IMG/VR virus record: IMGVR_UViG_3300008450_000179
Coordinates: 1-35,821 of that record
Direction: 5' to 3' (one strand)
From: a virus
Length of the DNA stretch: 35,821 nt
Numbering within the stretch: position 1 is the first letter of the stretch; each line of letters starts with the position of its first letter. The position numbers were made by a program, and so were the translations under genes. The notes beneath the pieces are model-generated. The model saw only the letters and a program-made list of their open reading frames with translations. It did not search any database and was not told where the DNA came from. Positions 1 to 35,821 of the stretch are shown here, in pieces.

Positions 1-114
1 ATCTTTGTCGGTGTAATCCCGCTGGCTAACAGTCCCGCTAACGGTTACGGCTTGGCCCTTGGTCAAATACTGCGCGAGTGATTCGGCGCGTTTGCCAAAA
101 ATGGAGCAGTTCCA
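1..114. repeat. Exact 114-bp copy of 35438-35551 (contig-end overlap)
   Basis: Base 1 aligns with 35438, and identity holds through 114/35551 before stopping abruptly. It lies inside ssb in both places. It probably marks where the circular map closes, with a variant segment preventing exact terminal overlap. Confidence 0.9.
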
Positions 115-240
115 GAATATTGCCCCCTTGTCCTTCCCAATGTTGTCAGCAATTGAAAAGCCAGCTACGGCATCCCCATTAGGAAGAAACCTAACCTCGG
201 CATCCCGAGCGATATTTCCAGCAATAGTTATGTTGTTCAT
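1..240 (-). CDS. ssb: Single-stranded DNA-binding protein, allele A (partial, C-terminus beyond window start)
   Basis: Reads leftward from ATG at 240 and is still open at base 1, giving the first 80 residues of an OB-fold SSB (starts MNNITIAG; LPNGDAVAGFS; WNCSIFGKRAESLAQYL; VSGTVSQRDY). The last ~38 residues are identical at DNA level to the complete copy at 35261-35677. The first ~42 differ at about 13 residues, with a sharp switch at base 114/115. Its ATG overlaps the HNH gene stop (ATGA). SSB coats ssDNA during phage replication and annealing. I read it as the alternative allele of the same gene, not a second gene. Confidence 0.85.
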   Translation of the reverse strand, partial: MNNITIAGNIARDAEVRFLPNGDAVAGFSIADNIGKDKGAIFWNCSIFGKRAESLAQYLTKGQAVTVSGTVSQRDYTDKD

Positions 241-737
241 GTGTTTTGCTCCATATTGTTAACATTTGCGAACTCACCAAAATATTGAGTTGCTGCTTGG
301 TTGTATGCAGCCGCTGCTGTTTCTTTTTCAGCGTATAGGCCTAGGTATATTTCCTTCTGTGCTACTTTGATACGTGCTCGCCACTTATTTAGCTTTGCCA
401 AAAAAGTTACACCCTTAAAACCAGACGCACTTCTTTTTTGAGTGGTTTGGTTTGCACAGTTTTGCGATCTTGTAACGGGCCGTAGGTTTTCAATCCTGTT
501 ATCACTTCTAATCCTGTTTATGTGGTCTATTTCCTGCGGGATATGCCCGAAATGAATCAGATAAACAAGTTGATGTGCCTTGTATGTTCTTCCAAGCAAC
601 TCAATAGAAACATGCCCACTGGTGCAGATTGACCCTGCCTTGCTTCCTATAACTGCCCTTGGACCAGATTGCTTCTTCCAAAAAAGTACGCCATCTTCAT
701 AATAAAGGTGCTCTAGTGCAGCAGTTTGCAAATTCAT
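237..737 (-). CDS. HNH homing-type endonuclease with AP2 DNA-binding domain
   Basis: 166 aa from ATG at 737, which overlaps the upstream stop as ATGA; its own stop overlaps the ssb ATG in the same way. An HNH_3-like core spans about residues 50-95 (H55, the IDH at 70-72, N80, the NLR at 84-86, SQN at 91-93). An AP2-like domain spans about 107-160 (GFKGV, KWRARI, YLGLYAEKETAAAAYNQAA, FGEFANVN). This HNH+AP2 arrangement is typical of free-standing phage homing nucleases, which cut alleles lacking the gene so that repair copies it in. It is visibly more AT-rich than its neighbours. The version of this locus at the window end lacks it. A longer in-frame extension to 941 has no support, because it runs through the annealing-protein gene. 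Family is fairly certain; mobility is inferred. Confidence 0.85.
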   Translation of the reverse strand: MNLQTAALEHLYYEDGVLFWKKQSGPRAVIGSKAGSICTSGHVSIELLGRTYKAHQLVYLIHFGHIPQEIDHINRIRSDNRIENLRPVTRSQNCANQTTQKRSASGFKGVTFLAKLNKWRARIKVAQKEIYLGLYAEKETAAAAYNQAATQYFGEFANVNNMEQNT

Positions 738-1279
738 GCTGCTTCCTTGTTTGTCAATTGTTCTGTCCGGTAGTCGTAGGCGTGTTTCAAACTGCCCCGG
801 TCTGCCTCGTCTGCCATTTTCCAAGCGGCTGCAAAGTGGCTCTTGAGCGTGGCAAGGTCTCTGGCAGTTTTGATAGCGGCCAAGTAGTAGCTCACTGCAA
901 CTGGTGGGGTTTCGTCTGCGTGTAGGTCGCCCTTGTGCCAAAGATCAAGCGCAGCACCGAAGCGCATAGCTGCATTGCGCAAGGCATCACCGATGCGCTC
1001 CTTCATGGCATTACAGCCTTTCTTTTCCCCCGCATCGCCGTAGCCCAAACGGGTCACGCCGCACACGGTTAGCTTTATCCATAGCCCCCCGATTTCATCC
1101 AAGGCAGGCAGGCCCTGCGCATCTAATGCCAGCGGCTCCCATGTCCAGGCGGGGTCTGTATCAAGTAGCCTATCGGTTAAGGCTGCGTGGCCCACATAGG
1201 CCAGCTTTACGCCAGCTTTGGGTAGGTGGCTGATTTGGTTTTCTGGGAATGGCTCCCGTAGCTTTGCTAAATTGCTCAT
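734..1279 (-). CDS. Rad52-like single-strand annealing protein (recombinase)
   Basis: 181 aa, starting at ATG 1279 after an AGGA ribosome site. The middle (about residues 60-118) has the Rad52/DdrA-like pattern: a substrate-binding strand (LWIKLTVCGVTRLGYGD), then a helix with MKERIGDALRNAAMRFGAALDLW. The C-terminal ~50 residues (SYYLAAIKTARDLATLKSHF..., YDYRTEQL) resemble the helical tail common behind phage annealing proteins. It would anneal complementary single strands for recombination and partners with the adjacent ssb. The last residues (TNKEAA) differ from allele B, where the tail instead reads TRATDVDLQRVADESKYQ. Exact superfamily placement (Rad52-like versus ERF-like) needs a profile search. 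Confidence 0.7.
   Translation of the reverse strand: MSNLAKLREPFPENQISHLPKAGVKLAYVGHAALTDRLLDTDPAWTWEPLALDAQGLPALDEIGGLWIKLTVCGVTRLGYGDAGEKKGCNAMKERIGDALRNAAMRFGAALDLWHKGDLHADETPPVAVSYYLAAIKTARDLATLKSHFAAAWKMADEADRGSLKHAYDYRTEQLTNKEAA
752..845. repeat. Exact 94-bp copy of 35728-35821 (contig-end overlap)
   Basis: The last 94 bases of the window equal 752-845, inside the annealing-protein gene. Left of 752 the two versions diverge completely, one leading into the HNH gene and the other straight into ssb. Confidence 0.9.
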
Positions 1280-1287
1280 TGCTTTTC

Positions 1288-1467
1288 CTAGTGTGTTTCC
1301 AGCGTTAAAGGCCGCTGGTTTGCCTTTTGAGATACGTCGATTGCGTTGTATGGATTGGGTGGATATGGCACCTCAAACGCTGCGCACAGGTATTCCATGT
1401 GCTCGTAAGCCGTGCCGGACTCTTGGCCCATTGCGTACAGCATCAAAATAATTTCGTGTTTGCTCAT
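1288..1467 (-). CDS. Small hypothetical protein, leftward early operon
   Basis: 59 aa (MSKHEIILMLYAMGQESG...). The start at 1467 overlaps the stop of the preceding gene (ATGA), which is preferred over an ATG four codons upstream. No domain recognised; predicted soluble and slightly acidic. It ends 8 bases before the annealing-protein start. Its position in a tightly coupled early operon supports it as a real gene. Confidence 0.6.
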   Translation of the reverse strand: MSKHEIILMLYAMGQESGTAYEHMEYLCAAFEVPYPPNPYNAIDVSQKANQRPLTLETH

Positions 1468-1685
1468 AGCTGCCCCCATTTCGTATCGTCCAAGCGCTCG
1501 CGCTGCTCAATCTTGCGGTGCGCTTGCTTCACCAGTTCATCTGCTTCACGGTTGATCTGCTCAAGCCGTTTTTGCAGTGCTGTAGGCTTTTTGTTTTCGA
1601 TCAACTTATCAGCCGACCAAACGCACAAAGCAAACAAAGCCATGATTGCAATGACCACCCAAAAAATAAATTCGTATTCACTCAT
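1464..1685 (-). CDS. Small membrane protein with charged coiled-coil tail
   Basis: 73 aa. Residues ~5-25 form one hydrophobic segment (FIFWVVIAIMALFALCVW). The rest is a highly charged helix (LQKRLEQINREADELVKQAHRKIEQRERL), so the likely topology is a single N-terminal anchor with a cytoplasmic coiled coil. Both ends use ATGA overlaps. Function unknown; the fold resembles a spanin or holin-accessory protein only superficially, and its early-operon position argues against lysis. Confidence 0.65.
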   Translation of the reverse strand: MSEYEFIFWVVIAIMALFALCVWSADKLIENKKPTALQKRLEQINREADELVKQAHRKIEQRERLDDTKWGQL

Positions 1686-2122
1686 AGCTCTCCCCTTTGC
1701 TCAATCTCAGCGCACACAATGCGCAACAGATCGGCTTGAACGTCCCTAGCAGCGGCCCCAGCAGCGTCCCTAGCAGCGGCCCAAGCGGCCCCAGCAGCGG
1801 CCCCAGCAGCGACCAACTCACTGTCTGTAGCAAGGCCATCAGCATACCTCTCCGCAACATCTACTGCGGCAAGGCTGCGCGGGTCAGTCATTAGGTGCTG
1901 CACAGACCTTGCGCAATCCACGGCAAATAAACACATCTCTCTTTGGTAGCCATCTACGGCGCAAAGGCACCACAGCGCATCGTCAAGGCCGTTGCTATCA
2001 AGAATGGTGGTGATTGCTAATGGCTCATCATCGGATTTTGTTTTACCTAAATTGGCGAGTAGCTTTGTCCAGCCGCTAAAGCATGGCGAACATGCTCGGA
2101 TTCTGTTTAGAGTAGTTTTCAT
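1682..2122 (-). CDS. Hypothetical early protein with Ala-rich repeat
   Basis: 146 aa from ATG 2122, coupled by ATGA on both sides. The first ~70 residues look globular (DDALWCLCAVDGYQREMCLFAVDCARSV). Residues ~105-130 are an Ala-rich helix with repeated AAGAA/AARDAA units encoded by imperfect 12-bp DNA repeats. Similar Ala/Asp-rich early proteins are common in phages and uncharacterised. The repeat makes long spurious ORFs in other frames. No function assigned. Confidence 0.6.
   Translation of the reverse strand: MKTTLNRIRACSPCFSGWTKLLANLGKTKSDDEPLAITTILDSNGLDDALWCLCAVDGYQREMCLFAVDCARSVQHLMTDPRSLAAVDVAERYADGLATDSELVAAGAAAGAAWAAARDAAGAAARDVQADLLRIVCAEIEQRGEL
1741..1811. repeat. Imperfect 12-bp tandem repeats inside a coding region
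   Basis: About six units of the form cgtccctagcag / cggccccagcag lie in tandem. The unit length is a multiple of three, so gain or loss of units would change the Ala-rich helix of the 1682-2122 protein without breaking its frame. Confidence 0.7.
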
Positions 2123-2355
2123 AGCGATACCTTTACTGTGTTTATCCCGCGCTTGCTAAGGCACTGGATCGTTGTTTCATCAATTTCCCTCCAACTTGCA
2201 TTCGGCCCACAAGCGCGCTGCTTACTTGCGTCTGTGCGCAGTTCGGCTTTAGTCGCTGCAATACCGTCTAGCGTGGCTGTGGTGGGTGTATCGCTTGGGT
2301 CTGTCACGCTTAGGTAAGCGCACAGCACTGCGGCTATGGCGTAGATTGTTCTCAT
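2119..2355 (-). CDS. Small exported or membrane-anchored protein
   Basis: 78 aa. The start at 2355 is chosen because it overlaps the upstream stop (ATGA) and puts a hydrophobic N-terminus first (MRTIYAIAAVLCAYLSV), consistent with a signal peptide or anchor. The remainder is polar with two cysteines (ACGPN, QCLSKRG) that could pair after export. Family unknown. Confidence 0.6.
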   Translation of the reverse strand: MRTIYAIAAVLCAYLSVTDPSDTPTTATLDGIAATKAELRTDASKQRACGPNASWREIDETTIQCLSKRGINTVKVSL

Positions 2356-2543
2356 GATTCCACCCCCACCTGCTGCAGGGCATGCCATTCAGTCATTCCC
2401 TGCGCTTGCTTTATTTCTTGCGCTTCCTTTTGAATGCGCTCGGCCTCGCGCTCTTGTTTGGCATATCCAGCACAAGTTGCCAGCACTGCATCTTTGTAGG
2501 CGTGAAATTCATCAATCGCCTGCTGATTTGGGGCGCGGGTCAT
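2352..2543 (-). CDS. Small helical hypothetical protein
   Basis: 63 aa, largely one charged amphipathic helix (KQEREAERIQKEAQEIKQAQ). ATGA overlaps at both ends. A stretch such as YKDAVLATCAGYAKQ and the heptad pattern suggest a coiled coil. No family recognised. Confidence 0.6.
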   Translation of the reverse strand: MTRAPNQQAIDEFHAYKDAVLATCAGYAKQEREAERIQKEAQEIKQAQGMTEWHALQQVGVES

Positions 2544-2896
2544 AAAACACCCCGAATAGTCAGAGCGTCCAGCGCCTTCAATGAAGGGCCAAAGCAGTGC
2601 GCCACTGTCAGCACATCGGAGCGATCAAGCCCATAAGCCAAGCGGCTGGCTACACGCGCAATCTTTGCTTGCCGTGCAACTTGCAGCAATCGTCCCGCCT
2701 CCATTTCGTCGCCATCCTCTAGCGCTGCATTGATAGCCTCAAAGCAGTCGTATGCATCGTTGGACAGGTCGTCAGCGTCATAGCCACGTTTGGCATTTGC
2801 AATGGCCTGATTGCGCTCGTACTCGCTAACCTCTACACCGTAGAACTGGTCTAGCTCGGCATTGGTTGCGGGATTGTCTAAAGTGGCGTAGTTCAT
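2540..2896 (-). CDS. Hypothetical early protein
   Basis: 118 aa, acidic and predicted mostly helical (CFEAINAALEDGDEMEAGRLLQVARQAKIARVASRL). It is second in the leftward operon, coupled by ATGA on both sides. No domain recognised. Confidence 0.65.
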   Translation of the reverse strand: MNYATLDNPATNAELDQFYGVEVSEYERNQAIANAKRGYDADDLSNDAYDCFEAINAALEDGDEMEAGRLLQVARQAKIARVASRLAYGLDRSDVLTVAHCFGPSLKALDALTIRGVL

Positions 2897-3096
2897 GCTG
2901 CTACCTCAAACGTATCTACCGCTGGCAATGTCATATTGCCACCGCTGTAAAACGATGCAATCTGAGTGCCTTGGCCTAGCAGCTCAACCAGTGGGCCGGT
3001 GTATGGGCGAATTGCTTTTACTTGACCAATAGCGCGCTTGTCTACGGCATTGGAAAGCGTGTCGCCCACTTTGATTTCGTTACCTTGCTTAATCAT
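2893..3096 (-). CDS. First gene of leftward early operon, hypothetical
   Basis: 67 aa, beta-rich sequence (GNEIKVGDTLSNAV, GQVKAIRPYTGPLVELLG, QIASFYSGGNMTLPAVDTFEV) resembling a small SH3-like or beta-barrel fold. GGAG precedes ATG 3096, and the promoter at 3134-3162 gives a leader of about 30 nt. No HTH is visible, so it is not an obvious repressor despite its place. Confidence 0.65.
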   Translation of the reverse strand: MIKQGNEIKVGDTLSNAVDKRAIGQVKAIRPYTGPLVELLGQGTQIASFYSGGNMTLPAVDTFEVAA

Positions 3097-3133
3097 TTAT
3101 TCACTCCATTCGCTTGTTTGTTGCGATGATAGG

Positions 3134-3162
3134 ATTGTAAGCACAATTTAAGATAAATTCAA
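3134..3162 (-). promoter_or_regulatory. Leftward early promoter (TTGAAT-N17-TACAAT)
   Basis: On the minus strand -35 TTGAAT occupies 3162-3157 and -10 TACAAT occupies 3139-3134, with a 17-nt spacer. Its -10 flank (GGATTGTAA...ATTTAAG on the plus strand, from 3132) matches, inverted, the flank of the rightward promoter at about 17 of 21 positions. Confidence 0.75.
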
Positions 3163-3182
3163 AGAAAATTTAATTTATTTTC

Positions 3183-3197
3183 TAGGTGTTTACCCTA
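3183..3197. promoter_or_regulatory. 15-bp putative operator TAGGTGTTTACCCTA, copy 1
   Basis: Partly palindromic site midway between the two divergent early promoters. An identical 15-mer occurs at 35025-35039 at the only sizeable gap inside the leftward operon. Both occurrences lie in control-like gaps, which suggests a shared regulator site; the binding protein is unknown. Confidence 0.5.
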
Positions 3198-3213
3198 ATG
3201 CGTTAAAAAAAGT

Positions 3214-3242
3214 TTGAAACTTGCTTAAATCCGCATTACAAT
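3214..3242 (+). promoter_or_regulatory. Rightward early promoter (TTGAAA-N17-TACAAT)
   Basis: -35 TTGAAA at 3214-3219, 17-nt spacer, -10 TACAAT at 3237-3242. The expected start falls on or next to the ATG at 3249, so the first gene would be translated from a leaderless mRNA. Confidence 0.8.
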
Positions 3243-3248
3243 CCAGCC

Positions 3249-3470
3249 ATGACTAAAACCGAAGCAATTAAACTTTTAGGCGGCACGCACCAAAAGGCCA
3301 AGGCAGCACTTGGCTATAAATCTGTGCAAGCTGTGTATCAATGGCCTGAGACGCTATCGGCATCAATAGAACTCCAGGTGATAGGCTTTTTGTATAAGCC
3401 GCAATTTGAAAAAAAACAGATTAGGTTTAACGCCGAATTGTGCGGCGGCACGTCCGCCACGAATGTTTAG
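3249..3470 (+). CDS. Cro/YdaS-like helix-turn-helix regulator
   Basis: 73 aa. Residues ~2-45 fit a small Cro-type HTH: MTKTEAIKLLGGTHQKAKAALGY, recognition helix around KSVQAVYQW, then LSASIELQVIGFL. It is first in the rightward operon and faces the divergent operators, so it probably represses the early promoters. No Shine-Dalgarno is visible, and the ATG lies only 7 nt after the -10, implying a leaderless transcript. The tail after residue 50 is polar and unconserved-looking. Confidence 0.75.
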   Translation: MTKTEAIKLLGGTHQKAKAALGYKSVQAVYQWPETLSASIELQVIGFLYKPQFEKKQIRFNAELCGGTSATNV

Positions 3471-3502
3471 TTATGCCGGTGACGGCAAGAAAGAGTAACA
3501 AC

Positions 3503-3802
3503 ATGAGCAAACTTGTTGAGCGCCTTATGAGTGCCGCAAATCTTGTGGCAAACGAAGATGCAGACTTGCTTATAGAAGCTGCGGATGAAATAGGACGACT
3601 GCGCGGATGGCTTGAAGGCGACGCAAATTGCCCGTGTTGCGAGGCCAGTGATGTATGCCGGGACGGTTGCACGTTTGCCGAAGACTGCCCAGAGGATAAC
3701 GACAAGATGCTGGAAATCCGCAAGCTCTTGACGCATAACGTTGGCGCTGTCCGGCAGGCACCACACGCGGCGAAGCCGCAACCTGATGGTGACTGTCCGT
3801 GA
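3503..3802 (+). CDS. Cys-rich hypothetical phage protein
   Basis: 99 aa from ATG 3503 (MSKLVERLMSAANLVANEDADLLIEAADEIGRLRGWLEG), preferred over upstream in-frame ATGs because of the GAAAGAG just before it and the usual start of this family. A helical N-half is followed by a Cys cluster at about residues 43-60 (CPCCEASDVC, DGC, EDC) that could bind metal. Such early accessory proteins are common in phages of beta-proteobacteria, function unknown. Confidence 0.6.
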   Translation: MSKLVERLMSAANLVANEDADLLIEAADEIGRLRGWLEGDANCPCCEASDVCRDGCTFAEDCPEDNDKMLEIRKLLTHNVGAVRQAPHAAKPQPDGDCP

Positions 3803-3852
3803 CGAGCAACCTGTTATGCATATGAAAACGAAAGACTATGAACGGAGGTTTT

Positions 3853-4092
3853 ATGCATTGGTTTCCTAGGGAGCAAACCCCATCGGAGGCTTGGCGCTTG
3901 GGCGAAACTGGGCTATTGCTAGGACGAAGTGAGCAGGTATTTGAACCCGCCAAGTCATTGTTTCATCCTCTGTGTGCCGGGCTGGCAGGATGTCAATTTG
4001 CAGAAATGGCCCGATTTCGACCACCGATTTCGCAATCAAAAACACCTGCGGCGCATTGCGCTGTATGTGCTCGCAAAAAGGGGGCCGCATGA
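3853..4092 (+). CDS. Hypothetical protein, uncertain
   Basis: 79 aa. ATG 3853 has a GGAGG four bases upstream, and the stop overlaps the next ATG (ATGA), both supporting translation. It has a C-terminal pair of cysteines (HCAVCARKKG). However, a complementary ORF (3866-4090, minus) also reads fairly protein-like, so strand assignment is less sure than for neighbours. No family recognised. Confidence 0.45.
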   Translation: MHWFPREQTPSEAWRLGETGLLLGRSEQVFEPAKSLFHPLCAGLAGCQFAEMARFRPPISQSKTPAAHCAVCARKKGAA

Positions 4093-4391
4093 TTTATCTA
4101 AACGGCAAGCCCCAAGGCGTTATCACAACCGGCCTAGAAGACATACCCGCAGGCCGCAACTGCTTTGACCTAGATCGTATAAAAATCGCGCAAATAGAGC
4201 CAACGGAGCAAGAGCTGGCAAAGCAAGCGGCTATCCAGCGCAATCGTGAGACTGCATTGGCTAGGTACTACCGCATTGCAGGCAAGAACTCAGACCCTCG
4301 ATCTTTTCGCCCACAGACACACAACTTCACCCAAAGCCCTACACCTAGCAAAAAGGTGCATTTTTCAACTGGAAGGAACGCAAGCGTATGA
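4089..4391 (+). CDS. Hypothetical early protein
   Basis: 100 aa. The start at 4089 is taken from the ATGA overlap (MIYLNGKPQGVITTGLEDIPAGRNCFDL) rather than the longer frame. A central charged helix (EPTEQELAKQAAIQRNRETALARYYRIAGKN) is followed by a Ser/Thr/Pro-rich basic tail. Coupled to the next gene by ATGA. Function unknown. Confidence 0.6.
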   Translation: MIYLNGKPQGVITTGLEDIPAGRNCFDLDRIKIAQIEPTEQELAKQAAIQRNRETALARYYRIAGKNSDPRSFRPQTHNFTQSPTPSKKVHFSTGRNASV

Positions 4392-4585
4392 CACAGCACC
4401 AGAAACTAGCCAAGCTACTGCGCCGCAAAAGTGGCTGCACCAGTGTAGATATTTGCGATGCGCTGCCTAGCGTATCCCCACACCGCCGTTTGTCCGACAT
4501 GAAGGAAGCAGGCTGGGTGATCTTGAAAAAGCAAGAGGGGAAGCTGAAACGCTATTTTGGTGTGGCTCCAAAGGTGTGTTCTTAA
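4388..4585 (+). CDS. Winged-helix DNA-binding protein
   Basis: 65 aa compact winged helix: HQKLAKLLRRKSGCTSVDICDALPSVSPHRRLSDMKEAGWVILKK, wing QEGKLKRYFGV. The pattern is that of small phage HTH proteins next to replication genes. It ends immediately before the replication initiator (no spacer), suggesting coupled expression and perhaps a helper role in replication or control. Confidence 0.65.
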   Translation: MTQHQKLAKLLRRKSGCTSVDICDALPSVSPHRRLSDMKEAGWVILKKQEGKLKRYFGVAPKVCS

Positions 4586-5470
4586 ATGGCAACTGACGCA
4601 CGTTTGGCAACAGGATTGCCTACGCACCCAAAGACCAAGAAGCTGATTAAGCGGCTTGGGCAGGGTGCAGCATGGAATCTGGTTTGCCTCATTCTTTGGG
4701 CGGCTGATAACCGCTCTGATGGCGACCTATCTGGCATGTCTATCGAGGACATAGAGCTATCTGCTGACTGGAATGGTCAAGAGGGCCAGCTAGTAGCCGC
4801 ATTGGTTGATGTGCGGTTTTTGGATGGACAGGATGGAGAGTACATGCTGCATGATTGGGCTGAGCATAACCCTTGGGCTGCTGGCGCTGAATCTCGCAGT
4901 GCTAAGGCTCGCTGGAACGCTGCAAAACGTCACCACGGAATTGCTGAGGCTGATCGCTTAGTACCTGAATATGCTTCTATTAGGTTTGCTATTAGCAATG
5001 CTGGTAGCAACGATGCAGCACAAACAGAGCAACGAGACAGCAATGCTCCGTCTCCGTCTCCGTCTCCGTCTCCGTCTCCGTCTCCAAAGACAAGGGCTGC
5101 AAAGTCGGCTGCGCCTCCTTTTCCTTTGCCGGACTGGATTAATCGAAGCCATTGGGATACATGGCATTCAACTGCCAAACGAAAGAGGGCCACGACTGCA
5201 CAAAAGCAACTCGCGGTAGATGAACTTTCCGCATGGCGTGATGCGGGCGAGGATTTTGCGGGGGCTTTGAAGAATGCAGCGATTGGCGGCAATCAAGGCT
5301 TATTCCTGCCAAACAAGCCATTTGCCAAAACCAGCACAGGCGAAACGCCTTACCAAAAATCAATGCGTGAGCGCATGTCCGAGTTTGCACCCGGCATTGC
5401 ACGACGCGCACCGGGCCAAGAATTTACCGATTTGGAGAGCATAAATGTCGTTGCCATTAGCCGTAATTGA
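4586..5470 (+). CDS. Replication initiator, lambda O-like
   Basis: 294 aa. The N-terminal ~110 residues resemble the winged-helix origin-binding domain seen in phage replication proteins (THPKTKKLIKRLGQGAAWNLVCLILWAADN..., LHDWAEHNPWAAG). A Ser-Pro repeat linker (residues ~154-167) separates this from a C-terminal part (FPLPDWINRSHWDTWHSTAKRKRATTAQKQLAVDELSAWRDAGEDFAGALKNAAIGGNQGLF) of the type that contacts a loader. The next gene is P-like, giving an O-P pair. It would bind the origin and recruit the host helicase. Assignment is by layout and pattern. Confidence 0.65.
   Translation: MATDARLATGLPTHPKTKKLIKRLGQGAAWNLVCLILWAADNRSDGDLSGMSIEDIELSADWNGQEGQLVAALVDVRFLDGQDGEYMLHDWAEHNPWAAGAESRSAKARWNAAKRHHGIAEADRLVPEYASIRFAISNAGSNDAAQTEQRDSNAPSPSPSPSPSPSPKTRAAKSAAPPFPLPDWINRSHWDTWHSTAKRKRATTAQKQLAVDELSAWRDAGEDFAGALKNAAIGGNQGLFLPNKPFAKTSTGETPYQKSMRERMSEFAPGIARRAPGQEFTDLESINVVAISRN
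5046..5085. repeat. Hexanucleotide tandem repeat (ctccgt)6-7 in initiator gene
   Basis: Six full ctccgt units plus ctcc encode the Ser-Pro linker of the initiator. The unit is in-frame, so slippage would vary linker length only. Lambda-type origins lie as repeats inside the O gene, so an origin role is possible but unproven. Confidence 0.8.
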
Positions 5471-5879
5471 TCGCCTTTTTGACAGACTTTCCGCAACCTA
5501 TGGGCGAGATTTTTCGTCCAAGTGGGAAGGGTTAGACACCAACAACATCAAAACATCATGGGCGCATGAGCTTGGTGGGTACGAGAAAAACCTAAAGGCC
5601 ATTGCCTACGCTTTGGAGCATTTGCCAGAGCGTGCGCCCAACGTAATCGAGTTTCGCAATATCTGCAACAAATCACCGGCAAACGATGCGCCCATGCTGG
5701 AGCGCCCAAAGGCTGACCCGGTAATCGCAAAGATGATTATTGACAAGCTGGCAGCTAAACCCGCGCAGGCAGTGGGCCGCTTGGATTGGGCGCATGCAAT
5801 CCTAAAACGCTTGGAGGATGGCGCAAAGATCAGCCCGACAGTGGTGCAGATGGCAAAGCAAGCATTGGGGGCAGCATGA
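5445..5879 (+). CDS. Replication protein P-like helicase loader
   Basis: 144 aa, overlapping the end of the initiator gene by 26 bases. It shows the P-like pattern: VIDRLFDRLSATYGRDFSSKW, then TSWAHELGGYEKNLKAIAYALEHLPERAPNVIEFRNIC. The C-terminal helix is LDWAHAILKRLEDG. It probably brings the host replicative helicase to the initiator. It is shorter than lambda P (233 aa), so the label is by domain pattern and neighbour. Confidence 0.6.
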   Translation: MSLPLAVIDRLFDRLSATYGRDFSSKWEGLDTNNIKTSWAHELGGYEKNLKAIAYALEHLPERAPNVIEFRNICNKSPANDAPMLERPKADPVIAKMIIDKLAAKPAQAVGRLDWAHAILKRLEDGAKISPTVVQMAKQALGAA

Positions 5880-6097
5880 TTCAGTTTGCCCTCGCATTCT
5901 TTGGCCTAACCGCGCTTTACATGGCGACTGGCAGCAATCCAAAAGCCCGAAAGTTGGCTCCTGTTGTCGGGCTATGTGGACAGCCTTTTTGGTTGATCTT
6001 CGCCATAAGCACCGACGCTTGGGGCTTGTGCGCTTTGTCATTGGCTTACACGGCGGTTTACATCCGTGGAGTGTTTATTCAGTGGAGAGCCGCATGA
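5876..6097 (+). CDS. Small multi-pass membrane protein
   Basis: 73 aa from ATG 5876 (ATGA overlap). It has two or three hydrophobic segments (IQFALAFFGLTALYMA; APVVGLCGQPFWLIFAI; GLCALSLAYTAVYIRGVFI). Inner-membrane location expected, function unknown. The arrangement loosely recalls a fragment of a small transporter, but length rules out a full one. Confidence 0.65.
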   Translation: MIQFALAFFGLTALYMATGSNPKARKLAPVVGLCGQPFWLIFAISTDAWGLCALSLAYTAVYIRGVFIQWRAA

Positions 6098-6207
6098 CTC
6101 ACATCCAAGCAATAGCAATTCTTGAGCGCGTCAAAGCTGGCGACAAAACCCCAACGCTGGCAGAGATCACAGAGGCGCTTGTCGTTACTGGCGACCTAGA
6201 TGCATGA
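6094..6207 (+). CDS. Very small hypothetical protein (37 aa)
   Basis: Begins MTHIQAIAILERVKAGDKTPTL and ends GDLDA. ATGA overlap upstream and an 8-base overlap with the next gene. Predicted helix-turn-helix-sized peptide, no family recognised. Supported by coupling on both sides. Confidence 0.55.
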   Translation: MTHIQAIAILERVKAGDKTPTLAEITEALVVTGDLDA

Positions 6208-6352
6208 GCTATCAGAACATGACCAAGCACTGCGCACCCGCATCGTTGAACACTGCCGCTGGATTGCAACCTATGACCGAGCCTATGCAATCGCAGCATT
6301 TAACCACTATGACCAGCTTATGCCGTGGCTGGAACTGAGGCGCAAAAAATGA
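6200..6352 (+). CDS. Very small hypothetical protein (50 aa)
   Basis: ATG 6200 opens MHELSEHDQALRTRIVEHC and continues RWIATYDRAYAIAAFNHYDQLMPWLELRRKK. It is chosen over the ATG at 6204 in another frame, whose product looks non-protein-like. The stop overlaps the next ATG (ATGA). Helical, rich in aromatic residues; function unknown. Confidence 0.6.
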   Translation: MHELSEHDQALRTRIVEHCRWIATYDRAYAIAAFNHYDQLMPWLELRRKK

Positions 6353-6645
6353 CCGAAAAAGAACTACTAGAGCTTGCGGCTAAAGCTGCTGGGATTGAAG
6401 GCAGGCGATTTGTAGAAAATGAGGCTATACAAGCCAACTTACACACTGGCATGTGGTGTGACTTGCTTGAGGATATTTGGAACCCACTAACAGACGATGG
6501 AGATGCGCTGCGGCTGGCTGTGAAGTTAGGAATTGACATAAGCGAATCTCAAATAGTTTACTTTGATAAACACTCAAGAAACCCATACGCAGCAACCCGC
6601 CGCGCAATAGTCAGTGCAGCAGCTGAAATCGGGAAGGCGCTGTGA
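6349..6645 (+). CDS. Hypothetical phage protein with ATRRAIV motif, copy 1
   Basis: 98 aa from MTEKELLELAAKAAG. Conserved blocks are WNPLTDDGDALRLAVKLGI and YAATRRAIVSAAAEIGKAL. It has a clear paralogue on the other strand at 31358-31747. This family is widespread in prophages of beta-proteobacteria with no known function. Start set by ATGA. Confidence 0.7.
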   Translation: MTEKELLELAAKAAGIEGRRFVENEAIQANLHTGMWCDLLEDIWNPLTDDGDALRLAVKLGIDISESQIVYFDKHSRNPYAATRRAIVSAAAEIGKAL

Positions 6646-7046
6646 TGATTATTCGCCTGCCATTCCCTGCCCCTGAGCTATTCCCAAACCGCAAGAACGG
6701 CAAGCATTGGAAAGCTACTATGGCGGCGAAGCACATCCAAATTGCTGAGGCGCGTCGGATTACTAACGAGGCGTTGCGAGAAGACTTTGCCAACACTCTA
6801 AAGCCGAAAAGATGGTTAAATGGCAATATCCCGCTATCACTGGTGTATCTAACCCCAGACAAACGCAAACGCGACCTAGACAACATGCTGGCCGCAAGTA
6901 AGGCGCTACTAGATGGCATGGCCCAAGCGCTAGGCGTAGACGATAGCCGCTTTAAGCCCATCCTTGTCGATTGGGTGCAAGGGCCAAAGGGCGGGGCGCT
7001 TATGGCGGCTGTGGGGATACAGATTATCAGCGGGGTGAACCTATGA
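6645..7046 (+). CDS. rusA: RusA-type Holliday junction resolvase
   Basis: 133 aa. It has the RusA opening (LPFPAPELFPNRKNGKHW) and the core LTPDKRKRDLDNMLAASKALLDGMAQALGVDDSRF, whose acidic residues (about D77, D79, D90 and D98) match the metal-binding cluster of the family. It resolves four-way junctions made during phage recombination, fitting the annealing protein and SSB on the other operon. Start is ATG 6645 in a TGATG overlap, although GTG 6642 is also possible. Confidence 0.88.
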   Translation: MIIRLPFPAPELFPNRKNGKHWKATMAAKHIQIAEARRITNEALREDFANTLKPKRWLNGNIPLSLVYLTPDKRKRDLDNMLAASKALLDGMAQALGVDDSRFKPILVDWVQGPKGGALMAAVGIQIISGVNL

Positions 7047-7246
7047 ACATGAAATTACTAAATTGGCTCAAGAAACGCAAGCTTAGATCACTAAAAGAGC
7101 AGCTTGCAATGGTCAACGCAAGAATAGATTGCGAAAGATATGTCGCAAATAAAACGGGAAAGTTATATCCGAATGTCATGGCTTCAAATGCAGAAGAACA
7201 TGCTTCATTGAGTTTCAGGATTGCAGAGCTTGAGGGGAACCTATGA
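7043..7246 (+). CDS. Small coiled-coil hypothetical protein
   Basis: 67 aa beginning MNMKLLNWLKKRKLRSLKEQ. The N-terminus is strongly basic, the middle is helical and the end is acidic (SLSFRIAELEGNL). ATGA overlaps on both sides fix the start. No family recognised. Confidence 0.55.
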   Translation: MNMKLLNWLKKRKLRSLKEQLAMVNARIDCERYVANKTGKLYPNVMASNAEEHASLSFRIAELEGNL

Positions 7247-7731
7247 ATATCAATGATTTACGCCACCACTGCGCAGACGATGCCGGGTGCCTTATTTGGC
7301 GGCGTAGCTGCTGCAACGGTCACCCAGCCATGCGAGTAGGTAAAAAGACCAAACTTGTGAGTAGGGTGCTATGGGAGGTTGCACACGGGCCTATACCTGC
7401 GGGCTGCATAGTGCGGGTTACTTGCGGCAATGTGCTGTGCATCAACCCTGAATGCACAGAGCTGACTACTTACCAGCGCTTAGGTAAGCAATTGGGCGCG
7501 CTGGGGATAATGAGTGGCCCGGTGCGCAGCGCAGCAATTGCACGGGCAAAGCGCAAGACGCAAGGCAAATTGACTGACGCGGCGGTGCGTGATATGCGTA
7601 CCAGCGACGAGCCAGGCAGGGTGTTGGCTGAGCGCTGGGGCGTATCACAGGGCCACGTTAGCAAGGTGCAAAAGCACAAAGCACGGCGCGACTTTTCTTC
7701 GCCTTTTGCGGGACTGGGGGCGAGGATATGA
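7243..7731 (+). CDS. HNH-fold protein lacking catalytic His, fused to HTH
   Basis: 162 aa. Residues ~15-75 align by eye with the HNH_3 layout (GCLIWRRSCCNGHPAM; VSRVLWEVAHGPIPAGCIVRVTCGNVLCINPECTELTT). The usual active-site His before the Cys/Asn strand reads V-R-V-T-C, and the terminal His of the NP-HL block reads NPECT, so catalysis looks lost. The C-terminus (KLTDAAVRDMRTSDEPGRVLAERWGVSQGHVSKVQ) is a clear HTH. It is probably a DNA-binding protein that kept the Zn-like scaffold. Coupled by ATGA on both sides. Confidence 0.65.
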   Translation: MNINDLRHHCADDAGCLIWRRSCCNGHPAMRVGKKTKLVSRVLWEVAHGPIPAGCIVRVTCGNVLCINPECTELTTYQRLGKQLGALGIMSGPVRSAAIARAKRKTQGKLTDAAVRDMRTSDEPGRVLAERWGVSQGHVSKVQKHKARRDFSSPFAGLGARI

Positions 7732-7997
7732 ACCGACAAGAACTAGACGCGCTTATCAAGCCTGCCGCGCCCGAGCGCATTTACCAATGGCAGCACAACC
7801 AAATGAGCATTGCTCGCTATTACGGTGGGTTGCGGTACATGGGCCACGACTACACCATAGCTGAGAATGAAGAAGGCACGCCACTGGTTCGCCATGATGT
7901 GTTTGTGCGTGAAGGGAAGGCCAAAAGAGAGGCAGAAAAAGCGGGGCGTGTTGCTGATAAGCAAGGTGCACAAGATGCGCAGGGGGCTTTGCTATGA
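7728..7997 (+). CDS. Hypothetical early protein
   Basis: 89 aa (QWQHNQMSIARYYGGLRYMGHDYTI..., then VREGKAKREAEKAGRVADKQGAQDAQ). A globular N-half is followed by a charged helical tail. The middle resembles small uncharacterised phage proteins with a RYYGG-type block. ATGA overlaps both ends. Confidence 0.6.
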   Translation: MNRQELDALIKPAAPERIYQWQHNQMSIARYYGGLRYMGHDYTIAENEEGTPLVRHDVFVREGKAKREAEKAGRVADKQGAQDAQGALL

Positions 7998-8527
7998 GTT
8001 TACAACCAACATTTAGCGGAGAGATTCAGTTTGCAGGTTGGACAGACTCGCACACTAGCGGGCCTAAGGTCACATTTTGGCTGCAATCTACCGAAGATTT
8101 AGAAGTATTCCGCAGCCTGACCGCAAGAAAAGGCAACACAGCGGGGCATAGATTTATGGCTGCGTTGGTAGAGATCGGCGACGATGAACAGCCAGTAGTC
8201 AACCAATCGGTGACAACTGAAAAGCCAAAGGGCGGCGCATTGTCAAAGCTGGCCGGAATGTGGTGCTATGAACCAGAGTTTTATTACTTTATTCGCCCGG
8301 TTTACGATCGGTTTATGGGTGGCGATGGAAATGGATATGGTGACGTAACTCCAGATAATGACTTTGGCGGGGTGTTGTCAAAATATAACGCCCATTGCAT
8401 AAAAGTAATATGTGAAATTTACAGCCGCGCAGAGCTAGACCACGACCCCGAAGCTGCCGAGAAGTTCCACATGCTTATACGTGGGCCATATCAAAAACAC
8501 CTGATAGCGCGGGGGATTGTGGCGTGA
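7994..8527 (+). CDS. Hypothetical protein in recombination/late-control block
   Basis: 177 aa. The N-terminus (FSGEIQFAGWTDSHTSGPKVTFWLQSTEDLEVFRSLTARKGNTAGHRFMAALVEI) is a recurrent phage domain, beta-rich and possibly nucleic-acid binding. The C-half is helical (CIKVICEIYSRAELDHDPEAAEKFHMLIRGPYQKHL). It lies between HTH/nuclease-like genes and just before a Zn-binding recombination-type protein. Function not known to me. Confidence 0.65.
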   Translation: MSLQPTFSGEIQFAGWTDSHTSGPKVTFWLQSTEDLEVFRSLTARKGNTAGHRFMAALVEIGDDEQPVVNQSVTTEKPKGGALSKLAGMWCYEPEFYYFIRPVYDRFMGGDGNGYGDVTPDNDFGGVLSKYNAHCIKVICEIYSRAELDHDPEAAEKFHMLIRGPYQKHLIARGIVA

Positions 8528-8847
8528 TGTTTCCAAAAGCCGCGCCCATTCGCTCAGAAGCCTACCGCCGCTTGGTTGCTGCACTGCCTTGCATTTTTTG
8601 CGGGATAAAGGGCCACAGCCAAGCAGCGCACCCACCGCCAACGGGCAAAGGCATCAAGGAAAGTGACCTCGATTGCTTCCCATTGTGCTGCGCTAGGCCG
8701 GGATTAATCGGGTGCCATGCCCAATTTGACCAGTACATGCTGTACAGCGGCGACGAAACGCGAACCATGGCGCAGCACTGGGCAGCGCAGACACGACAGA
8801 CGATTACTAACAATGGCGATATGCCGAAGGGGTTGATATGCGGGTAG
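8527..8847 (+). CDS. Zn-binding HNH-like recombination protein (DUF968/Ref-like)
   Basis: 106 aa. It shows a CxxC (CIFCG), the SQAAHPPPTGKGIKESD block, then FPLCCARPGLIGCHAQFD, the spacing seen in DUF968/NinG/Ref-type phage proteins. There CxxC, His and the C-x-H pair hold a metal in an HNH-like fold. In related phages such genes sit among ninR-type recombination genes, as here (RusA upstream). Start is ATG 8527 in a TGATG overlap; GTG 8524 is also possible. Nuclease activity is inferred. Confidence 0.65.
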   Translation: MFPKAAPIRSEAYRRLVAALPCIFCGIKGHSQAAHPPPTGKGIKESDLDCFPLCCARPGLIGCHAQFDQYMLYSGDETRTMAQHWAAQTRQTITNNGDMPKGLICG

Positions 8848-9179
8848 GTGCTCGAATTTTGGAAGTCTGCGAAATATTGGAGAAGTTAGGCCCAGTAGGT
8901 AGCGGCGACATTGGCAAACTTATGGCGTTGGCAAAGACCGGCGAAAAGCCTAACGCATACAGGTATTGCCAACGTGCTGTTGGTATGAGGCTGATAACTG
9001 TAATAAAGTCGCCCATAGGCAATAGCAGCCATTACAACGTCTACACGGTGCAACCAGACTGGAGAGAGCGCATCAAAGGCGGTAACCTTGTTGTAAAGCA
9101 AGAGAGGTCAAACCTAAGCCCGATAGCCAAGCGCGGCGTGTTTAGCTTTGCATCAAGCATATTTCAGGTGGGCGCATGA
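8838..9179 (+). CDS. Winged-helix protein
   Basis: 113 aa. The first ~75 residues form a winged-helix pattern (ARILEVCEILEKLGPVGSGDIGKLMALAKTGEKPNAYRYCQRAVGMRLITVIKSPIG..., YNVYTVQPDW), similar in plan to the 4388-4585 product. The tail is basic. It overlaps the previous gene by 10 bases and the next by ATGA. Likely DNA-binding; target unknown. Confidence 0.6.
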   Translation: MRVGARILEVCEILEKLGPVGSGDIGKLMALAKTGEKPNAYRYCQRAVGMRLITVIKSPIGNSSHYNVYTVQPDWRERIKGGNLVVKQERSNLSPIAKRGVFSFASSIFQVGA

Positions 9180-9370
9180 CGCACCAGACCAGCTCAGACG
9201 GTGCAGCAGCGGTAGACCCGCACTACTACTGGCAACCCATAGCAACCTGCCCTAGAGGGGTAAAGGTACAGCTATTGGGTAAATCAGGCGTGGCCCTGTA
9301 CAGCACTTACAACCCGACAGATTCGTTTTTCACCCATTGGGCACCACCGCCAAAAATTAAGAAGGACTGA
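9176..9370 (+). CDS. DUF551-like small protein
   Basis: 64 aa with the DUF551 hallmark: YWQPIATCPRGVKVQLLGKSG, then FTHWAPPP. DUF551 proteins are frequent phage accessory products of unknown function. The usual family length is similar. It starts by ATGA and ends 2 bases before the Q-like gene. Confidence 0.7.
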   Translation: MTHQTSSDGAAAVDPHYYWQPIATCPRGVKVQLLGKSGVALYSTYNPTDSFFTHWAPPPKIKKD

Positions 9371-9372
9371 CA

Positions 9373-9750
9373 ATGATGAATGATTCTGCTGAAATTCTAA
9401 ACAGCCTGCTTTGCGACTGGTACCGCTGGGCCAAGGGCTACCAGCATGTGGGCGGGATAAACACCAGCCCAATGTTTAGGGAGGTTAAATCTGGCCGCCA
9501 ATGGGATACGGTGGACGAAATTATCAGCAGCGACTTGGTGCACAGCCAAATGGAGGCGCTGGATAGCATCATCATGCAGCTACGGGATGTGTACCGGACA
9601 ATCTTACAGCTACAAGCAAGAAACCTGCACACCGGCTATGCTGTGTGGACTAGCGCACGGCTACCGGCTGACCCACTAGAGCGGGCGGTGATATTGGGCG
9701 AGGCTAGGGCGGCTTTAACGGCTAAATTACAAAATGCGGGGGTTCTATGA
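9373..9750 (+). CDS. Antitermination Q-like late regulator (putative)
   Basis: 125 aa. It contains LLCDWYRWAKGYQHVGG near the start, then a helical region (VHSQMEALDSIIMQLRDVYRTILQLQARNL). The W-Y-R-W block and size resemble small phage late-activator/antiterminator families. The stronger argument is position: last early gene, immediately before a promoter, a long untranslated leader with a terminator, and the terminase genes, the same order as lambda Q-pR'-6S. Two ATGs (9373, 9376) are possible. A role as a late activator is an inference. Confidence 0.55.
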   Translation: MMNDSAEILNSLLCDWYRWAKGYQHVGGINTSPMFREVKSGRQWDTVDEIISSDLVHSQMEALDSIIMQLRDVYRTILQLQARNLHTGYAVWTSARLPADPLERAVILGEARAALTAKLQNAGVL

Positions 9751-9830
9751 GTTTTCCAAAATGCAAAAAAGTGTTGACAAGCCATAAAAACCTGTGGTAT
9801 CGTGCTCACCAGTTGGACACCCGACTCTAA
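9747..9830 (+). CDS. 27-codon ORF coupled to the Q-like gene
   Basis: ATG 9747 overlaps the stop of the Q-like gene (ATGA) and reads MSFPKCKKVLTSHKNLWYRA... to TAA at 9828-9830. Coupling is like the real genes upstream, and the peptide is basic and aromatic. Against it, the promoter at 9774-9803 lies inside it. It could be the remnant of a longer gene or chance. Confidence 0.3.
   Translation: MSFPKCKKVLTSHKNLWYRAHQLDTRL
9774..9803 (+). promoter_or_regulatory. Late promoter (TTGACA-N18-TGnTATCGT)
   Basis: Perfect -35 TTGACA at 9774-9779, 18-nt spacer, -10 TATCGT at 9798-9803 with an extended TG at 9795-9796. Predicted start about 9809-9811. It is placed like lambda pR', just after the Q-like gene. 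A 6-bp hairpin with ACAC loop (9811-9826) and a T7 run (9839-9845) follow at once and could pause polymerase. Confidence 0.7.
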
Positions 9831-9973
9831 AAATAGCCTTTTTTTGCAAGATTAAGGGTTTTTTAATAAGTGGAATGTGTAGGCTGATACACAAAGCGTC
9901 AACCGCTTAAACGATGCCAGGACTCGTAAGAGTTGCGGAACTTGGTGGAGATCGTGGGTAAGTACATCATGCT

Positions 9974-9992
9974 AGAGATCAGCACTAGCCCA
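9974..9992 (+). repeat. 19-nt element AGAGATCAGCACTAGCCCA, copy 1 in ncRNA
   Basis: Lies in a local hairpin (GCTAG 9971-9975 with CTAGC 9985-9989, 9-nt loop). An identical 19-mer lies 449 nt downstream. The CTAGCC part can also pair with 10182-10192. Confidence 0.8.
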
Positions 9993-10422
9993 CTTAATTT
10001 TTCAGCCTCCCGAAATTAGCACATCGCACACAGACACGTATCTAAGAGGTGCCGTTCTTCGTGGGGGCGAACTAATATGCCCGATGCCTCTGCACTATGT
10101 GTACGCACCGGCTTTTACCAAACCCTAGCCGCACGGTCGCAAGACAGCACACAGCCATTCCCCTAGGCTGATTGGGCAAGAGGCTAGGTGCTAGCTGCCA
10201 GGCTATTGGCAGATGACACCAGCACAAAACCCCGCTGTGGCCGCTAGACCATGCACCACGGCGGGGGCTGGTTAGCTTATGAGTAGAGATTTGACCGTAT
10301 AGGACGGTAGCTGCGGCGAGAGGTGCAAATCCTAAGAGTCTCTACCCATAAGCTGGAATGCGCAGGCAGATGCGACGGGGGAATGTCCGGAACCACCGCT
10401 TTTAAGCACAATGGTTTATGCC

Positions 10423-10441
10423 AGAGATCAGCACTAGCCCA
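10423..10441 (+). repeat. 19-nt element AGAGATCAGCACTAGCCCA, copy 2 in ncRNA
   Basis: Exact copy of 9974-9992. Here the local hairpin partner reads GCCAG, giving a C-A mismatch, so this copy may prefer the long-range partner GGCTAG-g-TGCT at 10182-10192. Its end also forms the 8-bp helix 10439-10446/10349-10356. Confidence 0.8.
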
Positions 10442-10483
10442 GCTTAACTAACTCTCCTTGATCGACGTAGTTGCCGATCTTTC

Positions 10484-10515
10484 GCCGCTCCGCAGTAATG
10501 CCGAGTGGCTTTTTT
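10484..10515 (+). terminator. Intrinsic terminator at end of leader RNA
   Basis: GCCGCTC (10484-10490) pairs with GAGTGGC (10503-10509; 7 bp, one G-U) around a 12-nt loop, followed at once by six Ts (10510-10515). It is 31 bp before the small terminase gene, so late transcription must read through it. Confidence 0.65.
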
Positions 10516-10546
10516 ATTACAGGGCAAATAGCCCCAGAAATAGGCT

Positions 10547-10930
10547 ATGGCAAACCCAAAGATTAAAGATGTTGGCAAGGAGACTCGGTTTAAGCCGGGT
10601 CAAGTAACAAACCCCGGTGGCAAGCCTGTTGGCGCACGTAACGCGCTACAGGGCGACTTTATGCGCGAGCTTGCCAAGGACTTTGCTGAGCACGGCGTTT
10701 CGGCGATTGTTGAGACACGAACAACACAGCCAGCCCAATACATGAAGATTATCGCCAGCCTGATGCCAAAAGAGCTGGAGATTAAGCGCCCACTTGAGGA
10801 AATGACAGATGACGACCTCATTGCTGGAGTTGCCGCCCTCCAAAGCTACCTTAATGCTGGTAGCACTTCAAAAGGAGTTGGAGACACGGCGAAGCCAGAA
10901 CAAGCTAAGCGACTACCGAGCCTACATTAA
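10547..10930 (+). CDS. Small terminase subunit-like protein (DUF5681-type N-terminus)
   Basis: 127 aa. Starts with the RFKPGQVTNPGGKPVGARNAL motif typical of DUF5681/phage packaging proteins, then a helical segment (GDFMRELAKDFAEHGVSAIVETRTTQPAQYMKIIASLMPKELEIKRP) and a variable tail. It directly precedes and overlaps the large terminase gene by 122 bases in another frame. It would recognise phage DNA and start packaging. Role from context; TerS proteins are poorly conserved. Confidence 0.65.
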   Translation: MANPKIKDVGKETRFKPGQVTNPGGKPVGARNALQGDFMRELAKDFAEHGVSAIVETRTTQPAQYMKIIASLMPKELEIKRPLEEMTDDDLIAGVAALQSYLNAGSTSKGVGDTAKPEQAKRLPSLH

Positions 10931-12254
10931 ACAGGACGAATTCCACGCTGCTGGGAAAACCAAGCGTGAGCGGTTGTTAATGGCAGGAAATCAGCTTGGG
11001 AAGACATGGAGCGCAGGTTTTGAATCCGCAATGCACCTTACAGGCCGATACCCAAGCGATTGGAATGGCCGGGTGTTTGATAAGCCTGTTGCGGGCTGGG
11101 CTGCTGGGGTTACATCCGAAGTGACCCGCGACTCTGTACAGCGCGTGTTATGTGGGCGGATCAATTCAATAGGGACTGGGGCGATACCCAAAGACTCCAT
11201 CAAAGACAAATCTCTAAAGCGCGGCGTGGCTGATGCCATTGACACGATGGTGATTCGCTTTGGTGGTGGTGGCGATGTGCAAGCAGGTGAGAGCCTGCTA
11301 GGTTTTAAGAGCTACGACCAGGGGCGCGAGAAGTTCCAGGCTGAAACGCTGGACTTTGTATGGTTTGATGAAGAACCAGACGACGACATTTACATGGAAG
11401 GTTTGACTCGGACAAACGCCACAAATGGCATTGTCTACATGACGTTTACCCCATTAAAGGGCATGACGACAACGGTTAAGCGCTTCCTGATAGACAAGCC
11501 TGCTGGTACGCATGTCACCAGTATGACGATTGAAGATGCTGAGCACTACACGCCAGAGCAGCGGTCAGCAATCATTGCAAGCTACCCCGCGCATGAACGA
11601 GAAGCTCGAACAAAAGGCATCCCTTCGCTTGGTTCTGGTCGGATATTTGCCATTGATGAGGAATCGATAAAGGTTGCGGCCTTTCCAATTCCTGAGCATT
11701 GGGCGCAGCTTGGAGCACTGGACTTTGGATGGGATCACCCAAGCGCATCAGTTCGCATGGCATGGGACAAAGACAGCGACACGGTTTATGTGACTGATTG
11801 CCATAGGCAAAAAGAGCAGACACCGCAAATGTTCGCTTTGTCGCTTAAAGAGTGGCCGGATTGGTTGCCTTTTTCATGGCCGCATGACGGTTTGCAGCAC
11901 GACAAAGGCTCAGGAGAACAGTTAGCCGCTTTGTACAAGAAAGCCGGGCTAAAAATGATGCCTGAGCGCGCTACGTTCCCTGATGGGACAAACGGCGTAG
12001 AGGCTGGTTTACAAGATATGTTGCAGCGAATGCAGTTAAAGAAATTCAAGGTATTCAGCCATTTAAGCGACTGGTTTGAAGAGTTCCGCATGTACCACCG
12101 GAAGGATGGAAAAGTGGTCAAAGAGTCGGACGACTTGATGGCCGCAACGCGTTACGCATGGATGATGCGCCGCTACGGACTGTCGAAAAAAGAGGCTGAG
12201 TACAGCCAACACGTTTATCAACCCCTTCCAGATCAGGACGGACTTTACTTCTAA
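10809..12254 (+). CDS. terL: Large terminase subunit (packaging ATPase/nuclease)
   Basis: 481 aa. Walker A GNQLGKT at residues ~60-66 after the typical ERLLMA lead. Walker B LDFVWFDEEP at ~181-190. Motif III region YMTFTPLKG at ~210-218. RNase-H-like nuclease domain begins ALDFGWDHP at ~303 with its first metal Asp at D305. Length fits the family. It pumps DNA into the prohead through the portal, which follows 3 bases later. The start at 10809 has GAGG 9 nt upstream; ATG 10854 is an alternative. Confidence 0.92.
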   Translation: MTTSLLELPPSKATLMLVALQKELETRRSQNKLSDYRAYIKQDEFHAAGKTKRERLLMAGNQLGKTWSAGFESAMHLTGRYPSDWNGRVFDKPVAGWAAGVTSEVTRDSVQRVLCGRINSIGTGAIPKDSIKDKSLKRGVADAIDTMVIRFGGGGDVQAGESLLGFKSYDQGREKFQAETLDFVWFDEEPDDDIYMEGLTRTNATNGIVYMTFTPLKGMTTTVKRFLIDKPAGTHVTSMTIEDAEHYTPEQRSAIIASYPAHEREARTKGIPSLGSGRIFAIDEESIKVAAFPIPEHWAQLGALDFGWDHPSASVRMAWDKDSDTVYVTDCHRQKEQTPQMFALSLKEWPDWLPFSWPHDGLQHDKGSGEQLAALYKKAGLKMMPERATFPDGTNGVEAGLQDMLQRMQLKKFKVFSHLSDWFEEFRMYHRKDGKVVKESDDLMAATRYAWMMRRYGLSKKEAEYSQHVYQPLPDQDGLYF

Positions 12255-12257
12255 AAC

Positions 12258-14489
12258 ATGACTGACACACTCCAGCAAACATCAGCGCTTGCGCAGCTTT
12301 TAGAAAAGCGTCTGGTGGAGTGGGAGAAGTCACGCCAGCCCCAAGAGCGTAAGATGCTTGAGTGCTATCAGGACGTGATGCGCATTCCCCGTGAAGACGA
12401 CACACAAGGCACTGGTGCGGCACGCGCAAAAAAGACGCAGGGCATATTCATTGGGTCAAGCCGCAACAAAGTACGGGCGGCACGCGCAAAGATCAACGAT
12501 GCGCTGTTTGGCAGTGGAAGGATGCCGTTTGACACCACACCAACAAACGAGCAACTAGCCCCATTTGCCGACGCTGTGGAAGTCATTGTGACCGAGCAGC
12601 TCGAGCGCATGAAGTTTAAGCCAATGATAAAAACTGGCGTAAATACGCTGGCAACCTACGGAACAGGCTTTATCTTTGGGCCATTTGTACGCAAAGAAAA
12701 GATCATGGAAACCCGCGTCGAGCAGGTTGGTGAAACAGGTCAGCTTGTCGAGACTGAATACGAGTTTGACTCCCCATACTTTGAGCTTGCCAACACTTTG
12801 GATGTTTATCCTGACTGCGAAGCGCGTGAAGTCGAAAAAGGTTTGGGTGTGTTTTGGGTGACGATGGAAAGCCCACACACGGTAGCGGCTTGGAAAAACG
12901 ACCAAAGCTACAGCAACATTGATGCGGCCATGATGGGGCCGGGTGGCAACGGTAAAGAAACAGGCTCTGAGATCGCTACCCAATTGCGCGGAAACGTTGA
13001 TTACTGGTTCAAAGATGACCGCATTAAGGTAGCTCGATTCTTTGGCCGCGTGCCCAAGTCGGTCATGTCGCAAAGTGATAAGGCGACATCAAGCGAATTT
13101 GAGCAGACAAAAGACGGTCAAATGGTTGACGTTGTGGCAATCATGGCGGGTGGCGTTGTGGTTAAGGCGACAGAAAGCCCCTACTCAGGCAAGACCCCGG
13201 CGCATCGTTGCGTATATGAGCAGGTGGAGCATGAAATGTGGGGCGTTGGTGTAGCTGAGAACAACTCACCACACCAGAAAGTAACGAACGCCGCCGTACG
13301 CCTATTCTTTGAAGGCAAGGGCATGGCGCTGCTGGGTACATCAAGTGTTGACCGTAGCAAGTTCATGCCCACCGAGGACTTCAAGAAAACACCTGGCAAG
13401 GTTTACCAAATGAAACCTGGCTTGTCGCCAGATGAGCGCAAAGAGGCGATTGTTCACCACATCGAGCCTGACATTACAGGCGGCTGGATGGATGTTATTC
13501 GCATGTCTGAGCAGTTCAGTGATGACGATACAGCCATCACAAAATACAGCCAAGGCGATGACAGCAGCAATCTAAACAAGACGGCCACAGGCATCAGCAT
13601 GATCATGTCGGCATCGAGTTTGCCGATAAAAGAGGTCATTCAAAACATTGATGGCATGTGGCTGGAGCAGATTTTCGAGTGCATCATTGATTGGGATTTG
13701 AAGTATCTGGAAGTTGAAACCGTCAGGAAAATCCACGGTGAAGAATTAGCCGAAAAGTGGGCGCAAATCAGGCAGTTCGGTAAGTCCTCATTCATGAACT
13801 GGCAGGCCACCGGCACAAGCAGCTTTATGCAAAAGGAAGTGCTGACAAGCAAACTACGTGTATTCAGTGAGTTTGCGATGGGCAACCCAATCACAGCGCC
13901 TCTGGTTGATGCTAAAGAGCTATTGAGGCAGACATGGGATGTGATGGAGATTGGCCGCGAGTCTCCCATTCTCGAAGATCAAGACGGCGCAAGCATACCC
14001 CCACAAATCAAGCAGCAAATGCAGATGCATGAGCAGCAAATTAACGAGCTAAAACAAGGCTTGCAACAAGCCGCGCAAGAGCATAGCGAAATGTCCGCAA
14101 AACTGCAAAAGACAGAGCTTGAATTGCAGCGTGAACGCGCATTGTCAGACATCAAGGACGCCGAACATAAATTGCAGACCACTGCGCAAAGCATGGAGCC
14201 TGTCGAATCACGAGAGCCAGCAGAGCCACGCGAATCAGCGCCGCAAAGAATTGTGCTTAACACTGGCGATAACGAGGCCGCAAACGAGGCAATGCTAGTT
14301 GCTGTTTCAGGATTGATTCAAGAGCAGGCCACGCAAACGGCGGCGATTCTTGAGACTGTCAAGCAAACAGGAGAACAAAACTTAATGGCTGTGGCTGAAA
14401 TGAGCCAAGCGATTACCGCAGCGATCACCGCACCTAAAACGGCAGTAATGAGCAACGGCAAGACCATCACTATGCGGACGGGCGAGTAA
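12258..14489 (+). CDS. Portal protein (P22-like)
   Basis: 743 aa, close in length to P22 gp1 (725). It has an N-terminal helical region (EWEKSRQPQERKMLECYQDV), GSSRNKVRAARAKINDALFG, TGVNTLATYGTGFIFGP, PHTVAAWKN, SPYSGKTPAHRCVYEQVEHEMWGVGVAENNSPHQKVTNAAVRLFFEG and NKTATGISMIMSAS, the usual order of phage portals. The last ~180 residues are a long coiled coil (QQMQMHEQQINELKQGLQQAAQEHSEM), suited to the portal barrel. It forms the dodecameric DNA entry vertex. Confidence 0.88.
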   Translation: MTDTLQQTSALAQLLEKRLVEWEKSRQPQERKMLECYQDVMRIPREDDTQGTGAARAKKTQGIFIGSSRNKVRAARAKINDALFGSGRMPFDTTPTNEQLAPFADAVEVIVTEQLERMKFKPMIKTGVNTLATYGTGFIFGPFVRKEKIMETRVEQVGETGQLVETEYEFDSPYFELANTLDVYPDCEAREVEKGLGVFWVTMESPHTVAAWKNDQSYSNIDAAMMGPGGNGKETGSEIATQLRGNVDYWFKDDRIKVARFFGRVPKSVMSQSDKATSSEFEQTKDGQMVDVVAIMAGGVVVKATESPYSGKTPAHRCVYEQVEHEMWGVGVAENNSPHQKVTNAAVRLFFEGKGMALLGTSSVDRSKFMPTEDFKKTPGKVYQMKPGLSPDERKEAIVHHIEPDITGGWMDVIRMSEQFSDDDTAITKYSQGDDSSNLNKTATGISMIMSASSLPIKEVIQNIDGMWLEQIFECIIDWDLKYLEVETVRKIHGEELAEKWAQIRQFGKSSFMNWQATGTSSFMQKEVLTSKLRVFSEFAMGNPITAPLVDAKELLRQTWDVMEIGRESPILEDQDGASIPPQIKQQMQMHEQQINELKQGLQQAAQEHSEMSAKLQKTELELQRERALSDIKDAEHKLQTTAQSMEPVESREPAEPRESAPQRIVLNTGDNEAANEAMLVAVSGLIQEQATQTAAILETVKQTGEQNLMAVAEMSQAITAAITAPKTAVMSNGKTITMRTGE

Positions 14490-14788
14490 TGGCAACCGGG
14501 CAGGGCACAGCAATCATAGATTTTGGCGCATTCCCCGGTAGCAATGAGGCATCTGTAGCGGTAACAGGCCAGGCAACTATCGGAGCAACTAGCAACGTAG
14601 AAGCGTATGTGATGGGTGATGACACCACCAGCGATCACACCGCATCAGATCACCGCTATTTTGTCACTTTTGTTGGATTGACTTGTGGCACACCAACAGT
14701 AGGCGACGGATTCACTATTTACGCACGCAGCACGGAAAAGCTACAAGGCACATTCAAGCTGCATTGGGTTTGGGCAGATCAAGGATAA
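14489..14788 (+). CDS. Small beta-rich virion-region protein
   Basis: 99 aa overlapping the portal stop by one base (TAATG). It is beta-rich with IDFGAFPGSNEASVAVTGQA, HRYFVTFVGLTCGTPTVGDGFTIYARS and FKLHWVWADQG. It resembles small structural proteins found in front of fibre-like proteins in many phages. Likely virion-associated. Confidence 0.55.
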   Translation: MATGQGTAIIDFGAFPGSNEASVAVTGQATIGATSNVEAYVMGDDTTSDHTASDHRYFVTFVGLTCGTPTVGDGFTIYARSTEKLQGTFKLHWVWADQG

Positions 14789-14791
14789 AAC

Positions 14792-16291
14792 ATGGCATTA
14801 GATTCAAACATCGTAGGCGCACTATCAGGTACAGGTGCAGACGTAAACGCATCACGACAACTTAAAGTAGTCCCTGAAACCGACGCGACAGCAAACCCCG
14901 GCAATGTTGGGGCAGTCCGTCATTTTGGTGAAAACGATGGGGGCACACTGACTGGTGACATTTTGCTCCGTTCTCCAGAAGTTGACTTTGACTACCGCCA
15001 GCGCGTATCGCAAGACATTATTTTTGATGACCACGTATTTAATACGACTGCACAAGATACTGGTAAACACAGCTACGCCAATACCACGATGACGAATACG
15101 TGGACTGCTGGGCAGTTAACCACTAACAGCTCAAGCATCACCACGACCACCACCGGCACTGTATTTGCGACATACTCCCAATTTCCAATACAGGGAACAA
15201 CGACAGTATCTGCCGATACAGAGATTGGTTTTTCAGCGCAACCTCAAACAAACACGTTCATTGAGTTTGGTATCGGCATCTCCGGCGCGCAGACTGTGGC
15301 ACCTACCGATGGTGTGTTTTTCCGCTTGAATTCTGCCGGTTTGCAGGGTATTGCATCGTTTAACGGCGCAGAGGTCTCAACAGGCATTTTCCCATTGGCA
15401 AATGGAGCAGGCACATGGGTTTACCAAAATAGCAAGCGTTACCAATTCATTTGCTACGTAACGCCAATCGAAGCTCAGTTTTGGGTAAATGACGGCACTG
15501 GTGCCAACTGCTTGGGCACTATTTTCCTGCCAACCGCACAAAGTCGCATGTGCATGTCCTCTTATGGACAGTTCTTTCTAAAGCATCGTATTACTGGCGG
15601 TGCAGCAGGCGGTGTGATTCAAGCAACAATGGGTGCGTATAACGTGCGCGTAGGCGGCACCAACTTAATATCCACTGTTTCGACTGCTGGCAATCGCATC
15701 CAAGGCTCCTACCAAGGCGGCTCAGGCGGCACGATGGGTACGTTGGCTCGTGTTGGAACTATCACCACAGGTAACGAGGCGAACGTAACAGCGGCAGTAC
15801 CGACCACCACAACGGCGGCAGTAGGCTCTGGTTTGGGCGGTACGTTTTGGGAAACTGTATCGCTTGCTGCGAACACTGACGGTATCATCATGTCGTACCA
15901 AGTGCCAGCGGGAACGGTGAACATTCCGGGCCGCAGGTTGTGCTTGCGGGGTATTTACCTAACTAGCTACGTGCAAACTGTCATTGTCGGTGGCCCGTAC
16001 ACAGCCGAGTGGTTTTTGGCTTTTGGTCATACCGCAGTATCGTTGGCAACAACCGAAACAGCTACGACCAAAGCCCCACGCCGCATTGCGTTGCCTTTTG
16101 TGCAGCAGGTGACCTTGGCACAAGCCGTGCAAACAACACTTGCGCAAAACATGACATTCTGCGACTTTGGCGATGCTCCTGTATACGTGAACCCCGGCGA
16201 GTTTGTCCAGCTTTGCACACGTCATATTGGTACAGCAGGCACTAGTGGAACAGTGGTTCACCGCGTAACACCCGTATTTGGCTGGGAGTGA
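14792..16291 (+). CDS. Large beta-rich structural protein between portal and scaffold
   Basis: 499 aa. The N-terminus (ALSGTGADVNASRQLKVVPETDATANPGNVGAVRHFGENDGG) is followed by a long Thr/Ser/Gly-rich beta domain (TTMTNTWTAGQLTTNSSSITTTTTG; FIEFGIGISGAQTVAPTDGVFFRLNSAG; FWVNDGTGANC), suggesting jelly-roll or lectin-like folds. No enzyme motif. P22 has no gene here, so this is probably a head-surface fibre or decoration protein, an inference from position and composition. Confidence 0.6.
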   Translation: MALDSNIVGALSGTGADVNASRQLKVVPETDATANPGNVGAVRHFGENDGGTLTGDILLRSPEVDFDYRQRVSQDIIFDDHVFNTTAQDTGKHSYANTTMTNTWTAGQLTTNSSSITTTTTGTVFATYSQFPIQGTTTVSADTEIGFSAQPQTNTFIEFGIGISGAQTVAPTDGVFFRLNSAGLQGIASFNGAEVSTGIFPLANGAGTWVYQNSKRYQFICYVTPIEAQFWVNDGTGANCLGTIFLPTAQSRMCMSSYGQFFLKHRITGGAAGGVIQATMGAYNVRVGGTNLISTVSTAGNRIQGSYQGGSGGTMGTLARVGTITTGNEANVTAAVPTTTTAAVGSGLGGTFWETVSLAANTDGIIMSYQVPAGTVNIPGRRLCLRGIYLTSYVQTVIVGGPYTAEWFLAFGHTAVSLATTETATTKAPRRIALPFVQQVTLAQAVQTTLAQNMTFCDFGDAPVYVNPGEFVQLCTRHIGTAGTSGTVVHRVTPVFGWE

Positions 16292-16296
16292 GCTAA

Positions 16297-16701
16297 ATGT
16301 CACTGCTGCTGGCGCTTACAGCGGTTGTCCCAGACCCGCCCGTAGTAGAAGCGCCACAAGAGGTCACATATTCAGCGGTAGAGACTGCAAAAAAGCAGCG
16401 GTTTGATAAGCAGACCGAGCGAATCAGGCGCAATAACAAAGAGCTGAGAAGCAAGCCAGCCGCGCCAGTTGAGATTGTTCAGATTGTTGCGAAGGCTGAA
16501 AACGCACAGCCAACGGCCCAGCCGTTTGCAGTCGGTGATTACCTTGAGTCGATCAAGCAGACATCTAAGACTATAGATAAGGCTGCTCAATTTGCAGCCC
16601 TAGAGCAATTGCGCGTGCAGTTGCTGGTTGACCAACTTGAGGCCGATCAAAGTGAATTTGATGACGAAGAAGCAGCAGCTTATTTGCTGATGATGGCATG
16701 A
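16297..16701 (+). CDS. Hypothetical late protein
   Basis: 134 aa. The N-terminus LLLALTAVVPDPPVVEAP looks weakly hydrophobic. It continues as a basic helix (ETAKKQRFDKQTERIRRNNKELR) and an acidic end (VDQLEADQSEFDDEEAAAYLLMM). Lies between the 499-aa structural protein and the scaffold; a helper or virion role is possible. ATGA overlap with the next gene. Confidence 0.55.
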   Translation: MSLLLALTAVVPDPPVVEAPQEVTYSAVETAKKQRFDKQTERIRRNNKELRSKPAAPVEIVQIVAKAENAQPTAQPFAVGDYLESIKQTSKTIDKAAQFAALEQLRVQLLVDQLEADQSEFDDEEAAAYLLMMA

Positions 16702-16946
16702 CCGCAAAAGAACGCCTAGACACCATCAACGCCACATTACAAGCCATGCAATCGTTTTGGCCTGTCTTTGTGGACTCCATTGATGCACGCATTGCAGAGC
16801 TAACCCTACAGCTCATCAACAACGACAACGAACAAACCCGAGGGCGCATCAAGGCGCTTTTGGAAGTAAAGAATATGCCCGATGCGCTGCAATCCGAGCG
16901 TGAGGGCATCAGCGCTGCACTATCCGTACAGGACGCAGCAAGTTAA
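16698..16946 (+). CDS. Small helical late protein
   Basis: 82 aa, almost entirely helical (ERLDTINATLQAMQSFWPVFVDSIDARIAELTLQLINNDNEQTRGRIKALLEV). ATGA start; ends 45 bases before the scaffold gene. Such small helical proteins before scaffolds may be assembly factors. No family recognised. Confidence 0.6.
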   Translation: MTAKERLDTINATLQAMQSFWPVFVDSIDARIAELTLQLINNDNEQTRGRIKALLEVKNMPDALQSEREGISAALSVQDAAS

Positions 16947-16991
16947 AGCAAATGGACTATCGGGCTAACCGACCCATGAAAAGGAAATGAC

Positions 16992-17765
16992 ATGCTAGAT
17001 AAAGCGGAATACGACAAGCAATACAACGAAGCAGCGGCAGCGCTGGAAGCGGCGGCTAACCCCACTACCGCAACACCTGAGACAAAGCCCGAACCTGTAG
17101 CCGCTGAGGTGGTTGCTGACCCGGTAGTTGTCGAGGAGACAAAACCAGCAGAAACTGAGAAGGCTGAACCCAATCCATTGGATGAGGTGAAAGCCCAGCT
17201 TGAAAAAACTCAGAAGGCGCTAAAGGACACGCAGGCATGGGGCACTAAAAACGCCCAACGTCTAGCCGACCTTGAGCGCGAAGCCAACGAGCGCCAGCGA
17301 CTAGCAGAGAGACCGGCCATTTTGGACGCAAATCCAGAACTGGAAGCCGCAATCAAGTATGTCGCGCCACCTGTCAAAGCTCCCGAGCCCAACCAGTGGG
17401 ACATAAGAAACCAGATCATTAATGCTGCGCACCCCGGAATATTCAACGCAAGCGTTGACCCCGAGCTAGTCAATTCAATTGCCGCACGGTTTGAGGCGCT
17501 TGGCGATGATATCAACGACCCTATTGCATGTATCCGTGAAATCACAGCAGAAAAACTGGCCTACACCGAGCGACAAGTTGGCAAGAGATTTGCCGCTGAG
17601 TCTGCAAAGTTGGCCGCAAAGTCCGCGATGGGCGTACCGGGCGCGGGGGCTGGTTCAGGCGTGAAAAACGCTATTCCAGACTCCACGCAAGCGGAAGTCA
17701 ATCGCATCCAAAACATGACCGACGCGGAATTTCAAAAAGAAGTACGCAAGGTTAAAGGTTATTAA
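16992..17765 (+). CDS. Scaffolding protein
   Basis: 257 aa, start after AAGGAAATGAC. The N-terminal ~60 residues are low-complexity Ala/Pro/Glu. A coiled coil follows (LDEVKAQLEKTQKALKDTQAW, NAQRLADLEREANERQRLAER) and the C-terminus is basic and helical (TDAEFQKEVRKVKGY), the usual capsid-binding end of scaffolds. Located directly before the capsid gene. It directs prohead assembly and then leaves. Confidence 0.8.
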   Translation: MLDKAEYDKQYNEAAAALEAAANPTTATPETKPEPVAAEVVADPVVVEETKPAETEKAEPNPLDEVKAQLEKTQKALKDTQAWGTKNAQRLADLEREANERQRLAERPAILDANPELEAAIKYVAPPVKAPEPNQWDIRNQIINAAHPGIFNASVDPELVNSIAARFEALGDDINDPIACIREITAEKLAYTERQVGKRFAAESAKLAAKSAMGVPGAGAGSGVKNAIPDSTQAEVNRIQNMTDAEFQKEVRKVKGY

Positions 17766-17785
17766 CCGATAGAAAGAAACTGAAA

Positions 17786-18778
17786 ATGACTACTACTACC
17801 ATCTCGCAAGTCGCCCCCGGCGTACAAGCGTTTTATGATCGCAATCTGCTGTCACGAGCACAGCCAAATGACGTTCATGGCCGCTTTGGTCAGAAGCGCC
17901 CTGTGTCTATGCGCAGCGGCAATCAGATCAAGTTCCGCCGCTACTCGCAACTCACTCCTGCGACAACCCCACTGGTCGAGGGCGTAACACCTTCTGGCTC
18001 TAGCTTGGCTGTAACTGACGTTACTAGCACGCTCCAGCAGTTTGGCGACTACATCACCTTGTCGGATATGGTTAGTATGACCAATCAAGACCCTGTAGTG
18101 ACCGAAGCTACTGACGTGCTGGGCGACCAAGCAGGTACAACCATTGACCAGATTCGCCGTGACGTGCTGGTGGCTGGTACTAACGTGGCCTACGCTAACG
18201 GCGTTGCTTCGCGTTTGTTGACCATCACCAAAATTTCAGGCCCTGACTTGGATAAGGCCATTCGTTACCTAAAGGGCCAAAACGCCAAGTTCATGAAAGA
18301 AGGCATCCCACCTTCTGACGGCATTGGCACTGGCGCAATCCGTAAGGCGTTTGTCGGAATTGTTCACCCTGACGTGGAATACGATCTGGAGTCCATCACT
18401 GGCTTCCGTCCGGTTTCTGATTACCCGGCTCAGATGGGCGTGATGGAAGACGAGATTGGTTCTTACAAAAACATCCGTTTCGTAAGCTCTACCAACGCCA
18501 AGATATGGACAAACGCAACAACCGCTACCACTGCTGGCTTCAAAGCCACTGGTGCGGGCAGCAATGACGTTTACGCCACGCTGATCATCGGCGCTGAGGC
18601 TTATGGCGTGTCTCCACTGGCTGGCAAGGCTATGGAAACATACGTCAAAGCGTTGGGTTCTGCTGGTTCTGCTGACCCACTGGAGCAGCGCTCCACTGTT
18701 GGCTGGAAGGCCACCACGATCACGACCATCCTGAATCAAACATGGATGACCCGCATCGAAACATTGGCATCTGTCTAA
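17786..18778 (+). CDS. Major capsid protein, N4-gp56 family
   Basis: 330 aa with the N4-gp56 family signature (YDRNLLSRAQPNDVHGRFG; FRRYSQLTPATTPLVEGVTPSG; QFGDYITLSDMVSMTNQDPVVTEATDVLGDQAGTTIDQIRRDVLVAGTNV; GIVHPDVEYDL). The HK97-type fold is known for the family. A strong hairpin after it and scaffold before it fit high expression. The pairing of this capsid type with P22-like portal and ejection genes is noteworthy but seen in other environmental podoviruses. Confidence 0.92.
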   Translation: MTTTTISQVAPGVQAFYDRNLLSRAQPNDVHGRFGQKRPVSMRSGNQIKFRRYSQLTPATTPLVEGVTPSGSSLAVTDVTSTLQQFGDYITLSDMVSMTNQDPVVTEATDVLGDQAGTTIDQIRRDVLVAGTNVAYANGVASRLLTITKISGPDLDKAIRYLKGQNAKFMKEGIPPSDGIGTGAIRKAFVGIVHPDVEYDLESITGFRPVSDYPAQMGVMEDEIGSYKNIRFVSSTNAKIWTNATTATTAGFKATGAGSNDVYATLIIGAEAYGVSPLAGKAMETYVKALGSAGSADPLEQRSTVGWKATTITTILNQTWMTRIETLASV

Positions 18779-18785
18779 ACCCAAA

Positions 18786-18815
18786 GCGCCCACCTAATCC
18801 GTGGGCGCGCTTTAT
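18786..18815 (+). terminator. Hairpin terminator after capsid gene
   Basis: GCGCCCAC (18786-18793) pairs with GTGGGCGC (18801-18808), 8 bp, 7-nt loop, followed by GCTTTATT. The short T tract suggests partial termination or mRNA stabilisation. Confidence 0.7.
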
Positions 18816-18827
18816 TGAAAGAACATC

Positions 18828-19154
18828 ATGGCTATTACGACTAATACACAAAACAATTCGCACGGCGTTAGCAATTTTGCTACTGGCCGCATCGTATCGG
18901 ATGGCGGCGCTGCTGCTGCCCTGACCATCACGCTCGGCTTTGCTCCGCGCAAGGTCAGGTTCATCAACCTGACCGACCGCATCACTGACGAATGGTATGA
19001 GGGCATGGCCTCTGCTTCGTCTTTGCACACTGTGGCGGCTGGCACGATGACGCTTGATTTGGTGAACGGCATCGCTGTTAGCGGTAATACATTCACCCTG
19101 ACTGCTACCACGATGGTTGCGTCCAAGGTTTTTACGTGGGAAGCAATGGATTAA
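18828..19154 (+). CDS. Putative head decoration protein
   Basis: 108 aa, beta-rich (VSNFATGRIVSDGGAAAALTITLGFAPRKVRFINLTDRITDEWYEGM..., GIAVSGNTFTLTATTMVASKVFTWEAMD). It is flanked by its own hairpins directly after the capsid gene, the usual slot for an abundant head-associated protein. No enzyme motif. Role inferred from size, position and framing by terminators. Confidence 0.6.
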   Translation: MAITTNTQNNSHGVSNFATGRIVSDGGAAAALTITLGFAPRKVRFINLTDRITDEWYEGMASASSLHTVAAGTMTLDLVNGIAVSGNTFTLTATTMVASKVFTWEAMD

Positions 19155-19174
19155 TTTTCGTTTCCTGTCAACCC

Positions 19175-19204
19175 AAGCCCCGGCTAATCACCGGGGCTTT
19201 TTTT
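19175..19204 (+). terminator. Strong intrinsic terminator
   Basis: AAGCCCCGG (19175-19183) with CCGGGGCTT (19191-19199), 9 bp, loop CTAATCA, T7 run to 19204. It shares the CTAATC loop with the 18786 hairpin. Confidence 0.88.
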
Positions 19205-19217
19205 ATTGGAGCAATAA

Positions 19218-19478
19218 ATGAGTGAAGTTCTCGAAAAACCAGCCAAAGCCAAAGCGCCAGCTATGTACAAAATTACCTTTCATGGTGAGGGTGGTGACGT
19301 TGAAATCGTGCATAACTACAAGCTGAACGTCTACAAACGAAACGTCGAAACGACCATTGATGAAAACTACCTGAATGTTGTTAAGTCCGCAGTGATTGAA
19401 ACGGTAGTGCAGGACGCAGAAGGCAACAAGAAGGCGGTCAAGATTCCAACCCTTCAGTACACAGTGGACGCGCTCTAA
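19218..19478 (+). CDS. Hypothetical structural-region protein
   Basis: 86 aa (MSEVLEKPAKAKAPAMYKITFHGEGGDVEIVHNYKLNVYKRNVETTIDENYLNVVKSAVIETVVQDAEGNKKAVKIP). A basic tail is followed by beta strands, similar to many short phage proteins located between capsid and head-completion genes. GGAGCAATAA precedes ATG. The stop overlaps the next start. Confidence 0.65.
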   Translation: MSEVLEKPAKAKAPAMYKITFHGEGGDVEIVHNYKLNVYKRNVETTIDENYLNVVKSAVIETVVQDAEGNKKAVKIPTLQYTVDAL

Positions 19479-20131
19479 TGTCTACAAGCTGGACGCTCAC
19501 GGCTGGCGAGATTATTAAGGGTGCCCTTGAGACTTGCAACGCCATTGGCATAGGTGAGCCAATAGCGCCAGAGGATAGCGAAGTGTGCATGCGAGCCTTG
19601 AATGGACTCATTAAAGAGCTTCCAATTCATGGCATTGGCTGGTTCAAAGTGACCAGCACTGATGCATCAATCACATGGTCTATCGGAACGCCTAGCGTTG
19701 TGAGTGTTCCTGCTGATTTTTTTGGCGTACCCGTACTTAAGTTCACTGACGCTAACGGCGTATTAAAAGAACTTCGCCAAATTACAAAAGCTGAGTACGA
19801 GACAAGAGATCGAACCAAAGAGGCCCAATATCCTCAGGAGTTCTATCTAGCGCCTGATTCATCCATTTTCTTATTGCCTGTGCCAACACAAGACCCAGTC
19901 TTGAAGTTGTCGTATCAAGCCATTGCTGATGATGCCGCACTGACCGTAACGCCAGACATACAGCAAGCTTTTTTGAGTAGTTTTCAAGACTGGTTGGCTG
20001 AAAAAATCTCCTTGAAGTTTGCGCCAAGCGAATTGCGCCCTGAAATAACTCAGCGAGCAATGATGGCGCGTACTTTGATCATGCAGTGGTCTACAGAAAC
20101 TGCGCCCATATCGTTTCAGGTTTTTGATTAA
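19478..20131 (+). CDS. Head-completion/tail accessory factor, P22 gp4-like
   Basis: 217 aa. The helical start (TAGEIIKGALETCNAIGIGEPIAPEDSEVCMRALNGLIKELPIHGIGWFKV) and central IPADFF-like block (VPADFFGVPVLKF..., YPQEFYLAPDSSIFLLPVP) match the gp4/tail-accessory family. In P22, gp4 (166 aa) attaches to the portal after packaging and starts the tail. Followed by a gp10-like gene with a one-base overlap, the same order as P22. Confidence 0.75.
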   Translation: MSTSWTLTAGEIIKGALETCNAIGIGEPIAPEDSEVCMRALNGLIKELPIHGIGWFKVTSTDASITWSIGTPSVVSVPADFFGVPVLKFTDANGVLKELRQITKAEYETRDRTKEAQYPQEFYLAPDSSIFLLPVPTQDPVLKLSYQAIADDAALTVTPDIQQAFLSSFQDWLAEKISLKFAPSELRPEITQRAMMARTLIMQWSTETAPISFQVFD

Positions 20132-21534
20132 TGAGCCTTAGCCCTGTCCCCCTGTTCGGCCTTGGCAATCAAGGCAAGTCTGCTAATGTAGATGCGCAAA
20201 GCCGGGTGAACCTGTATGTAGAAGTACAGAGCGACCCTGAAAAAAACATTCTCACGCTGTACCCAACGCCAGGACTATCTGTATTTGTCAATTTTGGCCT
20301 AAATCCTATTCGCGGTATCTATGAGCGCGGTGAGGTGCTTTATGCAGTGGTAGGGCTTACGCTGTATTCGATTAACAACGCAGGCACTACGACTGTGCTA
20401 GGTACGTTGTTAAACACATCTAGCGGACGTGTGTACTTTGCTGATAACGGTACGCAATTAATGCTGGTAGATGGCACGAGCGGGTATATCTATAACTTCA
20501 ATACCCTAGTTTTTGCACAGATCACGGATGTGGATTTTCCCGGCGCTGTAACAGTCACATTCTTTAATGGCCGCTTCGTAGTTAACAAGCCCAATAGTGG
20601 CGAGTTCTATATTTCCGATCTGTATGACGGCTTGAGCTGGGATGCCCTGGACTACGCAACGGCTGAGAGCGACCCTGACAACTTAGTGCGCGTCATTGCA
20701 GATAGTGGCAGCTTGTGCCTGTTTGGTGATAAGACGATTGAATTTTGGGGTGATTCTGGCGCTGCTGACTTCCCTTATGCGCGGGTGGGTTCATTTGCCA
20801 TTGAATGGGGTTTAGCTGCTAGAGCTTCACTATGTAAATACATGGATGCGCTCATTTTCCTGCGCAAAAACCGCCTAGGGCAAATACAGGTGTGCATTCA
20901 ATCTGGCGCGTCTGCGCAGGCTGTTTCTACACCTGAGATAGATTACATATTTAGCCAGTATTCGGCTACCAGCGACGCTACAGCCTTTACATACATGCTC
21001 AGTGGGCATGCGATGTATCAAATCAATTTCCCCACGCCCAATGAATCATGGCTCTTTGACGGACAAAGCAAAAGCTGGTCAAAAGTTCAATATGGCACAA
21101 GCGGCAGACACAGGGCAGAGATGCAAGTGCAGCTACTGTCTAAAAACTATGTGACGGACTACGCAAACGGCAAGCTGTACCGCTTCCAAGAAGGCGTATA
21201 CACAGACGATGGCGCAATGATTGTGCGTGAGTTTGTTGGGCGGCATGTATCGAATGGGAACTACACACATTTTTCCACCATGTGGCTGGACATGGAAGCC
21301 GGTGTGGGTCTAAACCTAGGCCAAGGCGTAGCCCCCCAATTGATGATGCAAATCAGCCGCGACGGTGGGCATGAGTGGGGCACAGAGATATGGCGCGACA
21401 TTGGCGCTATGGGTAAATACAAGGCTCGTGCAGTGTTTAACCGTCTAGGCCGTGCCAGGGATTGGCTTATGCGCTTTAGGGTTACTGACCCCGTAAAAAC
21501 CGTATTCGTTGCAGCTTGGGGGCGGCTTAAGTAA
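20131..21534 (+). CDS. Packaged DNA stabilisation/tail hub protein, P22 gp10-like
   Basis: 467 aa, nearly the length of P22 gp10 (472). Blocks typical of the family: N-terminal VPLFGLGNQGKSANVDAQSRVNLYVEVQSDPEKN, TLYPTPGLSVFVNFG, RGIYERGEVLYAVVGLTLYSIN, NGRFVVNKPNSGEFYISDLYDGLSWDALDYATAES, GDKTIEFWGDSG. A beta-propeller-like hub is expected. It closes the portal channel with gp4. Confidence 0.82.
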   Translation: MSLSPVPLFGLGNQGKSANVDAQSRVNLYVEVQSDPEKNILTLYPTPGLSVFVNFGLNPIRGIYERGEVLYAVVGLTLYSINNAGTTTVLGTLLNTSSGRVYFADNGTQLMLVDGTSGYIYNFNTLVFAQITDVDFPGAVTVTFFNGRFVVNKPNSGEFYISDLYDGLSWDALDYATAESDPDNLVRVIADSGSLCLFGDKTIEFWGDSGAADFPYARVGSFAIEWGLAARASLCKYMDALIFLRKNRLGQIQVCIQSGASAQAVSTPEIDYIFSQYSATSDATAFTYMLSGHAMYQINFPTPNESWLFDGQSKSWSKVQYGTSGRHRAEMQVQLLSKNYVTDYANGKLYRFQEGVYTDDGAMIVREFVGRHVSNGNYTHFSTMWLDMEAGVGLNLGQGVAPQLMMQISRDGGHEWGTEIWRDIGAMGKYKARAVFNRLGRARDWLMRFRVTDPVKTVFVAAWGRLK

Positions 21535-21788
21535 TGGCTGGCTTTGACTACCCCGCAGGCACGGAGCTAGTAGGCGACGACAAGAAGCCTACTATGGGCT
21601 GGGAGGCTGTGTTCGGGCGCTGGCACTTGATTATTTTGACAGGCCAAGAATCAGGTACTACAGCCCAAAGGCCCACTTCACAGCTTTGGATTGGTCGCCA
21701 GTATTACGACACAACACTAAATAAGCCGGTCTATGTATCGGCTGTAAGACCAACAGTTTGGCGTGACGCAGCGGGAACAATTGTCTGA
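21534..21788 (+). CDS. Small tail/fibre-associated protein
   Basis: 84 aa. The end (TAQRPTSQLWIGRQYYDTTLNKPVYVSAVRPTVWRDAAGTIV) is a block repeatedly found at termini of phage fibre and virion proteins. One-base overlaps on both sides. It sits where P22 has the needle gene 26 but is too short and lacks the trimeric coiled-coil pattern. Confidence 0.6.
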   Translation: MAGFDYPAGTELVGDDKKPTMGWEAVFGRWHLIILTGQESGTTAQRPTSQLWIGRQYYDTTLNKPVYVSAVRPTVWRDAAGTIV

Positions 21789-22258
21789 TGCAAATAGTCC
21801 ATACACTGGACGAAGCAGCGATTAAAGCAACGGTAACGCATCCCGCCATTTGGCCGCATGTTGCTGACGATTCATGCAATTTAGACACATACGCACCGCC
21901 AATAAAAGGAGTGCTGTGGTTAGAGGTTTTAGACGAACAAAGCCTAGGCATGTACTTAGTGCACCCGCATAACTACGTGACATACGAAATACACACATGC
22001 CTCCTACCCATTGCGTGGGGGGCTAAGGCAAAGCAAGCCGGGAAGCTAGTGCTTGAATGGATTTTTGCAAACACAAATTGCCAAAAAGTGGTTACGCAAG
22101 TGCCACAAACAAACGCGCTGGCCTTGAGATATGCCAAGCGCTGCGGAATGGTTGTCGAGGGCAACAACCGCCAAAGTTTTCTAAAAGACGGACAACTCCT
22201 AGATATGACACAGCTAGGTATCACAAAGAAGGAACACACATGCCAGCAGCAGCAATAG
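21788..22258 (+). CDS. GNAT-fold protein, P22 gp14-like (DUF2824)
   Basis: 156 aa. GNAT pattern: GVLWLEVLDEQSLGMYLVHPHNYVTYEIHTCLLPIAWGAKAKQAGKLVLEWIFANTNCQKVVTQVPQTNALALRYAKRCGMVVEGNNRQSF, covering beta4, the acyl-CoA loop region and the typical C-terminal N-x-x-A-x-x-x-x-x-x-x-GF segment. P22 gp14 at the same place is needed for head assembly and belongs to DUF2824. Whether either transfers an acetyl group is unknown. Runs 19 bases into the next gene. Confidence 0.75.
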   Translation: MQIVHTLDEAAIKATVTHPAIWPHVADDSCNLDTYAPPIKGVLWLEVLDEQSLGMYLVHPHNYVTYEIHTCLLPIAWGAKAKQAGKLVLEWIFANTNCQKVVTQVPQTNALALRYAKRCGMVVEGNNRQSFLKDGQLLDMTQLGITKKEHTCQQQQ

Positions 22259-22926
22259 CAGGGCCAATAGTAGGCGGCTTAATAAGCTCTAGTGCATCAC
22301 GATCTGCAGCTAGCGCATCGGCTGACGCAGCACAACGCGCAACCGAAGAAGCCGCTGTCGCCAGAGCAGAAGCACAAGCACGCCTTGAGCCTTGGAGAAA
22401 AACTGGCGAGCAAGCAAACAATAGACTTGTGCGAATGCTCGGCTTGGATGGACAGCCCGCGGCTAACTTTGCAAGTGACGACCCCGGCTATGCATTCCGC
22501 TTACAAGAAGGCCAGCGCCAAGTGGACAACAGCGCAGCCGCTAGAGGCTCTACCTTGTCAGGCGCAGCATTGAAAGCATTGCAACGCTACGGACAAGGCA
22601 TGGCCTCGCAAGAGTTCCAGAACAGCTTTAACCGCCTTTCTAACGTGTCTACGCAGGGCCAAAACTCAGCCGCTGGGCAGGCATCAAACGATATGGCTTT
22701 TGGACAGAGGCAAGGCGCAAACACACGCGCAGCCGGTGACGCTTACGGCGCTGGACAAATTGGGCAGGCTAATGCTTGGAGCGGTGCTATTCAAGGTGGT
22801 GTAAATGCCTACCAAGATAACCAGCTAATGAAGTTGCTGCAACAACAAAAGCCGCGTGGGTTTCAACAATCCCCACTTACTCCATACGGAGCGCCACAAT
22901 TCAACATTGATGACTTTGACAGGTAA
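22240..22926 (+). CDS. DNA ejection protein, P22 gp7-like
   Basis: 228 aa from ATG 22240 after GAAGGA; P22 gp7 has 229. Ala/Ser-rich N-terminus (AIAGPIVGGLISSSASRSAASASADAAQRATEEAA), then EPWRKTGEQANNRLVRMLGL, DPGYAFRLQEGQRQVDNSAAARGSTLSGAALKALQRYGQGMASQEFQNSFNRLSNV and Gln/Gly-rich tail. These are features of internal virion proteins that leave the head first at infection. Followed by gp20- and gp16-like genes. Confidence 0.78.
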   Translation: MPAAAIAGPIVGGLISSSASRSAASASADAAQRATEEAAVARAEAQARLEPWRKTGEQANNRLVRMLGLDGQPAANFASDDPGYAFRLQEGQRQVDNSAAARGSTLSGAALKALQRYGQGMASQEFQNSFNRLSNVSTQGQNSAAGQASNDMAFGQRQGANTRAAGDAYGAGQIGQANAWSGAIQGGVNAYQDNQLMKLLQQQKPRGFQQSPLTPYGAPQFNIDDFDR

Positions 22927-22935
22927 GGATAAACA

Positions 22936-24264
22936 ATGGCAATCAATGAACTAATCGCACGCGGTGCTAACCCGATTGAGATTGAATCGCCTGTAAACCG
23001 CTTGGCTAAAATGTTGCAAATTCAAGGTGCGCAACAAAACATTGCACGCGGTGAGATGGAGCAAGACAAGTACCGCCAAGGCGTAGAGCAAAGCAACAGG
23101 CTTCTTGAAATGTATAGAGGCCGTGCGCAAGACGAAACCGACGACGCATTTAATGCACGGCTGCGCGCTGGTGGTTTTGCTAAGAACGCAATAGACAATG
23201 AAGAGTTTGCAGACAAGCGACGAAAAGCAAGCGTAGAAGCAAGCGCCAAAGAAATAGAGACTGCTATGAAAAAACTAGACATAGCAGGAAGCGCATTCAA
23301 CCAAGTGCGCCAAAGTCCTACATTGGAAAACGCCAATGCTGTGCTTGACTACCTTGGCTCAAATCGTGTCTACACGCGAGAGCAAGTCGCTGAATACAAA
23401 GCACAAGTTGCAGCGAACCCGGCAGACATTGGCAGATTGGCTGATATTGCCTTTAGATCAGCAATTGATGCTAAAGACCAATTAGCTAAAAACACCAGCG
23501 AAAACCTCGGCGGCAATATGGCGTACAACTCCACCGACCCGCTTACTGGCAAGGTTACGCAGACTGGACTTGTGCCTATTACACAAAGCGCAGACAACGC
23601 AGCCACTGCAAAAGCGGCGGCTGATAGATTGCAAGCTGAAATTGCGGCTAGAGCTAGAGAGGCTGCGCTTGGTCGTAGCAACACAATGGAAATTGCAAAA
23701 ATGGCTGATACGCGACAACGTGAAGCCAACAGCATTGCAAAAACCAATAAGCCACTAACTGAAGGTCAATCTAAATCGGCCTTGTTTGGTGCCCGCATGT
23801 TAGATGCAAACGACATATTGGAGTCATTGTCTCAGTCTGGCACAAATGTTTCGACACCCGGCATGAACTCTGGCTATGGTGTTGGTTCTGTAATGAGTGC
23901 CTTATCCTCAAAAGACCAACAGCAATTAATGCAAGCAAAGCGCAATTTTGTAAATGCTGTGCTGCGCCGTGAATCAGGCGCGGTGATTGCAGACTCTGAA
24001 TTTGCCAATGCTGAAAAACAGTACTTCCCACAAATCAATGAAGGGCCAGAAGTACGGGCGCAAAAGAAAGCAAACCGCGAAGCCGCTACCCGTGGCATAT
24101 TGGTGGACGTTCCAGAAGATAGGCGCGATAGCATCATTGCCGAGATACGCGGGCCAAAGGCTGCACCGGCTGCAAACCCGCAAGACGCGCAAGCATTGGC
24201 ATGGGCAAACGCAAACCCCAATGACCCACGCGCTGCCAAAATCAAACAACGCCTAGGACAATAA
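22936..24264 (+). CDS. DNA ejection protein, P22 gp20-like
   Basis: 442 aa (P22 gp20: 471). Helical and Gln/Ala-rich with coiled-coil stretches (QIQGAQQNIARGEMEQDKYRQGVEQSNRLLEMYRG; KAAADRLQAEIAARAREAALG) and the block DANDILESLSQSGTNVSTPG ... LRRESGAVIADSEFANAEKQYFPQINEG, common in phage ejection proteins. Order 7-20-16 is as in P22. The three are expected to form a channel across the cell envelope. Confidence 0.75.
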   Translation: MAINELIARGANPIEIESPVNRLAKMLQIQGAQQNIARGEMEQDKYRQGVEQSNRLLEMYRGRAQDETDDAFNARLRAGGFAKNAIDNEEFADKRRKASVEASAKEIETAMKKLDIAGSAFNQVRQSPTLENANAVLDYLGSNRVYTREQVAEYKAQVAANPADIGRLADIAFRSAIDAKDQLAKNTSENLGGNMAYNSTDPLTGKVTQTGLVPITQSADNAATAKAAADRLQAEIAARAREAALGRSNTMEIAKMADTRQREANSIAKTNKPLTEGQSKSALFGARMLDANDILESLSQSGTNVSTPGMNSGYGVGSVMSALSSKDQQQLMQAKRNFVNAVLRRESGAVIADSEFANAEKQYFPQINEGPEVRAQKKANREAATRGILVDVPEDRRDSIIAEIRGPKAAPAANPQDAQALAWANANPNDPRAAKIKQRLGQ

Positions 24265-24266
24265 GC

Positions 24267-26255
24267 ATGGCCGCATTTGACCCTGACGCCTATTTAGCCA
24301 CACCAGCGCCCAAGGCTGCGGCGTTTGACCCTGACGCATATTTGGCGGCTGCGCCTGCTGCCCAAGCCAAACCCAAAACCGTAGGCGGCTTAGTTCCTGG
24401 AACTGGTGTAAAAGCTGACGCAGGCGGGCGCGGTACGTTGCCACCTGTAAACGCGCAGGGTTTGCCTAACTACACTCCAGAAGAGCAGGCGGAGGTAAAC
24501 CGCATTGCAGATCAGCAATTACGCAACATTGCTGGTGGCGGCATTCGTGGCGCTGGTTCTATTGGCTCCACAATTATGCGTGTATTGCCTAACTTTTTGG
24601 GTGGCGATACAGCGCAAGAAAATGCAGACCGCCGCACCCGCATTGATGAAAACATGCGCAACTTATTGGGCGCTGATACTGAATCAGGCGCATATCAAGG
24701 CACAAAGCTAGGCACTGAAGTATTGGGCACGATGGGAGCGGGTGGGGCTGTAGCTAACACATTAGGCCGTGTGCCGGTGATTGCACAAAATGCAGCGCCA
24801 GTGTTAAACGCCATTAGTAGCTCTGGCGCAACGGCTACAGGCGCAAAAGGTATACCCGCGTTAGCTGCGCGAGCAACAGGCGGGGCAATTGCAGGAGGCG
24901 CTCAAGCTGGCATGGTAGACCCAAACAATACAGGCACAGGCGCACTCATTGTCGGCGGTTTGCCTCTTGTCACAACGGTTGTAGGCAAAGGCGCGAATAC
25001 TTTAGGCGCTCTTTTGCGCCCGTTTTCGTCCAGTGGGCAAGACAAGGTGGCTGGCGCAACGCTGCGCGAGTTTGCAGCAAACCCACAAAATGCACTTGCA
25101 CAACTATTGCAAGCTAAAGAGGTGGTTAAAGGTTCTGCGCCTACTACAGCAATGGCCGCTGGTGATGAAGGAATAGCAGCCCTTAGCCGTGCAATGCAAA
25201 ATGCAGACCCACGTTTTGCAAGTGAATTGGCCGCACGTCAAACCGCACAAAATCAGGCGCGCACTGTAGCGCTTGAGTCTGTGGCCGGTAACGAGACAAA
25301 GATTGGTCTTGCCAAAGAAGCACGCAACGCACTGACAGGGCCAATGCGTGAATCGGTGCTAGACGCGGCTAAGGGTGTTAAAGCAGATCCATTGCTGTCT
25401 TCGATTGATGATCTATTGGCAAATCCTGACAACGCTGGAAAACTATCACAGCAAGCGTTGCAAGAGTTCCGTGGGCGCATTTTGCAATTTACCAAGGATG
25501 GTGCCATTGATGCACGCGCCTTATATGCAATCCGCAAAGACATAAACGATGTGCTTGGCGGTAAGTTGCAGGGTGAAGCTGGCAACTTAAAACAAGCATC
25601 ATCACAACTAATTGCGGTTAAAGGCTTGGTCGACGATGCGATTGATAAGGCAAGCAAAGCAATACCAAGCGGCCAAAAATTGCTTGCAAGTGGTATGCCT
25701 AAAACATCATGGTCTGACTACTTACAAACTTATTCAAAAGAGTCTATTCCTATTGGGCAAATGGAAAAGCTAGATAAGGTAATGAAGGCTATCCAGACCG
25801 GCTCTGTAGATTCACAAGGCGGCTTGATTCTCTCGGGTGCAAAGCTAAACAACATTCTGAAAAACGAGGGCGGCGATCTTGTTAAATCGCTATCACCTGA
25901 GCAGATGGATATTTTGCGCCGGGTGTCTGCTGACTTGAACGCAGGCCAGATTGCAGCTACTACCGGGCGGGCCGTAGGTTCTAACACCCTGCAAAACATG
26001 GCGCAGAACAATATTCTTGCAAGTGCATTGGGCAAAGACTTGGGCGGCTCTACCGCTGCGACTTCTACGATGGGGCGCTTGCTAAACCTGCCATACGGCA
26101 CAGCAAACAAGCAAATTCAGGAAAAGCTGGGCAATGCTTTGTTAGACCCAAAAGAGGCAGCGCGAATTTTGCAGACGCCAGAGGGTAACAAGCTGCTTCA
26201 GTATCTGACGCAAACACAAATACCTTACAAGTTGGCTCCAGCTATTGCCCAGTAA
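24267..26255 (+). CDS. DNA ejection protein, P22 gp16-like
   Basis: 662 aa (P22 gp16: 609). It opens with a duplicated motif, AFDPDAYLA at residues ~3-11 and ~19-27. A Gly/Ala-rich hydrophobic region follows (LGTMGAGGAVANTLGRVPVIAQNAAPVL; GGAIAGGAQAGM; ALIVGGLPLVTTVVGKGANTLGALL), then long helices (EFRGRILQFTKDGAIDARALYAIRKDINDVLGGKLQGEAGN). The hydrophobic middle fits insertion into the host membrane during DNA entry. Last gene of the late virion operon before an antisense mini-gene and terminator. Confidence 0.75.
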   Translation: MAAFDPDAYLATPAPKAAAFDPDAYLAAAPAAQAKPKTVGGLVPGTGVKADAGGRGTLPPVNAQGLPNYTPEEQAEVNRIADQQLRNIAGGGIRGAGSIGSTIMRVLPNFLGGDTAQENADRRTRIDENMRNLLGADTESGAYQGTKLGTEVLGTMGAGGAVANTLGRVPVIAQNAAPVLNAISSSGATATGAKGIPALAARATGGAIAGGAQAGMVDPNNTGTGALIVGGLPLVTTVVGKGANTLGALLRPFSSSGQDKVAGATLREFAANPQNALAQLLQAKEVVKGSAPTTAMAAGDEGIAALSRAMQNADPRFASELAARQTAQNQARTVALESVAGNETKIGLAKEARNALTGPMRESVLDAAKGVKADPLLSSIDDLLANPDNAGKLSQQALQEFRGRILQFTKDGAIDARALYAIRKDINDVLGGKLQGEAGNLKQASSQLIAVKGLVDDAIDKASKAIPSGQKLLASGMPKTSWSDYLQTYSKESIPIGQMEKLDKVMKAIQTGSVDSQGGLILSGAKLNNILKNEGGDLVKSLSPEQMDILRRVSADLNAGQIAATTGRAVGSNTLQNMAQNNILASALGKDLGGSTAATSTMGRLLNLPYGTANKQIQEKLGNALLDPKEAARILQTPEGNKLLQYLTQTQIPYKLAPAIAQ

Positions 26256-26334
26256 AGCCCTTGTAAAACTCAACGATAGCAACGACCACAACAACGGCTA
26301 CAGCTTTCCAGAAAAGATAGTCCGTGAACTCCAT
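26242..26334 (-). CDS. 30-aa antisense membrane protein (putative exclusion/moron gene)
   Basis: Minus-strand ATG at 26334 opens MEFTDYLFWKAVAVVVVVAI, ending VEFYKGFTGQ. It is a single hydrophobic helix (about residues 7-22) with polar ends. AGAGG lies 6 nt upstream of the ATG, and a perfect TATAAT lies ~28 nt upstream. It runs against the late operon and overlaps the last codons of the gp16-like gene. P22 places its immI region with the membrane exclusion gene sieA between genes 16 and 9, the same slot. A similar role is an inference; SieA itself is much larger. Confidence 0.6.
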   Translation of the reverse strand: MEFTDYLFWKAVAVVVVVAIVEFYKGFTGQ

Positions 26335-26361
26335 GTAACACCTCTCTAAGTTTTAACCGCA

Positions 26362-26367
26362 AATTAT
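26362..26367 (-). promoter_or_regulatory. -10 TATAAT for the antisense mini-gene
   Basis: Perfect TATAAT on the minus strand, immediately after the terminator hairpin. No good -35 is visible at 17 nt, since that interval is the hairpin. Expected start about 26355, leaving a ~20-nt leader with AGAGG. Confidence 0.55.
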
Positions 26368-26392
26368 AGCCCCCTTGGGGGCTTTTTCTTTT
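26368..26392 (+). terminator. Strong intrinsic terminator between ejection and fibre genes
   Basis: AGCCCCC (26368-26374) with GGGGGCT (26377-26383) followed by TTTTCTTTT. It ends 8 bases before the fibre ATG, so fibre and lysis genes need read-through or their own start. Confidence 0.88.
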
Positions 26393-26400
26393 GGAGAATT

Positions 26401-27909
26401 ATGCCTTCTTACTACCTCAGCCCCATTGGGAACGATCAGCAGGTTAGCTCTGCTGGTGCCCCGCTATCCGGTGGAAAAATCTTCACCTACCTAGCAGGCA
26501 CTAGCACAGCCTCAGCCACGTACACCGACAACACCGGCGCTACGCCGCAGGCTAACCCGATCATCTTAAACAGCCTGGGCCTGCCCACATCGCCTATTTG
26601 GTTGCTTGGCGGCTTTCCGCTTAAGTTCATCATCAAAGATTCAGCCGATGTAACCATACGCACGGTGGACAACATCAGCGGGATAAACGACACATCCAGC
26701 ACGGCCAGCGAGTGGACAAGCGCAGGGATTACACCGACCTACATTAGCGCCACGCAATTTAGCGTTGTTGGCGATCAAACGTCAATCTTCCAAGTAAACC
26801 GCAGGGTTAGAACAACTAATACAGGCGGCTTGATTTACGGGCGAATTACTGTAACGTCATTTGGTGCAGGTATCACCACAGTTACAGTAGTAAACGATAC
26901 AGGGTCTATGGATGCTGGATTGTCTGCTGTGGCGTATGGCTTTTTAAGTTTTTCGCCTACATCTATTCCCTTTGCTCTTTACGCTGGTTTTGGGACAAAC
27001 CAGATTCAGCCAATAAGTGCGGTAGCAAATACTCCAGCCAACAGCCTAACCATATCCGCATCATTGCTGGGGCTTGAGTTTCGATCAGCAACACTAACCA
27101 GCGGCAATGTTACATCGGTAAGCGGTACTCCATCTAATCTAGTAGTCCCAAGCACCGCAACCCTAGGCACTACCAATGCCGTGCAATCGCGTTTGCTTGT
27201 ACTTGCACTAAACAACGCAGGAATAATAGAGCTTGCGGTTGTAAATAGTTCAGGTGTTAACAATCTTTCGGAAACTGGCGTAATTAGCACCACTGCTATT
27301 AGTGCTGGTGCAACATCGGCTAGCGTTGTTTACTCTACTACTGCCAGATCAAACCTAGCGTACCGTGTGCTTGGCTACATCGAAAGCACCCAAGCAACAG
27401 CGGGTACATGGGTTACTGCCCCATCCGTTATTCAAGGCAATGGCGGTCAACCTAAAACAAAAAATGTAATAGCCCAAATACAAACCACAGTTACAGGTGC
27501 TGTAGCTACTGGAACAACGGTACTCCCATTTGACGACACTATCCCTCAAATAACTGAGGGTGACCAGTTCATGAGTTTGGCAATTACGCCAACAAATGCC
27601 TCCAGTCTGTTAGAGATTGATGTAACGGTGTGGCTCTTAAACAGCGTCTCAAATCACGTAACTGCTGCGCTATTTCAAGACTCTACGGCAAACGCAATAG
27701 CCGTACAAGACGTTACACAAAATGCTAACTGGGCTTCTTGCATAACCTTTAAGCACATCATGACCGCTGGCACAACGTCAGCTACAACATTCAGGCTGCG
27801 CGGTGGGGCGATTAGCGGAACTACTACCTTTAACGGCACTGACGGCGGAGTGCGCAAGTTTGGCGGCTTAATTTCGTCCCGCATGACTATCAAGGAGTAC
27901 CTGCCATGA
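26401..27909 (+). CDS. Tail fibre/spike protein
   Basis: 502 aa. The N-terminal ~100 residues (SPIGNDQQVSSAGAPLSGGKIFTYLAGTSTASATYTDNTGATPQANPIILNSLGLP, then GFPLKFIIKDSADVTIRTVDNISG) are a virion-anchoring domain found on many phage fibres. The middle is Ser/Thr/Val/Gly beta-rich. The end (TAALFQDSTANAIAVQ..., FKHIMTAGTTSATTFRLRGGAIS) looks like a trimeric jelly-roll receptor-binding tip. GGAG precedes the ATG. It probably recognises the host surface; no enzymatic motif seen. Confidence 0.72.
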   Translation: MPSYYLSPIGNDQQVSSAGAPLSGGKIFTYLAGTSTASATYTDNTGATPQANPIILNSLGLPTSPIWLLGGFPLKFIIKDSADVTIRTVDNISGINDTSSTASEWTSAGITPTYISATQFSVVGDQTSIFQVNRRVRTTNTGGLIYGRITVTSFGAGITTVTVVNDTGSMDAGLSAVAYGFLSFSPTSIPFALYAGFGTNQIQPISAVANTPANSLTISASLLGLEFRSATLTSGNVTSVSGTPSNLVVPSTATLGTTNAVQSRLLVLALNNAGIIELAVVNSSGVNNLSETGVISTTAISAGATSASVVYSTTARSNLAYRVLGYIESTQATAGTWVTAPSVIQGNGGQPKTKNVIAQIQTTVTGAVATGTTVLPFDDTIPQITEGDQFMSLAITPTNASSLLEIDVTVWLLNSVSNHVTAALFQDSTANAIAVQDVTQNANWASCITFKHIMTAGTTSATTFRLRGGAISGTTTFNGTDGGVRKFGGLISSRMTIKEYLP

Positions 27910-28214
27910 GTTTCAAAGTAGTTAGATTAAACGGTGTTGTGGTGGCCTTTGGCCCAAATGAAGATAACTACGAGCCAAGCCAAAGCTATGTCATAGAAGA
28001 AGAACAGCCAGTTATTGTACCAACACCCGCCGAGCAGATAATTGCCATCGAAACTGAAAACCCAATTACGCACCGTAACTTGCGAGACTTGGGTATGACA
28101 GTCGGACAGATTGCTGGCGCGGTGACTGGCACTGACCCACTGCTAAATCCCGCAGTGCAGGTAATTGTTGCGATTGAGGGGCAAATCGCGCCACTGCGAG
28201 CGCAAATAGAATGA
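27906..28214 (+). CDS. Hypothetical protein after fibre (possible fibre chaperone)
   Basis: 102 aa, ATGA overlap with the fibre. Contents: FKVVRLNGVVVAFGPNEDNYEPSQSYVIEEEQP, then an acidic helix TPAEQIIAIETENPITHRNLRDL and GTDPLLNPAVQVIVAIEGQIAPLRAQI. Genes in this slot are often fibre assembly chaperones; no family identified. Confidence 0.55.
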   Translation: MSFKVVRLNGVVVAFGPNEDNYEPSQSYVIEEEQPVIVPTPAEQIIAIETENPITHRNLRDLGMTVGQIAGAVTGTDPLLNPAVQVIVAIEGQIAPLRAQIE

Positions 28215-28510
28215 TTACGCTTTTTCTCTTTTTGCTTCGTCCAGCGCTTATGTGCGTTGACGCTGGCTCACGCAAGCCACACCACGTAGCTGCTGCGCTG
28301 ATTGCTTGGGCGCTTGACCTGCTGATCGTGCGCTCCTATGCATGGCGCTGGTTTGCTGGTGAGCGCAAAAAAGGCGAGAAAACAATCAGCGACATGCTAG
28401 AGCGTCTGTGTGTTGACATTCATAACCCAGATTGGGCGCTGTACTACGCACTAGCCCGCAAGATTAACCGCATATCTCCAGCCGGAGATCACATCAAGGC
28501 AGCCAAATGA
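28211..28510 (+). CDS. Membrane-associated hypothetical protein
   Basis: 99 aa. Hydrophobic start (MITLFLFLLRPALMCV) and a second apolar segment (AAALIAWALDLLIVRSYAW), then charged helix. The arrangement is similar to small proteins at the start of lysis cassettes. ATGA overlaps both sides. Function unknown. Confidence 0.6.
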   Translation: MITLFLFLLRPALMCVDAGSRKPHHVAAALIAWALDLLIVRSYAWRWFAGERKKGEKTISDMLERLCVDIHNPDWALYYALARKINRISPAGDHIKAAK

Positions 28511-28794
28511 CTACGCCACCTTTCAAAGAAAAACGGCTTACTATTAATTACGAAGTCCCTCTTTCCTACTTGATAGCGTGCGCAGTTTCAGTCAGCGGTG
28601 CCCTGATATATGCAGGGTGGAGTGCGCAATCCATGTTCAAAAAACTAGATGACGCTGTGGAAGTAGGTAGGGTGTTGGTTAAAAAGCATGAAGAGGTTAA
28701 TTTGAGGGTACTTGACCTGACCATCAAAGACAGGCTCAACGACGCGCGATTTTTTCAGGTTGAAAACAGAATTGATAGATTGGAGAAAAAATGA
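28507..28794 (+). CDS. Membrane protein with periplasmic/cytoplasmic coiled coil (possible spanin or holin partner)
   Basis: 95 aa. One transmembrane helix at ~20-40 (LSYLIACAVSVSGALIYAGW) followed by a charged coiled coil (KKLDDAVEVGRVLVKKHEEVNLRVLDLTIKDRLNDARFFQVENRIDRLEKK). The type II membrane-coiled-coil layout is like an i-spanin or phage slt-holin accessory; neighbours are lysis genes. No signature residues to decide. Confidence 0.6.
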   Translation: MTTPPFKEKRLTINYEVPLSYLIACAVSVSGALIYAGWSAQSMFKKLDDAVEVGRVLVKKHEEVNLRVLDLTIKDRLNDARFFQVENRIDRLEKK

Positions 28795-28961
28795 CATATT
28801 TGGTAGCGTTCATCATTTTTGTCAATGGGTCACAAATCACGTTACCTATCGTAGTGCATGCATCCATGCAAACATGCGAGACAGCACGGGCAAAAATTGT
28901 CAAAGAGTTTCAGCGTGATTACAAGGACGCACGGATAAGCTCTGTGTGCTTAGACCGATGA
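28791..28961 (+). CDS. Small exported Cys-containing protein (56 aa)
   Basis: ATG 28791 (ATGA overlap) gives MTYLVAFIIFVNGSQITLP, then VVHASMQTCETARAKIVKEFQRDYKDARISSVCLDR. The hydrophobic start suggests a signal or anchor. The two cysteines (about residues 29 and 53) flank a helix and could form a disulphide in the periplasm. Lies inside the lysis cassette and overlaps the next start by ATGA. Confidence 0.6.
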   Translation: MTYLVAFIIFVNGSQITLPIVVHASMQTCETARAKIVKEFQRDYKDARISSVCLDR

Positions 28962-29218
28962 AATACTTGCTTATTCTGGTATTGCTGTTTCCTTTGGTGG
29001 CTGAGGCCAAAATTAAGCGCAGTTACAAAGCAAAGTCTGATTTTGCAAAAATGTATAGCTGCCCATCTACAGGGTTAAATAAACCATCTTGCCCCGGCTA
29101 TGCAATTGACCACATAAACCCATTGGCTTGCGGTGGCCCTGATACCCCAAATAATATGCAATGGCTCACCATTTACGACTGGAAAGACAAATCAAAATGG
29201 GAGCGGAAAGGCTGCTAA
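28958..29218 (+). CDS. Secreted small HNH-type nuclease
   Basis: 86 aa from ATG 28958 (coupled start, preferred to 28946). Signal peptide MKYLLILVLLFPLVAEAK with likely cleavage after AEA. The mature part has CPGYAIDHINPLACGGPDTPNNMQWLT, an HNH motif with DH, N and a C...C pair, ending WERKGC. Such exported HNH proteins are frequent in phage lysis regions. It may degrade host DNA released at lysis or DNA in the periplasm; this is inference. Confidence 0.7.
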   Translation: MKYLLILVLLFPLVAEAKIKRSYKAKSDFAKMYSCPSTGLNKPSCPGYAIDHINPLACGGPDTPNNMQWLTIYDWKDKSKWERKGC

Positions 29219-29662
29219 ATGAAGCTCACACTACAACGCCGCCCCTCAATAGGCGGGGCCACCATCGGAAAGCTGTACATAGACGGGGTGTACGCCTGCG
29301 CCACCCTGGAAGACGAAGTGCGCGAGATTGAAGGCGTGCCGGTGTCCGCTTGGAAGATCAAGGGTGCGACTGCTATTCCCTCGGGCGAGTACCGCGTAAC
29401 GCTGGAAGACTCTGGCCGCTTTGGCCCTGACACCCTGACGATCCACGATGTGCCGGGTTTCCAGTACATCCGCATGCACGCAGGCAACACCAGCGCAGAC
29501 ACAGAAGGTTGCCCGCTATTGGGCATGCAGTCCACAGAAACCACGCTTATCGGTGGCACTAGCCGCCCAGCCGTGGCATTGGTCAAGAGCGAAGTGCAGC
29601 AAGCCATTCGCGCTGGCGAAACGGTGACTATTGACATTAACAACGCAGCAGCGCTTGCGTGA
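29219..29662 (+). CDS. DUF5675 protein, candidate lysis enzyme
   Basis: 147 aa. DUF5675 blocks: GGATIGKLYIDGVYACATLEDEVRE, GATAIPSGEYRVTLEDSGRFGPDTLTIHDVPGFQYIRMHAGNTSADTEGCPLLG. The H-A-G-N ... G-C-P arrangement (His ~92, Cys ~102) looks like the His/Cys pair of L,D-transpeptidase folds. The gene directly precedes the holin, and no lysozyme, amidase or transglycosylase is seen elsewhere, making it the best endolysin candidate. Activity is not established for the family. Confidence 0.65.
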   Translation: MKLTLQRRPSIGGATIGKLYIDGVYACATLEDEVREIEGVPVSAWKIKGATAIPSGEYRVTLEDSGRFGPDTLTIHDVPGFQYIRMHAGNTSADTEGCPLLGMQSTETTLIGGTSRPAVALVKSEVQQAIRAGETVTIDINNAAALA

Positions 29663-29678
29663 AATTTAGGAGACTGAC

Positions 29679-30182
29679 ATGGAATGGCTTAAAACACTCG
29701 CACCCCTGCTGGGCACAGCCCTAGGCGGGCCTTTGGGCGGCGCTGCCGCATCGTTCATTGCTGACAAGCTGGGCATTGAGTCAAAAACCATCGAGGCCGT
29801 GACGGACGTTCTCAACAGCGGAAAAATGACCCCTGAGCAGTTGGCCAGCATCAAACTTGCGGAGATCGACTTCCAAAAGTTTCTCAGGGAAAACGACATA
29901 AAGCTGGAAGAGATTGCAGCGGGTGACCGCAACAGCGCCCGCGATATGAACAAGATGACGCGCTCAAATGTGCCCGCAGTGCTCACGATGCTGATTACAG
30001 CCGGGTTCTTTGGTGTGCTGGGCTGGATGCTCTACAACCCGATTGCAGCCGATAGCCCGCCATTGCTGATAATGCTGGGGCAGCTAGGTACAGCTTGGGG
30101 CGTGGCCTGCGCTTTCTGGTTTGGCACTACATCGGGCAGCGCTCAAAAAAATCAGCTACTTGCGCAGGCGCAGCCAAAGTAA
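29679..30182 (+). CDS. Holin, 3-TM GTA-type (PF11351-like)
   Basis: 167 aa. Gly/Ala-rich N-terminal segment (LAPLLGTALGGPLGGAAASFIADKLGI), helical middle (LAEIDFQKFLRENDIKLEEIAAGDRNSARDMNKM) and two C-terminal hydrophobic helices (VPAVLTMLITAGFFGVLGWML; LLIMLGQLGTAWGVACAFWFGTTSGS). This matches the 3TM holin family of phages and gene-transfer agents. AGGAG precedes ATG. It would open the inner membrane for lysis. Confidence 0.78.
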   Translation: MEWLKTLAPLLGTALGGPLGGAAASFIADKLGIESKTIEAVTDVLNSGKMTPEQLASIKLAEIDFQKFLRENDIKLEEIAAGDRNSARDMNKMTRSNVPAVLTMLITAGFFGVLGWMLYNPIAADSPPLLIMLGQLGTAWGVACAFWFGTTSGSAQKNQLLAQAQPK

Positions 30183-30185
30183 ACC

Positions 30186-30326
30186 ATGCGCTGGCCACTA
30201 AAAATCTGCATGTTCTTTGTGTGGCAGCTTTGCAAAGTTGTTCTTGCCGCCGTGTTTGCTGTGGCCTGTATTGGTGCGGCGCTCCAGTTTTTAAGGGCGC
30301 TTGCTATTCCAACACCTCCGCACTAA
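30186..30326 (+). CDS. Small membrane protein at end of lysis cassette (46 aa)
   Basis: ATG 30186, 3 bases after the holin stop: MRWPLKICMFFVWQLCKVV, then LAAVFAVACIGAALQFLRALAIPTPPH. It is one long hydrophobic helix with a basic N-terminus. Possible antiholin or regulator by location. Its end overlaps the 3' end of the opposing leftward operon by 23 bases. Confidence 0.6.
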   Translation: MRWPLKICMFFVWQLCKVVLAAVFAVACIGAALQFLRALAIPTPPH

Positions 30327-30570
30327 GCACTTCCACAACCTTGTCCAAATCCTCAAGCAAGTAATCTGGCAATCGGTGTTTTTCTGCAAAGCTCCACGCC
30401 TCTAGTGCGCTGAGTAGCTTGATCGTGTCTAGTATTTGCTTTTTGGTCATGCCACTTTTTTCACCCATTGGTGCGCTAATGATTTGTAAGCCTTGACCCG
30501 CAATGTTTTGCTGTGCGGCTATACGCGCCCGACCTTCCGCACTTAAAGAATAATATTCGTGTTGGTTCAT
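30304..30570 (-). CDS. Last gene of leftward operon, hypothetical
   Basis: 88 aa from ATG 30570 (GGAGG 4 nt upstream and ATGA overlap), beginning MNQHEYYSLSAEGRARIAAQ. The C-half is LSALEAWSFAEKHRLPDYLLEDLDKVVEVLSAEVLE. Helical; family unknown. It converges on the lysis cassette. Confidence 0.65.
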   Translation of the reverse strand: MNQHEYYSLSAEGRARIAAQQNIAGQGLQIISAPMGEKSGMTKKQILDTIKLLSALEAWSFAEKHRLPDYLLEDLDKVVEVLSAEVLE

Positions 30571-31361
30571 AGCGCCTCCTTTGGGTCTGGTGCGGCTGCG
30601 AGCGCTGCACGGTACATAGTCATCCAAACCCGCGCAGCAGTGAGCCATCCGATTGTTCCCGGTTCTGCATCAACGCCAGTCATGTCAATTTTTACACTAG
30701 CGCCTGCGATCTGCATTTGTGGCGTGGCATGCTCCGGTAGCTGCGGCACTTGCTTCGCCTTGGCTATGGCTTGGCGTACTTGGTCGGATGTGTGCACAGC
30801 ATCTACAGTTACAGCATTAGCCCCAAACTGCTCAATCAGCTTATATGCACGCTCGTCAGCCACATCCTGCCTGACAACAAAGGTATTCACGCTGCCGTGC
30901 ACTTTTATGCGATAACCAACAGGCTCAGGCAACGTGTATTTCGTATCTACTAGCATTTGTGTGCGGAGTTTTTTGCATTCTTCTTGCATGTGCCCCCAAT
31001 TCTCAAGTGCCGCGGTTAGCTCTGAATTGAGATTGCTATTCTCAGCCAGCGCCTGTGCTAAGGCTTCGGCTTGTTGGGTGATTGCTTGGGATAGCTCCAA
31101 GCGGTATTCGTCAACATCAACATTTTGCATGTCTCGTGCATGGCTGTACCTATCAGCCAACTCCATAATCTCTTCAACGCTTGCAGGCTTAGGCTGCGAG
31201 TCTTTGTAGTGCTGGATTGCGGCGTTGCATGTTGCGTGCGCTTGCTCAGGGGTCAGGTACAGCAGTCCTAATTTTGGTGGGCAAGTTAACCAATTTTCAA
31301 TAAGCGCGCCTGCTTCTTTCGCAAGTGCTACGGCCTGCTCTTGTGTAATGTATGTGGTCAT
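30567..31361 (-). CDS. Hypothetical early protein, multi-segment
   Basis: 264 aa. N-terminus MTTYITQEQAVALAKEAGALIENW, a central coiled coil (QAITQQAEALAQALAENSNLNSELTAALENWGHMQEECKKLRTQM), then PEPVGYRIKVHGSVNTFVVRQDVADERAYKLIEQFGANAVTVDAVHTSDQV and a tail with AWMTMYRAALAAAP-type helix. The multi-part build is common in phage early proteins assembled from shared blocks. No function known. Confidence 0.65.
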   Translation of the reverse strand: MTTYITQEQAVALAKEAGALIENWLTCPPKLGLLYLTPEQAHATCNAAIQHYKDSQPKPASVEEIMELADRYSHARDMQNVDVDEYRLELSQAITQQAEALAQALAENSNLNSELTAALENWGHMQEECKKLRTQMLVDTKYTLPEPVGYRIKVHGSVNTFVVRQDVADERAYKLIEQFGANAVTVDAVHTSDQVRQAIAKAKQVPQLPEHATPQMQIAGASVKIDMTGVDAEPGTIGWLTAARVWMTMYRAALAAAPDPKEAL

Positions 31362-31747
31362 GGCGTAGCCTTTCCGATTTCAGCGGCTGCTCTTTGATTA
31401 CGCCTTTGCTCTGATGCTGTTGCCCTGGAGGCCGCAGCCCTTACGATTGCGCGGCGTGTTGCGGTGTATTGGTCACTTCCTACTGGCTCACTTACTTGCT
31501 CACATTCGTTGTCGTTTGGCGTGCATCCAACAGCTATAGCATCATCAAACAAGTCCATGCTCAGTTGCAACTTCACAGCCAGCCTTAGCGCATCGCCATC
31601 GTCTTTTAGTGGGTTCCAGACCGGGCTGTGCAAGCGGCCAGCAAAGATGTTTCCATGTCCAATCCATATACCACTACAACCCTTACTTCCGTGGTGCGTG
31701 ATCCCAGCAGCTTTAGCCGCAAGCTCTAGTAGTTCTTTGTCGGTCAT
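31358..31747 (-). CDS. Hypothetical protein with ATRRAIV motif, copy 2
   Basis: 129 aa, paralogue of the 6349-6645 product: same opening (DKELLELAAKAAGI), same WNPLKDDGDALRLAVKL core and TATRRAIVRAAA ... AAAEIGKA end. It has an insertion of ~15 residues (ASRATASEQRRNQR) near the C-terminus and a Cys-containing middle. ATGA on both sides. Confidence 0.7.
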   Translation of the reverse strand: MTDKELLELAAKAAGITHHGSKGCSGIWIGHGNIFAGRLHSPVWNPLKDDGDALRLAVKLQLSMDLFDDAIAVGCTPNDNECEQVSEPVGSDQYTATRRAIVRAAASRATASEQRRNQRAAAEIGKATP

Positions 31748-31935
31748 TCTGGTATCTCCTTAATCATGGCGCGGATTTCTGGCGCAGTAATCATCCCCAT
31801 TTGGTCTGCATAGGTGGCAGCCTGCTCTAGTACATCGCGCAGTGCGGCTTGCATGTCCGGTATTGTGTAAACACCAGAATCTGGCTCGTGGCTAATCATC
31901 CTAAAACTTGGCTCTGGCATCTTGAAAGTAGTCAT
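31744..31935 (-). CDS. Small hypothetical protein
   Basis: 63 aa (MTTFKMPEPSFRMISHEPDSGVYTIPDMQAALRDVLEQAATYADQMGMITAPEIRAMIKEIPE). Helical C-half, ATGA overlaps both ends. Its first part resembles short phage proteins with a MPEP start; no function. Confidence 0.6.
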   Translation of the reverse strand: MTTFKMPEPSFRMISHEPDSGVYTIPDMQAALRDVLEQAATYADQMGMITAPEIRAMIKEIPE

Positions 31936-32090
31936 TGTTGGCCTTCCTTAACTTGCCTTGTGTAATATTCATCGTGGTTGAGATTTATGTTTAGACCATC
32001 TTCTACTCTGTCAGCACGGCTATCCTCTACTGGGCCAATTACTTTTACGACTTGACCTGTTTCGTAGCTCAAAACTTCTATGCGGGTCAT
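31932..32090 (-). CDS. Small hypothetical protein (52 aa)
   Basis: ATG 32090, MTRIEVLSYETGQVVKVIG, then PVEDSRADRVEDGLNINLNHDEYYTRQVKEGQQ. Beta-rich start, acidic. It is shorter than usual gene-caller cutoffs but fills the space exactly with ATGA overlaps at both ends, supporting it strongly. Confidence 0.65.
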   Translation of the reverse strand: MTRIEVLSYETGQVVKVIGPVEDSRADRVEDGLNINLNHDEYYTRQVKEGQQ

Positions 32091-32731
32091 TGTTGGCCTT
32101 TCGTTATTTCAGCTTCGATTGCACTAAAGTCCGGCAAAGACTTTTCTTTCGTTATTTCAGCTTCCTGAAAATTGCTTGTCCCGTTCGGGCATTCAATGTC
32201 AGTGTGCTCCCACCAAGCAGTGCCGCAGTTACGACACATGCGGCTCATCCTTTTCACAAACTGCTCATCACTAAGCGGCTCACGTTTAGCGGGCTGTGCT
32301 TGTGCAATGGCTGCTCTGGCTTTATCAAGCCAAATCTTTTGCGTCGAGTCTTTCGCCAGATGGCCGAATAAAGCCTCTACCGCGATTAACGCATCCAGCA
32401 TCACCTTATTTACTGGCTCTGCGGGTTTGGATTGCAGGAGAGCGGCGCTCCAACACCGCTTTGCAATTTCACGAATGCTGATTGGTCTATTGCAAACGGT
32501 GTCATAAAACGCATTGAAATCCAATTGCTCCCCTTGCGCTGGCTCAATCAACTTATCCGGGTGCGTTGCTTTCCAAAGCAAGTTAAGCCCTTGCGCTGGC
32601 TGCTCTGTCTGTGCAAGTGCTGCGCGCACCCTATTAATCAAAGGCCACTCGTCTGCGTTTGTTCCGCACCTACTAGCTAATTCGTCAGTAAGCTGCTCCA
32701 CTACAGCCCGGTCAATTAATAGTTTGGTCAT
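32087..32731 (-). CDS. Hypothetical early protein with Zn-finger-like block
   Basis: 214 aa from MTKLLIDRAVVEQLTDELASRCG (start by ATGA overlap at 32731). Helical repeats contain ALAQTEQPAQGLNLLW and AIAQAQPAKREPLSDEQFVKRMSRMCRNCGTAWWEHTDIECPNG. The last has CxxC ... H ... C and could bind zinc. The mix of blocks (LNAAL/IAQAQP) is typical of phage early filler proteins. Function unknown. Confidence 0.6.
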   Translation of the reverse strand: MTKLLIDRAVVEQLTDELASRCGTNADEWPLINRVRAALAQTEQPAQGLNLLWKATHPDKLIEPAQGEQLDFNAFYDTVCNRPISIREIAKRCWSAALLQSKPAEPVNKVMLDALIAVEALFGHLAKDSTQKIWLDKARAAIAQAQPAKREPLSDEQFVKRMSRMCRNCGTAWWEHTDIECPNGTSNFQEAEITKEKSLPDFSAIEAEITKGQQ

Positions 32732-32907
32732 TGAATCAGCCCCATGATTCCTAAGATCGGGAAACAAAACATAAAAGTTGTGCCGACCCATAGGGCAACC
32801 CATGGGTTCCTTTCGTCAAAGTTGTATCCACTGCACCACGCAATGAATGCGGACATTGCAAACGTAATGAGTATTACTACTGCGGCAAAAATTCTGTGTT
32901 TGCTCAT
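32728..32907 (-). CDS. Two-helix membrane protein (59 aa)
   Basis: ATG 32907, MSKHRIFAAVVILITFAMSA, then FIAWCSGYNFDERNPWVALWVGTTFMFCFPILGIMGLIQ. It has two clear transmembrane helices with a short polar loop. ATGA overlaps both ends. Inner-membrane protein of an early operon; could act in superinfection exclusion or host takeover, but no evidence decides. Confidence 0.65.
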   Translation of the reverse strand: MSKHRIFAAVVILITFAMSAFIAWCSGYNFDERNPWVALWVGTTFMFCFPILGIMGLIQ

Positions 32908-32951
32908 ACGGTTCCTTTACGGGCTAAATCAATAGCAGCGTCAATTTCATG
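32897..32951. repeat. 55-bp direct repeat, copy 1 (also 33872-33926)
   Basis: Exact 55-bp identity spanning the gene junction and the C-terminal codons (HEIDAAIDLARKGTV) of two coiled-coil paralogues. Points to a recent duplication. Confidence 0.9.
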
Positions 32952-33446
32952 TTTAGAAAAAGTTGGCGCACAATCAGTACATTCAGTTATTTTTTCCCAT
33001 GCGTTATCAATTAAAGTTCTTTGTTTTTCGCTGTCTACAACATCAGAGATAGATGCACTTCCAACAATCCACAAGTACCGCTCAGCATCAGCTTGCAGCG
33101 CCTCTATCTTTGTTGTTAACGTGTTTACCAAACCATCAGGCAATCCAGAGAAGTCAGCTGTGCCGTGCACGAGATAAGTAATACACGCATTTAGTGTCTC
33201 TTGACATGGTGTAGGTCGCCATTCTGATTCCAGCGCCTCTATCTGCTTGGCTTGCTCAGCTAATTGAATGCGTTTTTTGTTGTGAGCCTCGTACCACTCG
33301 TTACCTGCTTTTTCCAGCTCGGCTATCTGCTTGGCTTGGGCTTCTAATGCCTCCCTTGCTTCTACAAGAACCTCACGACAATAAACATTGTCATAATCTA
33401 TGCTCGCCTGCTGCAAGCGCTCTATCAGGTTAGTGGTTGTAGTCAT
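32904..33446 (-). CDS. Coiled-coil early protein, paralogue family member 1
   Basis: 180 aa. Shares start (MTTTTNLIERL), a middle block (KIEALQADAERYLWI) and end (HEIDAAIDLARKGTV) with the 33879-34355 product, but the interior differs. Coiled coil at ~30-75. Proteins with these blocks occur in many phages (Ead/Ea22-like), function unknown. ATGA on both sides. Confidence 0.7.
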   Translation of the reverse strand: MTTTTNLIERLQQASIDYDNVYCREVLVEAREALEAQAKQIAELEKAGNEWYEAHNKKRIQLAEQAKQIEALESEWRPTPCQETLNACITYLVHGTADFSGLPDGLVNTLTTKIEALQADAERYLWIVGSASISDVVDSEKQRTLIDNAWEKITECTDCAPTFSKHEIDAAIDLARKGTV

Positions 33447-33477
33447 TTCATTCCTTCAATAGCTGATTGCATGATGG
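33418..33477. repeat. 60-bp direct repeat, copy 1 (also 34327-34386)
   Basis: Exact 60-bp identity covering the MTTTTNLIERL start of one gene and the IMQSAIEGMK end of the upstream gene, 909 bp apart. A shorter third copy of the IMQSAIE part lies near 33816-33846. Confidence 0.9.
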
Positions 33478-33802
33478 GAAGAACGTAAGCAGCCAAATTT
33501 AGAGGCTTTGTGTTGGGCGGATATGCTGGGTCAAATTCTGCATATAGCTCCAAAACCTCCAACACCTTCACAATGTCCTCTTTGCTTATGGGTGCTGGGT
33601 GGGTGTATAGGGCTTCCTGCGTCTCTCCAATGCTTGATTGTTCAAAATGCAGCTCTTCATCACCTGACTCAAATGTCACAAGCCACGCCTTTGGTTCTTG
33701 CGAGTTTGGTTTGAGCGATGTAGCAAGTGCATAAACCTCGCTTATGTTTCTTGTTTTGTGTAGCAATTCGTACTGCGATTGCGTCAGTGTGTAAGTAGTC
33801 AT
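33443..33802 (-). CDS. MTTYTLTQ-family early protein, copy 1
   Basis: 119 aa. N-terminus MTTYTLTQSQYELLHKT, middle WLVTFESGDEELHFEQS, C-terminus PAPISKEDIVKVLEVLELYAEF ... IMQSAIEGMK. The two ends match the shorter 34352-34597 product, which lacks the middle. ATGA overlaps. Confidence 0.65.
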   Translation of the reverse strand: MTTYTLTQSQYELLHKTRNISEVYALATSLKPNSQEPKAWLVTFESGDEELHFEQSSIGETQEALYTHPAPISKEDIVKVLEVLELYAEFDPAYPPNTKPLNLAAYVLPIMQSAIEGMK

Positions 33803-33882
33803 TTAGTATCCTCAATAGCTGATTGCATGATGGTGATGGCTTCGCGCTTACGCTCTTTCCAAGTCTTTATTTGTTTGCTCAT
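33799..33882 (-). CDS. 27-aa remnant or mini-protein (IMQSAIE end)
   Basis: ATG 33882 gives MSKQIKTWKERKREAITIMQ then SAIEDTK. The last ~12 residues equal the C-terminus of the MTTYTLTQ-family proteins, so it looks like a duplicated 3' end given a new start. ATGA overlaps on both sides keep it in the translation chain. Confidence 0.5.
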   Translation of the reverse strand: MSKQIKTWKERKREAITIMQSAIEDTK

Positions 33883-33926
33883 ACGGTTCCTTTACGGGCT
33901 AAATCAATAGCAGCGTCAATTTCATG
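33872..33926. repeat. 55-bp direct repeat, copy 2 (also 32897-32951)
   Basis: Exact copy of 32897-32951, 975 bp away. Confidence 0.9.
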
Positions 33927-34355
33927 AGTAAATCTGACATTAGGTCGCTTGCCCAAAGCCATAAAACTTGCATCACCTACATCACGCAACCACCGATACC
34001 TCTTAGCATCAGCTTGCAGCGCCTCTATCTTCTTGTGCAGGTCATCGTTTGCAGCAAGTGTTCCCTCAAGTGTTGTAACCAATGCGTACAACTGTTCCCA
34101 GGGTTCGGCCTTTTCAATGCCGGGATAATCAGGTGCAAATCTCACAGCGTATTGTTTTGTTTTCTCTATCTGCTTGGCTTGCTCTTTGAGCTTCTCTAGC
34201 ATTTGTTCGCCTGCAAACATTGCGCTTTCTCGTGCTGTTTTCCAGTGCTCTATTTGCTTGCCTTGGGCTTCTAATGCTCTAGCTGCTTCATTAGTCAGTT
34301 CATTGGCAGCATCGGATGCCCAAAGCCGCTCTATCAGGTTAGTGGTTGTAGTCAT
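33879..34355 (-). CDS. Coiled-coil early protein, paralogue family member 2
   Basis: 158 aa. Same ends as the 32904-33446 product (MTTTTNLIERL; KIEALQADAKRYRWL; HEIDAAIDLARKGTV). Coiled coil through GKQIEHWKTARESAMFAGEQMLEKLKEQAKQIEKTKQ. ATGA overlaps. Confidence 0.7.
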   Translation of the reverse strand: MTTTTNLIERLWASDAANELTNEAARALEAQGKQIEHWKTARESAMFAGEQMLEKLKEQAKQIEKTKQYAVRFAPDYPGIEKAEPWEQLYALVTTLEGTLAANDDLHKKIEALQADAKRYRWLRDVGDASFMALGKRPNVRFTHEIDAAIDLARKGTV

Positions 34356-34386
34356 TTCATTCCTTCAATAGCTGATTGCATGATGG
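34327..34386. repeat. 60-bp direct repeat, copy 2 (also 33418-33477)
   Basis: Exact copy of 33418-33477 at the corresponding junction of the second paralogue pair. Confidence 0.9.
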
Positions 34387-34597
34387 TGATGGCTTGCCCT
34401 TGGAATTTGTGTCCGTCAGGCATTAAGTATTCGGATGCCGTAAACAACAACTCCAACACCTTTACCATGTCTTCTTTGCTTATGGGTGCTGGGTTTGGTT
34501 TAAGTTCGGTTAGTAGCCCGATTGTTTCGTTGTCAAAAGGGTCTGCTAATTTGTAAAGGCGCTCGATCTGTGCCTGCGTCAGTGTGTAAGTAGTCAT
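34352..34597 (-). CDS. MTTYTLTQ-family early protein, copy 2 (short)
   Basis: 81 aa: MTTYTLTQAQIERLYKLAD, PAPISKEDMVKVLELLFTAS, AITIMQSAIEGMK. Lacks the middle insertion of copy 1. ATGA overlaps both ends. Function unknown. Confidence 0.65.
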   Translation of the reverse strand: MTTYTLTQAQIERLYKLADPFDNETIGLLTELKPNPAPISKEDMVKVLELLFTASEYLMPDGHKFQGQAITIMQSAIEGMK

Positions 34598-34797
34598 TTC
34601 CTAATCCTTTTTTCTATCTGCTCTAGTGCCCTGCTTAACTCATCAGGTGTCACCGCTTGCACTGCTGCCGCCATAAGTCTTTGGTAATCTCTAATTGTGT
34701 TTTCTAATAGACGGATTGCTCTATCTTCTATAGATGCTGTTTCAAACGATTGCAACTCAGCTTTTGTGAATGCGTAGTCACCGTGTTCAATTTTCAT
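34594..34797 (-). CDS. Small helical hypothetical protein
   Basis: 67 aa, MKIEHGDYAFTKAELQSFETASIEDRAIRLL, then a helix ENTIRDYQRLMAAAVQAVTPDELSRALEQIEKRIRK. Overlaps the upstream gene by 11 bases and the next by ATGA. No family known. Confidence 0.6.
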   Translation of the reverse strand: MKIEHGDYAFTKAELQSFETASIEDRAIRLLENTIRDYQRLMAAAVQAVTPDELSRALEQIEKRIRK

Positions 34798-34990
34798 GGT
34801 CGTCTCCTAGTTGAATACCGCGCCATTGTGTTAGTCCTTGAGCCATAGCTTCTTGCTCAAATGCAGCCCATAGCACAGCAAGTTTAGAGGCTTGCACATC
34901 TTGTTTATTAAAGCCGTAGTTTGCATATATCTGGGCACTGCTGCGCAAAATCATTGCATAACGTGTTTCTTTTTGCTCGATTGTGTTCAT
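34787..34990 (-). CDS. Small hypothetical protein after operon gap
   Basis: 67 aa, MNTIEQKETRYAMILRSSAQIYANYGFNKQDVQASKLAVLWAAFEQEAMAQGLTQWRG. It follows the only gap of some size in the leftward operon, which carries the 15-bp putative operator 35 bases before its ATG. No good Shine-Dalgarno and no convincing promoter seen. Confidence 0.6.
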   Translation of the reverse strand: MNTIEQKETRYAMILRSSAQIYANYGFNKQDVQASKLAVLWAAFEQEAMAQGLTQWRGIQLGDDHEN

Positions 34991-35024
34991 GCTTTTATTT
35001 TCGCAAAATATTTGGCTATTGCTA

Positions 35025-35039
35025 TAGGTGTTTACCCTA
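35025..35039. promoter_or_regulatory. 15-bp putative operator TAGGTGTTTACCCTA, copy 2
   Basis: Identical to 3183-3197. It overlaps the stop of the 35032-35253 gene and lies upstream of the 34990 start, so it may control an internal start in the leftward operon. Confidence 0.5.
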
Positions 35040-35253
35040 GTTTTGATATTTCAGCAGTTAGATTCTGAATAGACTCTACTAACTCAACAACACCCGACAC
35101 ATCCCATGCACGATCCGCATGCTCGATTGAATTGAGCATTGGTATTAGCTTGTCACGCAGTTGCTTTGCAGCGTCATTTCTCGCTCTACGTAGTACCGTT
35201 AAACGACCGATTGCAGCCATCTTTACGGTGTCGGATGTGTCGGGTAGGTTCAT
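35032..35253 (-). CDS. Small hypothetical protein downstream of ssb
   Basis: 73 aa. The start at 35253 (MNLPDTSDTVKMAAIGRLTVLRRARNDAAKQLRDKLIPMLN) is preferred over upstream in-frame ATGs that lie inside ssb. Helical, ends VESIQNLTAEISKLG. 7 bases after the ssb stop, so likely co-translated with it. Function unknown. Confidence 0.6.
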   Translation of the reverse strand: MNLPDTSDTVKMAAIGRLTVLRRARNDAAKQLRDKLIPMLNSIEHADRAWDVSGVVELVESIQNLTAEISKLG

Positions 35254-35260
35254 GGTGTGC

Positions 35261-35677
35261 TTACCAAGGAATATCTGAGTCCATATCGTCGAATCCACCC
35301 GCAGCCTTTGGCAATTGCCGTGCCTTGGCTGCATCGTGGCTAGGTGCTTTGCGTGGGGCTTCCTGCTCTGCATCTTTGCGACCACCCTGCAAAACAATGT
35401 CATTTACCCGAACATCCATGCTGGTGCGCTTGTTGCCATCTTTGTCGGTGTAATCCCGCTGGCTAACAGTCCCGCTAACGGTTACGGCTTGGCCCTTGGT
35501 CAAATACTGCGCGAGTGATTCGGCGCGTTTGCCAAAAATGGAGCAGTTCCACCAAATAGTTGGCTTGTCACGGCCTTGGCTGTCTGCCACTGAAAACGAT
35601 GCAACTGCGTCACCGTTTGGTAAATAACGCTGCTCTGCGTCACGGCCTAATTGCCCTGCGATAGTGATGTTATTCAT
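35261..35677 (-). CDS. ssb: Single-stranded DNA-binding protein, allele B (complete)
   Basis: 138 aa: OB-fold residues 1-105 (NNITIAGQLGRDAEQRYLPNGDAVASFSVADSQGRDKPTIWWNCSIFGKRAESLAQYL; VRVNDIVLQGG), a flexible linker, and the acidic tip DDMDSDIPW that docks partner proteins in bacterial SSBs. It protects ssDNA and partners the annealing protein just upstream. Its ATG overlaps the annealing-protein stop directly, without the HNH gene found in allele A. Confidence 0.93.
   Translation of the reverse strand: MNNITIAGQLGRDAEQRYLPNGDAVASFSVADSQGRDKPTIWWNCSIFGKRAESLAQYLTKGQAVTVSGTVSQRDYTDKDGNKRTSMDVRVNDIVLQGGRKDAEQEAPRKAPSHDAAKARQLPKAAGGFDDMDSDIPW
35438..35551. repeat. Exact 114-bp copy of 1-114
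   Basis: Inside ssb codons ~43-80. See the copy at the window start. Confidence 0.9.
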
Positions 35678-35821
35678 TGATATTTACTTTCGTCTGCTAC
35701 TCGTTGAAGGTCTACATCAGTTGCTCGTGTCAATTGTTCTGTCCGGTAGTCGTAGGCGTGTTTCAAACTGCCCCGGTCTGCCTCGTCTGCCATTTTCCAA
35801 GCGGCTGCAAAGTGGCTCTTG
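35674..35821 (-). CDS. Annealing protein C-terminus, allele B (partial, N-terminus beyond window end)
   Basis: Enters at 35821 in the frame of the Rad52-like protein (KSHFAAAWKMADEADRG ... YDYRTEQL), identical to allele A over 94 bp. It then ends with a different tail, TRATDVDLQRVADESKYQ, whose stop overlaps ssb by ATGA. This is the uninterrupted form of the locus. Confidence 0.85.
   Translation of the reverse strand, partial: KSHFAAAWKMADEADRGSLKHAYDYRTEQLTRATDVDLQRVADESKYQ
35728..35821. repeat. Exact 94-bp copy of 752-845
   Basis: Final 94 bases of the window; see the copy at 752-845. Confidence 0.9.

Follow-up and report, generated by a model that had tools for sequence, protein, structure and literature searches.

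A noncoding unit between the late regulator and terminase genes

What would a phage do with ~700 nt of noncoding sequence placed directly ahead of its terminase genes? The viral record IMGVR_UViG_3300008450_000179, analysed here as a single window of 35,821 nt, contains such a stretch at 9810–10515, a structured noncoding unit flanked by a gene for a Q-like late regulator and by terminase genes (Table 1). An earlier note on this DNA had described it as a giant structured non-coding RNA without a sizeable ORF, bounded by a promoter and a terminator. The noncoding claim holds: the longest ORF within the unit has ~50 codons, and the longest stop-free stretch (89 codons) shows no excess over the shuffled median of 92. 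A protein-coding region was rejected on this ground, and a search of the window for tmRNA and tRNA genes led to their rejection as well. The + strand folds with z = -2.7, beating 20 of 20 shuffles, and the - strand with z = -1.6. Elsewhere in the window, the phage has two HNH_3-type endonuclease genes, at 237–941 (-), with an AP2 domain, and at 7243–7731 (+).

Searches with the Q-like protein led to ~30 phage contigs with a readable interval from the Q gene to the small terminase gene (loci are given L numbers). PHROG 79, annotated as "anti-termination protein Q-like", is weakly matched by 5 of 13 family members (best E 0.0038), unlike the window's own protein, which has no PHROG 79 match. Most relatives (~20) have a TTGAC-type promoter-like pair just 3' of the Q-like gene, and a similar leader containing CTCTAAAAAT comes next. 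A hairpin found immediately after the leader in relatives, terminator 1, is by eye reduced to AGCC-UUUUUUU in the window. The terminator at 10484–10515 is intact, and was not flagged by a simple terminator scan. Both proposed boundaries stand, the promoter (9774–9803) with comparative support.

The order of elements is that of a lambda-type late leader: Q-like gene (weak match), promoter, leader with terminator, and late genes. The same order is shared with the PR' late leader (6S RNA) and with StxS, a stable sRNA that is made from a late leader and provides a precedent (PMC7873438). The window differs in that its RNA would be ~700 nt and multi-domain, whereas lambda-type leaders are short, in its location upstream of terS, and in the erosion of terminator 1.

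Several other elements were seen in leaders of the relatives. In L147, L149, L150 and L140 a helix module, AAAACGCAUGCUGAUU ... AGUCAGCAGCCGUUUU, lies 3' of the Q gene and opens the leader of a sub-group, in some of which the K element described below comes next. A small conserved ORF (...SGQLGMLRTRDEGGY...GNVRLGTPKEN...) with the look of a mobile endonuclease occurs at 3994–4365 of L094 and 3' of the Q gene in L095 and L101; its position varies among relatives, being 5' or 3' of the late promoter.

Table 1. Features of the late leader region in the window
Feature	Position	Strand	Evidence or remark
Q-like late regulator gene (125 aa)	9373–9750	+	Position; homologues; weak PHROG 79 matches in family
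Late promoter TTGACA-18-TG.TATCGT	9774–9803	+	Promoter-like site at equivalent place in ~20 relatives
Leader: hairpin 9811–9826 and CTCTAAAAAT motif	9811–9861	+	By-eye alignment; fold
K element 1 (K1)	9865–9998	+	Model R1 built without window, E 1.1e-8
K1 closing helix	9865–9873/9990–9998	+	Model R1
K1 hairpin A, loop GGCUGA	9877–9892	+	
K1 insert	9893–9970	+	
K1 hairpin B, loop AGAUCAGCA	9971–9989	+	
Conserved block D5: CGCACAC..GACA..AAGAGGUGC.G..UCGUGG.GGCGAA	10010–10072	+	Also in L094, L144, L160
Variable segment	10073–10118	+	tRNA-Trp(CCA) occupies equivalent place in L094
Core domain	10120–10276	+	Six members; model R3 built without window
Core H1	10124–10130/10182–10188	+	
Core H4	10147–10150/10174–10177	+	
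Core H3	10152–10156/10166–10170	+	
Core H5	10195–10199/10208–10212	+	
Core H6	10219–10223/10267–10271	+	
Core H7	10230–10240/10256–10266	+	
16-bp stem (10274–10289/10339–10354) with hypervariable interior	10274–10354	+	Stem identical in L094, interior unrelated
K element 2 (K2), loop A GGCAGA, loop B AGAUCAGCA	10350–10445	+	Model R1 built without window, E 1.9e-8
Hairpin Y (GAUCGACGUAGUUGCCGAUC)	10460–10479	+	Similar hairpin in leaders of L094–L098
Intrinsic terminator, stem 10484–10509 and T run	10484–10515	+	Fold z = -3.4; near-identical in L093
Putative small terminase subunit, DUF5681-like (first of the late genes)	10547–10930	+	Precedes TerL; weak Pfam match; PHROG 8771; homologues
Terminase large subunit	10809–12254	+	Pfam Terminase_6N/6C

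The K element and its distribution

An internal repeat in the window (9969–9992 and 10418–10441), whose hairpin could be traced to other phages, led to an apparently undescribed RNA element, here called K, that is absent from Rfam 15 and widespread in phages. We found no description of it in the open-access literature, which does not in itself prove that there is none. In K, a closing helix encloses hairpin A (AAUGCGCAGGCUGAUGCGC), a hypervariable insert and hairpin B (GCCGG-AGAUCAGCA-CCGGC), and the complementary loops of the two hairpins would form a kissing loop. The element is a three-way junction, ~70–240 nt in length and modular, and it also occurs alone. Model R1, built without the window, has exactly two good matches there, the next having an E-value of 2.6 (E-values from short-calibrated models such as these are rough). 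Loops A and B can form six Watson–Crick pairs in K1 and have one mismatch mid-pairing in K2. The GUAA hairpin mentioned in the earlier note was located inside the insert of K1.

The K structure is well supported by covariation. In a set of 29 copies that leaves out the window, 94.8% of cells are paired, against 27–51% in slid registers, and two-sided changes occur at 11 of the 24 pairs and at three of the five loop–loop pairs; none of 500 shuffles did as well. The two sides of the kissing pairing change together: GCUGAU/AUCAGC is replaced by GAUGAU/AUCAUC in L144 and L290, and by GCGAU/AUCGC in L145. The set of 29 copies was picked by hairpin B, which therefore cannot vary within it. In copies found by BLAST or by model, hairpin B does vary with pairing kept, as in K1 of the window (GCUAG/CUAGC), P1 (GUCGG/CCGAC), L289 (GCUGG/CCAGC) and L288 (GCAGG/CCUGC).

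Hundreds of phages and prophages of proteobacteria carry K, in many cases between Q and holin or close to tRNAs. A scan for hairpin B in viral contigs gave at least 120 stretches, and BLAST of the K 5' arm in a phage collection, run with a permissive E-value limit, matched 251 records. Late-region copies are found in HK633 (between the annotated lambda-like PR' and holin), phiEt88 (in the order Q-like gene, K, tRNA-Phe), IME10, Klebsiella phage 6 and an E. coli prophage, and K is also carried by other E. coli prophages. Outside late leaders, K lies between tRNA-Thr and tRNA-Ile in P1, where it overlaps the annotated plp on the opposite strand, among tRNA genes in D3, and in the early region of PS-1. 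Paired copies are frequent (L284, L297, L301, L288 and, weakly, P1). Among 301 genomes sampled from a single family, to which a Polaromonas-type genome belongs, five have K, a frequency as expected for prophages. Terminase-anchored loci mostly lack the RNA, and in the subset sampled a K element was found in L049 only.

Other RNAs and RNA-like modules were observed around K. Just 5' of K in P1 (L298 2185–2800; record 69,502–70,117) and HK633 (L299 2400–2510) there is a repeated module, AACAGGUAAGAGCAUU ... (A/G)GUGCUCUUUCC, whose P1 copy has an interior with T-arm-like hairpins (GGGUUCGAAUCCC, GGGUUCAUAUCCC). The module appears to be a further scaffold of the tRNA-like kind, in degenerate form. 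The P1 gene plp (L298 2155–2532), antisense over K, also overlaps the end of tRNA-Thr, and its annotation may be spurious. An abiF RNA (RF03085) ends six bases 5' of a K element in L049 (3635–3814), and in Pseudomonas phage PS-1 (L281 2264–2581) a Proteo-phage-1 RNA (RF03044) lies ~150 nt upstream of K. These families and Betaproteobacteria-1 resemble K as phage or prophage RNAs that lie beside it or in K loci; in contrast, their matches are at other coordinates, and K matches none of them.

The earlier note had inferred that the whole RNA is a member or a relative of a class such as GOLLD or ROOL. GOLLD is a large ornate phage RNA with late expression, a tRNA near or inside its linker, and variable regions, and ROOL, of phages and prophages, occurs near tRNAs and combines a conserved kissing loop with a disordered variable linker (PMC12286853). 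The likeness is one of setting and style only: a location in the late region of a phage, tRNAs nearby or inserted, a conserved scaffold, variable linkers and a kissing loop. Rfam 15 has no match in the window at gathering thresholds. With the limit relaxed to E ≤ 10, the matches that appear are weak and implausible, and none is to GOLLD, ROOL, HEARO or OLE. In the homologous loci, gathering thresholds likewise gave no match to these four families, the only matches being tRNAs, Betaproteobacteria-1 and abiF RNAs, all at other coordinates. The helices differ from those of GOLLD, and the window modules are found separately in other phages; unlike in ROOL, the kissing loop is confined to one small three-way junction, in an element that is modular and found alone. 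Sequence and structure give no support to membership or kinship, and a diverged GOLLD or ROOL forming an RNA cage is already disfavoured, with a probability that we consider very low.

Core domain and variable segments

BLASTN of the window RNA against 50,697 phage records gave no match, and the 19-mer from the internal repeat had no exact match among viral contigs. Among the relatives, L094 has a homologue of the window RNA in the same place (67% identity over 566 nt, E 1e-48), with a complete tRNA-Trp(CCA) inside it (ARAGORN) and an HNH-like ORF upstream. L153, a further relative, also has a tRNA-Trp(CCA) in its late leader (4055–4130).

The core domain is common to the window, L094, L096, L098, L133 and L138, always between the Q-like gene and the terminase genes, and the evidence for it comes from these six members. 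With helices placed by hand, 219 of 221 cells are paired and 29 of 37 pairs are compensatory, and when the 3' strands are dealt anew, 68% remain paired. Placement by hand is biased towards pairing, and the core was therefore checked independently in two ways. RNAalifold, given no input structure, recovered most core helices, with compensation at 17 of 31 pairs, and the five sequences other than the window have two-sided changes at 21 of 37 predicted pairs, a count equalled by none of 500 shuffles. Covariance model R3, built from the same five sequences, matches the window at 10115–10270 (E 1.7e-24; next match 4.2). A core motif pattern had 17 matches, among which the core members were all known or re-fetches, and no additional member emerged when the R2 core model was applied to 46 other loci.

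Covariation shows two K elements and a separate multi-helix core within the RNA. As for the initial description of a giant structured RNA, covariation, the check that had been proposed for it, was found among real homologues and is strong in both K and the core; the structure is a chain of modules instead of a single monolithic fold. These compensatory changes, which preserve pairing though the sequence changes completely, also argue against a DNA-level explanation. Cos sites are commonly located directly upstream of terS, where the RNA region also lies, and the noncoding DNA could accordingly be a cos or pac packaging site whose inverted repeats are bound by terminase. Beyond the argument from pairing, K in other phages adjoins lysis or tRNA genes rather than terminase, and we regard a packaging site as very improbable.

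The alignments further show that the conserved stems are scaffolds around hypervariable segments. The inserts of K, 5–176 nt long, comprise 83 unique sequences that fall into 72 unrelated groups. The 16-bp stem, which had been noticed earlier and is located here at 10274–10289/10339–10354, repeats this pattern of a constant stem with a changing interior; its 3' arm overlaps the closing helix of K2 at 10350–10354, so that the two helices cannot both be complete. In some relatives an entire tRNA or a tRNA-like T arm makes up the variable segment: a tRNA-Pro lies inside the K element of L205, and a tRNA-like T arm was detected in 4 of 91 inserts (0.02 expected). By eye, block D5 in L144 and L160 comes after a structure that resembles a tRNA and includes a T arm. 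Matches to the D5 pattern beyond L094, L144/L158 and L160 were rejected as chance, apparently in coding sequence. The tRNA-like structures in these late leaders (L144 3420–3525 and L160 835–930) have ends resembling an acceptor stem and a T arm of canonical form, and an unusual middle replaces the D and anticodon arms.

Such tRNA and tRNA-like contents raise the possibility that K and related modules are remains of RNA-gene cassettes, punctuating the tRNA arrays of phages for processing or recombination, with inserts that are decaying tRNAs. The tRNA neighbours of K in P1, D3, phiEt88, HC6 and L099 fit this explanation, as do the inserts with a tRNA or T arm. A same-strand tRNA within 600 nt of K was, however, found in just 12 of 119 loci (2.7 expected), so that the link to tRNAs is partial, and most inserts lack a T arm. 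The pairing of scaffold and core is also strongly constrained, unlike decay. We consider cassette remains quite unlikely.

A possible role for the RNA in phage biology

The site between a late promoter and a terminator, immediately 5' of the late operon, and the similar multi-terminator leaders of most relatives could instead indicate late regulation in cis. The leader RNA would then act on the transcribing polymerase in the manner of the HK022 put RNA, or time read-through of the terminator into terS, and its modules would be antitermination or pausing elements. The put RNA is a short, cis-acting folded RNA in a phage leader, whereas K and the core are optional in relatives and present elsewhere. 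L093, the nearest relative by Q protein (91%), keeps the promoter and both terminators without K or the core, which argues that these modules are not needed for late expression and that the RNA is dispensable. The hypervariable inserts and the location of K among tRNAs in P1 and D3 also argue against regulation in cis, which we judge to be unlikely.

The explanation that we favour, with confidence a little short of even, is that the unit is a phage late-leader RNA gene, and that its product is an abundant late RNA acting in trans, in which K scaffolds present exchangeable modules that serve as a decoy or sponge. RNA polymerase would start near 9810 at the late promoter and, owing to the erosion of terminator 1 in the window, would transcribe ~700 nt before stopping at 10484–10515. 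After modification by the Q-like protein, polymerase would continue past this terminator into terS. Acting in trans, the RNA may present these modules to a partner from the host or the phage, and the modules, tRNA-like in some phages, are possibly decoys or sponges. A trans-acting scaffold of this kind would account for the constant scaffold with changing inserts, for exchange between unrelated phages, and for dispensability. The constant clamp and changing payload suggest a module-presenting scaffold, and the tRNA-like payloads suggest decoys or sponges; trans action and the decoy role are uncertain, both being read from architecture. Counting against this explanation are the mismatch in the kissing loop of K2, the K elements away from late leaders (P1, D3 and PS-1), and the folding of inserts, which is weakly stronger than that of shuffles (mean z -0.5).

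A broader proposal, about which we have more doubt, is that K represents a new and very widespread class of phage scaffold RNA. Its kissing-loop clamp would hold exchangeable, fast-changing payloads (some tRNA-like) that are made late, for example as decoys against RNA-acting host defences, and the window RNA would string two such elements and a further new domain into a 700-nt transcript. If the inserts are indeed exchangeable payloads, phages would have a new way to carry and swap RNA effectors. To our knowledge, GOLLD, ROOL and similar large phage RNAs have no known function, and their hosts are mostly hard to handle. K is small, has strong covariation, and is found in phages that infect standard laboratory hosts (P1, HK633 and D3), which would make the role of ornate late phage RNAs directly testable.
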